Positions 1 to 64,000 of a stretch of 64,000 bases of DNA are shown here, piece by piece. The stretch is taken from positions 6,882,001-6,946,000 of the forward strand of contig NC_060025.1 in the NCBI RefSeq assembly GCF_021134715.1, given 5' to 3'. Under the pieces are notes generated by a model. That model was given only the letters and a program-made list of their open reading frames with translations. It did no database searches and was not told the origin of the DNA. The translations under genes were made by a program, and so were the position numbers. The stretch comes from Daphnia pulex. Taxonomy: Eukaryota > Arthropoda > Branchiopoda > Diplostraca > Daphniidae. How positions within the stretch are numbered: position 1 is the first letter of the stretch; each line of letters starts with the position of its first letter.

Positions 1-1453
1 GATGGCTTTATCTATATTAATGTTCATAATCACAACAGAAGGGGATATTAGAAAAATAAGGCCAATAAACATGATAGAATTGAGAGAAGGTCTCTATGAT
101 GTTGAGGTTCCTCTTGTGAAGTCAATGATGGATCTTGTCAAGGCATCTTCTAATTTTTTTTATCTCTAGCGAGGTAACTTGTAAGTTCAATGATATTTCG
201 TCAAGTTATATACACGAAAAAGGTGAAAAAAGCTATAATATAATTAAAGAGATTGAAATATTCAATAATTGGTGGCTTATTACTGATTCACATCAGGACC
301 ACTTATTCTGGATATATTTACTGGCTTTACTGTGTTGGATGGTTTCAGACTTAACGCGATCATCAACGCCAAATCCCACTAAAAAGTAATGGAATCGGGA
401 TATTTATCTTTAATTACTTGAGACATTATCATTTTAGGGTCAGTAGTTTTTAGAGGATTATTCAATGAAGTGATTGACTCACTCGTACGTTTGCGGTCTG
501 GGATCTACGGAAATAAGTGATTTTTATGAAAAAAAATGCTGTTTACATTCCGATGACAACCGGATTGTAAAGATTCCTTTGTTGAAGTAAATGATATTTC
601 TAGTCAAGACAACTCATGATTTTTTTAATGAACGGCACCCTATTAGACAATGTAACTGGTAAGTTCAATATGCTACTCTAAATCTCTCGCCACGACGGCG
701 AGAGAAAATAACCTCACGTTAACAGCAACTCTATATGCCGTCACGAAACGAATTACGTTGGGAGATAAAAGCGAGATAAAAGCACATAATTACATGCTGT
801 GCAATATTTTGACGAGGATGGAAGGTATCAACAATTCAGATTAATAGGGTTAGACACAGGAACTTTGGACTTTCATAAGCTGATATACAGTACCCACCAA
901 ACTATTAGGTACACCCCTCTTGTTTCAGTGCATTCTTATGGCACTACGTGTCTTAGAAAAAGTGCAAATACTACCCGAACGGCTATGGTTAGATTTGTTT
1001 TCTTTTTTCCTGAGTAGATCTAATGATGATCTACATTTTTTACACACACAAAATTGTTGTAGGATTAACCCCCATGGCGCTACGGTATCGTTCACTTTAT
1101 ACGGTACAGTATCGTCCAAAAAAATCCATGGTCTCTTTTTTATTTTTTAAAAATATTTCGAAATTTTTTTCTTAATAAAAAAAAAGGACTTTGTAAAACA
1201 ATTAATTCTACACATAATATGAAGTCTTGAAAGTTAAAAACAAAAAATATACATTAAACTGGGCTTTTGAAAAAGAGGTGCGTTCGGATTTTTTTGGACG
1301 ATACTGTACACCCGTTTTTCCCCATCGTGTTAAAAACGGCGTTTTCAAAAATTTACAAAAAATACTAAAATCAAGCTAAAATCTTTTTCTTTGTGCCAAA
1401 AGATGCAGAATTCTTCATTCTTTACAAATATACAGAATGATTTACAATAAAAT
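1..1453. other. Non-genic or unresolved DNA, left edge
   Basis: No gene could be identified here. A short open stretch begins with an ATG at position 2 and runs to a stop near 166. A second, in another frame at 135-389, has a hydrophobic tract with WIYLLALLCWMVSDL, which could be a membrane segment. The two do not join across recognisable splice sites. The ORF at 799-1017 has no family resemblance I recognise. The stretch also holds a 23-bp inverted repeat at 1105-1127 and 1286-1308. It may be the worn end of a mobile element or a gene extending beyond the left edge. Confidence 0.4.
1105..1308. repeat. 23-bp perfect inverted repeat pair
   Basis: The 23 bases at 1105-1127 are the exact reverse complement of those at 1286-1308 and contain the core CAGTATCGTCC followed by an A run. 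They are 158 bp apart. The spacing and AT-rich spacer suit a small MITE-like element, but no target duplication was identified. Confidence 0.5.
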
Positions 1454-1608
1454 CAACTCAGAGAATCCTTTCCTATACCCCAAAGTTTTCCACTTCAACA
1501 TTTGTCGAAATTTCTAATGCCTATGGGGGCGACAGTGCAAATGTGTAGTAAAAAGTACAAATTTTTAAGTGGAAAACTTTAGGGTATAGGGAAGGGTTCT
1601 CTGAGTTG
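1454..1608. repeat. 42-bp inverted repeat with 71-bp loop
   Basis: The arms at 1454-1495 and 1567-1608 match in 39 of 42 positions when one is reverse complemented, so the DNA could form a long hairpin. The right arm abuts a coding-like stretch at 1609-1820. The structure could be the end of an inserted element or a foldback MITE. The evidence is direct sequence comparison; function is unknown. Confidence 0.7.
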
Positions 1609-1820
1609 GTGTGCTTCTGGAGGCACTTGCTGAAGTGGCTTCGGGAAACAAGCAATTCTCGGTCCGCTGGGTCTGGGTGTAAGTCAGCCGGGAGATGTCC
1701 TGAACGATGACGCGCCATTCAACGGCCGTGAACTTGACGCGCAGGAGACGTGAGTAGGCCACCTCGCTGAGGCAGATGAAACCCTCACCACCGACCCAGT
1801 TACCCTGGTCGAACTGCTAG
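1609..1820 (-). other. Unidentified coding-like stretch beside the retroelement
   Basis: On the minus strand this has an open frame of about 70 codons with GC content and codon choice unlike the AT-rich flanks. It reads NWVGGEGFICLSEVAYSRLL and continues with RVKFTAVEWRVIVQDISRLT. I do not recognise the family. It lies between the 42-bp hairpin and the decayed integrase region of the gypsy-like element, so it may be a captured exon fragment or part of an older insertion. No start codon or splice sites can be assigned with confidence. Confidence 0.35.
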
Positions 1821-2289
1821 AAATTACTGTAGTGTACATATTCTTCCAAAAGTAATGTTGTTGTTTTTTGTTCTGTAGCAAGTTTTCGTTGTTTTAAAAT
1901 CAATAACAAATTTGAAAATTTTAAAATAGTATCACTGGTATTAATTTGGTCGGGACTACTTATTGAAATTTTCTCTCCTCTCTTTCTCTTTCCTGCCATA
2001 TGTCATGTAGTAATCCGTCTCTGACCAAAAATTCCTCCTCTTGCTCTATCTTCTTCCGTTTCTTTCTTCCGATGTCTCTTCTATTCTCTTGATCGTTCTC
2101 GATTCTGTGCATAATATCCTCGCAGTACTCGTCTCGTCTTTGCATGTGTCTAAAATACTTCTCTTGTGTTTGTGGGTGTTCCACCCCTTCCCCTTCTCTT
2201 ACGTTATTTACCCAAAACTAGTCGGGACATCGCGTCCACGTTGGAGTGTCGTTTCCCATTTTTTTAGTAGATGTCAAAATCATAAGAGT

Positions 2290-3471
2290 TGATTTTCATT
2301 GACCACCTTATTAACTTCGGAGCGTTATCTTCCGCTGATTTCAACCATCTCAGGGCTTGGTGATCCGTAATAATTACTCTGAAATGTACGTTATGTTTAG
2401 ATAAGATTGAAAATGCTTAACCGCCCAAAAAATTGCTAACGTCTCTCTTACTGTTGTTGAATAATTTCTTTCTGCCTTATTTAATACTCGACTTGCGTAA
2501 GCTACGGGGTGTTTCCTACCCTCCTCATCCAGTTGACTTAGCACCGCTCCAATCGCCCTGTTGAATGCATATGTTGCTAAGATGAAATTCTCTATCGAAA
2601 TCTGGGTATTTAAGGATAGGTTTTGTTCCTAATAATCGCTTTAATTTGTTAAAACTCTCTGTTTGTTCCTGTCCCCATTCGAATGGTTGTTTGTCGTGTG
2701 TTAGTTTTATCAGAGGGTGAGCCATCTCCGAATACCCTGGTATGAACTTTCTGTAATAACCGGTCATTCCTAGGAATGATTTGAGTGTCTTCTTGTCGGC
2801 TGGCTCTACAAACTGTAACACTTTGCTGATGTTGTCCTTTTCCGGCTCCAGTCCTGCCTCTGACACTACGCGACCCAGATACCGGAATTGTTTCCTCCGA
2901 ATACTACATTTTTTTTTGTTTTAATTTTAAATTGGCTTTTTTAAGTCGTTCGAAAACCTGTCTCAGATGAATCAGATGGTCCTCGAACGTCTCGCTATAA
3001 ATAATTATGTCATCTAGATATACCAGGCAGTTTTTTTGAAGCAGTCTTCTCAGTGTTTGATCCATTATTCGTTGGAACGTGGATGGCGCATTGCATAACC
3101 CAAATGGAAGGACTTTAAACTGAAATTGTCCTCTCGATGTTAAGAACGCTGTCTTGTCCCTGTCTTTTTTTTTACCTCCACCTGCCAATATCCTGCTTTT
3201 AGATCCAATAATGTGAAGAATTTTCTTTCCCTAATGCATCGAGTGTCTCGGAGATGTTCGGTATCGGGTATCTATCTTTCCTAGTCACTTTGTTCAACCT
3301 CCTGGAGTCTATCACCAATCTTTTTGTCCCATCTTTCTTGTCTATTAGGAGCAACGGCGCCGCCCAAGGTGAATTAGCTTCCTTTATAATGCCTTGCTCT
3401 ATCATGACGTCCAGCTGTCTGTCCAACTCTCCCTGGCTCGCGTATGGAACTCGATATGTCCGTTTATACAC
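2290..3471 (-). pseudogene. Reverse transcriptase-RNase H remnant of pol
   Basis: The fingers region has SPWAAPLLLIDKKDGTKR followed by LVIDSRRLNKVTRKDRYPIP. After a frame break comes RGQFQFKVLPFGLCNAPST and the catalytic CLVYLDDIIIYS. After a second break comes the connection segment SFLGMTGYYRKFIPGYSE, then RNase H with LDEEGRKHPVAYASRVLNKA and ITDHQALRWLK. All are hallmark Ty3/gypsy motifs. Breaks near 3190 and 2880 make it non-functional. Confidence 0.9.
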
Positions 3472-3521
3472 TGGATTTGCCCTTTCGGTATTGATCTCTT
3501 GTGATACGAGTCAAGTTCGCC

Positions 3522-4316
3522 CTAGATCGTTGTCTCCTTTTGAGAAGATCGTATCAAATTACTCACAAGTTCAGACACCGTTTTCTTTTTCCCTAGATCC
3601 TTTATTTCCTCTAGGTTACATAGCATTACTGCTGTAGCCTGCTCTTGATTCTTTTCCGCATTCTCCTTCACCCTTAAATTTTTTATCATTGCGCACGTCT
3701 CCCTCGTGCTCCTTGATTTGATTTCCTCTACTGCCCCCAATCTCCCTATTCTGATATTTGCTACCAACTTACACGGTTGGTCTGTGTCGTTCACCATGAT
3801 TACTGGGAATTTCCGCCGATTTATTCTCTTGTTCAACAGCGCCGGTTCCACGTAACACCACTCTTCATCTTGCTCTAAGTTCTCTATTACTGTTTCCTTT
3901 CCTGCCTCGAATATCTCGTCCGTCCACGCGAATACTATCTTTCTGCTTTGTGGGGGAATCGTCGTATTGCACGCTAGTCGAACGTCACCTCCTTGAGGTG
4001 ACTGCTCTTCTCTCCCTGCTATTAGCATGATATACTGCCCCCTACTATACCCTACCATTTCCCCGTTAATCGTAACTTCCCGTTGACCGAGGTCAACGAT
4101 CGCCTTATTTTTCTCGAGAAAATCTGTCCATAATATGATGTCATATGGCATGCTTTTCACTACGTAATATTGGTGTCTAATTACTTGAGTTTTCCCTAAT
4201 TGGATGTCTTCTTCGCTTCGTCCTAGTACTTCCAGCTCGCTACTGTCTACTCCTACTAATGACAGGCTCCCTTCTAACTTCTTCTCTCGTTCTCTCATCC
4301 ACAACCTATCTGACAT
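3522..4316 (-). pseudogene. Retropepsin-like / linker region of pol
   Basis: This 264-residue open frame lies between the zinc knuckles and the reverse transcriptase, where gypsy-type elements keep the aspartic protease. The stretch VVKSMPYDIILWTDFLEKNK matches the pattern expected after the protease active site (family consensus has an ILG-like D-FL motif). The N-terminal half with the catalytic D[ST]G is not in this frame and seems lost or shifted. The assignment rests on position and pattern rather than on catalytic residues. Confidence 0.6.
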
Positions 4317-4341
4317 TAAGTGGCTTCCGAACCCGAGTCTA

Positions 4342-5640
4342 CTAATGCCTCCACATATTATTCTTGAAAAATATTCTTACAATTGGTAATTTCCTACATA
4401 TTGCGTTATTTGGTATGCTATTGATCTGGAGAGGGCTGTTACCTATCTTCCCACTTTCCCGTAGGCCTCTGTCTATGGGTGCTCGGCGTTTTTTTTCCTC
4501 CCTTTCCGCTTGTATCTTTCTTAAATAACAATCGTCTTCCGAGTGTCCCATTCTTCCGCATTTTTCCCATCCGCACTTCACCTCCGGCTTCGGAGTTGTT
4601 CTCCCAAACTTCTTAACAAAACAAGACTCCTCTGTATTTCGACTATCCCCGCATGCCTTACATTTCAGTTTTCTTGTATTCGGGCATTCCCGCGCTCTGT
4701 GGCCTAGCTCCACGCATCCGAAACATTTCCAGTTCTCACCTTGTGTTGCATTATTTTTTTTTTACCTAGGTTTCTCTGCGTATGCTGCTAGTAGACTGTC
4801 TCCTTCCTCTTCTCCTGTATACTCTCTCTCTCTCCTCGTCAACAGTTCTAGTCTTGCGATCGCTTCTTCTATATGCTTTGGTATTTTTTCGTTATCTCCT
4901 CCCTCCAAGTTCTTCCCTTGTCGTCTACTCATCAATACATTTTCCTCTTCCCTTCTGGCCTCCGCAAATGCTTCGTCGAAATTCCCCGGATTCTTGCTGC
5001 ACACCCAGCGTTGGATTTCCCCGTTCAATCCACTTAAAATTGCCTCAACACTGTCATCTGCACCGGTTTCACCTGCATGTAGTCTCCGTACAATCTCATT
5101 GCGAAAACTTTTAATATTTGTGCGTAGTCCACAACTAGTTCCCCTGGTGCCTGCTGACATTGCTGGAACTTGCTCTCTAACACTCCTTCATTCTCCCCCT
5201 GGAATCTTTGGAGGAACATTTCTTTGAAACCTTCAAAATCCTCCACGTTCTCCCCTTCCACTCTAAAAAAACTGCGCCGCCTTCCCCGCCAATCTGTAGT
5301 GAATTGTTTCCAACAGTTCCTCCTGCTCATCAAAAAATCTCTCGAAAATCAGACCAACTTTCCACAACCACTCCTCTACATCGTCCGTACCGTCTCCCGT
5401 GAAAACAGGCACCCTTTTTAAATTTTCAAAAGCATCTATTCTCCCCTCTTATTCGTGCTCTACCCTCCGTTCTGACCGCCTTTTTGCTTCGTCGCCCCCT
5501 TCTGTCCCGCTCCTGCCTCGTCCTCGTCCTCGCCCCCTCTCCTCGTTTGTTTTGTTTTCCCTACTACATTCTTCCCATTCGCCCATGATAGTATTGCCCC
5601 CACAGATAGAAACATTAATATCTTCTTTAGACATTTTCAC
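4342..5640 (-). pseudogene. gag remnant with CCHC zinc knuckles
   Basis: The start at 5640 gives a short acidic and Arg/Gly-rich N-terminus, followed after frame breaks by a capsid-like domain (FKEMFLQRFQGE, then SVEAILSGLNGEIQRWV). Near 4720-4530 are Cys/His clusters: GHRAREC, CKACGDSRNTEESC and CGWEKCGRMGHSEDDC, the last being a zinc knuckle. These features fit a gypsy-type Gag that packages element RNA. At least two frameshifts separate the pieces, so no intact protein can be made. Confidence 0.8.
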
Positions 5641-6395
5641 TTACTAATTTTTTGCATAGACTGGTAGTTGAGACAGAGGATTTCTTTGTCTGTAGGTATT
5701 ACACAGTTACGAGAATTCAATGATTTGGTCCTGAATGGAAAAAAATGACGAACGTTTAAATGAATTCATCGCAAGTTAAAAATCAATGCAGCTGATGACA
5801 AAATTTACCTGCAACCTTCTTGCAATGCTGATGGCTTCGCGCAACAACTGCGGATACTCACGGAATTCGGTTTTCGGTTCGACGTTCTGGCCAGCAACGC
5901 ATATATTTCGTCAGCCGCTACTGTGTCATTCAACAAACACGAAATTAAAAAAAAAAAAAAAAAACAGCAGTTCAATAATTCTATAATGCTCGATTTGACT
6001 AAGGAGTCAACGTGAACTGATTTTAACAAGATCCGGTTGCTCTTTTTAGCACGTTCCAAATAACGACGTGCTGTCGTGCTGTCGAGATTCGGATTAAAAA
6101 TTTATTTTTCTGAGTCCTATATTTTTAAATAAAATAATCTTACCACGCACGTCCTTTAAAATTTTTGATTTTGTAATATTTCGCTTAATTTAATTTTTTC
6201 GGATTCGAAATACAATATAAACTAATTTTAGAGCTGATTTCATACTAACAGTCTAAAGTCTGAGGAATCTTCCGCGGTGATTTTATATGAAATGGGTTCA
6301 TTTCTAAAAAATCACCGTAGCAGACTTGGAGCAAACTTGGAGTAAATGCTCCTGGCCATCACGGTAAGACAAGCACCCAGTGACGACGAGACGAC
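5641..6395. other. No gene seen
   Basis: AT-rich DNA between the retroelement and the DNA transposon, including an A homopolymer near 5947-5964. ORFs in this stretch are short and show no family motif. It might contain the 5' non-coding part of the retroelement, but no repeat pair marks a long terminal repeat. Confidence 0.4.
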
Positions 6396-6404
6396 TGTTG
6401 CAAA

Positions 6405-6503
6405 GGGTGTCCCTAAACTATGGACTTGGACAGTCCATTTTGGACTACTAAACTATGGACTTCGATCGAAAACTATGGACTTCACCAGATGGCGCTGCCT
6501 GTC
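6405..6503 (+). repeat. Left terminal inverted repeat of the transposon
   Basis: This 99-bp repeat starts GGGTGTCCCTAAACTATGGA and is identical in reverse complement to 8165-8263. It contains several copies of CTATGGACTT, which may be transposase-binding sites; that role is inference from the repetition. Confidence 0.95.
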
Positions 6504-6841
6504 CGAAACTATGGACTTAGGGACCTAAAATATGGACTTTAACCTGCAGAAACTATGGACTCCATCAGATGGCGTTATATCCGAAACACTGGACTTGGCG
6601 TCTAAAGTATGGACTTTAAATGTATAAACTTGGCTTAGATCCGAATATTTTCGCTTAAGTTTTAAACGGTTAAATGAATATATCTTTTAATTAAATTTAA
6701 GCAAACCACAAATTCATTCCGAATGGTGTATTGCGAATATTAATACACGATTTACAAGGTACATTTTAAACATTTCAAAAAAGGTTTTATTATTCTTGAT
6801 TTGACATTTGAGAAAAGAAATAAAACAAAGTCATTTAACGT

Positions 6842-7235
6842 TTAAATGCAAGATGAGCAATACCAGAGCACTTTTTTCGACTTTTTTGCACTTGATGGCA
6901 GATTCGGGTATGTTCTCGCATTCCGGATGGAAATATTCTTTGCAAATGTTGCACTGTACCATAACGTGAAATTTTTTAGGAAGGAGTTTATGAAATCAAA
7001 AGTCGGGCATCCGACACACACAGAAGAGGGGAATGGAAATTTGTTTCTTTGGTCTCCAATTTGAACGCGTTCGGAGTCCTTCGGTTGGAAAAGGAATGAT
7101 TGCGCCGTTGGAAATGCATTTCATTAGATGGGAGCGCATTTTTGACCCATCAAACCTCAATTCAGATGGATTAAATGAAAATGCCCAGGCTGTCGCAAAT
7201 GCGATGGCATATAATCCGCAACTTCCGCTTTCTTT
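6842..7235 (-). pseudogene. Ulp1 (C48)-like protease C-terminus + PHD finger, broken
   Basis: Read on the minus strand, one frame gives ESGSCGLYAIAFATAWAF, matching the catalytic-Cys region of Ulp1/SENP cysteine proteases (family pattern DCG-hydrophobic-A). It continues SKMRSHLMKCISNGAIIPFP. The next segment has FCVCRMPDF, a TGA stop at 6996-6998, then VMVQCNICKEYFHPEC, and after a frame shift WYCSSCI and a stop at 6842-6844. The Cys/His spacing fits a PHD finger (C4HC3). Proteins with a Ulp1 domain followed by a PHD finger are known from animal transposons. The catalytic His and the N-terminal part are not found, so this is a truncated, frameshifted relic. Confidence 0.7.
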
Positions 7236-7269
7236 TTGGCTTTCGCATTACCCATTATACCCATTATGT

Positions 7270-7920
7270 TTATCCCTTTATTTTTTTAAGATATGGTAGT
7301 GGTTTTGTTAATAATGGAGCTATTGATCTTTTAGGTACACAGTATGAACACATTTCTCAAAAGAGGGAATTAATTTTAAATGTGCTGCAGAACCGCTTAT
7401 GTCTCTAAAGACTGTTCTTGCCCTATACGTTGTTTTATATAAAAGCAAAAGTCAATTTAAAAAAAAATGAGATCTTAAGTATGAATCGAAGATATAAAAA
7501 GCATAGCTCATCATCTGATAGAAAGCTTAAACCTATTAATTAAGCAAAAAAGATATGTAGCTCATGCTTCTCTTGCAGTTGGTGCTTTACTTGGACAACC
7601 CGAATTTTCAATTTTATCTTTAGAACCGGGTAAACTTAGTGAGAGTAATGTGGATATAGGAGGAAGGAATATTAGTTAAATTCGCAAATAGAAGCTTAAA
7701 AATATATAAGAGATTTTGACTTTAATTAACACGGAAAAACATCTTGTATTTAAATCGTTTTATGGATCGGATAAAGCAAGACAGCGAATTAATAAAAAAT
7801 AATACTTTAGAAGAAATTAACAAAACAATAGAATATTTTACAAAAATATATCCTACCGCCGACGGAATTCTACCAAGCAGTGTTCTGGCATTTGAATATT
7901 TGATACTATTATTATAATAA
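7270..7920 (+). pseudogene. Broken plus-strand ORFs inside the transposon, unidentified
   Basis: Several short frames on the plus strand look protein-like although stops separate them: GSGFVNNGAIDLLGTQYEHI near 7305, VAHASLAVGALLGQPEFSIL near 7560, and MDRIKQDSELIKNN with PTADGILPSSVLAFEYLI near 7762-7910. I do not recognise the family. They run toward the right TIR, on the strand opposite to the Ulp1-PHD remnant, so the parent element probably had at least two genes. Confidence 0.4.
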
Positions 7921-8164
7921 AAAACTATGAACCAAACAAATTTTGGCTTTAAAAAAGTAAGTGTCCCGCCAGCTCTAGAAAGCTCGTGGCTTCTTGTAGT
8001 TTATTGAACGGACGTTAAATATATAAAACACAAAAATAATAGAACGATTCGTAGGCCTAGTTTATGTTTTATGTTGAATTTGGATAAAGTCCATACTTTT
8101 CAGGAAAAGTCCATAGTTTAGTATGGCCATTGGTGGAGCGTTCAGGTTCTAAAATATGGACTTT

Positions 8165-8263
8165 GACAGGCAGCGCCATCTGGTGAAGTCCATAGTTTTC
8201 GATCGAAGTCCATAGTTTAGTAGTCCAAAATGGACTGTCCAAGTCCATAGTTTAGGGACACCC
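8165..8263 (-). repeat. Right terminal inverted repeat of the transposon
   Basis: Reverse complement of this 99-bp stretch equals 6405-6503 at every position. It is followed directly by the 9-bp duplication TGTTGCAAA at 8264-8272. Another copy of the subterminal motif lies inward near 8090-8160 and resembles the left side at 6510-6625. Confidence 0.95.
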
Positions 8264-8272
8264 TGTTGCAAA

Positions 8273-8880
8273 TACAAAACCTAGGCAGTACAACTGCAAG
8301 ACAAAAATCCGGTTAATAATGTGCGATGATTATTATAGTCTCTGCAGTCTGCAGTGTGAGACATCGACATTGAGCTGGATTATTGTTATTACTGCCTTAT
8401 TAAATTACCGTAGTGAGTTATATTGAACGTCATATGCTATTTGGATTTATTTTATGAATAAAAAATCACTACACCCCATACTTGACGTAGCTGAATTCTT
8501 CGTAGTTCTCCACACTGGTCCACAGGGGGAACTATGTCTAATTTGGAAAGAATCCAATCTATTCGTCTTTGAGTAGGCGATGCCCCAAGGCACTCGTCGT
8601 ATAGTTACTACTTACTAGTTAGTATCGAATCTCGTCCTTAGTCTTTATATCGTATCGTATTTATCAGGTATTTATAAAAGTACTAAAAAAATAAACGTTA
8701 AAAATTTTATTTATCATAAGTAAGTAAATTTAGGAATTATAATAAATACTTCATAATACGATCGCAATTGTTTGCCAAAATATTGAATTCTACTTAATCA
8801 CTTAATATAAATTATATTTTTTATTTGAAATCGACCCAAAATAGGCAGGATTAAAACAAAACACCAGTTACATTTCAAGA
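8273..8880. other. Upstream region of FUNDC1
   Basis: No coding sequence was found. The stretch is AT-rich toward its right end and presumably contains the promoter and 5' untranslated region of the gene starting at 8881. No clear TATA or initiator motif can be singled out. Confidence 0.4.
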
Positions 8881-9952
8881 ATGACATCAAGAGCAAAACC
8901 CTCCAAGAAAGAAACTTCAGGTGCCAATGAAGATTTTGAAGTTTTGGATGTAAGAGATATGGGAAAAGAGGCAGAAAGTTTGTTGCAATCTCTTCGCAAG
9001 TATGTTAGTGAAGGATCACATTCAAAACAACTAGCTATTGGTGGTGTCTCTGGATGGTATGTATTTGATCCTGTCTGAGTTACGCAGATTATATTTTTAC
9101 AATATTATCACAGGGTCACTGGATACATGGCCATGAAAATAGGAAAGACTGTTGCAACTGCTGTAGGAGGTAGCCTGATTCTCCTTCAGATTGCTAACCA
9201 CAAGGGTTACATTAACATCAACTGGTCCAAAGTTAATAAGGATTTAGAGGGTGCTACAAAAAAACTCGCACAACAGGGATCAGATCCTTCTATTCCCAAG
9301 ATGCTTGACAAGGTATTATTTTTCATTTGTTGCTGCCTGCACCCTTCTTCTACATCTTGAATCATACAGCATGATAAGTCACACTTGTTTATATTATTGC
9401 AATTAGGTTCAGCATTTTGTTGTAGAAAATGGATACTTTTCCTGTGGTTTTTCTGGTGGCTTCCTCATAGGCCTAGCGTCTTAAATTCATTTAATCACCC
9501 ATTCAATTTAGTTAAGATATTTCATTGTGGTAAGCTAAGCTGTATGAAGAATGGAGGAATGTAAATATGAAGTAACAACTGAAGAATTTTTTTTTTTCAT
9601 TTACTGGGTTGAGACCATGTACATAGCTATTTTCTGCTTGCTTTTATCATCACACTCGAAGACAAAACATTTTTTTAAAGAATAAATCCTCAGTGGAGAA
9701 TTTTTTTTTGTTTATTCTTTTCATATTTCACATAAGTTGATAGGCTGTGTCGTATTCATGATTTCATAGGCTGCCGACTATTTGGACGAACAAGCAGAAA
9801 AAGCTGGCCGAGTTCTCCGAAAGAGAACTGCAGGAACGCGCAGCTGGTACCATAAACTCATCGGCAAGAAAACATCGGATGGTTCCGAGGCCTTTTATAT
9901 TGGTTTCATCGGAGGTTCTCTGGCTGGATTATTTATTGGAGTAATTTTTTAA
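8881..9952 (+). CDS. FUNDC1: FUN14 domain-containing protein 1 (FUNDC1)
   Basis: Three exons (8881-9056, 9114-9312, 9770-9952) join in frame to a 185-residue protein, close to the usual FUNDC1 length of about 155. FUNDC1 is an outer mitochondrial membrane protein that recruits LC3 during hypoxia-induced mitophagy. The N-terminal DFEVL (residues 20-24) sits where vertebrate FUNDC1 has its YEVL LC3-interacting motif, with Phe replacing Tyr. The FUN14 domain follows, with IGGVSGW, KIGKTVATAVGGSLILLQIA and, at the C-terminus, YIGFIGGSLAGLFIGVIF, giving the expected membrane segments. Introns have GTATGT...CAG borders. AATAAA-like signals lie near 10038 and 10157. The gene converges on Yorkie. Assignment is strong. 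Confidence 0.93.
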
Positions 9953-11262
9953 GCGTTAATGATTGATGCATAGACCTTAAAGACTCCAGCACTTGTAGAA
10001 AGATGTATTCATGGACAAAAGTCAACAGACAAGAGAGAAATAAATCGCATAAGGCCATTCGGAGCAACATTTTAACAGTTTCTAATTGTAATAATTCTAG
10101 TACGACACTATTCTAATTGACACTTAAAAGGCCTTGGGGAAACTAGCATGTATCAAATAAATCGAAAAGTTCGCCCGTCACCAATACAATGAAGTTATAC
10201 ATAGTTAATAACGTTTCCTGTAACCCCCTCAACTTCACCTTGTTAAAACAAAACGATAAATCCGAGCTACCAGATAACGTCAAATCATAAATGAAGGCAC
10301 TGAAATTTAAGACATTTCTTCAAGGCATGTGTTACACACAATTTGGACCGTTTAAATTACTCGAGGTCCGTGAAAGCCAAGAGTGGTGGTGCAAAGTTAA
10401 CTGTCTGCATCAGAAAAAAAAATTTAATAATAATGGAGAACGAGCGAGAAGCGCAAGAAAAATCCAGTTTTAAGGCTAGTAATCATGGCCATACAGGGGG
10501 ACGGGTCACCAAGACATTTTCAAATGATATATCTCCTGCTTCGTATTCGGTTTGCGAGTGGCTTGTCAAAAACATTTGGACAGGGTATGCAGAAAGAATC
10601 ATTTGACGAGCACATTTACAGGTAATTCAAAGGCATTGAAAAGGAACACACAATTTTGACCGACACACGAGGGAATTCCCAGGCATCTTATTGCTTCACA
10701 CGTTTTATAGGCACGTCAGTTTCTCTCAAGACGACGATACTGGAACGGGCGCGCGACCGGACCGGGATCTCATCTTTTTTTTTTTACACCTAGAACCATC
10801 TTCCCTAGAACAAGAACCTACAGTCATAGTTGCATATATGTTTTAAAAAGTGATGGTTTCGGAATCAAACGAAACAAATATCGAAAATCTTGTTAGCTCC
10901 TCCTTCCGTTTCCCAACAATAACTCTTAATACGTAAATGATAAGCTAGTACGACAATGCATAATACGCATTGTGAGCTAATCTTCCTCTAAAACGTTTGC
11001 ACTTTCAGAACCGAATTGTTTTTGATTAACTCTACCGCTAGTCGTTAGCTCTACATATTCAAAATAATTGCCAATTTCTGAATATTCGTTAAGATGAATC
11101 CCATACTAAAGGTTAAGGCCAAAATGTAAAAGTTAGTTGATCACGCCCAATGCCAAACCAATAGATGCGTAAACTTCAAGACGTGTTGAAGAAAACCATC
11201 GACGATATTGGCATTCCATAGAAGATATTTATAAATTTGGGATTCAACCAAGACGAGCTGTT
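9953..11262. other. 3' untranslated regions and spacer between FUNDC1 and Yorkie
   Basis: No conserved coding sequence was found. The left part should contain the FUNDC1 3' UTR with polyadenylation-like AATAAA motifs near 10038 and 10157, and the right part the Yorkie 3' UTR. ORFs around 10291-10606 have no recognisable motifs. Confidence 0.5.
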
Positions 11263-15695
<4,433 letters not shown>

Positions 15696-16790
15696 TTTAA
15701 TGATACCAGAACTTTCAAGCAGTCGAGCAGATAGGATAGGTAAGGGAATTACAATATGCTAAACAAAGAAAGACAACAACTAAGATCATAAAAAATGAAA
15801 AAGGTTAACTCAATAATCAGCCGACACACCCTTCCACACAAAAGACAGTCTGGCGAGTAACTGATGCACCTCATCTATGCAACTAGGCAAAAGCCGGAAG
15901 GTGGCAGGCTGGCATATCAATTTTTTCAATAACAAACTCGGACGCCATCTTCCGACTATAATTCATTTTACCTGATACTTGTTTTTTCTTTTTTTTTACA
16001 ATAATTTTACATGATCTAGTGTTTCAAATGCTTTTTTTTTATACAAAAAGCAAATTTCCACAATTGAATGCAATACGAATGAAAATTATTATCGAATTAC
16101 TAGTAAATAGAGAAGCAATGAACCTTTTCTTCATTAAATAATTTAGCTGGAAGTTATCGCAGCAAACTGTTTTTAACGTCGGTCATAGCAATAATCTTAC
16201 ACAATTTATGGTTTTCACGAATGACTATGTTTTCTTGTTAATTTGCAAACAAGACGGATAAGGTTTGTATGTGTATTATGCTTTTGAATTTCTCAAATGG
16301 TCAAGGATTGAAAACATGCATAGGGATGGAAAAACACGAACCCCGATGTGAAATTGTAGAAGAACATGTAAGAGAAATACAATCAACCTGTCCAATCAAT
16401 CTCTCCTTTTTTCCACAAAACTAAAAGCGAGAGAAGAGATAAACGAACTTGCATCTACCATCACGCACCATCAGAATCGTACGACAACTTCTTTTCAGAT
16501 TTTTCAAAGCAAACATTTAAACCGAGAACTTCCAGTAAAATGAGTACAGCGATCAATGATACCATTCAACAACTGGCACCTTGCGGATGGACTCTACGTC
16601 AACTCCAAAACGGCGCGTAGGATAGTTTTTTATATCCCGCAAAAAGGAAGAAAAATAAAATAAAATAAAATAGAAAAATGTCGCATTTGTTTTGCTATCG
16701 CTTAATTCATTCTTAATAGCTTAATTCATTCCGCAGTGTGCACGCCAGCTTTTGATCCCTTATCTTTAAAAGCTTACTTTCCCGATCAAT
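15696..16790. other. Spacer between Yorkie and the SWIB-domain gene
   Basis: No coding sequence with family motifs was found. The left part should hold the Yorkie promoter and 5' UTR, and the right end the 3' UTR of the SWIB gene. Both genes are on the minus strand, so this is a tandem spacer. Confidence 0.5.
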
Positions 16791-18840
16791 TTAATCAATG
16801 AAATGAGCTTTGAGGTACTTCATCATGCCGAATGTACGAAATCTCTTAACGCCTATAAATTGTAAAAAAAATAAAACTCGTTAGAAATCACAGATTTTGA
16901 ACTAGAACGGAAATGGCTTTACCAAAAACTTTCTGTAATTGTTCGTCACAAACCGCAAACTGTTTGTTCTTGGGATCCTAGACAAAATTTTGAATAAAAC
17001 ATATCAGTTATTGGTTCAATGAATTATTTGACATGAAACTTACATATAGGTTTCTTTCCTTGATTATAGACCACATTTTTTTTACAACTTCCGGACGAGG
17101 CATGGACTCGGTTCCCATAATATCTGACAACTCAGGACTAAGTTTAACAGCTTTTACTCCTCCCTTTGGTGTTCTTGCTTTAGCAGTCGTAGAACCTTCT
17201 CCTTTCTTGGCTGGGGTTCCTCTTTTCTTTTTGGAGGCTTTTTTCCAGTCTTCATCGGAGTCATCGGGATCCGAACTATCAGCACGCTTCTTCTTACCGC
17301 CGACAGCCCCCCTTCCAGCACTACGACCTCTTTTTTTCCCAGGAGACTTCTTTCCTGGACTGTACGACTCATCACTACCTCCATCCTATATTTTACAAGA
17401 AATATTAAAATTTTGCGTCAATTCATATTTGGTTTTACTCTCTAACTTACGCTACTTTCGGAGTTTTCTTCGTCAAACTCTTCGTATTCACTGCCAGACT
17501 CTTGTTGACGTTTCTTAGGCGTTACTTTTTTAGGAGCAGTATCACTTTCTTCGCTGTCCTCGTCCTTGATTAAAAATGGAGAAAAAAAATGTAAGAGATT
17601 AACTTCTTTCCAAATTCTTCTAATAATACCACTGGGACGGGTTTAGATTGAGGCTTTCTTCCACGGGGTGTCGGTGCTTTTTTGGGGGGTGGTGCTGGGG
17701 CAACGTCCGATCCCGATTCTTCCTCAGATTCTTCAGATTCCTATATCAAATTGAAAGTTTATGTTTTGATTTCTACGTAATCGAATAAATCAGGCAATTA
17801 AATAATAATCGTACCGCTGACTTCCCCTCCGAATCACTAGATTTGGTGATTGGGGCTTTGGATTTCTTTTCTTCAGCAATTGATCGAGCAGGTCGCGCTT
17901 TTGTTTTTGCTTCCTAGAATATCACATAACAAAACTGGAAATTAGTTGCAGTTATTTAAAAAGAAAAATTTACATTCTTTTTTCAGGTTATCAGTTTCTA
18001 AAGAACATTTCTTCATCACTTACAGGGCTTTCCGATGGTGCTTTCCGGGCAGGCTGGCGCCTTTCTTGTTGTCTTGCTGGTCTTTTTTTAGGAGAAACTT
18101 CTTCTTTATCAGGTATGTACTCATCTTCATCTTCATCATCTTCCTCTTCTTCTTCATCATCATCTCCTTCACTTTCTGAGTTTTCATCCTCTTCATCCAC
18201 AGCTTTTGAAAAACATGAAAATAAGAAAAATGAAAATATGTGCACAAATTAATTTCTTACATTGGTCCAGTTTTGCAGGTTTCTTCTTCTTTGCTGCAGG
18301 CTCTTTATTAGATTCCTCTTTGGCATCTTCTCGTTTACTTTTAGGGGATGTGTCATCTTCTATATGGGGTTTCTTTTCTACTGCCTCCATGACCATTTCA
18401 TCAATTTCCTTTTTCCTGTGAAATCATAAAATTCATTTGTGGTAAAAATAATGAATATTTTACTCATCTACAAATATGCCTAATAAGACATACTAGTTTT
18501 AACATGAATATGTTTGAGTAATAAAATAAGGAAAAAGCAAGCATGCCTAATGTCTCCATACCTGTCACTGAGGTCGAATTTTAGTTTTTCCTCCAACTGT
18601 TGCCGAACTTTTTTAGAAGACAGTGTGTCTAAATCAGCCCCTTCAAGGATGCCTATAAAACACATGACATGATAAAACAAGAATACAAAACATTCAATAA
18701 ATAGCGATGATGCTGATGCTAAGTCACCAGCGTGCCGGCTTTCAAAGATTTGAGGTCTTTTGATAAATAATATGAAAAAAAGGATAGTTACCATCAATTT
18801 CTTTTCTTAAGTCTTCTTTACTTATATCAGCCATGCTCAT
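16791..18840 (-). CDS. SWIB/MDM2-domain chromatin protein with DEK_C domain
   Basis: Ten exons (18840-18792, 18652-18562, 18415-18261, 18202-18024, 17913-17815, 17740-17630, 17564-17451, 17385-17044, 16977-16923, 16852-16791) join in frame to 418 residues. Residues about 4-60 (ISKEDLRKEI, LDTLSSKKVRQQLEEKLKFD) match a DEK C-terminal domain as found at the N-terminus of yeast UAF30/TRI1-like proteins. The middle is a long Lys/Glu/Ser-rich, disordered, nuclear-type region with an acidic run around DDDEEEEEDDEDEDE. Residues about 343-415 form a SWIB domain: MPRPEVVKKMWSIIKERNLY, DPKNKQFAVCDEQLQKVFG and RFRTFGMMKYLKAHF. Family members act in chromatin or RNA polymerase I transcription; the exact role here is inference. 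An alternative ATG lies two codons downstream. Confidence 0.88.
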
Positions 18841-20389
18841 TAGAAAGCCTTAAGAGAAAACTAAACAAACTATGTAAAATTCACAGAGAGTCAAAGTCTC
18901 AACAAGAACTTTTGTTCGTACAGTATAGGTACCCTAACATCCAAGCGTTACAACAATTGACCGGAGCGCTCTCATGCGGGGTTTTCTGAAACAGTTTTTT
19001 TTTTCTTTATGAAATTGAAGTCCGAAATTTCAAATCTTTTTCAAATAAACATGTAAAGTTTTATTTAAAATATTTTCGCGTTGTTTAGTTAATATAAAAC
19101 AAGACAACATATGACGTATGACAACCGCCATGAGAACAATTCTTTTTATTTAATTTAAAATTTTTACAAGTTGGTCCACAGATAAAGTTAGACTAGAAAC
19201 TTGTCCTCAACGCCTCTGGACGTAAGTATCAGTACTAAATATTCGAAATGACAAATCCAAAAAGCGCACTTCTTATCAATGAGTGTTTTGTCTCGTTTTC
19301 TCTGTTCTCAGCTTGTTCACAGTTTCACACAAATGATCAATCATGGATTCATAAATGATTTTATCACAATATTTAATGCGTGCTAAAATTACAGTCAAAT
19401 TTTTAAAATATTACGATGGCTTGTGTGTCGAATTAAACTAAAAATATTAGGCTATGCGTCAAAAATAAATTATCGATATATGTGTTGATCGATATACATA
19501 TCATTTAGCTTAAGTGCTACGGGGTACTCTTCCCGCTTTATTTTTGTCAGACTTTCAGTTTTGTGCATCCTTCGAATTGTGCCTCGCGCCTAGCGTCGCC
19601 AGTTTCCCTCCGGGACTTTGGGGTTTAATTTAAATGAGGGAGTGTGCATAATAAATTTTGGGGGGTTAGGGGTAAGGTTATATATATAGGTTAAGTATTT
19701 TTTCGCGCAATGTAGGGTGATTGCTCGGCGCTTATTATAGACATCATTTTGGGGTGTAACTGTAATCCAGGAGCACGCCTAACTTTTTTTTTTGTTCGGT
19801 TACCTTTTGACCAGTTTAACAACTTGTATCATTTGGATCCCTATCATGTTGGAATGGAAGCCATTTAATGCAACTTTAAAGCCGGAATATCTAGGCAACA
19901 AATTTTGTTTTTTAATGAAGAGAGGGCAGAATTTTTTTCAACTCGCTTCAACTCACTTATAGATTAGCGAAGTGTGATTTATGGATCAACTTAGTTGAGT
20001 AGCCTAGTGAATTTTTCCACGAATAACCAATTCCATTCGTCATCATTTTTCTACAATCATTTCTCATGACCAAAATGTTAAGCTGTATGTACCGCTTTTC
20101 TATTCGAAACTCGGTGTCGTTGGATAGCTGTCACAAGCAGGGGTATGGAGAGAAATCGAACAAAGTTTTTATATATCAAACCGCGATTGGTTGTATTAAA
20201 TTCCAACTCTTAACACGTAGTTATACAATGCCAGGAATGAGGGAGCAACGCAAATTAAGTAAAGCCATGATTTTAAGAAAATAAGACTAGTTTTATCATA
20301 TGAATGCCCTCATTTCAGTTCGCAAAAACGCTGAAATAAGAACAATTGAGAGAAACTGAGTTTGTGTTTTATAACAGTAATTGACACGT
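18841..20389. other. Intergenic DNA
   Basis: No gene found. The left 150 bp probably contain the SWIB gene promoter. The remainder is AT-rich, with a purine-rich GGGGGGTTAGGGG patch near 19660-19675. A 72-codon ORF at 20066-20284 has no recognisable motif. Confidence 0.5.
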
Positions 20390-23300
20390 TTAATCGCCTT
20401 TCTCCAGCGAAAAGCATTTTCATCATTCTCCAATGGCGGCATTTCTTCTTCGGCTTCTTCGGCTTCCTCACCACCAGCAGGGACATCATCTTCATCGATA
20501 CACAAACCCAATTTGATCATGCGGTAGATGCGAGATCAGAAGCATGGACGGCTAGCTCTTCCAGGGAAAAACCAGATGACAGCAGAGGTTTCAAACAGCA
20601 ACATGAAGAAATCCTTGACGGCTTTATCGTTTTTGTCAGCCTCTGCTTTGACGCGCAGGGCTTCGACGATGGGATGGTCGGAGTTGATTTCCAAGTGCTT
20701 CTTGGCGGCCATGTAATCCATGGTGAAGGTATCCCTCAAAGCCTGAGCCTTCATGATACGCTCCATGTTGGCTGTCCAGCCGTACTGGGAGGTGACGAAC
20801 TGACGATAATCTGGGAGACTCGACCAACGGTTGGAAATAACGACCATCCCGACTTTCTTGTCCGTTTCTTGTGGCAAAAATAAAAGGATTTCAATATGGA
20901 ACATAGAAAAGTGTCATGAAACTGAAATACCCGATGATGGAGAACATGTAGACTAGGATGAGAGCCAAAACGGCAGTGAGAACGATGGACCTGCCGTTTC
21001 GCGTCACTGAGCGGATTACGTTGAGCAGCGTCTCCTCGCGGTAGACGACGTCAAACAAAAGGACGGAGAAGAAGAACGGATGGGTGCTGAGTCCGAGGAA
21101 GCAAAAGATGAGGTAAACGACGTGGTAGACAATCTCCGTGTCCGTGCAGATTTGTCTGACGCTCCGCTGAAATGTCCCGGCGTTGCCCATGATGCTCAGA
21201 AAATGGACGCCCTTCAACACTACCGTGTCGGTGCCAAGGAGCATCACTGTGGGTTAAGGGCCGGCTGAGCAAATAAGCCGGAGGATGACTGTCATGACGA
21301 GAGTCCTAATACCCGACGGTTTGGTTAACGTGATGGCCACAGCGGCGGATAGGAGGATGACGGCCCAGATGAGACCTGAATTAATAAAGGGAAAAGATCG
21401 TTGAAAAGATGGAAATGGGAGTCACTGTTTAAAGGTGTGCAGACCTGACAGGTGAGTGCGAGGATCAGGAGCCGGTCCGTCAGTGTCAAACGGGTAAAAG
21501 AAGGCGACAATCAGGTTGATAATGACGGCCAAATTGAAGAGGATTTGACTCCAGATGGACATGTGCGAGCTGTCCCAAAAGAGGAACGGCTGTCTGCGCA
21601 ATTTCTTCTACCATTTCATCTCGTCAAACATGTCGTCGACTCCTTCGAAAAAGGCGGCCACTTTCGATCCCTGGTCGTCGCGCTCCGCCGTGTGGAAGAC
21701 GCACACTTTCGTGTCGTTGATCAAATACTCGCACATTTCCGCTCCGGAATGGGGAAGACAATCTGCTCCATCGTCCGGTCGTGACGGACAATTTATTTCG
21801 ATTTGCGCCGTGTGATTGGCGTAGTACTGCAGGGCCGCATCACCGCTGACTCCGTCCACTGGCGGCGGTTTCATCAGGGCGGCCAATTCTTTGTTGTGCT
21901 GCGCCAACTGGTGTCACAAAATGTAAATGTTGTGGCCAACTGGCGACTTCTTTCGGATTGGCCGCCTCTTCTCCACCGACCAACTTTTGGTGATAGGCTT
22001 TGCAGGCGACGTCCACCAATTGGCGAGGATTCATGTTGTACAGGATCCTTTCCACGTTCTCGCTGTCGCCACGACTCTCCATGACGGCCAGCAACAACTT
22101 GGAGGCGTTGTTTTTCAACTCCAAAACAAGATCCATTCTCCGTTGTCCTAAATAATTGATCAAATAATTATTAGAATCAAATTAATGAAAGGAAATTGTT
22201 ACCTAATGGATTGATGTCGGTAAGAAGAAGAGCCGTGATGATGTCCAGTCCATTCGACTCGTGAGTGGCGATGCAGTTTTGGTTTTCGTGACAAGGTCCT
22301 TGGCAATATTCCGTCAATGTTTCCAGGGTTTGGTTGATGAGGGCGACGTTGTGCTCATTAATGTAGAGGCCGAGCAGACCCAGTTCGCCCGTCGTCGATC
22401 CGCAAATGCAGTCGAGGAACATGAGTGTCGTCTGACACTAAATTGTAACTTTTTTTGTTGGACTGGGCCCGCAAAAAGTTCTGCAGGTCTCGATTGTGAT
22501 TCTCACACAGCAACTGCAGGAAGCGGAAGACGGGCAGCATTACCAGAACCTTAGCCGACAACTTGGACTCCATGTCCGAATCAGTTGCCGTAGTTAACTA
22601 TAAGGGCGAATTCAATTTATTTTTTACAAGAATTTTAATAAAATCACGAATTCAAGTTTTGTTGTACCGATTTGGGTTGTTGTTGTTGTCTCACCAAGTT
22701 CTCCAGCGTCAAGTTGACACTACTCAACGTCGTTGTAGTGGTAGTCGAATCATCCAACCTGGAGCTGTTCCACGAGTCACTGTAAGGATCCATGCGCTCC
22801 CCTACAGTGACGTTACCGTTTGAAGCTCTTGTGGACATCATGCGTTGATGTTTCATCTTCATGTCGTACGGGAAATGATCCTTCATTTCATGGGAATGGT
22901 CCTTGAGCTTGTTGTTACCCGCCGAGGCCATTTCGATCGTGTTGACCGACATGGTGGACTTGATTTCCGCTTGCGACTCTCTGACTTTGTCGTGGAACAC
23001 CTTGAAGAAGATGGCGCTCGTCTCGGCCGACTGCAATTTCGTGTAGAGACTCCGCTGGATGACGGGGTTGCCGCCTTCCAGCAGAGCGATGCCCAACTGG
23101 ACCGCTTCCATGAAAACGTTGGGCAACAACGACGACTTCATGACCAATTCGGCCACCAAATCAGAGATGCCTTCTCGGTCCAGGTACACTTGCACCTCGG
23201 GCAAACACATTTCACCTCGCGACAGGAGACGTCCTCCAGGTCCGTGGGTTGTCAGCGATGACGATTGTCCCACACAAACTCCAACACCAGTACCACCAGA

Positions 23301-25206
23301 TAATGTTGAATGAATTCCAGCACCAGAGATTCCGCTTCCGCCATAGAGCTCGGTCTTTTTAGAACTATGAGAGGCTGGTTTGGCAAAGTAGCGAACTAAA
23401 AGATTCTTTCTCAATGCGTCTCCCTGGTAATAATTGATTCATTAAGGTAAATTTATTGCCTCAAATTTTAATAGAATGATTACCTTTTCGCCATTGTGAA
23501 CATCGAAATTCATCATCTGACGTAAGGTGTTGAGAACTTGGATGCAAAGTTTTTCCTCCTTGTCCTCCAGCAATCGTTCGGTGTGTTTAATCAATCTTCA
23601 ATAAAAATAAATTCCAAGTAAGATCAATGGTTAACATAAATACAAGTCAAATTTACCTGCGAATGAATCCGCCATTGTCACACTTTTTCTGTGCTTCCGT
23701 GCCAGGCTGGAAAAGGTATTCCGGTCGGTAAAGGACATCGACGATAACGGAAGACTTGGCTTGAACCAAAGAATGCAGTTGAGCCTCTAACAAGACGACA
23801 ATGTCTTACAGGCCATCAATAATTGTCCGATCAAAGCGGACGCTCAACTGTGACTGCGAAGATTCCCGACTGAAGACGCTACGATCGAAATATTTTGCTG
23901 GCCTTGCTGGCCCCCAAGTGTAGGGCTGGTTTGTTGAAGAGCGAAGTCCAAGATGTCCTTTATGATTTTGCAGAGACCCTCGAATTTGGCCTTGTCGCTC
24001 TCGCGTTTCTTGGTTTCTCCATCATCTTCGGGGAGTTCCAGACCCTCCTTGGTGACGGAGACGAGCTGCTTGCCATCGTATTCCTTGAGCTGCTGGACGA
24101 CGTACTCATCAATGGGCTCAGTCATGAAGATGACCTCCAATCCGCGCTTCTTGCCACGCTCGACGAATGAGGAGTTGCTGACTTGTTCTCTGTTGTCACC
24201 AGTGATGTAGTAGATGTGTTTCTGGTTCTCCTTCATGCGGGAAACGTATTCCTTGAAGGAAACCTGGTTTTCTCCAGAGGCGGAAGTGTGGAAACGGATG
24301 AGGTCAGCGATCTTCTTGCGTAGGTAGAATCTTCATGGACTCCCAACTTCAGGTTCTTGCTGAATTGTTCGTAAAACTTTCTTGTCGTTCTCATGCTTCT
24401 TTTCCTCCTCCTCAGCCTCATCGTCGCTCACTTTCTTGTCGCGCTACTTCTCAACCAATAGCTTGATTGGGTAGCAAATGAACTGTGAGTTCTTCTTGAC
24501 AACCTCCTTGACTTTCTTCTCCTCCAGGTAATCCATCGGATAATCCTGTCAATAATGAAAAAAAAAATACAGGCATGAGCATATTGGAAATTATGCCAAT
24601 GAAGACAAAGAACATACCTTCAAGTGGAGGATAATCTTGGTTCCTCTACCCATGGGTTCTCTGTGATCAGGCTTGATGGTGAAAGAACCACCAGCTGACG
24701 ATTCCCAAACATACTGCTCATCATCATTGTGCTTGGAATGAACTGTCACCTTGTCGGCAACCAGGTAAGCAGAGTAGGAACCCACACTAAACTGACCAAT
24801 CATGGAGATGTCAGCTCCGGCAGAGAGGGCTTCCATGAAAGCTTTAGTTCCAGACTTGGCAATAGTACCCAAGTTGTTAACCAAATCAGCCTTGATCATG
24901 CCGATACCACTAAAGAGAAACAGAACAGTCAAATTCGTGTTCAAATAGGAGGAACTAAATTTCTCAACTTACGTATCCATGAGAGTGAGTCAGCATTCTT
25001 GTTGGGGACAATCTTGATTTTAAGGTCCTTACCGCTGTCCAACTTGCTTGGGTCAGTCAGGGATTCATAACGGATCTTGACTAGGGCATTTGAGGAGTTG
25101 GAGATCGACTATAGAAGGTGTTGATAATCAAGCTCATAAGCTGAGCAATCTTGGCCTGGGATGTGAAAGTCTCAGCTTCGTCTTCCATTTGAACTTCTCC
25201 AGGCAT
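20390..25206 (-). pseudogene. Hsp90: hsp90 (cytosolic, hsp83 type) pseudogene split by an insertion
   Basis: The minus strand begins [20 protein letters not shown] at 25206 and ends near 20390 in a degenerate MEEVD tail. The copy is dead. The NKEIFLREL segment with the catalytic Glu is deleted near 25110 and the frame shifts near 24985. The ATP-lid glycines in GQFGVGFYSAYLV have become [17 protein letters not shown] follows LLVEK near 24445. Most of the middle domain (roughly 140 residues) is missing between the acidic linker and KKFYEQFSKNLKLG, and there are frame shifts at about 24320 and 20550. One intron-like gap (about 24545-24615) remains, so it is a DNA-level copy rather than a processed one. 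Bases 20864-23945 are foreign (IP3 receptor). Confidence 0.9.
20864..23945 (-). pseudogene. Itpr: Inositol 1,4,5-trisphosphate receptor fragment inserted in hsp90 pseudogene
   Basis: This 3.1-kb minus-strand segment encodes the C-terminal regulatory and transmembrane part of an IP3 receptor. Recognisable pieces include [74 protein letters not shown] and VYREETLLNVIRSVTRNGRS with TAVLALILVYMFSIIG. Introns are retained (for example about 23424-23484 and 22151-22202). It stops at the donor after FSIIG, before the pore, so the channel pore is missing. Nonsense changes at 23806-23808 and 21608-21610 (KW*KKLRR, where Gln is expected) and a frame shift near 22436 show it is non-functional. Both edges abut GTCC (20860-20863 and 23946-23949). 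Confidence 0.9.
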
Positions 25207-25536
25207 CTAAAAAGGAAAAGGAAAATATTTCAGTAAGAAATGTTTGTCAATTGTGGTAGATCACACTCAAAAATAGAAATTCTACATATATCTATGGACT
25301 TGAGGCATATCAAAAAATGTGTAAATAACCAATTTGTTTGTCTAAACCAGTACAGTAGTAAAACTTACTTTGCTTTAAAACGTAAACAAACAAACCGGAC
25401 GCTTTTCTGTTCACGTTTGGTGGGGATCTACATGTATACAAGGCCGCCGGGCAGTCGTAAAAATTGCCACCAAATTCGCTTCTTGTTAGGCCTGCAAACT
25501 ATAGCTTTTGGGTTGACACACATCAAGCCGGGAAAG
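25207..25536. other. Upstream flank of the hsp90 pseudogene
   Basis: No gene was found. It may contain a degraded 5' UTR or intron of the hsp90 copy; the ORF at 25240-25539 shows no family motif. Confidence 0.4.
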
Positions 25537-25950
25537 TGAGCCCGTTCGACTTTGAATCGCTGTGTAAAAAATACAGCTATTAGTATATCTTCATGTGATC
25601 CATTTTGAAGACCTTTCTTTGTTTAATCTCTTTCATACAAAAATTTTCGTGATTTGTAAGACATTTACGTAAATTTTGTGTTAATGTTTAGTGGCGTTTT
25701 GAATTTTGCAGTTTGAATTGCAGCGGTGGCGTTTCGAAACTGAGCCCCGTTTGACTTAGAATCGCTGTTTTAAAAAATAAATCTATTATATCTTCGTAAA
25801 ATGTGATCCATTTTAAAGAGATTTCTTTGTTTAATCAAATGCCTACAAAAATTTGCGTGATTGTTGTCACAATTACGTAAATTTAAGTGTCTAATTACTG
25901 CAATTGAATTTTGCAGTTTGAATTGCAGCGGTGGCGTGTCAAAACTGAGC
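25537..25950 (+). repeat. Two tandem copies of a ~204-bp unit upstream of BAP18
   Basis: Copy 1 starts at TGAGCCCGTTCGAC (25537) and copy 2 at TGAGCCCCGTTTGAC (25741), with a third start at 25946. Shared landmarks include TGTGATCCATTTT, TTTCTTTGTTTAATC and TTTTGCAGTTTGAATTGCAG. Copies differ by scattered substitutions and small indels. The array ends about 110 bp before the BAP18 start codon, so it may contain promoter elements. That role is inference. Confidence 0.85.
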
Positions 25951-26058
25951 CTCCTTCGACTGTGACTAGAATCCCTACGGGAAATTATGTTTTTTTATAC
26001 CAAATAATTGACTTTGTGGTGAATTTTCTGGGTTAGTTGTTTGTAAAAGTGCACAAGA

Positions 26059-26739
26059 ATGAACTCTGCTAATAAGGTTGCCGATATATTTGGAGCTGCA
26101 GGATTAGGTAAAATACACATGGTGTATGTAGGTAATTGTTGAATGAGTGATTTCAGCCATTATTTTTCTTAGCTTTCAGTACGTTGGGGAAATTGACCAT
26201 GCAGCTACATTCCTCAGAAAATGCCAATGCTGGGTAAATAATTTAAAGTAATTTACTTTTGTAACACTGTTGTATTTTTAATTTTTTCTTATACAGGTCA
26301 AAATGGAGTGAAGATGAAATTGAAATGTTGAGAAGTTCCATTAAGCGCTTTGGAGAAGATCTTGAAAAGATTTCTGAACATATTAAAGACAAGACAGTGT
26401 AAGTTGATTGCAAAAATCATATGTCAGTGTTCAAATTTCAAATTTTATTTGCTTCTATTTATTAGGACACAAATTCATGGTAGTTTGAAGAAAAAAACTT
26501 TTGAGGCAGCAGGTATTCCTTTGTCCAAAGTCATCAGCCAACCAGTTGTTCAACCAAGTCCACTCCAGAATATTAATTCAAGTCCTCAGCAAGCAGTTGT
26601 AGTTGTTCAACAACAGCCCCAAATGATTAATAACAAGTCAACAGCTGAAGTGACATTGAACATGTTAAATGCCTCTGAAAATGAAGTTGATGTTGAAGGG
26701 TTAAATTTTGAAGGAGCAAATGAAGTTGTCACATCTTGA
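26059..26739 (+). CDS. BAP18: Chromatin complexes subunit BAP18
   Basis: Four exons (26059-26107, 26173-26233, 26297-26398, 26466-26739) join in frame to 161 residues, close to vertebrate BAP18 (about 172). The N-terminus NKVADIFGAAGLAFSTLGKL and the SANT-like region KWSEDEIEMLRSSIKRFGED followed by KTVTQIHGSLKKK are the conserved parts of the family. The C-terminus keeps VTLNMLNASENEVDVEGLNF, corresponding to the conserved TLSALNDS motif. BAP18 is a component of the MLL1/WDR5 and BPTF/NURF chromatin complexes in mammals. The gene converges on dyskerin with only 96 bp between stop codons. Confidence 0.9.
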
Positions 26740-26835
26740 AACTTTCTGATAAATTAATACACAGCATAAAAATGAAATGAATTGTATTTTCGAATTTTCT
26801 TGCAAACATAATATTACAAATTATTTCAATTATAA

Positions 26836-29613
26836 TTAATCATCTTCCCGATCGACATCTTTCTTTTTCTTTTTTTTCTTGGCAGACTCCTCCTAAATAG
26901 AAATATGTTCACATTACTAATGCATACCAAATTACTCGGCGAATAATATTTGCAGTATGTTTTCATTTAGGTAATTTTCGTCAGAAATATTCCGTTCACT
27001 ACTTTCATTAAATAATCACGACACCTTTGTTTAAAAAAAAAATTAATTGACAAGTTTAATTTACCTTGATTGTTGATGTGTCCACTGCAATTGAAAGGTC
27101 TTCATTTTCAGCTGTTTTATCTTTCTTCTTCTTTTTCTTCTCTTTGGTTTCAGGAACCGATTCTACGGTGGCATCAAGAATGCTTTCATTACCCTGCGGC
27201 TCCTGAAAATCATCCATAAATGATTAAGACATCATTATTTCACAAGAGTATAAACACTTACCCGGTCTTTGTCCTTTTTCTTCTTCTTCTTCTCCTTGGT
27301 TTCCGTCATGGATTCTGACAACGGATCAGCAACGGCGCTCGTTTCACTTAACTTTCTTTTTCGTGCCTCAGCATCTTCAGTTGGTTCAACCTTTTCTTTT
27401 TTAACGCTACAGAAAAATATAATATTATTGAAAAATTTGATACAAATACTGCGTTGAATTACATACTTTAGGTCTACATAAGATGTCAACCAATCTTTAG
27501 GTGTCTTGTCATTAGGTTTGCCAAACTTATCCAAGAGTCCCTGTTTCACCATACCCTTCTTGACGGAAGCCTAAAATTAAACAAATACATACATATACAT
27601 ACAAGTAACGCCAATGTAAACTATATCAATTTTTACTTTAGGTCCAAGTCCCCATTTCCTGGGATAAGTGTCACGCTCCATGACAACACGTTTAATTTTG
27701 GCAACAATACCATGGTCACATGAAGCCATGGTTGTTGTCGTCATCAAAGCAATGGCGAGAGCCACTGCTTCTCCTTTGGTTGTTACTATAACAATCTCTT
27801 CATTTAGTTCGATACCATTTTCGTACCGCAATACACCAGGCAACATGATTTTAGCTCCATAGCAAACGGCATTAACCTGTTATATATTTTTTTAACACAT
27901 TATTATAAAGAATATTATAGATAAATATTAACACACTTACAGCACTGTCTTTCATGATTATTCGCTTGTGAGACATCATCAATGCCTCTAATGGACGAAT
28001 AACCCGCCGCAGATATGTTTCGTCCTTATGATTATCATGTAACCACTGCGCATCGATTACATCGTGCATAGTCATTAACCCTTCTTTTTCACTTTGGATA
28101 CCTTATAAAAAATAAAATCTTCATCTTAAGAACACACACAAAAAGAAACTTCCTGGCTTACCAGAACGAACTCTTCTGAGTTCCGCCATCTGAGCTCCTA
28201 CGCCTAGCACCAAACCGAGATGGACACAGTGGGTACGAACGTAAGTTCCGGCTTCACAGCTAACCCAATAGATACCCATTTGTCTCTCGGCATCGTACTC
28301 GTAAAATTTACTCTCGTAAATGGTTCGCACACGAAGTTGTCGCTTAACAGCCGAGATCAGTGGTGGACGCTGAAACAAAGCTCCAGTCAACTTCTCAAGA
28401 GCTCGAGGAATCTTAATAAATAAAAAAAATATATACAAAATTAGTATTTATAAAGATCAAGTTTCTAACTTAAAAAATTAACAGAATTCAGTTAAATGCT
28501 TCATTATCTTTAATTATCTTCAGTCATTTCAGTCCACTACTTTCGATAAATTAATCATTAGCATCTTTAGCATAAGGCTTTCAACTAGAAGGGTCAAGAA
28601 ACTACCTGATTGTTATCTTCAACTGCAGAATGAAGCTTAAATATGGCAACATACTCTTTGCCAGCTCCCTGCTGAGATTTGACCAGCCTTGTAGCACGAT
28701 CAATGCAAACAATCAAACACCCTGTATAATATTCAATTAGTAAAGTCCATGGGATTTTCTGAGTGCTATCAACATACCTGTAACTTTAGGGTCCAATGTT
28801 CCTGAATGACCCGTCTTTTCACATCTTAGAATCCTCTTAATCCAGGCAACTACTTCGTGAGAGCTTGGGTTAGATGGCTTGTCAAGATTAATAAAACCGC
28901 CATGAATATAATCTTTAATTGGCCTCTTCAATGGTGAACAACCACTTGGAAGAGGTGTATAATGATTTGTCCTTGTGTTTAACTTGTCAAAATTCTGAAA
29001 AAAAAAGATGATTTAGAAAATGTTCACATTTCTTAATAAATAACAAGGGAAAAATTAATATCTATAAAGATCAAGTTTCAAACTAGAAAAATTTTAAGAA
29101 TTTAGTTTTAAATGCTTCATTATCTTTGAGTGTCTTCAGTCTTTTCAGTCCACTACTTTCGATAAATTAATCATTAGCATTCTTAGCATAATGCTTGTAT
29201 AGATAGATACTAAAATAAATTATTTTGAGAACATCTACATTTAATTTAATATTTAACAACATACCTTTAGTAACAGCGGCCATTGTGAACAGTCCAATTT
29301 TGCTACTGGTTTTTCTGATGGCTCCAACACAAAGTCTGAATCTCCTTGAATATCTCCCAAGGACTTTCTTGACTTCTTTCCACTTTGTTTCTCTCCTAGG
29401 ACTTCTGAAACACAGGAATGCTAACATTAACCGACACGTGTTACCAACATTAATCCGTAGATCACAGAATTAACCAAATTAATGTAAATTTCGAATCATA
29501 CTATTTGTGCAGCAAACTACAATGCATCTTTTCCATGTGAAAACACATAATCGATCCCTATAACTAGCTTGTAAAATTTATATTATGTGATGGCGCTTAC
29601 CAGATGAATGCAT
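26836..29613 (-). CDS. DKC1: Dyskerin pseudouridine synthase (H/ACA RNP)
   Basis: Eleven exons (29613-29601, 29404-29265, 28994-28778, 28721-28606, 28411-28162, 28101-27941, 27876-27637, 27570-27467, 27406-27262, 27202-27065, 26892-26836) join in frame to 526 residues (human 514). Dyskerin is the catalytic subunit of H/ACA ribonucleoproteins and isomerises uridine to pseudouridine in rRNA and snRNA; in vertebrates it also stabilises telomerase RNA. The TruB domain has [20 protein letters not shown] and [12 protein letters not shown], which carries the catalytic Asp. The PUA domain follows ([40 protein letters not shown]). The tail is Lys-rich with repeated [10 protein letters not shown] runs, as expected for nucleolar targeting. 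The first exon is only 13 bp. Two introns hold related copies of a possible snoRNA. Confidence 0.96.
28449..28580 (-). ncRNA. Candidate intronic snoRNA, copy 1 (unproven)
   Basis: This stretch in the dyskerin intron between exons 4 and 5 has a relative at 29063-29196 in the intron after exon 2. The 38 bases ending in ATTAATCATTAGCAT are identical, while the surrounding intron differs. In the transcript orientation there is a C-box-like AATGATTA, CTGA D-box-like motifs and short complementary ends (AATGCT/AGCATT). Dyskerin genes commonly host snoRNAs. A proper terminal D box is not evident, so the class is uncertain. Confidence 0.35.
29063..29196 (-). ncRNA. Candidate intronic snoRNA, copy 2 (unproven)
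   Basis: This intronic sequence mirrors 28449-28580 over its whole length with scattered differences, strongest around TTCAGTCCACTACTTTCGAT. Conservation between two introns of the same host gene suggests a small RNA duplicated within the gene, but a plain intron-segment duplication is equally possible from sequence alone. Confidence 0.35.
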
Positions 29614-30148
29614 CGTGCTTCACACGTGGTTCGAAGTCCTGTCTTTGATCTAATGTGTTGAAAAACCTCTGCTACAAAAAAAGAAACCAATGAGCGGAAG
29701 TGTTGAGCGTTGCCATTTGATTTTTGATTCTTATTTTTGGAAAAAAATTAATCACGAAGTCACTTTTTCTGCTATGACATGTATTTCCAATATTTTACTT
29801 GATTTTAAAATTCAATGGTTCAAATTATCTCTTTATTACCATTACATTAGAAGTTACAATAACTATAACATCTTTCTCCCGTGGGCCGTGGCGCTTTGGC
29901 TTTGGGAAGGGTACTCTAGTGTGTGGCGCCAAAACCTCTTGAAGGTCACCTGGTGGCAACTGGTGGCAATTTTTCGCTACTCTATAGTGTGGGTACTGTT
30001 TAGTGTTTTCACCATCTAAAATTTGTACAACATTTCTGGACATACTGCTTGTTTCTTTCTTTAGTCTTTCTACTACATGCTGCAAATTGGTGTATAAATT
30101 AAGTGAACAATTTGACTGTAACACTCCGATTTCGTAAACTATTTACAA
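29614..30148. promoter_or_regulatory. Shared head-to-head promoter region of dyskerin and 4EHP
   Basis: The start codons of dyskerin (minus) and 4EHP (plus) are 535 bp apart and point away from each other, so their promoters must lie within this region. No TATA box is obvious. ORFs here are chance frames. Confidence 0.6.
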
Positions 30149-31214
30149 ATGGCCCTTAATAACAATAAATTTGATGCGTAAGTTTTCAAATTTTATACAT
30201 GTTTTAATAGAATTTGCGTTTACTTTGTTGCTTTTCGACAGGTTGAACAACAGCGAAGACAGTGATGACGACGAAACTTCATTCAGTGAAGAAAGAAAGA
30301 AAAAGGATTTAATTTTGGTGAGATATTAACTGCATAATACACAAAAAATTATTGTAATATCTATTAACTCTATGTTAATGATGTGATAATTGCGATAGAC
30401 GAATTTATGTGCTCACTTACCCATTTTTTCCTACTAATTTAAAGGTTAATTTTTTTCAGCAACCCATTCAAGTTCCTCGAGAAGAACATCCACTCCAGTA
30501 CACATGAAAATGATATTACTTTTATTAGTACATGTTAATTATAGAAATACCATTTGTTTTTAGATACACATACTGTTTGTGGTTTAGTCGGAGAGCTCCT
30601 GGAAAACATGCAGCACCCCAAAGCTTTGATCAGAATCTAAGAATGGTTGGACGTTTTGCTTCTGTAGAACAGTTTTGGTCATACTATTGCCATCTGGTCA
30701 GGCCTTGTGAACTCTCTGGTCACAGTGACTTTCATTTATTTAAAGATGGAATCAAACCAATGTGGGAGGTTGTATTATTAAATAATAATAAGGGTGGTGA
30801 AGTGTTTATTAACCTACTTTTTTTTCCCAACAGGATGATGCCAATCGTTGTGGTGGTAAATGGATTGTGCGTCTTCGAAAAGGTTTAGCCTCACGTTGTT
30901 GGGAGAACTTAATATTAGCTATGTTAGGCGAACAATTTATGGTAGGCGACGAAATATGTGGAGCTGTCGTCTCAATTCGATTTGCTGTAAGAAAAATGTT
31001 TTTTGTGTTAAAAATCATATAATTTATATAAATATATATATTTTAGGAGGATATTATTTCGGTATGGAATCGAATTGCAAGTGATCAGGCTACTACCAAC
31101 CGAATTCGAGATACACTTCGTCGAGTCTTAAACCTTCCACCGAACACAATACTTGAATACAAAAACCACACGGATTCTCTAAAGTACGGAATGGTGGTCT
31201 CGCCATTCAAATGA
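30149..31214 (+). CDS. EIF4E2: eIF4E-homologous protein 4EHP (eIF4E2)
   Basis: Six exons (30149-30177, 30242-30317, 30460-30497, 30564-30768, 30834-30986, 31047-31214) join in frame to 222 residues, the usual size for class II eIF4E. 4EHP binds the mRNA cap but not eIF4G, so it represses translation with partners such as GIGYF. Cap-binding motifs are YTYCLWFSRR (class II Tyr/Phe-type instead of Trp at the first position), FASVEQFWSYYCHL, GIKPMWEDDANRCGGKW and GLASRCWENLILAMLGEQ, followed by EEDII-like EDIISVWNRIASDQATT. The intron after exon 3 needs a weak GTACAC donor to keep the frame. The gene shares an upstream region with dyskerin. Confidence 0.93.
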
Positions 31215-32362
31215 GAATTCATAATCTTTTTCTCTTTCTTTCCTCTACCTCTTCTCCCTTCAAATCTCCAGGGACAATTCCAGTTTTCGGAATACCGATG
31301 TCTTTGTCCGATAAAGACACAATATTTTACATCTCAAGCGGAATATAAATAAGTTGAAAGTTGACCTGGTCACGGTGTTCATTACCGATACTGTTATTTC
31401 TAGCTTTATAAAAGTTTGATTCAAATGTGTCTAACATTCTTCGTTGAATAATCTCTAAATACGAGTTTATTCAATACTTTTATGGAAGAACCAACTTAAG
31501 CGTCAAATGTTGTAATGATTACTTATTAGCTTTACACTGTAAAGCATGGGAGCTTGTGGTGAAACTATTTGTTGTTAATTGATTTTTCCTCAAAACCACA
31601 CATTTGACAGACGGTTGATTTATTAGCTTGAGATGCTACTAACACGGAGTAGTACATTCAGCCTAGAATTAAGAAATGCGCTAGATTTTTCAGGTGAGAA
31701 ACATGCGTAATGTATGTGGAATAGGGTGATGAACGGTTATATTAAATGAGAAAAGTGGAAATCAAAAATCAACATCCATTGTAGCTCACCGCTCGACGAA
31801 CGTCAAAATTTTGCTGGTGATACTTCGATTCGGAATTGTAAGTAGTGATTTACGATAAACAAGGTTTCACGGTGAAATAGATTGCGAAATATAATACTGA
31901 AATTAACAAAAGAGGAAAATGGAAAGCAACCTTACTTATTTAACATCAACAAATTGGCACACGTCGAGACACCGAAATACGAATCAAATGTAAACAAACA
32001 AAAGGACGATGGCGGACCATCGCAAAATAATAAACAAAATTTTAAACCACACAATAAATGAACTATAATTTTATATTATTGTGAATGTAAACATCGTTGC
32101 AGTTGTATCTGTATAGATTAGTAGAATAAAAATTTTGAGCTCTACCAAGGACCATATATGTGCGGCCGAGAGCTGCGGAGCCCGTTCAAGCTCCGGGAAA
32201 CAGCTTGTAAGCTAGATAGTGCGGATTGTATATCAGCTTCATTCCCTGTTGAATCCAGGTTACCATGAATTGATTCCCTATAAATACTGCATGACTGGAG
32301 TTGCCAAGAAGATGATATTTGTTGGTGTAAGATGGTCACCTAGAATAGATGCGCTTCATTTC
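31215..32362. other. 3' UTRs and spacer between 4EHP and NCKX
   Basis: The two genes converge here. No coding sequence was found. The left part should be the 4EHP 3' UTR and the right part the exchanger 3' UTR. No RNA gene was recognised. Confidence 0.5.
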
Positions 32363-34908
32363 TCAAAATTCGCTGTCACATTCCGGCGGGTTAAAGTAGC
32401 CAAAGATGTTCATCTCGTACACTAGAGTAAAATTTATGAATAGGTTAATACAAAATTCAGCGTTAGTTAGAATAAAACCTAATTTAAACGTACTAGAAGC
32501 GATGATCATGAAGAACAAATACCACCCCAGAAGAGCAACTCCGTATTTGCGATCCAGCTTCCAGCCATTCAGATGAGTGGCGCCCAACAAGAAAACAATG
32601 GTTGACAGCAATGATAGGGTTGAATATGTTAATCCTGCATTTTTAACAGAATAATACTTCATGGTTCCGTAAACGTGAGCAATGGTGAAAGTGTCGGTGG
32701 TACAGTACCTTTGCTGATGACTCGAACTACACTTCCCGGATCAACGACGGCCGTTTGAAGAAACCAAGGTAGCCCCAGACAAATGAGAATATCGAATACA
32801 TTGCTGCCGATGGCGTTGGATGTAGCCATGTCACCGTAACCTAAAGAGAACGAATGATTACTATTTGTATCAAATTTTCCTTTTATTCAGTCATTTTCAC
32901 CTTCTCTGGCAACAGCCAAACTGGTTAGAATGTCGGGAATACTGACACCAGCAGCCACAAACGTCAATCCCATCACAGTATCCGGAATTCCCATAGTGAA
33001 ACCTGATCACAAATTTAGTAAAATAATGTACCGTCTAATAAATACAAACATATTCGAATGAGTAAATATTACTAACCAATAATAGTGATCATCCAGACCA
33101 TGACGTAGGAAAAGATGGAAATCCAGAGCATGCTGATGAAAAAAGAAACAAGGAACCAACTGCCCCATTTCTCTAAACGGCAGTTGGGCATCGTGTAGTA
33201 AGCAGCAGCACGCAACGGCAGGCAGATGGCCCACGTGATCCGGTCTAGAAATTCTACTGGTGGTACCCACGGCGAAAATCGCTCTGCCTCCTCCTCTTTA
33301 ATCTTGCTGATCGAAGGGCCGGAAGTGCCTCCAGCGTCACAGGGACCAACATTTCCGTCAATCGAAGATTTCACAGAATCTATTGAAGTATTTCCAAAGA
33401 AAAATGTTAAAATCGGAACAAAGTTTCCTGGATGTGTGAGGCATTACCAGGGGATCTTTCGTCGGTGTAGAGTTTCCCAGCGGGGCCACTAATGCCACCT
33501 GCCTCCGAGTCAAGATTCTTGTAGGGCATCAGCGACGCGTTTTCCCCACCGGGAAGTCTACGGGCGTAGTCGGGAATAGGAATAGGCAAAGTGTTTGCCC
33601 ATCGCTCCAGTTGAGAGTTGTAGACCATCATTACACAATAGGCCACGTAGAGCATCAGGAAAATGGTCGACTCGTACCTTTGGATAGTCCAAAACGATTA
33701 CGTTACCATTAAAACAAAATCGAATAGATTTTTTGACTGCCAAGGTTTAATGGCGCACGTTAATGGTAAATGGTAACAAAACATTCTTGATAAGACAATA
33801 AAGCTCCAAAATCGATATTTGGAATGTCGAATATTTCCATTACCATGTGACAACTTCATTGTAGATGGTGAAGAGAAGAGCAAATATGGCCACGAAATAA
33901 GCGATGCAGTCACGAACAAGCGGCCACCAATTCAGATAGATGACACCTCCGGAAAAGAGGGCGCACACGCTGATAACAAACATGATATTGAAGACGGCAG
34001 AGCCAATCACGCCACTGATACCTATGTCATCCTGTAACAAAATACATATATCAGTTACATTTATTTGACTCTGATGAAAGAACCCGAGAAATTCATTCGA
34101 CATTACCTTGGCTATGAATACACCAATCACTGCAGTTGCAAGTTCTGGAGCGGATGAACCAGCTGCCATAAAAGTAGCTCCCGCCACATCTTGAGACATG
34201 TGCAGGGCTGCCGGAAATCGGTTTCATTAGCTGATTATTGTCGGAAATAAGAAAAACAAATTTACAACATACATTCCACCATCCTTTCGAGTGCAGGAAC
34301 GAAGTAGTCATCGCAGACGATGGATAGACCCAGGAACATGTAAGCGGAAACGAGCAAGTGGACCACGAGACCACCCTTGGCTCGGACATATTGCGGGATG
34401 CCTGGCCGTGGAAATTCTTCAATAGCCGGAGGAGTGCAGTTGATTCCGGCGAACGGATCTAAAATTGGCGTTGCAGTCGACGTTCGTTTTTCTTCGTTTG
34501 CCAACAAATGGCGTCTCCAAAGCCCAACTAAATTCAATTAATCAAACATTTAAGTAGAGTAATGTAATTTTGAAATAATCCAAACAGAATTAAAGAGAAA
34601 CTATTGGAAGTAAAGTAAAGCTACTCACCGCTTTCGATTGGGTCATCATTATCGACAAAAGTCGTGGGATTGAAGCCAGAACGAGGTAGATGTGATGTCA
34701 CCAGGATCAGCGCAAGAACACTAAGTCCAACCAGATAAGCCCACATGCATCTCCGGCGGTTGGCACGCTTGCATCTCGCAAAAACTGGTCCGACACTCCT
34801 CGCCGCTGTCTGGGTTGAGACAAAATGAAGAATCAATACAATGTTATTAAATACTATTGCTGCAGCCGTTTTCAGATACAAGAACAGGTGAAGAAAATCA
34901 ATTTCCAA
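32363..34908 (-). CDS. Potassium-dependent sodium/calcium exchanger (NCKX, SLC24 family)
   Basis: Ten exons (34908-34629, 34527-34273, 34207-34107, 34031-33844, 33677-33448, 33379-33077, 33002-32901, 32840-32709, 32634-32494, 32421-32363) join in frame to 596 residues. NCKX proteins extrude Ca2+ and K+ in exchange for Na+ across the plasma membrane. An N-terminal hydrophobic segment ([15 protein letters not shown]) may be the signal anchor. The alpha-1 repeat has [20 protein letters not shown] and [15 protein letters not shown]. The alpha-2 repeat has [20 protein letters not shown] and [21 protein letters not shown] hydrophilic cytosolic loop (exons 5-6) separates them. It resembles Drosophila Nckx30C. 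The true start could lie in another upstream exon, as exon 1 contains an acceptor-like CAACCCAG near 34810. Confidence 0.9.
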
Positions 34909-37900
34909 CGCAAGAAAATGTTCGCTTTTGTCGGCCAGTTAGTCGGATCGATTAAGATGGTGGCTCGTGATATCGACGTCTATCTAGATCCTTAGATCGC
35001 GCAGCACACGATAGGGACCTAATTTATTGTCTTTTATACACCAACATTCTTTTGCACTTCTTTCCTCGAACTCATTTTCATCAAAAGTAAGAAAGCCAGA
35101 CATCTTTACTAAGATGCCCAACTATAAGACACTGTCTGTTCCATCCAGCTGTCAGATTGCCAAATGTTAGGAAGTTACACATGAAATCAGTGTCTCCTTT
35201 CTTCCTGTTCACCAGACAAAGGAGACCAACTGGAAAGATAATTGGGTTCGTTAAGGAATTATTATTATTAAAAAGAAACACATCTCTACGTTTGCCGAAT
35301 GGCTTTGGCGAAAAATATACAACACCCCAACGTCTAGCCTTTCAAAAACGAAATGAAACATAAAGCACTTGCGGTCGGCTCAAATCACTTAAAAGACAAT
35401 TTCTGGTCTGATTAAATAAGTTACGAACGCACAATTGTGAGTTATAGGAGTGATGTAATACGTGGAAGGCATGCTATATATATGACGACAGTACAGCAGA
35501 GCTATTAACGTTGAAAAATGCTCGGTAGTAATGCACTCGCATGACTAAATCTCATTACTTGCAACCCGTCAACATGTCTCACAACTAAAAAATTAAACGA
35601 TTTAGACAGACAGCAGCGAGGGATTCTACCAAAAACGATTTTATTACAGACAATTCCATTAAACGTAATCACCGTTACCAAATCGAATTTATTTTAAACG
35701 TTTTTTTTTTTTTTTTTTTTGGTTTCTGTAACTCACTTCCACAAAACCAAAGTGCATGCTGGCCGCCGAAAGATTTTCGCCTACGTCAGAAATGTCGATT
35801 ACTCGACAGAGCGATAGAAGATCAGAAAGGCGACAAGATGGCTGAATTTGACCGCCTTTATTCGCTGATTAATACAATTCCCTGCGATTCCTATAGACTC
35901 CCTCTACAGACATTTCTACAATTAAGAAAATCACGTAATAAAAAAACGTTCGACGCTTTTTCTTACAATGACAATAAAATTGCTAAAATATTCGAGCTGA
36001 AATTAATTAACGAGAATCTGAAGAGTGAGCATTTACCGGTTGTTGGAATGACATTTAGATATTTCGAAAGCGTCGGGCCGATTCGTGTTGGTAGCTGTCG
36101 GTAGAGAATCCAATGACGTGGCGAGAACGGTGCTAGTTGGAAACGGAACTCTATCAACTCGACATAGCTTATTACGCAATGGGCTTGAATTGAAGTTGGA
36201 GAGTGCAGATGTCACTTGAAATTTGAAATTTTCCAGAGAAATGGAATATATAAGCACACAGGCAAAAGATGGCAACTACCGTGGAATTCAAACACCCGAT
36301 ACACGTTGCCCAGTCGAGAAGACTAGACTTATTTCAGCCATAAAAGAAAGCCAACTCTTCCTCCTCCTCGAGGGTTAGAATAGGAGAAACGAATGTAAGG
36401 AGGGTGAGTGGATAGACTATAGGGGCGGGGGGATTTTCTTTTGCTTCTGCGCACAACTTGGCGCATTTCATGTATGCACGGACGTTGCCGACTGCATGCA
36501 AAGACTCTTGGCTTGGTATTTTATCGATCATTCGGCTGACTCTTCGCATGCCTTACGCATCTTGAAAAAAGAAAAAAAAAACACATACAGAATTTGCATA
36601 CTTTAGAGCTTTGTGGCACCATTATCAATATCAATAAAGCCAGCTAACGCTTCTTGGCTTTTCAATGAATAATATTTTCACCCGATTTAACGCCACCTTT
36701 TGATTAAAAATTCAATAAACTGCAAATGTAATGCTACAATTCGGAGGTGCGCAAGCTTTGATTTTTTTAGACAAATTCAGAGTCAGCAAGCAGTGTAGCT
36801 TTCATTTAAAAAATTCACTTGCTTAAACTCGTTTTCGGTGATAAACCTATTTCTGTCTCTATCATCAAAGAAAGCATTATAATTGATGTCTTTTGGTCTA
36901 GGCACAAATATTATATTTAAAGATTCCTTAAATTATTTATAGATCTTTTATCAGCGTTAACCTATTATTCGAGTCATGTATTGCTCTTATCACAGGACAC
37001 TCGATCGATAGAGTGGTTTCCTTGTTGTCTGCCCACTACGCTAGACTCTCACTCAGGCTAGAGATATAGATGGAACGATTCCGTCGTTCTCGGAATTTTG
37101 CTGTGTACATATTGCTGTCAACTACACATCTATAGTTTACTTAATTATCATGAACCGTTATTATTATTAGACATGGAAACGTTCAGTCTCTCACTGACAT
37201 TTAAGCATTTTTTCATGAATGGAATTAACGCAATGCGGTCGAAAAATAGATATAGAAACTACAGTTCGATCCTTCAAGAACTCAAAATGCCTTTTCTAGA
37301 GAAATGCGTCAGACCATTTTCTTTTCTTTTTTTATTACTAACCAATTTCCGTTAGTGCCAGTACATCAAGGGCATTATCGTTAACTTTTGACGTCGGAAA
37401 AGTGTCCTCTACACGTCTATGCTTTAAGGTCATTAGAACAATCTAGAAATTCAAATAAATGGTGGATTGCTATGCGGCTATCAATTCCTATTATTACAGA
37501 GATAAAAACAACGTCGATTGCTCGTTTCCTTTCGCTGCGAGTTCCAATAAGTAATCTGGTTCAATGTTTGCTGCCAGAAAGAAAAAAACAACAATCGGAA
37601 GAGTCAAAACAAATAATCTTCCGACTTTTGGAGGGTAAACATGTAAATATTTAAAAAACGAACAGAACTAAATTTCGTTACGGGTATGCCAAACGACGAA
37701 TACCTGGCTTGTTAAAGCATAGGGTCCTCAATCACGCTTCCTGCCCGATCGATAATATAAGGAAGAGCTTCCATCATACCAAGAAAATACGCACGCACTG
37801 CTGTAGATAATTTATGTTATTTGATCACAGGAACAAGAATATGCGCCGCCTAAAGCCAAAGTGTGTCTACATTTTCCACAGCAATCGCAACATTTTTATT

Positions 37901-38646
37901 TGATGTGCCGAAGAAAAGACGAGCCCATACAAATGCCGTCGCCACACTATCTCTGGTTTCAAGTCCCATGTTTATTTTACCTTTGTTCATAGAGTTCTTC
38001 TGCGTCACGCGTCCTTGGATCAATATAATTTTCCACATTAGCCGACGAGCTTCATTTTTGGCAATCCACAGAAACAATCAAAATGAACATGATATGGAGC
38101 GTGATTGTCGAATATCGACCGGATTTCACATTCGTGCACTACAAAAGCGCTAGTTGTTTCGAAGAACACATTTTTTTAAAATGAAATCTTTTTAACTGAA
38201 ATGAATTTTACCAAAGCCTTTTTTTTCTTGTTGCTGTACACTCGCTAAATTGGATATGGGGATTGCGTAATGTAACTTCATACTGCAGCGGTATTGTTTT
38301 TCGGGATTAGTGTTACATTTGGGCTTCTTTCTGATCCTTATACATACTTGGGAAAATAACTTTCAAGTACCTCCGCAAACGTCCATGTTGCTGAGCTATT
38401 TTCCGGAGATTATCTGCAGGCGCCCTATTTGAACGTTGGTGACTCGACCTGGTGGCAATGTTGGCGTTAAATTGCGAATTTGCATGAATATCTGCTGTGC
38501 GTGTAAAGTAAACAAAATTTTTATTTAAGAAAGAGATACTTATCCGACGAGGATAACGTGTTGTTTATGCAATTACATGTGGAATATATTCAAATATATT
38601 CAAATAAATTCATTTTTAGACCTTTAATACTGGTCTTTTTTTTCAT
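34909..38646. other. Long region without a recognised gene
   Basis: This 3.7-kb stretch holds the exchanger's upstream region, a T20 run at 35701-35720, and scattered short ORFs. One at 35838-36104 starts in a good context (AAGATGGCT) and reads MAEFDRLYSLINTIPCDSYR, but has no family I recognise. Minus-strand frames at 37680-38077 (for example SVATAFVWARLFFGTSNKNV) look weakly protein-like and are interrupted by stops, which would suit a gene relic. The MED12 3' UTR is at the right end. Confidence 0.4.
35701..35720. repeat. Poly-T run
   Basis: Twenty consecutive T residues. On the minus strand this could be the poly-A end of a retroposed sequence, but nothing recognisable lies beside it. Confidence 0.8.
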
Positions 38647-39206
38647 TTAAAAGGGCTGATGGTAATGCTGATTATGTTGTTGCTGCTGCCCCATGTTGTG
38701 CTGCATTTGTTGTTGCTGTTGTATAGCCACCATTTGTTGGTGTTGTAACCGAACAGCTTGCTGCTGATTAGGCATAGCTCCTCTAACGAATTGGTTTGGC
38801 TGTGCCGCGTTCATTTGCATCCCGGCGCTCTGCATAAACGGCGGGCGCATGGGAGTAGCGTTCATTCCACGCCCCTGGGGCTGTTGATGTTGCTGTTGCA
38901 TGAGGATCATATTCCCTTGTGGCTGCGTTTGTTGCATGGGGAAATTTCCAGCTGCTGAAAGATACAATATTTCATAAAAACGAACCGAGAACACATTAAA
39001 TATAAACGGAACCTTGAGGAAAATGCTGCCCCATCATTCCTTGCTGCTGTGGCTGTTGTTGTGCGGGTTGTGATTGGGCCTGCTGTTGTTGGGGATTGAC
39101 GAGTTGTTGCATACCAGGTGTTCCGCTTTGGAACATGCCGAAATTCTGATTCATGGGTGTGTGTATGTTTGAAAATCCACCAGGAGCCATTTGCACTTGT
39201 TGTTGT

Positions 39207-39238
<32 letters not shown>

Positions 39239-42200
39239 TTGTTGTTGTTGTTGCTGCTGTTGTGGCTGTGCCTGTTGCGGTCCTTGCTGTCCAAAGACGT
39301 TACCTCCTGTGTGCTGCTGTCGCATTTGCTGACGCATGAACTGCTGCTGTCTCTGTTTGTCTACCATCGAAATGTTTGGAAATTGCTGTTGGTTTGCACC
39401 ACCACCAGCCACTGGACCTGGTGCGACTCGCGGATTGTTGGGCATGGCTCCTCCTCCAGCTCCAGTGGGCGGAGCCGAGGGTACAGCAGCAGGATTGGCA
39501 CCAGCAGGATTGGCCCCAGAGCCGGGTACGAACTGAGTACTTGTATGCCTCTGTCTAAGCATATTGCTCAACGCCTGGCGTGATTGGGTGCCCGGTCTTT
39601 CGCTTGGGAATCTCGGACCGATCGTTTGTTGCGGGAAAAATGCAGCCGGTGTTGGGACTGTTCCTTGTTGAGAGGCTGGTGGGGCTGGCGCTGTGTAATT
39701 ATTCCACTGAGGAGGTGGTTGAGGTGGATACATTCCGGATGCAACTGGGCTCTGATAACCTCCTCCAACGGTCTGCATCAATTAAATATGTGAATGAAAC
39801 CAACGTATGTAGAAATGAATAATATGAAAATACCGGTTGAGAAACTGTGGCAGCGGCGGCGGCCGCCGCTGCAGCAGCTGCAGCGCCTCTTCTGCCCCGC
39901 GGTCGACGTTGGTTCGTTTTCTGTCCACGTTTCGTTACTCCTCTAGGTGATTGATCAGAAGACGGTATCTCCATTTTGAAGCAAACTTCTTCTTTCGGGA
40001 CAATCTTTTCCACTACAGGAGGTTCCAATTCTTCCGGCGGAAGGATTGGGTGTTCTAGATAGTATGATGCAGGTTTGTGCAAGGCATGTGTATGATGACG
40101 CAGCAGCCGTTGGACTTCTTGGTGCCGAAGTGGTTTCCGCTCGACACGAACAGCTCCAAACCAAGCCCAAGAGAGTGGAGCAGCTGTTTTGTGGCCTTCC
40201 AGTATTTCCCAGGGAGAAACTCGCTGTTTTTCATACAGTCGGTGTCCTTGTTTCTTGTCATTGCTATCAAATCCGCTAATTTTGTTTCCCTAAATGTATC
40301 GCAATCATAATCATTAGCTGAATTTTATGTTTATATTGGATATTCCTACCTTGGTATCGGTTAGAGTCCCATAAGGTTCACACGTCACAAATTCACTGGT
40401 TAGCTTCGGTAGGGGAAGAAGTTGTTTGATACATTGAATGGATGGAGATCCTTTGCGTTCAGCTAATTCTTTTTTCAATTTTTTAATCAGGATCGGGTAG
40501 TATTTACGGCTGTCTTCACCACGATCAGATTGGCCGTCAGTCACTAGGGTGGAGTGCAGTAAGGTAGCCAACATATCTTGCAATGTCGTAAAGAGTTCGG
40601 TATTATTGGATGCATCCACTACTCCGTTAGTCACTAGCTGAGTCAACAGGATAGCCCAATCTATGGCTACCATTGGATTACGCAAAATAGAATCAAATAA
40701 ACCTAGAAATAAATGTAAAAAAAAAATGTACTTTTAGAATAAGAAAAAATCCTTAGAAATGTAGTCTTACCGCCAACAAGACTAAAACGGAGTTGCAATG
40801 CTTCTAGCATTGCCTGTCGCGCTCGGATGTCTTCACCCTGATAGAGGCGATCCTCTTTGAGCAATAAATTGAAGTGCGACAATTGAGAATGAAGAGAAGA
40901 AAGAAACATCTCGCGTTGCTCGTCTTGTCCTTTAAGACATGTCATCACCAGAGATAACAAAGGTTCGTAAGACAGCAACGATTTGGAACGAAAAGCTAGT
41001 GTGGGGTTTGGAATGTTGCGCTCTTTATCTTTTCCCTTGGAAACTAGACCCCAATTGCAGCTTTCAAGTACCTGTAATTGCAAAAAGTTAGAGAATCCAA
41101 AAATTTAATTTAAAGTTTTCTGACAATTACAAGACACTTTATAAAGTCTCTTTATAGTGCAGAACAGAAATCCTTACTTGGCTTGCCACTTTGAGAATTC
41201 GCCCTTGAACAGTTCCTGGAAGCTTCGACACTAAGGGAGCAATCAACGAAATTGACAGACTCGGATGCGATTTGATGGCGGAACCGGAAACAGAAGAGGA
41301 TGGGGTAGCAGATGCCGCTTCGGTTCGCTTTTTCAGAGAACTGGATCCTCCGCTCTGATCTGGCTCCTCTTTTACACCTGGTGTTGTAGACAGTTCAAAC
41401 ACGTCAAGAACAGCGCGAGCGATAGCCTCCAATAATTGATTCATGTCAGTAGAGGATGCCCCTCCACTGCCTATTGAAGTTAATTGCTGGCAAAGCAGTT
41501 GCAGGTCCAACCAAGCAACTCGTAACCGCCATTGATCGAGACTCTCTAAAACACGGTTAACGACCTGTAAATATCAAAGAATATAAATTTTATCAATCAT
41601 ACCTTAAATTTAATTTCTAGATTCCTAGATAATAAGTAAATATCTCTATTTAATCAACGGTGGAATTTTAAACATTACCTGTCGATAATCTTGGTGTTCG
41701 TTACTGATATCCTCAACTACACTGGCACCCGAATCGGGACGGCTTATCATCTGGAGAAGACGCTGAGCTTGACGTAAGCTTAAGCAGCTATCGAGAAGGC
41801 CATCCAGTTTCAGCAATTCTTCAGGATTTTGCAAACAACGTTGATGAACCCAAGGCTGAGAGCAAATTTGCCTCAAAACATATCTGGCGTAGGAAGCCAA
41901 TGGCACGTTCTCGGTAGCCCCACCAAAACTGTTACGACCGCCTCCGACTCCAAAATTGCTCGAACCAAAGTCCAAGTCTAAATCACCGCTCCAAGAGGTT
42001 CCCAAGATGTGGGAGATGCTGACTTCGTTGGCCATCGAACTGTTACCTACACCTAACCTGTTACTGCTGTTGATGTTGCTTCCACTGCCTGTCAGCCGGC
42101 TACTTTTACCTTGGATAGAGATTTCAAACAGTTTATACAATAAATTTCTTTTAAATTAAACGTTTTGACTTATTTACCTTCGGGTGGAACGCGATCTGCC

Positions 42201-45200
42201 AGCACCAGAATTGCTTTGAGTACCGCTAAGACAGGACCGACAGAAATGCTATTGTGAGTAGCCGCTAGGAGATGGCGATCACACGCTAGTTTTACACCCA
42301 AAGAGGAAGGCGCGGTTTGTTGCAATGTGTGATGAGGGGAGGCATTCACACTGTGGCTGCTATTGCTGTAACACGCAGGATGTGGAGCATCCGACGTCTT
42401 AAACAGTCTCAACACGAGGTGGCAAGTCAAACGCGCACCAGCTTCGGCTTCCGGATCGGTATCGGAACGGCCCCCTTCGTTCCATATTTTAACCAACGAA
42501 GGAACTCCAACATATAGCAAAAAATCCTGAAGCCCAAAGCAATGACGCGCTAAAAGTACCGAAAACAGTACAGCTAAATTGTGGTGGATGGAATTATCCT
42601 GTCACAAATAGAAAACATTAATACGATATATATAAATTTGTATTATTAAGTGTTGTAATCTTACCTGAACATCTACCTGTGTTGAGACATCTATGTAAGC
42701 CGTGGCCGAATAGCAGAGAGATGTCAACACTCCTAACCACTCGGCGGACAGTGCCGAACATCCGGCGGTCAATTCGGCACAGAGAAGTGCAATATCATTT
42801 AGCTTATCATTGTCAGCTTCATTGCACACAGCTACTACAACGTTGAAGACGAAGCTATAACGCAATTGTGCAGAGTCCGACAGTTGACGCAAAATGTGTG
42901 GCTCGGGCTTTCGGCGTGGACTAGTTATGTAGTCCTGGAGAAAATCCCGGTTCAATGGATGCACGGATTTCGGTAGTGATACGACAGGGGCAAATATGGT
43001 TTGTTTAATTTTAGGGTACGCGTTAGAGAATGCAAACACTTCACTTCCGGTATTCATAGCCACACCACTACTGCCGCGACTAGAAGATGAGTTTGAACTC
43101 GTTAGAGATGAATCCAATTGACCGTTTTTGGCCTAATGACGACAAAAGATTTATAGAATTCATTCACAACAAATGGTCCTTTCTAAAAGGTTACCTTAAG
43201 GAATGAGCAGCAACTGTACAAGTCGTACAAATACGCTAAAATGCAGCGTTCCGCCGAACTGCAATCGGCAGGATTCGTAACGTGCTTGACAATCCGGCAT
43301 AGCGATTCAAACGCAGCAGCAGTCGACTCGGGTGAGAGTAGTAGACAGCAGTGAAAACGGCGAAGTACGCCAACGATATACAGTCCTACGTTGGTTAGGT
43401 AGTTACGACTAAGAACCGAGTTCCTTTGAGACAGCAGGAGCTCAACTTCAGGAAGTTCTAATGGATAAACAAATAGAACCGTTAGCTTTATCCTTATATC
43501 TTGGAAGACTCTTAGCTTTTACCTTTAAGGAGCTGTAGACATAGATCTATGAGTCCACTTATACTTAGCGAAACTTCGAAGAGATCGAAGAGAAAAGAAA
43601 TGTGTTCCAAAATAGGCAAATACGCTGCTCCTCCAACGGTGAAGCTATTGATCATTTCCATACAAGTTGAGGCTGCTTGGGCAGCTACGGCATGACGATC
43701 AAAGTAAGATAACGATAGAAAGCGTTGCATGCTCAATTCAAAATTGAACTCGAGGCGCGACGAGTGTTTTCGGGATTTCGAAGAACCTACAAAGGCTCCG
43801 ACTCCTCCAGCTAGATTAGTCCCTTCCGTTTGGACATCAATCGCTAGCTTCTTGTGAAAAAGGCGACACATTTCCTTTGAGACTTTTTTAACAGCATGGC
43901 GAGATTCTTCGCGTGCTTTTCCAACTCCGTACAGCAGAATGTGTCGTTGATTGCAGTCGTGGATTAAACTATCATCCTAAGTAGAAAAGATAAGACGACT
44001 TTAGGATACACAAATAACCAATAAGTAATCAATAATTTAAATATAGTTCGAATATTCGTGCAAGTTCTTAGATCAATATTATGTATATTACCTGAGGCAA
44101 AGGAAAATGAGTGGTAAACAGGAGGTGTCTTGATTGACGTTTACCCTCTTTCTCTCCTCGACCAGTTTCAAGTGTGTTATGACTTTCATCTTTGGGAGAA
44201 TCAGGCGTGTCCTGAGTGAAAGTAATAAAAACAAACATCAAATAAAACCTCTGAAAAATACTTCTTTAAATATCATAGCTAGTAAATAATGCCGAAAGTG
44301 GAATTTGATTACACTAATATAAATACAAGAAAAAATACCAACCATGACAATTTGTTGTTCTTCTTTGATATGTTGCAACAACTTCCCAAGATCGTCGTCT
44401 ATTTTACTGTCATCCATTTCACAGCGTAAATCATTCATACATTGGAATCCCGTTAAACTACTCATTCCGCTGCTTGGAGTGCCAGCAAAATGACCCGAAT
44501 TTGACGGAGCAACCGTAGCTCCACTATGGCCAGGTGTAACTGAGAGAAGATCACCTCGCGAAATCAAAGTACACATGTACATGTCATGAGAGAACACGTC
44601 ATGCTTGATGAGTTCATAGTATAAATGAACCAAAGACGCAAAAACTGTTCGATTGTTGTGCCCGGAACTTGATTCATTGAGCACTGGTGCTTCGGAGTCA
44701 AGAAATTTCATTAAAAATCCCTAAGAAATCAACATTAATTTTAGAAACATTAAGAAAAACCAAAATAACAATCAAGCAAACCTGATAAACGGGTTGGACG
44801 GCGGAAACGGCAGCCAAATTTTCGTCGGTATCATTGTCTTCGCCTCCAACAGCATCACTTTCTGTTAAAGCCACCAAATCCATTTGTCTCTTTTCTAGAA
44901 GCAGAGCAGCTGCAATCGCGCGGTGTTCTCCATATCGTTGATCACTAACTGCCCATTGACACAACAGGCGAACAAACGGTTCATCCTGTTTGGCGAATTG
45001 GCCAATTTGCTCTACAGTTGCAGGATCAACATTTCCTTTGTTTCCCCCAATTGCCGGAAATATTTTGACGTACAGTGAATCGATACTGAAATGAATATTG
45101 ATTGAAAGGTCACAAACAGGATGTAAGGGTACGACTATTAAGTGGTCTCACCTGTTGGTCAAGTCTACACGGTCGAAACTATGAAGATCCAATGCTTCGA

Positions 45201-47204
45201 GAGCCTGAAGCACTCGTGCTGTTATAATCCCAGTCTGTGGCTGATTTTGTTGTTTCTGCTATTGGATGAAATCATCTCATTAAAATTTTAAATGAAAATT
45301 ATTTCAATATCTAGAATTGGACTTACTTTAACACTACAATTGATTTCGGAGTGATGAATCAGTTTATCTAAAGGCCATCGTGATTCGGCAGCCTTACTAC
45401 GCTGTTTGATGGCATTCTCAGCTTCTCGAAGCATCTGACGGACCTAGAATAAAAGAATATAGTACGATTAAAGTTTGTCATGTTATAGTGACAAGAAAAA
45501 TGTAATCCTAGAATTTAGGTCACAAGTCCTTACGTGATCGTTTGAAAAACGAGGAGCCATAGGTAATGCTGACGGAGGAATAGGCAAATGATCTAAAGGG
45601 GATCCAACCAAATGAGATGATATTTTTCCTTCTCCAGAATGGTTCCACACTAACGCCGTCGGACAATGAAGAACGACTGCTTGAATGATGGCAGACATTT
45701 GAAGAAGAACACTCCTATGCTGCCCACAATTTCCCACATCTAACGAAACTGATCCTTCGCTGATTTGATCGTTCGATAGAAGCGGTGAAATTCTTCTACA
45801 CACCTGATTTAACGAAACCAATTACAATACATTTATTTCAAGATTTGTATATAACTTGGTCATCCAACCTTACCTGAAAAACAAGCTTTCGACTCAGAAT
45901 TTCACACTGTGTAAATTCATCTACATACTGCAAGATTAATGGAATAATAAACTTGAGAAGACCATCATCACAAGTTTTACATTTTTCAAGCATGTCCAAC
46001 TGCCATTGTAAGAAATCTTGGCATTCAAGAAGTCCCTCCTGAAAGACAAATGAAATTGCAAAAACGAAAAAATAAAATTTTATCTCCACAATACCTCAAA
46101 CATCACTTTGCATAATTGCTGGCAATAATTAAATTGGCGAAGAGCAAGCTTCTGTTCATCACTCATCAAAGGGCTACCATTATGATATGCAGTAGCATTT
46201 GAAGCATATGCAGCAGAAGTTCCTCCACTATTTGTGGATTTTTGATAGAAATCTTGTAGTTTCACAATTTGTTCCTTTATGAACCGGACCAATGTACTAG
46301 TCCACTCTATATAACAAAAAAATGATTATAATTGCAGATAAAATAAATTATTTAAATCTTGGAAACTACCTTGAGAGGAATCTGGAACTTGACGCTTTTT
46401 CATTTTGGCTTCAGAAATAGCCACTGAATACGCAGATGTCATCTTGATTAACCATATTGCTCTAGACATAGGAACCTGATATTCACTTAGTTGGATAAAT
46501 ATTTCTTCCTTCTTGTTGAATATTGGCACCTTGTAAAAGGAATCAAAAGTTGGTATTTTTATTTGTTTAAGATATTCTGAGTATAATATTACTCTTTTTC
46601 CTAGATTCATCAAAGGTTTGCTGCCTGCTAAGTCTTTGAACCAAGACTCAATGAATGCCTTGGACTTTGGAGTAACATTATGGAAATTTTCTTTGGGATT
46701 GATGAGTTGGCGTTTTCGGCCAGTATCAGGCAATGTGTTGATTTCTTGTTTTTTTGTAAGCACTCCATTAATAAAAGTTTGGACCTAACATTAGGAAAGA
46801 ATAATAAAATGGTTGTCAGCCTAGAACAATCTATGAACATCATACTAATTACAGTAAATTGTAGTTTACCTTTGATAAAGAAAAGTTGTGATTTTTAGCA
46901 GATCCATACTCTTCAGACTGATTAAGATTGGGTGTATGAGAAAATCCTTGTTTCACATTGACAGGAGTCAGTTCATCCTAAAAATAGTATTCCAAATGTT
47001 AATGAAAGGAAAACATAAAGAATTATCCTTTTTTTTAAATGAAACTGCCTTTTGGCAACTAGCATTTTCGTACTTGGGCTCATAAAAAAGCTGCAGCTAC
47101 ATTCAAAATATTACCTCTTTTTGTTTGGGATCCTGTGGGTAAACATCGGGCGGTCCTAATCTCAATTTTTTAAGAGGACGATTTTCCATTGATAAACAAG
47201 CCAT
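38647..47204 (-). CDS. MED12: Mediator complex subunit 12 (kohtalo)
   Basis: Twenty-three exons join in frame to 2274 residues (human about 2177): 47204-47115, 46977-46870, 46784-46593, 46529-46370, 46306-46095, 46038-45874, 45803-45534, 45443-45327, 45258-45152, 45085-44782, 44720-44343, 44211-44092, 43976-43523, 43457-43195, 43132-42665, 42598-42178, 42109-41679, 41564-41178, 41071-40771, 40702-40350, 40289-39834, 39772-39013, 38954-38647. MED12 activates CDK8/cyclin C in the Mediator kinase module. The N-terminus [20 protein letters not shown] and [11 protein letters not shown] are the cyclin-C-contacting region. The LCEWA-like [17 protein letters not shown] lies in the LCEWAV domain. The C-terminal PQL/opposite-paired part has a poly-Ala run and long poly-Gln tracts, as in other MED12 proteins. 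The 63-bp intron 3 (46530-46592) has no stop. Confidence 0.96.
39197..39262 (-). repeat. CAG/CAA repeat coding for poly-Gln in MED12
   Basis: About 22 consecutive glutamine codons, a mixture of CAA and CAG, lie in exon 22 of MED12. Mixed codons limit slippage, but length may still vary between individuals. Confidence 0.9.
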
Positions 47205-47699
47205 AACTAGCTCTAAAATCAATTTCCACGCAGAAGTATAAATTTGTTACCACACATCAATGTTTACACAACACAAGTACACAAGTAATCAAATACTTCT
47301 AAATTCTTATCAAGAGTTCCGATTTTCAGACCATGGTTCAGACAGATATATCAGTGTGATGGCTTTGCTACAACGTTGCATTTCTATAATTTGCTGTTAC
47401 GGCACACATAAAGAATAATTGGAGATGAATGTATTTGAATTTTGGACTAATCGTAGTCTAGCAACTGAATTTAGAAATAGTTATTAATACAATTGGTATC
47501 AATTTATTATGAACAAATTAATGACAAAATATGCTCCTTGCATTTTCAATTTTCATTGATCACATCTTGGCAGTGCTGTAAAAGTCAGCAGACTATATTT
47601 TGAACATTTCTATTTTGGCATTTTGTTAGAAATTGTAGTGGCGCGGAATTGCTGAATTGATTGAAGTGAAGGACTAAATCAAGTGAAATTAAATTAAGA
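47205..47699. promoter_or_regulatory. Shared head-to-head promoter region of MED12 and CHRAC1
   Basis: Start codons at 47204 (minus) and 47700 (plus) leave 495 bp that must contain both promoters and 5' UTRs. No TATA box is evident and no ORF here is meaningful. Confidence 0.6.
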
Positions 47700-48170
47700 A
47701 TGTCTTCCTTTAAACCGAAATTAGGAGACGGCTCCATAATATTACCACAAGCACGAGTAAAAATGATTATGAAGAGTTCCCCAGATACTGAGAGCATATC
47801 CACTGACGCATTATACTTTGTAACAAAAGCAACGGTATTTTTAGTTTGTTTCCAGATAATTTTTTCATCTTATTTTTCTCATCTTCATCTAAAATGTTTC
47901 AATGTTTTAAGGAGTTTTTTGTAGAACATTTAGCCCAAGAGATTTATGAAAGTACCAAAAAGTCAAATGAGCTTACTTACAAAGGTCTAGCTGACATTGT
48001 TCAAAAAAGTGATTCTATGCAGTTTCTCAAAGGTACTGTGTTACTAAATGGTATTAGTAAAATTTTAATTTATTATTATTATTGTGTTTTCAGATATGGT
48101 TCCTAAGAAAATAACATACAAGGAATATCAAGAAATTCTGAAGGAAAAAGGAAATGGTGACTTGTTTTGA
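47700..48170 (+). CDS. CHRAC1: CHRAC1-type histone-fold protein (chromatin accessibility complex)
   Basis: Three exons (47700-47834, 47912-48032, 48094-48170) join in frame to 110 residues. The histone fold runs through LPQARVKMIMKSSPDTESIS, YFVTKATEFFVEHLAQEIYE, LTYKGLADIVQK and FLKDMVPKKITYKEYQEIL. This is the pattern of CHRAC-15/Chrac-16, the NF-YC-like partner that pairs with a POLE3 (Chrac-14) subunit in the ISWI-containing CHRAC remodelling complex. POLE4 is a close relative and cannot be fully excluded, but the MKSSPD and VPKKI features favour CHRAC1. The frame ends in GDLF. Confidence 0.85.
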
Positions 48171-48576
48171 GTGTTTATTCAAATTCATTTCTGTCTTCAA
48201 CATTACTTGCTCATATTTATAAGTGTTCCACTAAGGAAAGTTCAATTTCAAATACATTGATTGAACCCATTGTTCCTTTACGATTCACATCAACTAAGAT
48301 AGTTTGGTGGTTCAATAGACTGCAGTTAATGTACTGTTGTAATTAATTAATTGCGGTTTTATGTGACCATTTGTTAGCCTAAACGGGTGTGTCCGTATTT
48401 TTTTCTCCCTCAATTTAGCGTACGTTATTTTCAAACCACAGCTGCTGCAATAAGCAAAATGGCAAAGTTCAGCGTGTCACCCATAGATGGCGAAAAAAGC
48501 AGTCTAAAAAAACAAAACATTTGATTTTGATTTTTGACATTTTGACACTAGAAGGGCTACTCTAATTTCTAAAAGG
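48171..48576. other. Spacer between CHRAC1 and MBLAC1
   Basis: The CHRAC1 3' UTR and MBLAC1 promoter region, both on the plus strand. No coding sequence was found. Confidence 0.5.
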
Positions 48577-49469
48577 ATGGCGAACTCCAACCGTGTTACA
48601 GTAATACATACTGGATATTCTTCTACCACAATTGAGGAAAAAGACGAAAATCTTCCTTTCGTCCGTGCAAATTGCTCATGCGTATTGGTTACCGGCAGTA
48701 AAAATAGTAACAAACAGCACAATCCAAATATGTTCGCAATAACGTGATAACAGTTAATAAATTATTTTTTCAGTAATTGTTGATACAATGACACCTTGGG
48801 ATACCAATCTCATTTTACTATCTTTAGAGGCGAATGGGTTAACCCCTGATGACATCAACTATGTCATATCTACTCATGGTCATTCGGATCACACTGGCAA
48901 CAACAATTTGTTTCTGAAAGCTAAACATATAGTTGGCTATTGCATTTCTGTTAAAGACAAATATTTTTTACATCCTTTTGATAAAGGTAAATTCTGTGGT
49001 TTCCTTTAATTGTGTACTTTATTACTTTAGCTTCAAACAAACATTAATTTTTTTTACATACAAAATGTATGATGTGCTGTAGGTCTTCCATTTGAAATTG
49101 ATGAGGGTATTACAGTAATACCTACACCTGGACACACAGCAGATGATATCAGTGTTGTTATTAAAACTGAAGATATGGGTACAGTAGTCATTGCAGGTAA
49201 AATTTCTTGCTAGCTATATGTTATCAATAATGACATTTTATTTCAATTTTGTCTATTAATTAGGTGATATTTTTGAACGGGAAGAAGACATTGAACAACC
49301 TGAGATATGGAGAAGTTGCGGGAGTGTAAATCCTGAACAGCAAGAACATTCGCGAGCTGTTATTGCAAATATTGCAGATTACATTGTCCCAGGCCATGGT
49401 CCAATTTTTAAAGTCACTGATGGAATGAAGAAAAAATTGTCACAAAATTTGAGCAGGTGTAACCAATGA
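48577..49469 (+). CDS. MBLAC1: Metallo-beta-lactamase domain-containing protein 1 (MBLAC1)
   Basis: Four exons (48577-48706, 48774-48986, 49083-49196, 49264-49469) join in frame to 220 residues, matching the family size of about 210-270. The metal-binding HxHxDH motif is THGHSDHTGN, the next His is in TPGHTADDISV, the bridging Asp is in VIAGDIFEREED, and the last His is in IVPGHGPIF. Vertebrate MBLAC1 is a nuclease that processes replication-dependent histone pre-mRNA 3' ends and binds ceftriaxone; this role is carried over by orthology only. All expected ligands are present, so the enzyme is probably active. Confidence 0.9.
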
Positions 49470-50178
49470 TTGAAATCCCTATTAAAAGTGATTCTTAAAC
49501 TATACAGAGGTAGCTTTTCCGTTTTGATTGTGATATTAATATCAGAATTTGAATTTGGTAACACTTTTCGACGTACCAAGGCCTAAAACTTGTCTTGCAT
49601 TTTCTATTTCAAGTGAACTTCATGTCTATCGCTACTCTCTGGCGCAGAAGTACGTAGAAGTAGGAGTTTAATTTATTGGCTCCGGTTCTTCGGGTGGAAA
49701 AAATACGGAAAAGGTAAATACTCAAATTCAAAAAATTTGAAAGATTCAAAAATATTCAAGATTGAAAGAATTTAAAACTTGAATTTGTCCAAACTTCTAA
49801 AAAAACTGGATGAAATTAGAATTAGAACATTGATACGTAATGGTTAATCCGACTTATATATTTCCCGCTACATTAATTCGTAATGGTTGTGTTGCTTCAC
49901 GCAACCGCTAGAGCTCATACGTGGGTTCATATTTGTTCTTCAGCCAGTCACGTAGGCAGTGCCATATTTGAACAGACTCCTAGGGCGGGCCTGAATTATT
50001 ATTCAAGCGGGTTTTTTTTTCCATGTTTACATTCGCATTATCCCAGCTGATATTCGTTTCACAAGTTTTTCTAAGTATTTCACAATCGAGCAGCTGGTAG
50101 TTGAGTTAGAGGTTAGATCTAAATAACAAACTTCTTGATTATTTTCTGAAGTTGAACTTCCTTGCAAATTTTTCTACA
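49470..50178. other. Spacer between MBLAC1 and the phospho-lyase gene
   Basis: Contains the MBLAC1 3' UTR and the promoter and 5' UTR of the next gene. No ORF with motifs was found. Confidence 0.5.
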
Positions 50179-52103
<1,925 letters not shown>

Positions 52104-53379
52104 CGAATACTTCAACCCAGATCATTATTAAAGAATTGTGCAATCTTGTTTGAAGCGGGCTATACTATTTTTTTTTATTTCTTACAAATTAAAATTTGTT
52201 ATGTAGTGGTTAAAATATAAATATAGATTGGTTTATCGTTGTTTTTTTTCCTGATTTTGTAGAATTAATCCCCGTCATATTAGACGCATTTATTTTCAAC
52301 AGCTGAATTTCAAAAATAAAAATCTTTGTAATCGTGATCCACATAAGTAAATGGAAAGGTAACCATGAAACGTAAACCATCCAAGCGAAATTCCCCAATT
52401 TTTCACATCAATTTGTTTCTCCAAACAGAGGATGTGTCGTCCCGATGTCACCTGTCAATAAAACAAATCGATTGCCTTGAGGGAATGGCCTTTTCCCATA
52501 AAAACATCGATAGTCTTTCTGTTTACAAAGTCACAGCTTTGGAACAAAACAACACTTCCTCCAAATATTCAAATAAACTGGGAAACACAATTACAACGAC
52601 GTCAATTTCGCATTCCACAATTTAAAGAAATAAACCACTAACAAAACTTAATGTTTTGGGTAAATTGTAATTGGACATAGATTTTTTTTTTTATATTGGC
52701 AGCGTCATTTTTCTTCGTTGGGGATAAAAAGATCGATGTCGTCCTTCTTGCGTACCTGAACTATAATACTGATTGGAGACATTCAACACCCCTTACAGAT
52801 ATTTTACATGCCATTTGCAACAGAGTTGAAATATGAGCCTTTAAGAGACTTTAAAATGACTGCCTTTACTTTGTTTGGCATATCTGCTAGCTGTAATTAA
52901 TTGATAGCGATATTTTGTATTCAGAATTTCCACAGATTGCTTGAGTGTGGTACACTTTGACGATCGAATACGTCTTTGTCTTTGTTTGCCAAGCCTTTGA
53001 AACACATGCGAAGGTATAAATCTTTAGTCTATGTTGGTGCAGAGCGAAAGTAATATTCGCGAAAATTAATGTTCTCATTTTAGTATTTATTCACCCTAAA
53101 AACCCCAAAAGCGCACCGGTCGCAATCCGCAAAGCGCTTCATACGCATTCTTACCTAGCACCATTATTTAACTATTCTAATCTAATAATCTAATCTAACA
53201 TATCTAATAAAACTACGCGACAGTTAATTTATTTGAATTTAACTAGCCGACTTTACATTATTAAGCTGGCAACATTTTTCGTCTCCTCGGCATACATTTT
53301 CAATTGCTTGAAACGAAGTTTATCACGTCAAATTTTTTCACTTGAAAGCTTATCTTACTAAATCTACAAGGATGTATGG
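52104..53379. other. No gene seen
   Basis: The left end is the 3' UTR of the phospho-lyase gene. ORFs at 52365-52625 and 52887-53078 show no motif. Near 53160-53220 there is a low-complexity run of TCTAATCTAA-like units. Confidence 0.45.
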
Positions 53380-53380
53380 C

Positions 53381-53475
53381 ATTTCGGACCCTACCATTTC
53401 GGCCCGTACCATTTCGGCCCTGTCCGAAAAGGACCTACCAATTCGGCCCCACTGTTTACCTTTTCGGCCCCAATT
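53381..53475 (+). repeat. Cluster of ATTTCGGCCC-type short repeats
   Basis: Within about 95 bp the unit (T)ACCATTTCGGCCC recurs several times with variations (CATTTCGGACCC, CCAATTCGGCCCC, CTTTTCGGCCCC). Such short units are common in the ends of DNA transposons, as in the TATGGACT repeats of the element at 6405-8263. No matching inverted copy was found to the right within the window, so the element end is not proven. Confidence 0.6.
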
Positions 53476-54423
53476 GTCATTAATATTTGTGTTTAATTGT
53501 TAAATGATTAAATAATAATTTGTTGAAATAAATAAAAATTTGGAGAGATAGTTTAAAAATTCTTTGTTTGCTTTGGGAGGGAGCTTCTGTTTTGGTACCC
53601 ACTCCCCAAATCTCGTAAAATTTATTGGAATAGTGCGTTCAGAGGCAGAATCCATTGATTTACAGGCCAAACTGTTATCTCAAAATGAAGCTTTGAGTAA
53701 CTTACGGAAAGACACTCAAGAAATGCAGCACTGTCTTTCCACATTTTGGAAGGATTATAATGATCAACGGATTGGTTCTGAAAAACTTTTTCAACTATGC
53801 GCTGCTCTTTTCGTTCGCTAAGCACAATAGAGATAAATTTAGGAAAAGCTGGAACAGGCTTAACTCTGCAAAGAAGGAGGAACCAATCATGTCAAAACAG
53901 CCAAATACGCGCCAAAGAAAAGTACTAAAAGTTGGCCATCCTACTCGAGTTTGAAAAAATAAATTTTGATTTTCGCAACAATTTTATTTAATTTTATAAA
54001 AATAAACATTCATGGTTTCGATGTCTGATAAACTGTTATAATTAAATAAATTGTTTTTTCTGCCAAATAGTGTATTTTCTAATGTAATAATGAATAGTGT
54101 ACAGACCTGAAAAATGTCTGTGTTTCTAGTCTGTAAAATAGTCAACTCAACGCTGCTTCTTGGGATTGGGAAAATGATGTTGTTCGAGCAAATAGAGAAT
54201 TTTCCATTTTTAGTATTGTTAATACAAAAATTACATGTAGATGTTTTTTTTTTCGTTAGGATCCTCTACCCGGCGTTTAAAAAATGCCCGAAGGACATTA
54301 CCGAAGGAATCTTGTATAGAGGCAATGGCAACATTGACGGTAACAAAAGAATTGGCACCCTTTGCCTCTTTTGAGCCTTAAAAAAGACATGATTTTTGCA
54401 TAAATGGCTCTTATTACACCATT
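53476..54423. other. Unresolved region upstream of the transposase gene
   Basis: An ORF at 53564-53821 (with ESIDLQAKLLSQNEALSNL) resembles a short coiled coil, but I do not recognise it. A following frame includes ALFVR and then stops. These may be parts of the same mobile element as the transposase at 54424. Confidence 0.35.
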
Positions 54424-56129
54424 ATGGACGACCTGACAGCTACATTTTCGCGGTCGCAATACGCGTTCAAGAAATTAACGCACGGGAGAGATCTTTTATC
54501 GAGTTGGACAGTTTTCAAAGTGTGCGAGTTAGTTACGAATATTAGTTTACGAGGTAATATGGCTCTACGTTTCGCCATGAATTATCCTTATGTGTGTCTG
54601 TTATTCCAGGTATTTTGCTTGTTAAGTTTTTAATGGACGAAGGGTTTCTTCCTGGGGAACGGAAATGCCCAGTTTCTAATTGTGGCCACCCTATGCGACT
54701 CCATCAGTCATCGGCTTACCCTGACGGTTGTTATTGGTATTGCGGGCACGTCAACAAAAAAAAAACAAGAGAAGGTGAAAAAAAACCTTAGTGTTCGGAC
54801 TGGAACTTGGTTTTCCCAATCTCGCCTTTATCTTGTAGAAATAGTAAGTCTAATCACGTTTCATGGCAAATTATACCTACTAATCGGTTTTTTCTTTGCC
54901 GATCTAGATTGCATGTACATTTTTTTGGTGGCGCGGCACACCACCTGATCAAATCATCGAAGATCTACAAATTAACAACAGGGAAACCATTGCTCATTGG
55001 AACAGGAAGAGTAGGGAAATAGCCGTTATCATGTGTTTTGTTCTTTCCGAGCCTATTGGCGGGCCTGGCTCTGTTGTCGAGATCGATGAATCGATGTTTG
55101 GCAAACGTGAGTTATTTCACTTTAACTTCGACCTTCATTAAAGTTAACTACTTAAACTTTTTTTCTCGCAGGCAAATATAACAGAGGAAAGATGAGGAAG
55201 GGTGTCTGGGTTTTCGGGGGAGCGGAACGTGGGTCCAATAGGTGTTTTTTAGTTCCGGTAAAAAACCGGAAGGCGTCCACTCTGAAACCTATCATTAAGC
55301 ATTTTATTCTGCCCGACACGCTTATTTTATCAGATTGCTGGATGGCTTACAGCAAGTTGAAGTAAGGGAGGTTAAAATATTTTTTTTTTTTGTTATCTAT
55401 ATTTTAATTACAGTCTACGAACACCAAACTGTAAATCACTCCCGATTTTACAAAGACCCAGTTACCGGCGTGCACACGAATACAGTAGAAGGTATGTGGG
55501 CTCACGCTAAACGGGATTTTATTAAGGGAGGACGACCAAAACGACACATGTACGGTTACCTGGCTACTTTTATGCTGAAACGGAAGCTGGCTGGCGAGCC
55601 AGGTAAAACGTTCGTCGATTTTATCAAGATGGCTCACGACTGTGTCAAAGTTGGATACCCGGAAGGCGACCACCACCTCCATATTCCAGAGGCCCACCCT
55701 GAACTTGATGATTCATCAGGCTCTGAACCAGATGACGACATCGATGACTTCCGGGAGTTGCTGATGGAGTGGGTAGGTGGAGAAGAAGATATCTTCACCT
55801 TCCCGGATACCTTCTCTTTAGCCGAACGCCGCCAGATCCACAACATCTGTGATCAGCTCAAGCTCGTTCACAAGAGCACCGGCGAACAGGGCCACGTTAA
55901 CAAACCAACAAAGGTGCGTGCAAGTTAAATTTTACACCAATTTATATTATATTCATTTTCTATATAGACCAAGAAACCAGTGGATGCAAACATTCCCATA
56001 AATGCTATGGTAATGGGCTACGTAGCTAAGGCGTTTGGAGATATGCCGGAAATAGCTTTCAATCTCATGCGACCAGACTTGACAAAGAATGCCACACGGC
56101 CCTTACATGTTTGCTCCTTATCTTCCTAA
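54424..56129 (+). pseudogene. ISXO2/IS1595-type (Merlin-like) DDE transposase gene, frame-broken
   Basis: Predicted exons are 54424-54553, 54610-54843, 54908-55106, 55172-55361, 55414-55913 and 55968-56129. A Cys/His zinc ribbon (CPVSNCGHPMRLH ... CYWYCGH) precedes the catalytic core: VVEIDESMFGKRKYNRGKMR (first Asp), LILSDCWMAYSKL (second Asp) and HTNTVEGMWAHAKRDFI (third, N-x-x-E type). This is the IS1595/ISXO2-like order used by Merlin elements. Two breaks exist. A ten-A run at 54756-54765 carries one base too many for the frame that continues KVKKNLSVRTGTWF. The 55361/55414 junction does not keep frame with canonical sites. An acidic C-terminal extension is added. It may be a dead transposase, a host gene with assembly errors, or a partly domesticated copy. 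Confidence 0.7.
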
Positions 56130-56233
56130 TTCTGCAAATATTTGTTGGAGGTTTTGTCTACTTCATTGACGTTACTAAGGAGCAACATACCCTCAAGTAC
56201 AAAGTCTTGTCAAACTTGATGAATTTTTTTGAA

Positions 56234-56275
56234 CCTAACCTAACCTAACTTAACCTAACCTAACCTAACCTAACT
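56234..56275. repeat. Interstitial (CCTAA)n telomere-type repeat
   Basis: About eight CCTAA units, one of them CTTAA, run without a gap. TTAGG/CCTAA is the arthropod telomere repeat, so this is an interstitial telomeric sequence or a simple expansion. Confidence 0.8.
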
Positions 56276-56723
56276 TTTAACTAAACTGGACAAAACCTAA
56301 TCAATCTTTTTCTTTTCAGATTAATTTGAAGGAGAAAGGTGATCTGAAAGAGGAAAAAGATTCAACGAAGAAAGAAGACCCAATCCAACCAATCAAAGTG
56401 AATTCTGCGATGAATTACGTCAACTTGGCGCAGATCACAGATGTGTTTCGTGCAGTTTTTCCAGTTGTGTTGTGCAGAATATCTACCAGAACTCTGATGC
56501 AAGAGGGTCATCGTTACTACCTGGAATGAATTGTCAACATTTGAATGTTTGTCACTCTACGTACAATTTGTCCTAAAATTCATTTGTAAACTTTAAACCA
56601 CTTTGGTCTCTCTACGTGCAGTTTGTCCTAAACTTGTCTACGTAATACAAATTTTTGAACATAGCAGTATAAACTGGACTCAACACAGCAACACAAATTA
56701 TTTTTATTTAAAATTTTTAATTA
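56276..56723. other. Unresolved spacer
   Basis: An ORF at 56326-56529 starts after a CAG acceptor-like site and is Lys/Glu-rich, then reads NSAMNYVNLAQITDVF. No family is recognised. It could be a further exon of the upstream transposase gene, or chance. Confidence 0.35.
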
Positions 56724-57830
56724 TCAATAAATATGCATATATATAAAATTAGAATTCATGTAACTGGTGATCTGTTCTGTTTTCTTTTGGCTCCGATGTG
56801 CTACCATCAAAGTTAATTGTAAGTTGTAGGTAGCCAATGCTTCTTTGTAAAGTTGGTCTCCGTCAACCAAAACAGCCATGTGTTTGAGTGCCTGATCTTT
56901 CAATGATTCTTCTATAATAATCGATAGTATCATTAGAAGTAAAACTGTGTGAATAAAAATCTACTCAATAAAACATTAAAAATTACCCGCGAGGACTTGG
57001 ACCCTCTTTAAGGCTGTGTCAACCATTCCTTGTTTGATGTATGAAGTTACTACTGGAAGAAGGTATTTCTGGCTGTCTGATTCAAACAAAACCTAAGAAA
57101 TCAATAATAAAATTAATGGTGATGCAATGCGTAATTAATAAGTGTAAAAAGTTTGCAATACCTCTCTAAGTTTATTACAAATTCTGTCGACTTTTTCTTC
57201 ATCCTTCGGCGCAGATTTCTCTTCACAATGATTTTGGTACATTGTTGTAGTAAAATCTTTGTTCCTGAGAGGAAAAATGAAATTTATCTGGTTCTTCATC
57301 AAATAGAATTTGAATAAAGGTAAATACTGTAGTTTTCCTAGAAGGAGGTTGAGATTTGCAACATCGACGCAGCTAACTTGCTCGACAAACTGTGATCAAT
57401 GTTCCAGAAATGCTCTGGGATTATGATCGTATAAAAGATTCAAATTTATGCGTTGCTTCATCATCAAGTCAAACGCAGCAGCAAACGATTTCCTGAAATT
57501 TAAAGTTGTTTTAGTTTTACTCATAAAAGCTAGCGCATTTTGATATTACCCATCAATTAGGGATTTCATGATGTTTGAAGACAAAGCTCGAGGGTGAATG
57601 GCTTCCAAGTTACCTCGTGGCATAATAGTAAAATCTTCGTTCCTGCGAGGAAAAATGAAATTTATCAGATTTGTCATCAAATAAAATTTGAATATTGAAT
57701 GATATATATTTACATATTGAAGGAATGAATCGACAGTTTTCCCATAAACCACATTGCTTAAATGAATCCACCGCCAGATTGTAGAGCCGATCCGGTAGAG
57801 AGAAAGAAAAATCACCTCAGATTTCAATTG
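56724..57830 (-). pseudogene. ELP1: Rearranged fragment of Elongator subunit ELP1
   Basis: Minus-strand pieces match the central region of ELP1 (IKAP), the scaffold of the Elongator tRNA-modifying complex: MPRGNLEAIHPRAL (57600), RINLNLLYDHNPRAF (57430), EDFTTTMYQ-like DFTTTMYQN (57250), KLREVLFESDSQKYLLPVVT (57180), and LVDGDQLYKEALATYN (56870). No beginning or end of ELP1 is present, so it is a partial copy. A segment of intron plus the exon start NEDFT occurs twice, at about 57245-57320 and 57625-57700, and the upstream copy is fused directly to MPRGNLE, which normally has different neighbours. That marks an internal duplication or rearrangement. Confidence 0.75.
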
Positions 57831-60719
57831 CGATCGTGAAGAACAGATGACGCTACGTTAGTGCTACGTTGCCGTCTAGCACGAGATAAAACAGCCGGTT
57901 GCCGGTTTTGCTTTCTTTATCACATGTCACAAGATTTTTAAAAATTATTAGTATTATTTAAAGAACAATTTTATAATAATTTTATTATAATGCATTGTAC
58001 AATAAAATTGTGAAATTAATAAAAAATTTCAGTGGTGCCGGACAGAAAACCAAATACTATCGTCTGCTGTTTCACTTTGACACACTTCTTGTTGATTGTT
58101 GACAAAACAGTCAAAACTATTTGTTTATCTCCATATTTTACTGTCTACAGTTTTCCAACCAATAAAGTTCAAATCTTTTTCCCCTGTATTCCTGCTGAAC
58201 CTGGTAAGACATTTGTAATGCAACTTTCATCAAATTAATTAGTCTGGTATTTATTAGTTTCCCATTTCTACATATTTCACTGTTAGTTCATTTACATAGT
58301 TCATTGTAGTTAGCTGACGTGTACGTTGTTCAATGGATTTTAACCAGTGAAACTTTTTTTTATGGAATGTATGTGCAGTCAATAACTTTATTTGACTTGT
58401 GACATTTTTTGCATCCATTCGCTAACAACACTACTGTGTTTTACATAATTCGACTACCATAATTTATATGTTGCCTGCAAACATCAGATTGAGAATTCCC
58501 TTTCGTTGTCACAACTTTCCTTTTTGGGGAGATTATTATTTTGCATGTTGCACAGCTGAAAACCAATGAGGTTATGACTAACCATATTTATTTCAGTGAA
58601 TTATTGATCAAAAGTCCCCCCCCCTCCCTTTTAATTTGAAAATGGTATACCCAACCATGGGTGTCCTAGTTTAAGTCCAAACTGAAGGACTCTGATGGGT
58701 CTCATACGATAGAACGAACATCTGCGGAGGGACTATAGAGACTAGGATGCCAACTAACCGTGTTTAACAATCAAACAAGAGAGTTTTACTTTGAAAAGTC
58801 AGTTGACTGTGCATCAAGCCCTTATTAGAGAAAACTCGATCAATCTCCCTTCGAACAAAAAGTTTGAGATTCCTGTGAGCTGTTTCGAGCGCTGTTGAGA
58901 GACTCGGTTGAAATCCATCTCTGACAGCAGAGAGTTTAGAAAATGAAATGCTGAAGTTTACACCGCGCGCCCGTTCAGGTGATGGTGCAAACGCCGTGGC
59001 AACACACAATTATGTGCCAACCTTCGTGAACTGAGCTTTATTTATTTGTTCTGCACTTTCTCTGCATGACAAGGAAATTCGATACTTTTGACGATGTACA
59101 AAAGCGAAAGAAATCCACCGTCTATCTTCACAGTGGGTTCATTCCTTGAATCTCTTTTCTATTCCCTTAAATAACATTTCAAGGGTTTCATTTAAACAAA
59201 GTAGAGAGAATTGGGCAAGCTTTGCGTTTTCAAGAAGGAAGCAGTAAACATTTTTAATTCGGTCCGTTCGGATGCGTTTATCTCGGCCGTCGGCGAGAAC
59301 ATAAATTGTTGTTTTAGAGGCAACACTTGATTCAGAAAAATAGCCATATCCTTCTCACTCTGCGGAGGAGCAAAGAGGAACAGCCCATCAGGCGAAAGAA
59401 AAGAAGGCGTCCCCTCAGATATATGGTTAAAAGAAAGTGGCCATATAGAGGGACTATGTAGTTGGAGAAATGGGGAAGAAGAAAAAGAAAAAAGGATTCA
59501 TCTGTCTTGTCATACAGTGGACATGAGCCGAGGCTGGCTTTAATGGCCGAGGCGGACTCGCAACTTGCTCAGTTGCTCTTGTGACAGAATGGAAAGCAAA
59601 GCGACCATATCCCGCATCTCCCGCGTCCATCCATCTTGCAGCGAGTCCGCGTGTCTGCTGCTCTGATGGAGTGGATGGTGGTCTTCCTGCGTCGTGGTCA
59701 AATCAATAAAAAAGAATCGGAGAAGAAGAAGAAGATGAAAGCGAAAAGAGCGCAACAGAATTGATGTAGGAGGAGAGAGAAGAGATTTGGTTGTTTTCCC
59801 GTTTCCTTCCGTCCTCTGATTCAGCCGTCCATCAGTAGACAATTGTCAACGGACCAACCGTCACTCGCTCCTTGGGGGTCAATCTTGACAAAAGACTAGC
59901 CAGGATTGTTGCTGAAATATTTAATCCCGCGGCAGAGCGGTATGGTACCGCAGCGCTTTCGTTTATTTATTTAGACTTTTTGTTTTTTTAGTTTTCATCC
60001 GCCGGACAGGACGTATAGGCATTTTATAGACAGACAGCCCCAAAAGAGAGTGGGGTTCGAAAGAGAATGGACTTGTTCTCATTCAATTTGGCCGTTTTTT
60101 TTCTACAAGGCTCTCGGGGATGGCCGGTGTAACAAGACCATTTATTTCCGTCGCCAATTCCGCCGTTATCTCAAGAGGGAGAAAGCGAGCGAGAGGAGAT
60201 TAAGTGCACCCGAGTTTGTTTTTCGACAGAAAGACACACTATGAGGGCGCGCTCTCTGTGCGCCAGTTATATAATTGGTTTATTTAGATCCATGTTCTTC
60301 TGCTTTCGCCGAGAGTTTTTGACGTGTTTGTTTAGCCTCCGTCTATATAAGTAACGTTACATCCCCCCGTCTCTCGTCTCTGATGCGCGCCATGATTGAT
60401 GGCGTCTTTTCTTTGATATCATTCAAGTTTGTTTTTTTGTTTTTATTTACTTTTGTTTGTTTTTTCTTTTGTTTTGCACGATCCAAAGTTTTGCTCCGCA
60501 CCGTTTTGCATCGTCTCTCCTTGCGCGTTATATCGCCTCCTCCCCTTCCTTGTGTGTACGTATATCTTTCCGCCCTGGAGAGCGCATGTGCCTCATCCCT
60601 GCCGCAGTGTGTCTACATTAAATTTGGACTGCCGAGATGTGTACCAGCGCTATCGCCTGTTAGTCCTGGTAGATGTTGGGCCGACAGTTGATCGGATTCC
60701 AGACGGGGCTGTATAAGAA
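57831..60719. other. Long region without a recognised gene
   Basis: Only short ORFs without motifs occur. A T-rich and pyrimidine-rich area lies around 60420-60480. The right end must contain the promoter and 5' UTR of the glucosyltransferase gene at 60720. No RNA gene was recognised. Confidence 0.45.
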
Positions 60720-63467
60720 ATGATGGACACCTGGTTCGGTTAGTAAATATAGTGTCGCATAATCTACCACCCCCTATGTGTACATGTATGTGCATATATA
60801 TCTTTTGTCGTTTCTATTCCCGTTTGGGTTTTCTCTAAATGTCTTGAAATGGAAATGTGTGTCGTTTTGATTTTCTTTAGGTGTCTTGTTATGTCTTTTG
60901 CTGGCGTCCGGGTCGGTGGCGGAGGCTGTCAGAGCCGATCAGATAGTGCTGGTGATATTGAGAGGAGTGACGGGACCGCCCGTGTCGGAATTGCGTCGTG
61001 AAATCACCCGCCAGTTTGATGACTCGGGCCCTGCTGTCGAGCCGTTTATTCACGTCATCCCCGGTGACTTGGACGTCAAAGGAGAGTGGACCCTTCTGCC
61101 TCTTTTTCCAAAGTAAAGACGAGCCACGTGTTAGTCTCTCACCAGTCTAAAGAAACATTTGCATTTTATCTCTCCTACTTTTCTAAAAAAAAAAAGAAGA
61201 AAAAATTAATTTAATTCTTTGTTCCCCATCCAGGATAGTGGAGCTGCATCCGAATGCGACTTGGTTAATTATCGTGCAGGAGTCTACCCGAATCAATTGG
61301 TCCGAATTGGTCGATTTGACGCAGGGCTTCGATCCCGACAAAGTAATTGGTTCTTGTGCGTGCACTGTTCTTGAATAACAAAAAAGAAAGAAATGAAGGC
61401 AATTACTGGTCCCGATCCATCGATCCATAAGTCTAATCTAGCGGCAAAAACTCCCATTTCTTTTCTTTCTTCTTTGACTTATTATAAATTCAATAAATTG
61501 CCTTTTTTATTTCGTTTCTTCCGTCACGTCGCCGGAATATGTCATTAGTTTACGCCCATCCGCTGAACCCCGGCGACGGATCGATTCCGTGTGCAGTTGT
61601 TTCCCCCCGTTTTTATAATGAAATTCGGCTTAACAGCTTTTCTTATTCGATTTTGGCTTTGATCAGGAATGGTTCATCGGTCGCCAATTGTACGACAGGG
61701 AGCCGACAATCGTCCACCATTTTGCGTTTCATCACGATCCGTCAGCATTCAAATATCCGCTCGCTGAGGCCGGCATCATTCTCTCTTGGCCAACTGTCAA
61801 AAGGTATAGGATATTTCTTATTTTTAGAATGTGACTCAGTCAGGCTCAGCAAAGACGTCAAACTTCTTTTTTTTTTAAATATAATTCCGGCCGTCGATCC
61901 TTTTATATTATAACTCTTTTTTATTTTTTCTTAATTTCCCCCCTGGCGTTTCAGGGTTCAATCCAGGATAACTCGCCAACAGCTGCCGAGGGACTTCTCC
62001 ATCGATGCTCAACACGAGCTGGCCGTCTACTTAATGGACGGTGTCAATATGACTCACTCGCCGGCCTTGTGCCTCCGCCCAGCTCCCAACTGTGCCACTT
62101 GGATTCAGCCCTTTGAGCCCTGCGTAAAAACAAAAAGTTCACTTTTAAAACAATTTGAAATTGCCCGCCACTAACGGAATGGATTCGACCCCGAACTTTA
62201 CTTACTTACTTAGGCGACGGACGTAGATCCTGGCGATTTGTTCTTCGCCGTCAAGACCTGGTCAATGTTCCACGCCGACCGGGTGCCCGTCGTGCAGAGA
62301 ACCTGGGCCCGCCGTGCTCAACGACTCGTCTTCTACAGCGACGTGGCAGGTTGAATTAAAAACAAACTCCCGTGGAATTATTCACGACCTTAAAAGGAAT
62401 GTTTGAATCACACGCACACACAGACGAGAGGATCCCGACAGTGTCGCTGGGCGTTCCCAACGCGGAGAGCGGCCACTGCTTGAAGACGTTGGCCATAATT
62501 GACCACCTGGATGAATGGATTGCCTCCACCTCGGCGGCAGGGCTGGATACCAGTCCCGGCTGGTATGTCATAGCCGATGATGATTCCATAATAGGGTAAG
62601 GTGGTCCAACTTTGTAAGAAAAAGGAAAATGGTTCCTGTTTTAATTTAGTCGATCCTTATCGCCTATTTGGCTCGTTCGTTCATAGGGTTCGAAAGTTGC
62701 AGGAATTCCTGAGCTGCCACGATCCGTCGCAGCCTCTCCTTATCGGCCAAAGGTACGGCTACGCCAGTGGCCATAATTACGGATACGATTACATCACGGG
62801 TAAGTGTGTCTAACCGTATAGGATATCAAAAAACCCGATAGCCGCTCCTTGCCAATGTGTATGTAGTACTGGTGGTGGTGGTGTAGTAGTAGGTAGTAGT
62901 TTATGACCCCATTTCATTCGGACTGCAGGTGGCGGTGGCATGGTGCTGAGTCGACCCGCCGTTCAGTTGATTGCCGGCCGATGCCGGTGTCCCGGACCCG
63001 ATACTCCCGACGATATGTGGCTGGGTGCGTGCGGTGAATCCCTAGGGATTTCCATCGTGCACTTTCCCGGATTCCACCAGGTTTGAATTCATTTAAGCCG
63101 TGCCCAGTTGTTTTGTTTTGTTTTCTTCCTTCATTAAAAGGTTTTTTGTTTTGTTATTTTTTTGATCCAGGCCAGACCGGATGATTACCCGCCGGAATTG
63201 CTGCAGACTCAATTTGTCGTCTCATTCCACAAGCATTGGATGATCGATCCGCTGCAAGTCTACGAAAAATGGTTCGCCGACGAGGACGATTGGTCGATCA
63301 AATCACCTGTGGACGAAGCCGGCAATCAGCAGACGGACTGTTCGGTGATGGATCCGTCACGAAACTGCCACCACGTGAAGCAACAGCCAGCAGCAGCAGC
63401 CGCAGCCCAACTCTTTCAAACCGCCAAGAATTCCGGTTTGAAGGAGAGAATACCTGACGAATTGTGA
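60720..63467 (+). CDS. B3GLCT: Beta-1,3-glucosyltransferase of thrombospondin repeats (B3GLCT)
   Basis: Ten exons (60720-60738, 60881-61112, 61234-61342, 61667-61803, 61955-62123, 62214-62349, 62424-62595, 62687-62799, 62929-63080, 63171-63467) join in frame to 511 residues (human 498). B3GLCT adds glucose to O-fucose on thrombospondin type 1 repeats in the endoplasmic reticulum. A signal peptide ([20 protein letters not shown]) begins exon 1 and is completed in exon 2. The N-terminal half has a Fringe-like pseudo-domain. The catalytic GT31 domain has [32 protein letters not shown] with the DDD metal-binding motif, and [27 protein letters not shown] follows. The protein ends PDEL, a KDEL-like retention signal. 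Confidence 0.93.
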
Positions 63468-64000
63468 CATATCTCTCTTTCTCGCTCTCCTTTTGATTTC
63501 GTGCAATAGCTTTTTTTGGGGTGGTGGTGGTGGTGGATGACGTCATTTTGTCTTTCACAGTGGTGCATCTCTTTCGACTTGACCTTGTGTATTTTCTGTT
63601 GCCAAAACTAAGCCAAAACTAATTCTTCAGATCAGAGAAATGTTTGGGTGGGATTTTGTTTTCCAAACCAGCTAAGAGACTAAAAATGCTTTGAATGCCA
63701 ATTGTGCTGGGGTTTTTTTGCGGGTAAATAATATTCAAATTTGCCTTGTTGCGTCATACGAGAGAAATAATTTTTAAAAAAAAGCTCAGGTTGCAACTCG
63801 CTCGGATGATGTGAATTGACTTTTGGGCTAATAGTTGGCCCGGCATCTTTAGCCGCGTGCCGGATCAAGTTTACCACATTAGAGCCTTTTTCTTTCTTTT
63901 CTTTTCTTTCAACATGTTGCTACTTCTGGTTTAGGTTCACTCTGCCCATGTTTTTATTTTATTTGTGTGTGTTTGTGTGTGTGTGTGTGTGTGCATGTCC
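63468..64000 (+). other. 3' UTR of B3GLCT and right flank
   Basis: No further gene is seen. A GTGGTGGTGGTGG run lies at about 63521-63537. A GT microsatellite occupies the right edge. The ORF on the minus strand at 63680-63877 has no motif. Confidence 0.5.
63964..63993. repeat. (GT)n microsatellite
   Basis: A run of GT dinucleotides with one TTT interruption lies at the right end of the window. Likely polymorphic in length. Confidence 0.85.

Follow-up and report, generated by a model that had tools for sequence, protein, structure and literature searches.

Canonical Helitrons begin with TC at the 5' end, terminate with CTRR at the 3' end and use an A-T target. For Helentrons and HINEs, the sections of the published description that are used here (PMC4067079) report palindromic subterminal repeats, of which the 5' one is terminal and the 3' one is set back, together with an unmodified target and insertion in a T-rich or TT site. 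Families are recognized there by identical subterminal repeats of at least 11 bp and a palindrome near the 3' end, and the autonomous partner carries Rep/helicase and AP endonuclease. Few captured fragments are described for Helentrons in these sections, and in a Culex Helentron present in eight copies two histone fragments had been captured (PMC4067079). Helitron-class elements have also been reported from Daphnia pulex (HeliDaphA/NA), and in the main text of that report, in the form available, the words 'captured' and 'gene fragment' are absent (PMC2884549).

The window analysed here, that is the whole stretch of DNA under study, comprises 64,000 nucleotides of the Daphnia pulex genome, and an earlier note had described in it a segment of an IP3-receptor gene (ITPR) inside an hsp90 pseudogene. 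We consider it very probable that both gene pieces were captured by a transposable element, with hsp90 likely before ITPR, and that the chimera was later copied to many sites. The element is like the Helentrons and HINEs, as far as they are described in the sections used (PMC4067079), in its subterminal palindromes, unmodified target, T at the junction and captured gene fragments, and like HeliDaphA/NA (PMC2884549, in the form available) in being a Helitron-class element in Daphnia pulex. Unlike in the mite families of PMC4067079, where the 3' repeat lies about 38-60 nt from the end, the distance is 24 nt here, and unlike the Helentrons described in the same sections the window element has a weak 3' palindrome and an intron-containing cargo of about 5 kb in which DNA of one gene is nested within that of a second. 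With the capture of filler DNA by Helitrons, as outlined in the part of PMC6544945 used here, it shares a cargo internal to conserved ends, short homologies at source junctions and an apparent stepwise gain, whereas here one edge has an 8-nt filler and the sequence that received the second piece had itself been captured from a gene. No published record of an hsp90-ITPR element was found in searches of open-licence papers. Gene capture by rolling-circle elements is already known, and the window element is an unusually complete example of it.

Junctions between the hsp90 and ITPR sequences

Parent genes of both pieces were located elsewhere in the genome. The hsp90 parent (L009, at C10:16.24 Mb) has open exons and is without ITPR sequence, and the ITPR parent (L010, at C7:12.20 Mb) has long open exons and contains the domains Ins145_P3_rec, MIR, RIH, RIH_assoc and Ion_trans. 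Alignment to the intact hsp90 and Itpr genes, which the earlier note had proposed as a check, was done with these two loci and confirmed the seam. Native hsp90 aligned to window positions 20153-20863 and 23946-24392, and the two blocks overlap in L009 coordinates by four bases (4074-4077, GTCC), so that no hsp90 sequence was lost at the seam. These alignments and the domain matches given below bear out the previous claims that hsp90 runs to 20863, that ITPR fills the middle and that hsp90 resumes at 23946, having been split without loss. Native ITPR aligned to 20872-23948 with 94.4% identity over 3,103 alignment columns, through exons as well as introns, in agreement with the proposed capture at the DNA level.

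The three gene parts of the cargo lie on the reverse strand. They comprise the C-terminal coding part of hsp90 with its 3' flank (20153..20863, 88.3% identical to native hsp90), ITPR exons and introns extending from before the RIH_assoc region to the transmembrane exons (20872..23948), and the N-terminal and middle coding part of hsp90 with introns, delimited by the alignment to its parent (23946..25347); judged by eye, hsp90 similarity may extend to about 25372, an apparent 5' UTR splice donor. In a domain scan, PF00183 (HSP90) matched window frames 23844-24332 and 20536-20913, one in each hsp90 part, and Ion_trans matched frame 20891-21253; no domain match was obtained in the same scan for frames 22644-23438 and 24591-24968. 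RIH_assoc was present in the window cargo as two pieces and was also found in other copies. Both partners are decayed, as had been noted before, and the window hsp90 lacks about 593 bp of native sequence (L009 3038-3631) at an internal deletion seam at 24378..24392.

At the left edge, hsp90 ends with ...CTTGTCC and is followed by an 8-nt filler, GTTTCTTG (20864..20871), and then by ITPR, the start of which was placed at 20872 because the filler matches neither parent at this place. The filler is identical in all 14 copies that retain the left seam, and given that TTTCTTG also begins 11 nt upstream, within the hsp90 part, it may be locally templated. At the right edge (GTCC, 23946..23949), ITPR ...GAAGTC(A) joins hsp90 (CTT)GTCCAAG; native ITPR reads GTCA, so of GTCC only the last C is unique to hsp90. 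The earlier note had placed the inserted segment at 20864..23945 and had taken GTCC at both edges to reflect either a 4-bp target duplication or insertion mediated by microhomology. The seam is real and GTCC does occur at both edges, but ITPR spans 20872-23948, the filler had been overlooked, and the repeat is weak evidence since GTC at the right edge belongs to both parents. The edges can thus be explained without a 4-bp target duplication, against which the filler at the left edge speaks as well; the microhomology option agrees with the three nucleotides common to both parents. Both edges would fit filler-DNA or template-switch capture inside an element.

The fusion at the right seam is out of frame by one base, at the seam itself (FALQQTSP in the hsp90 frame versus SLFNKPAL in the ITPR frame). 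An in-frame fusion protein across this seam is ruled out by the offset. The chimeric cargo is probably without function.

Copies of the element, their ends and insertion sites

The genome assembly (133.19 Mb, 13 contigs) was searched with window positions 20390-25206 as query and, with 40 of the 54 candidates scored, at least 67 matches were obtained. Over about 6.41 kb, three other full copies match the window with 99.7, 99.2 and 98.9% identity; the match breaks off at the same bases in each, and the flanking sequences are unrelated. The points where this homology stops delimit the whole element, which is non-autonomous and Helentron/Helitron2-like, at 19577..25984 (6,408 bp, reverse strand), with the 5' end at 25984 and the 3' end at 19577. 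These ends lie 1.3 and 2.0 kb beyond the edges given in the earlier note, which had supposed an insertion without transposon ends. Among 25 copies examined, ITPR was carried by 20 and five had hsp90 only; the copies were classified as full (class A, n = 4, window included), internally deleted with ITPR (class B, n = 9, and class C, n = 7) and hsp90 only (class D, n = 3, and class E, n = 2). Outside these 25 there are at least four further copies (C3:390127, C10:8506436, C5:145463 and C5:156392) as well as ITPR fragments at C8:5.364M, C2:6.834M, C2:6.852M, C4:5.135M, C8:11.88M, C11:3.44M, C11:3.87M and C5:0.611M.

In a genome pattern search that allowed up to 3 mismatches and gave zero matches with backward-pattern controls, the left seam occurred 14 times, in 12 cases exactly and in two with a single mismatch, and the right seam four times, always exactly. 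The left-seam places correspond to the four A copies, the nine B copies and one C copy, all of which possess the left arm, and in the other six C copies the deletion spans the left seam. Since this seam recurs on several contigs and is flanked differently there, a local assembly chimera, an artefact that the earlier note had considered, is excluded. That note had described a single local event. If ITPR had been inserted once, long ago, into an hsp90 pseudogene at this locus and a 4-bp target duplication had formed, GTCC would be expected at both edges; however, the dispersed copies with the same left seam refute a local event, the element has precise ends, ITPR likewise accounts for three of the four bases at the right edge and the left edge carries the filler, and we give this explanation hardly any credence. 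Segmental duplication of an hsp90-ITPR fusion, in place of transposition, appears highly improbable. Equal-scoring pairs at C10:7.758/7.767 Mb (inverted) and C2:6.834/6.852 Mb may be larger duplicates, but for the full copies this explanation is refuted by their ending at the same base with unrelated flanks, and further evidence against it comes from junction bases that are constant in the loci scanned and from a nested copy with an exact empty site.

This nested copy is inserted inside another copy of the element. Its flanks were joined and compared with the uninterrupted site in 11 loci, of which three (L013, L019 and L021) agreed at 50 of 50 bases and five (L003, L014, L020, L022 and L028) at 47-49 of 50. 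The other three scored 34 of 50 in the ungapped comparison, L017 and L018 having a 4-nt insertion nearby and L016 having one side of the interrupted copy only. The empty site of the nested copy is exact and without target duplication. In the loci scanned, A was present at -2 in all 24 distinct 5' flanks (L035 and L036 included) and T at +1 in all 23 distinct 3' flanks (L035 included), and thus the element has the unchanged target and the T at the insertion site that belong to the Helentron/HINE description.

Homology between copies ends at TTTCCC... on the 5' side and ...CACAA on the 3' side. The 5' palindromic subterminal repeat, TTTCCCGTAGGGATTCT (25968..25984), is terminal, and the 3' one, AGTCCCGGAGGGAAACT (19601..19617), is an imperfect inverse of it, set back 24 nt from the 3' end; both are on the reverse strand and they agree in TTTCCC and GGGA but not in the loop. 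Palindromic subterminal inverted repeats in this arrangement are also a Helentron/HINE feature. Near the 3' end a short GCG...CGC stem folds no better than shuffles, and of the three terminal stretches none folds clearly better than its own shuffles. In the loci scanned, the host base is constantly A close to the 5' end and constantly T next to the 3' end, with which a canonical Helitron would agree, but it is a very unlikely assignment for copies that end at TTTCCC and CACAA, in place of the canonical termini, and have palindromic repeats near both ends. In its ends and insertion sites the element fits the Helentron/HINE description better than that of a canonical Helitron, and it is probably of rolling-circle type.

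Divergence between copies was locally raised in two cases. Within 21177-21576, 21 of 388 sites differ between the window and the copy at C5:2.07 Mb, as compared to 0-4 sites in each of the 15 remaining full bins, and the copy at C10:0.05 Mb is also raised, with 3-7 differences per bin over 21177-22776. This pattern suggests exchange between element copies.

Related loci and the order of capture

A related locus (L035) has both arms in common with the window element, the 5' one over about 600 bp and the 3' one over 95 bp, yet its cargo is different. In the window the 5' arm is at 25378..25984 (about 91% identical to L035) and the 3' arm at 19577..19671 (about 82%), both on the reverse strand, as is the inner left arm at 19672..20152, part or whole of which is present in hsp90-carrying copies. 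The L035 cargo includes DNA 75-76% similar to a NUP205-like gene (L040, PF11894) and DNA 82% similar to a WD40 gene (L041), the frame of which, we presume, resembles WDR33; the identity of this cargo was taken solely from the similar loci L040 and L041, and the frames of L035 itself gave no Pfam or PDB match. Same arms with other cargo indicate that the cargo sits between conserved arms, which argues for the filler-DNA model and makes capture by end bypass unlikely. The features by which gene capture is recognized, namely parent genes elsewhere, cargo between conserved ends and multiple copies, were all found.

The 17 nt of the 5' repeat are shared exactly with a Rep-bearing locus (L036, C2:12.22 Mb). 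This locus contains a frame in which a Rep domain (PF14214) was recognized, and about 2.8 kb upstream of that frame 19 nt match the 5' end of the element; DUF6570 is also present behind the shared repeat. A nearly identical Rep frame at C7:11.74 Mb has a 14-base 5'-end pattern at the same distance, although with one mismatch allowed this pattern gave 86 matches as compared to 19 in the backward control, so chance matches occur. Judged by eye, a Rep frame and an end match within about 5 kb in matching orientation were seen only at C2:12.22 and C7:11.74 Mb. Neither a helicase nor a 3' repeat was seen in the 8.8 kb of L036, no helicase or endonuclease was seen among its listed frames, and no complete helper was found when relatives of its Rep frame were compared by eye with the end matches.

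Synonymous divergence of the window copy from the hsp90 parent was 0.205 in exon 4 (dS, 32/179 sites) and 0.127 in exon 1 (5/43), as compared to about 0.075 from the ITPR parent in the ITPR exons (33.5/465 sites). The difference from the ITPR exons was significant for exon 4 (Fisher's exact test, p = 1.1e-4) and for exons 1 and 4 together (p = 2.2e-4), with 33.5 rounded to 33. Divergence from the parents was equal (p = 1.0) in the sequence flanking hsp90 on its 3' side (15/227) and in a stretch of ITPR introns (13/207), so that separate capture times are not supported by this comparison, which is weak because the ITPR stretch apparently includes one short exon. The trees do not place the hsp90-only copies relative to the ITPR capture, and these copies are without the stretch that would show whether they precede ITPR. 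The coding sites point to an earlier capture of hsp90, and it is likely that hsp90 was captured first and ITPR second. Alternatively, ITPR may have entered a genomic hsp90 duplicate, and the element would then have captured a ready-made chimera; the location of the break cannot be read from the seam by itself, and there is a decayed copy of hsp90 (L012) for which the comparison made gave no match to an element arm. However, all 14 left-seam places have arms, no arm-less seam occurred within 3 mismatches and the coding divergence from the two parents differs, and we regard this order of events as possible but doubtful.

According to the preferred reading, capture of hsp90 and then ITPR by the element itself, a non-autonomous Helentron/Helitron2-like element would have taken a piece of genomic host hsp90 between its two arms, and a 3.1-kb piece of the genomic host IP3-receptor gene would then have been taken in at a break within hsp90 exon sequence. 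The break would have been repaired by copying ITPR DNA, which left the 8-nt filler at the left edge and the 3-nt microhomology at the right. The chimeric element would have been copied to many sites via Rep/helicase supplied in trans, inserting at T-containing sites without target duplication, and the copies would have lost parts of the cargo through internal deletion and decay. The rolling-circle mechanism, the identity of the helper and the repair pathway in this scheme are what we infer from these comparisons. More tentatively, the arm family might repeatedly build two-gene chimeras (hsp90 with ITPR, and NUP205-like with the WD40 gene), the second gene perhaps being taken during replication at breaks in cargo captured before, with filler templated nearby and with copies exchanging sequence at a later time. 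If this were true, the arm family would be a natural record of capture steps.

For annotators and for copy-number studies these results are a warning that many of the hsp90 and ITPR pieces scattered over this genome belong to the cargo of transposons. The capture mechanism of rolling-circle elements has been argued mainly from junctions. Here, one assembly holds open parents, both junctions, dispersed copies with the same junctions, deletion derivatives, an exact empty site and a relative with other cargo, and the order of capture and the mode of repair thereby become testable across related species or strains.

Two-gene cargo of a related element

By sequence similarity, the related element L035 (C10:14041617-14046710) carries the same arms as the window element around a different cargo, and a second place of an L035-type element was found at C2:10227909-10232866. 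Sequence comparison showed that part of the L035 cargo resembles a NUP205-like gene (L040) and that another part is similar to a WD40 gene (L041), itself reminiscent of WDR33. Judged from these resemblances, L035 is a second two-gene chimera.

Variation in the ITPR cargo and among hsp90 copies

In a binned comparison of the full copies with the window, the ITPR cargo was mosaic across 21177-22776; for the copy at C5:2.07 Mb, the bin 21177-21576 contained 21 differences over 388 sites, and each of the other bins 0-4. A decayed second hsp90 copy (L012, C5:4.857 Mb) still contains the stretch lost from the hsp90 of the window element, and no element arm was found at this locus by sequence comparison. 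Two hsp90-only element copies, inverted to each other and separated by about 4.5 kb, were located at C10:7758012-7768047.

Rep-bearing loci, and other genes in the window

The two Rep-bearing loci, L036 (C2:12219297 onward) and a locus at C7:11736265 onward, have nearly identical Rep frames preceded by the same 5' end pattern, and are possibly relics of the helper, the putative supplier of Rep/helicase in trans.

In the window, minus-strand frames at 2525-5187 are similar in appearance to Gypsy-type gag/pol pieces. A plus-strand gene that resembles BAP18 has an ATG at 26059, 75 nt from the 5' end of the element (25984), with the element on its upstream side. The promoter of this BAP18-like gene may be affected by the adjoining element.
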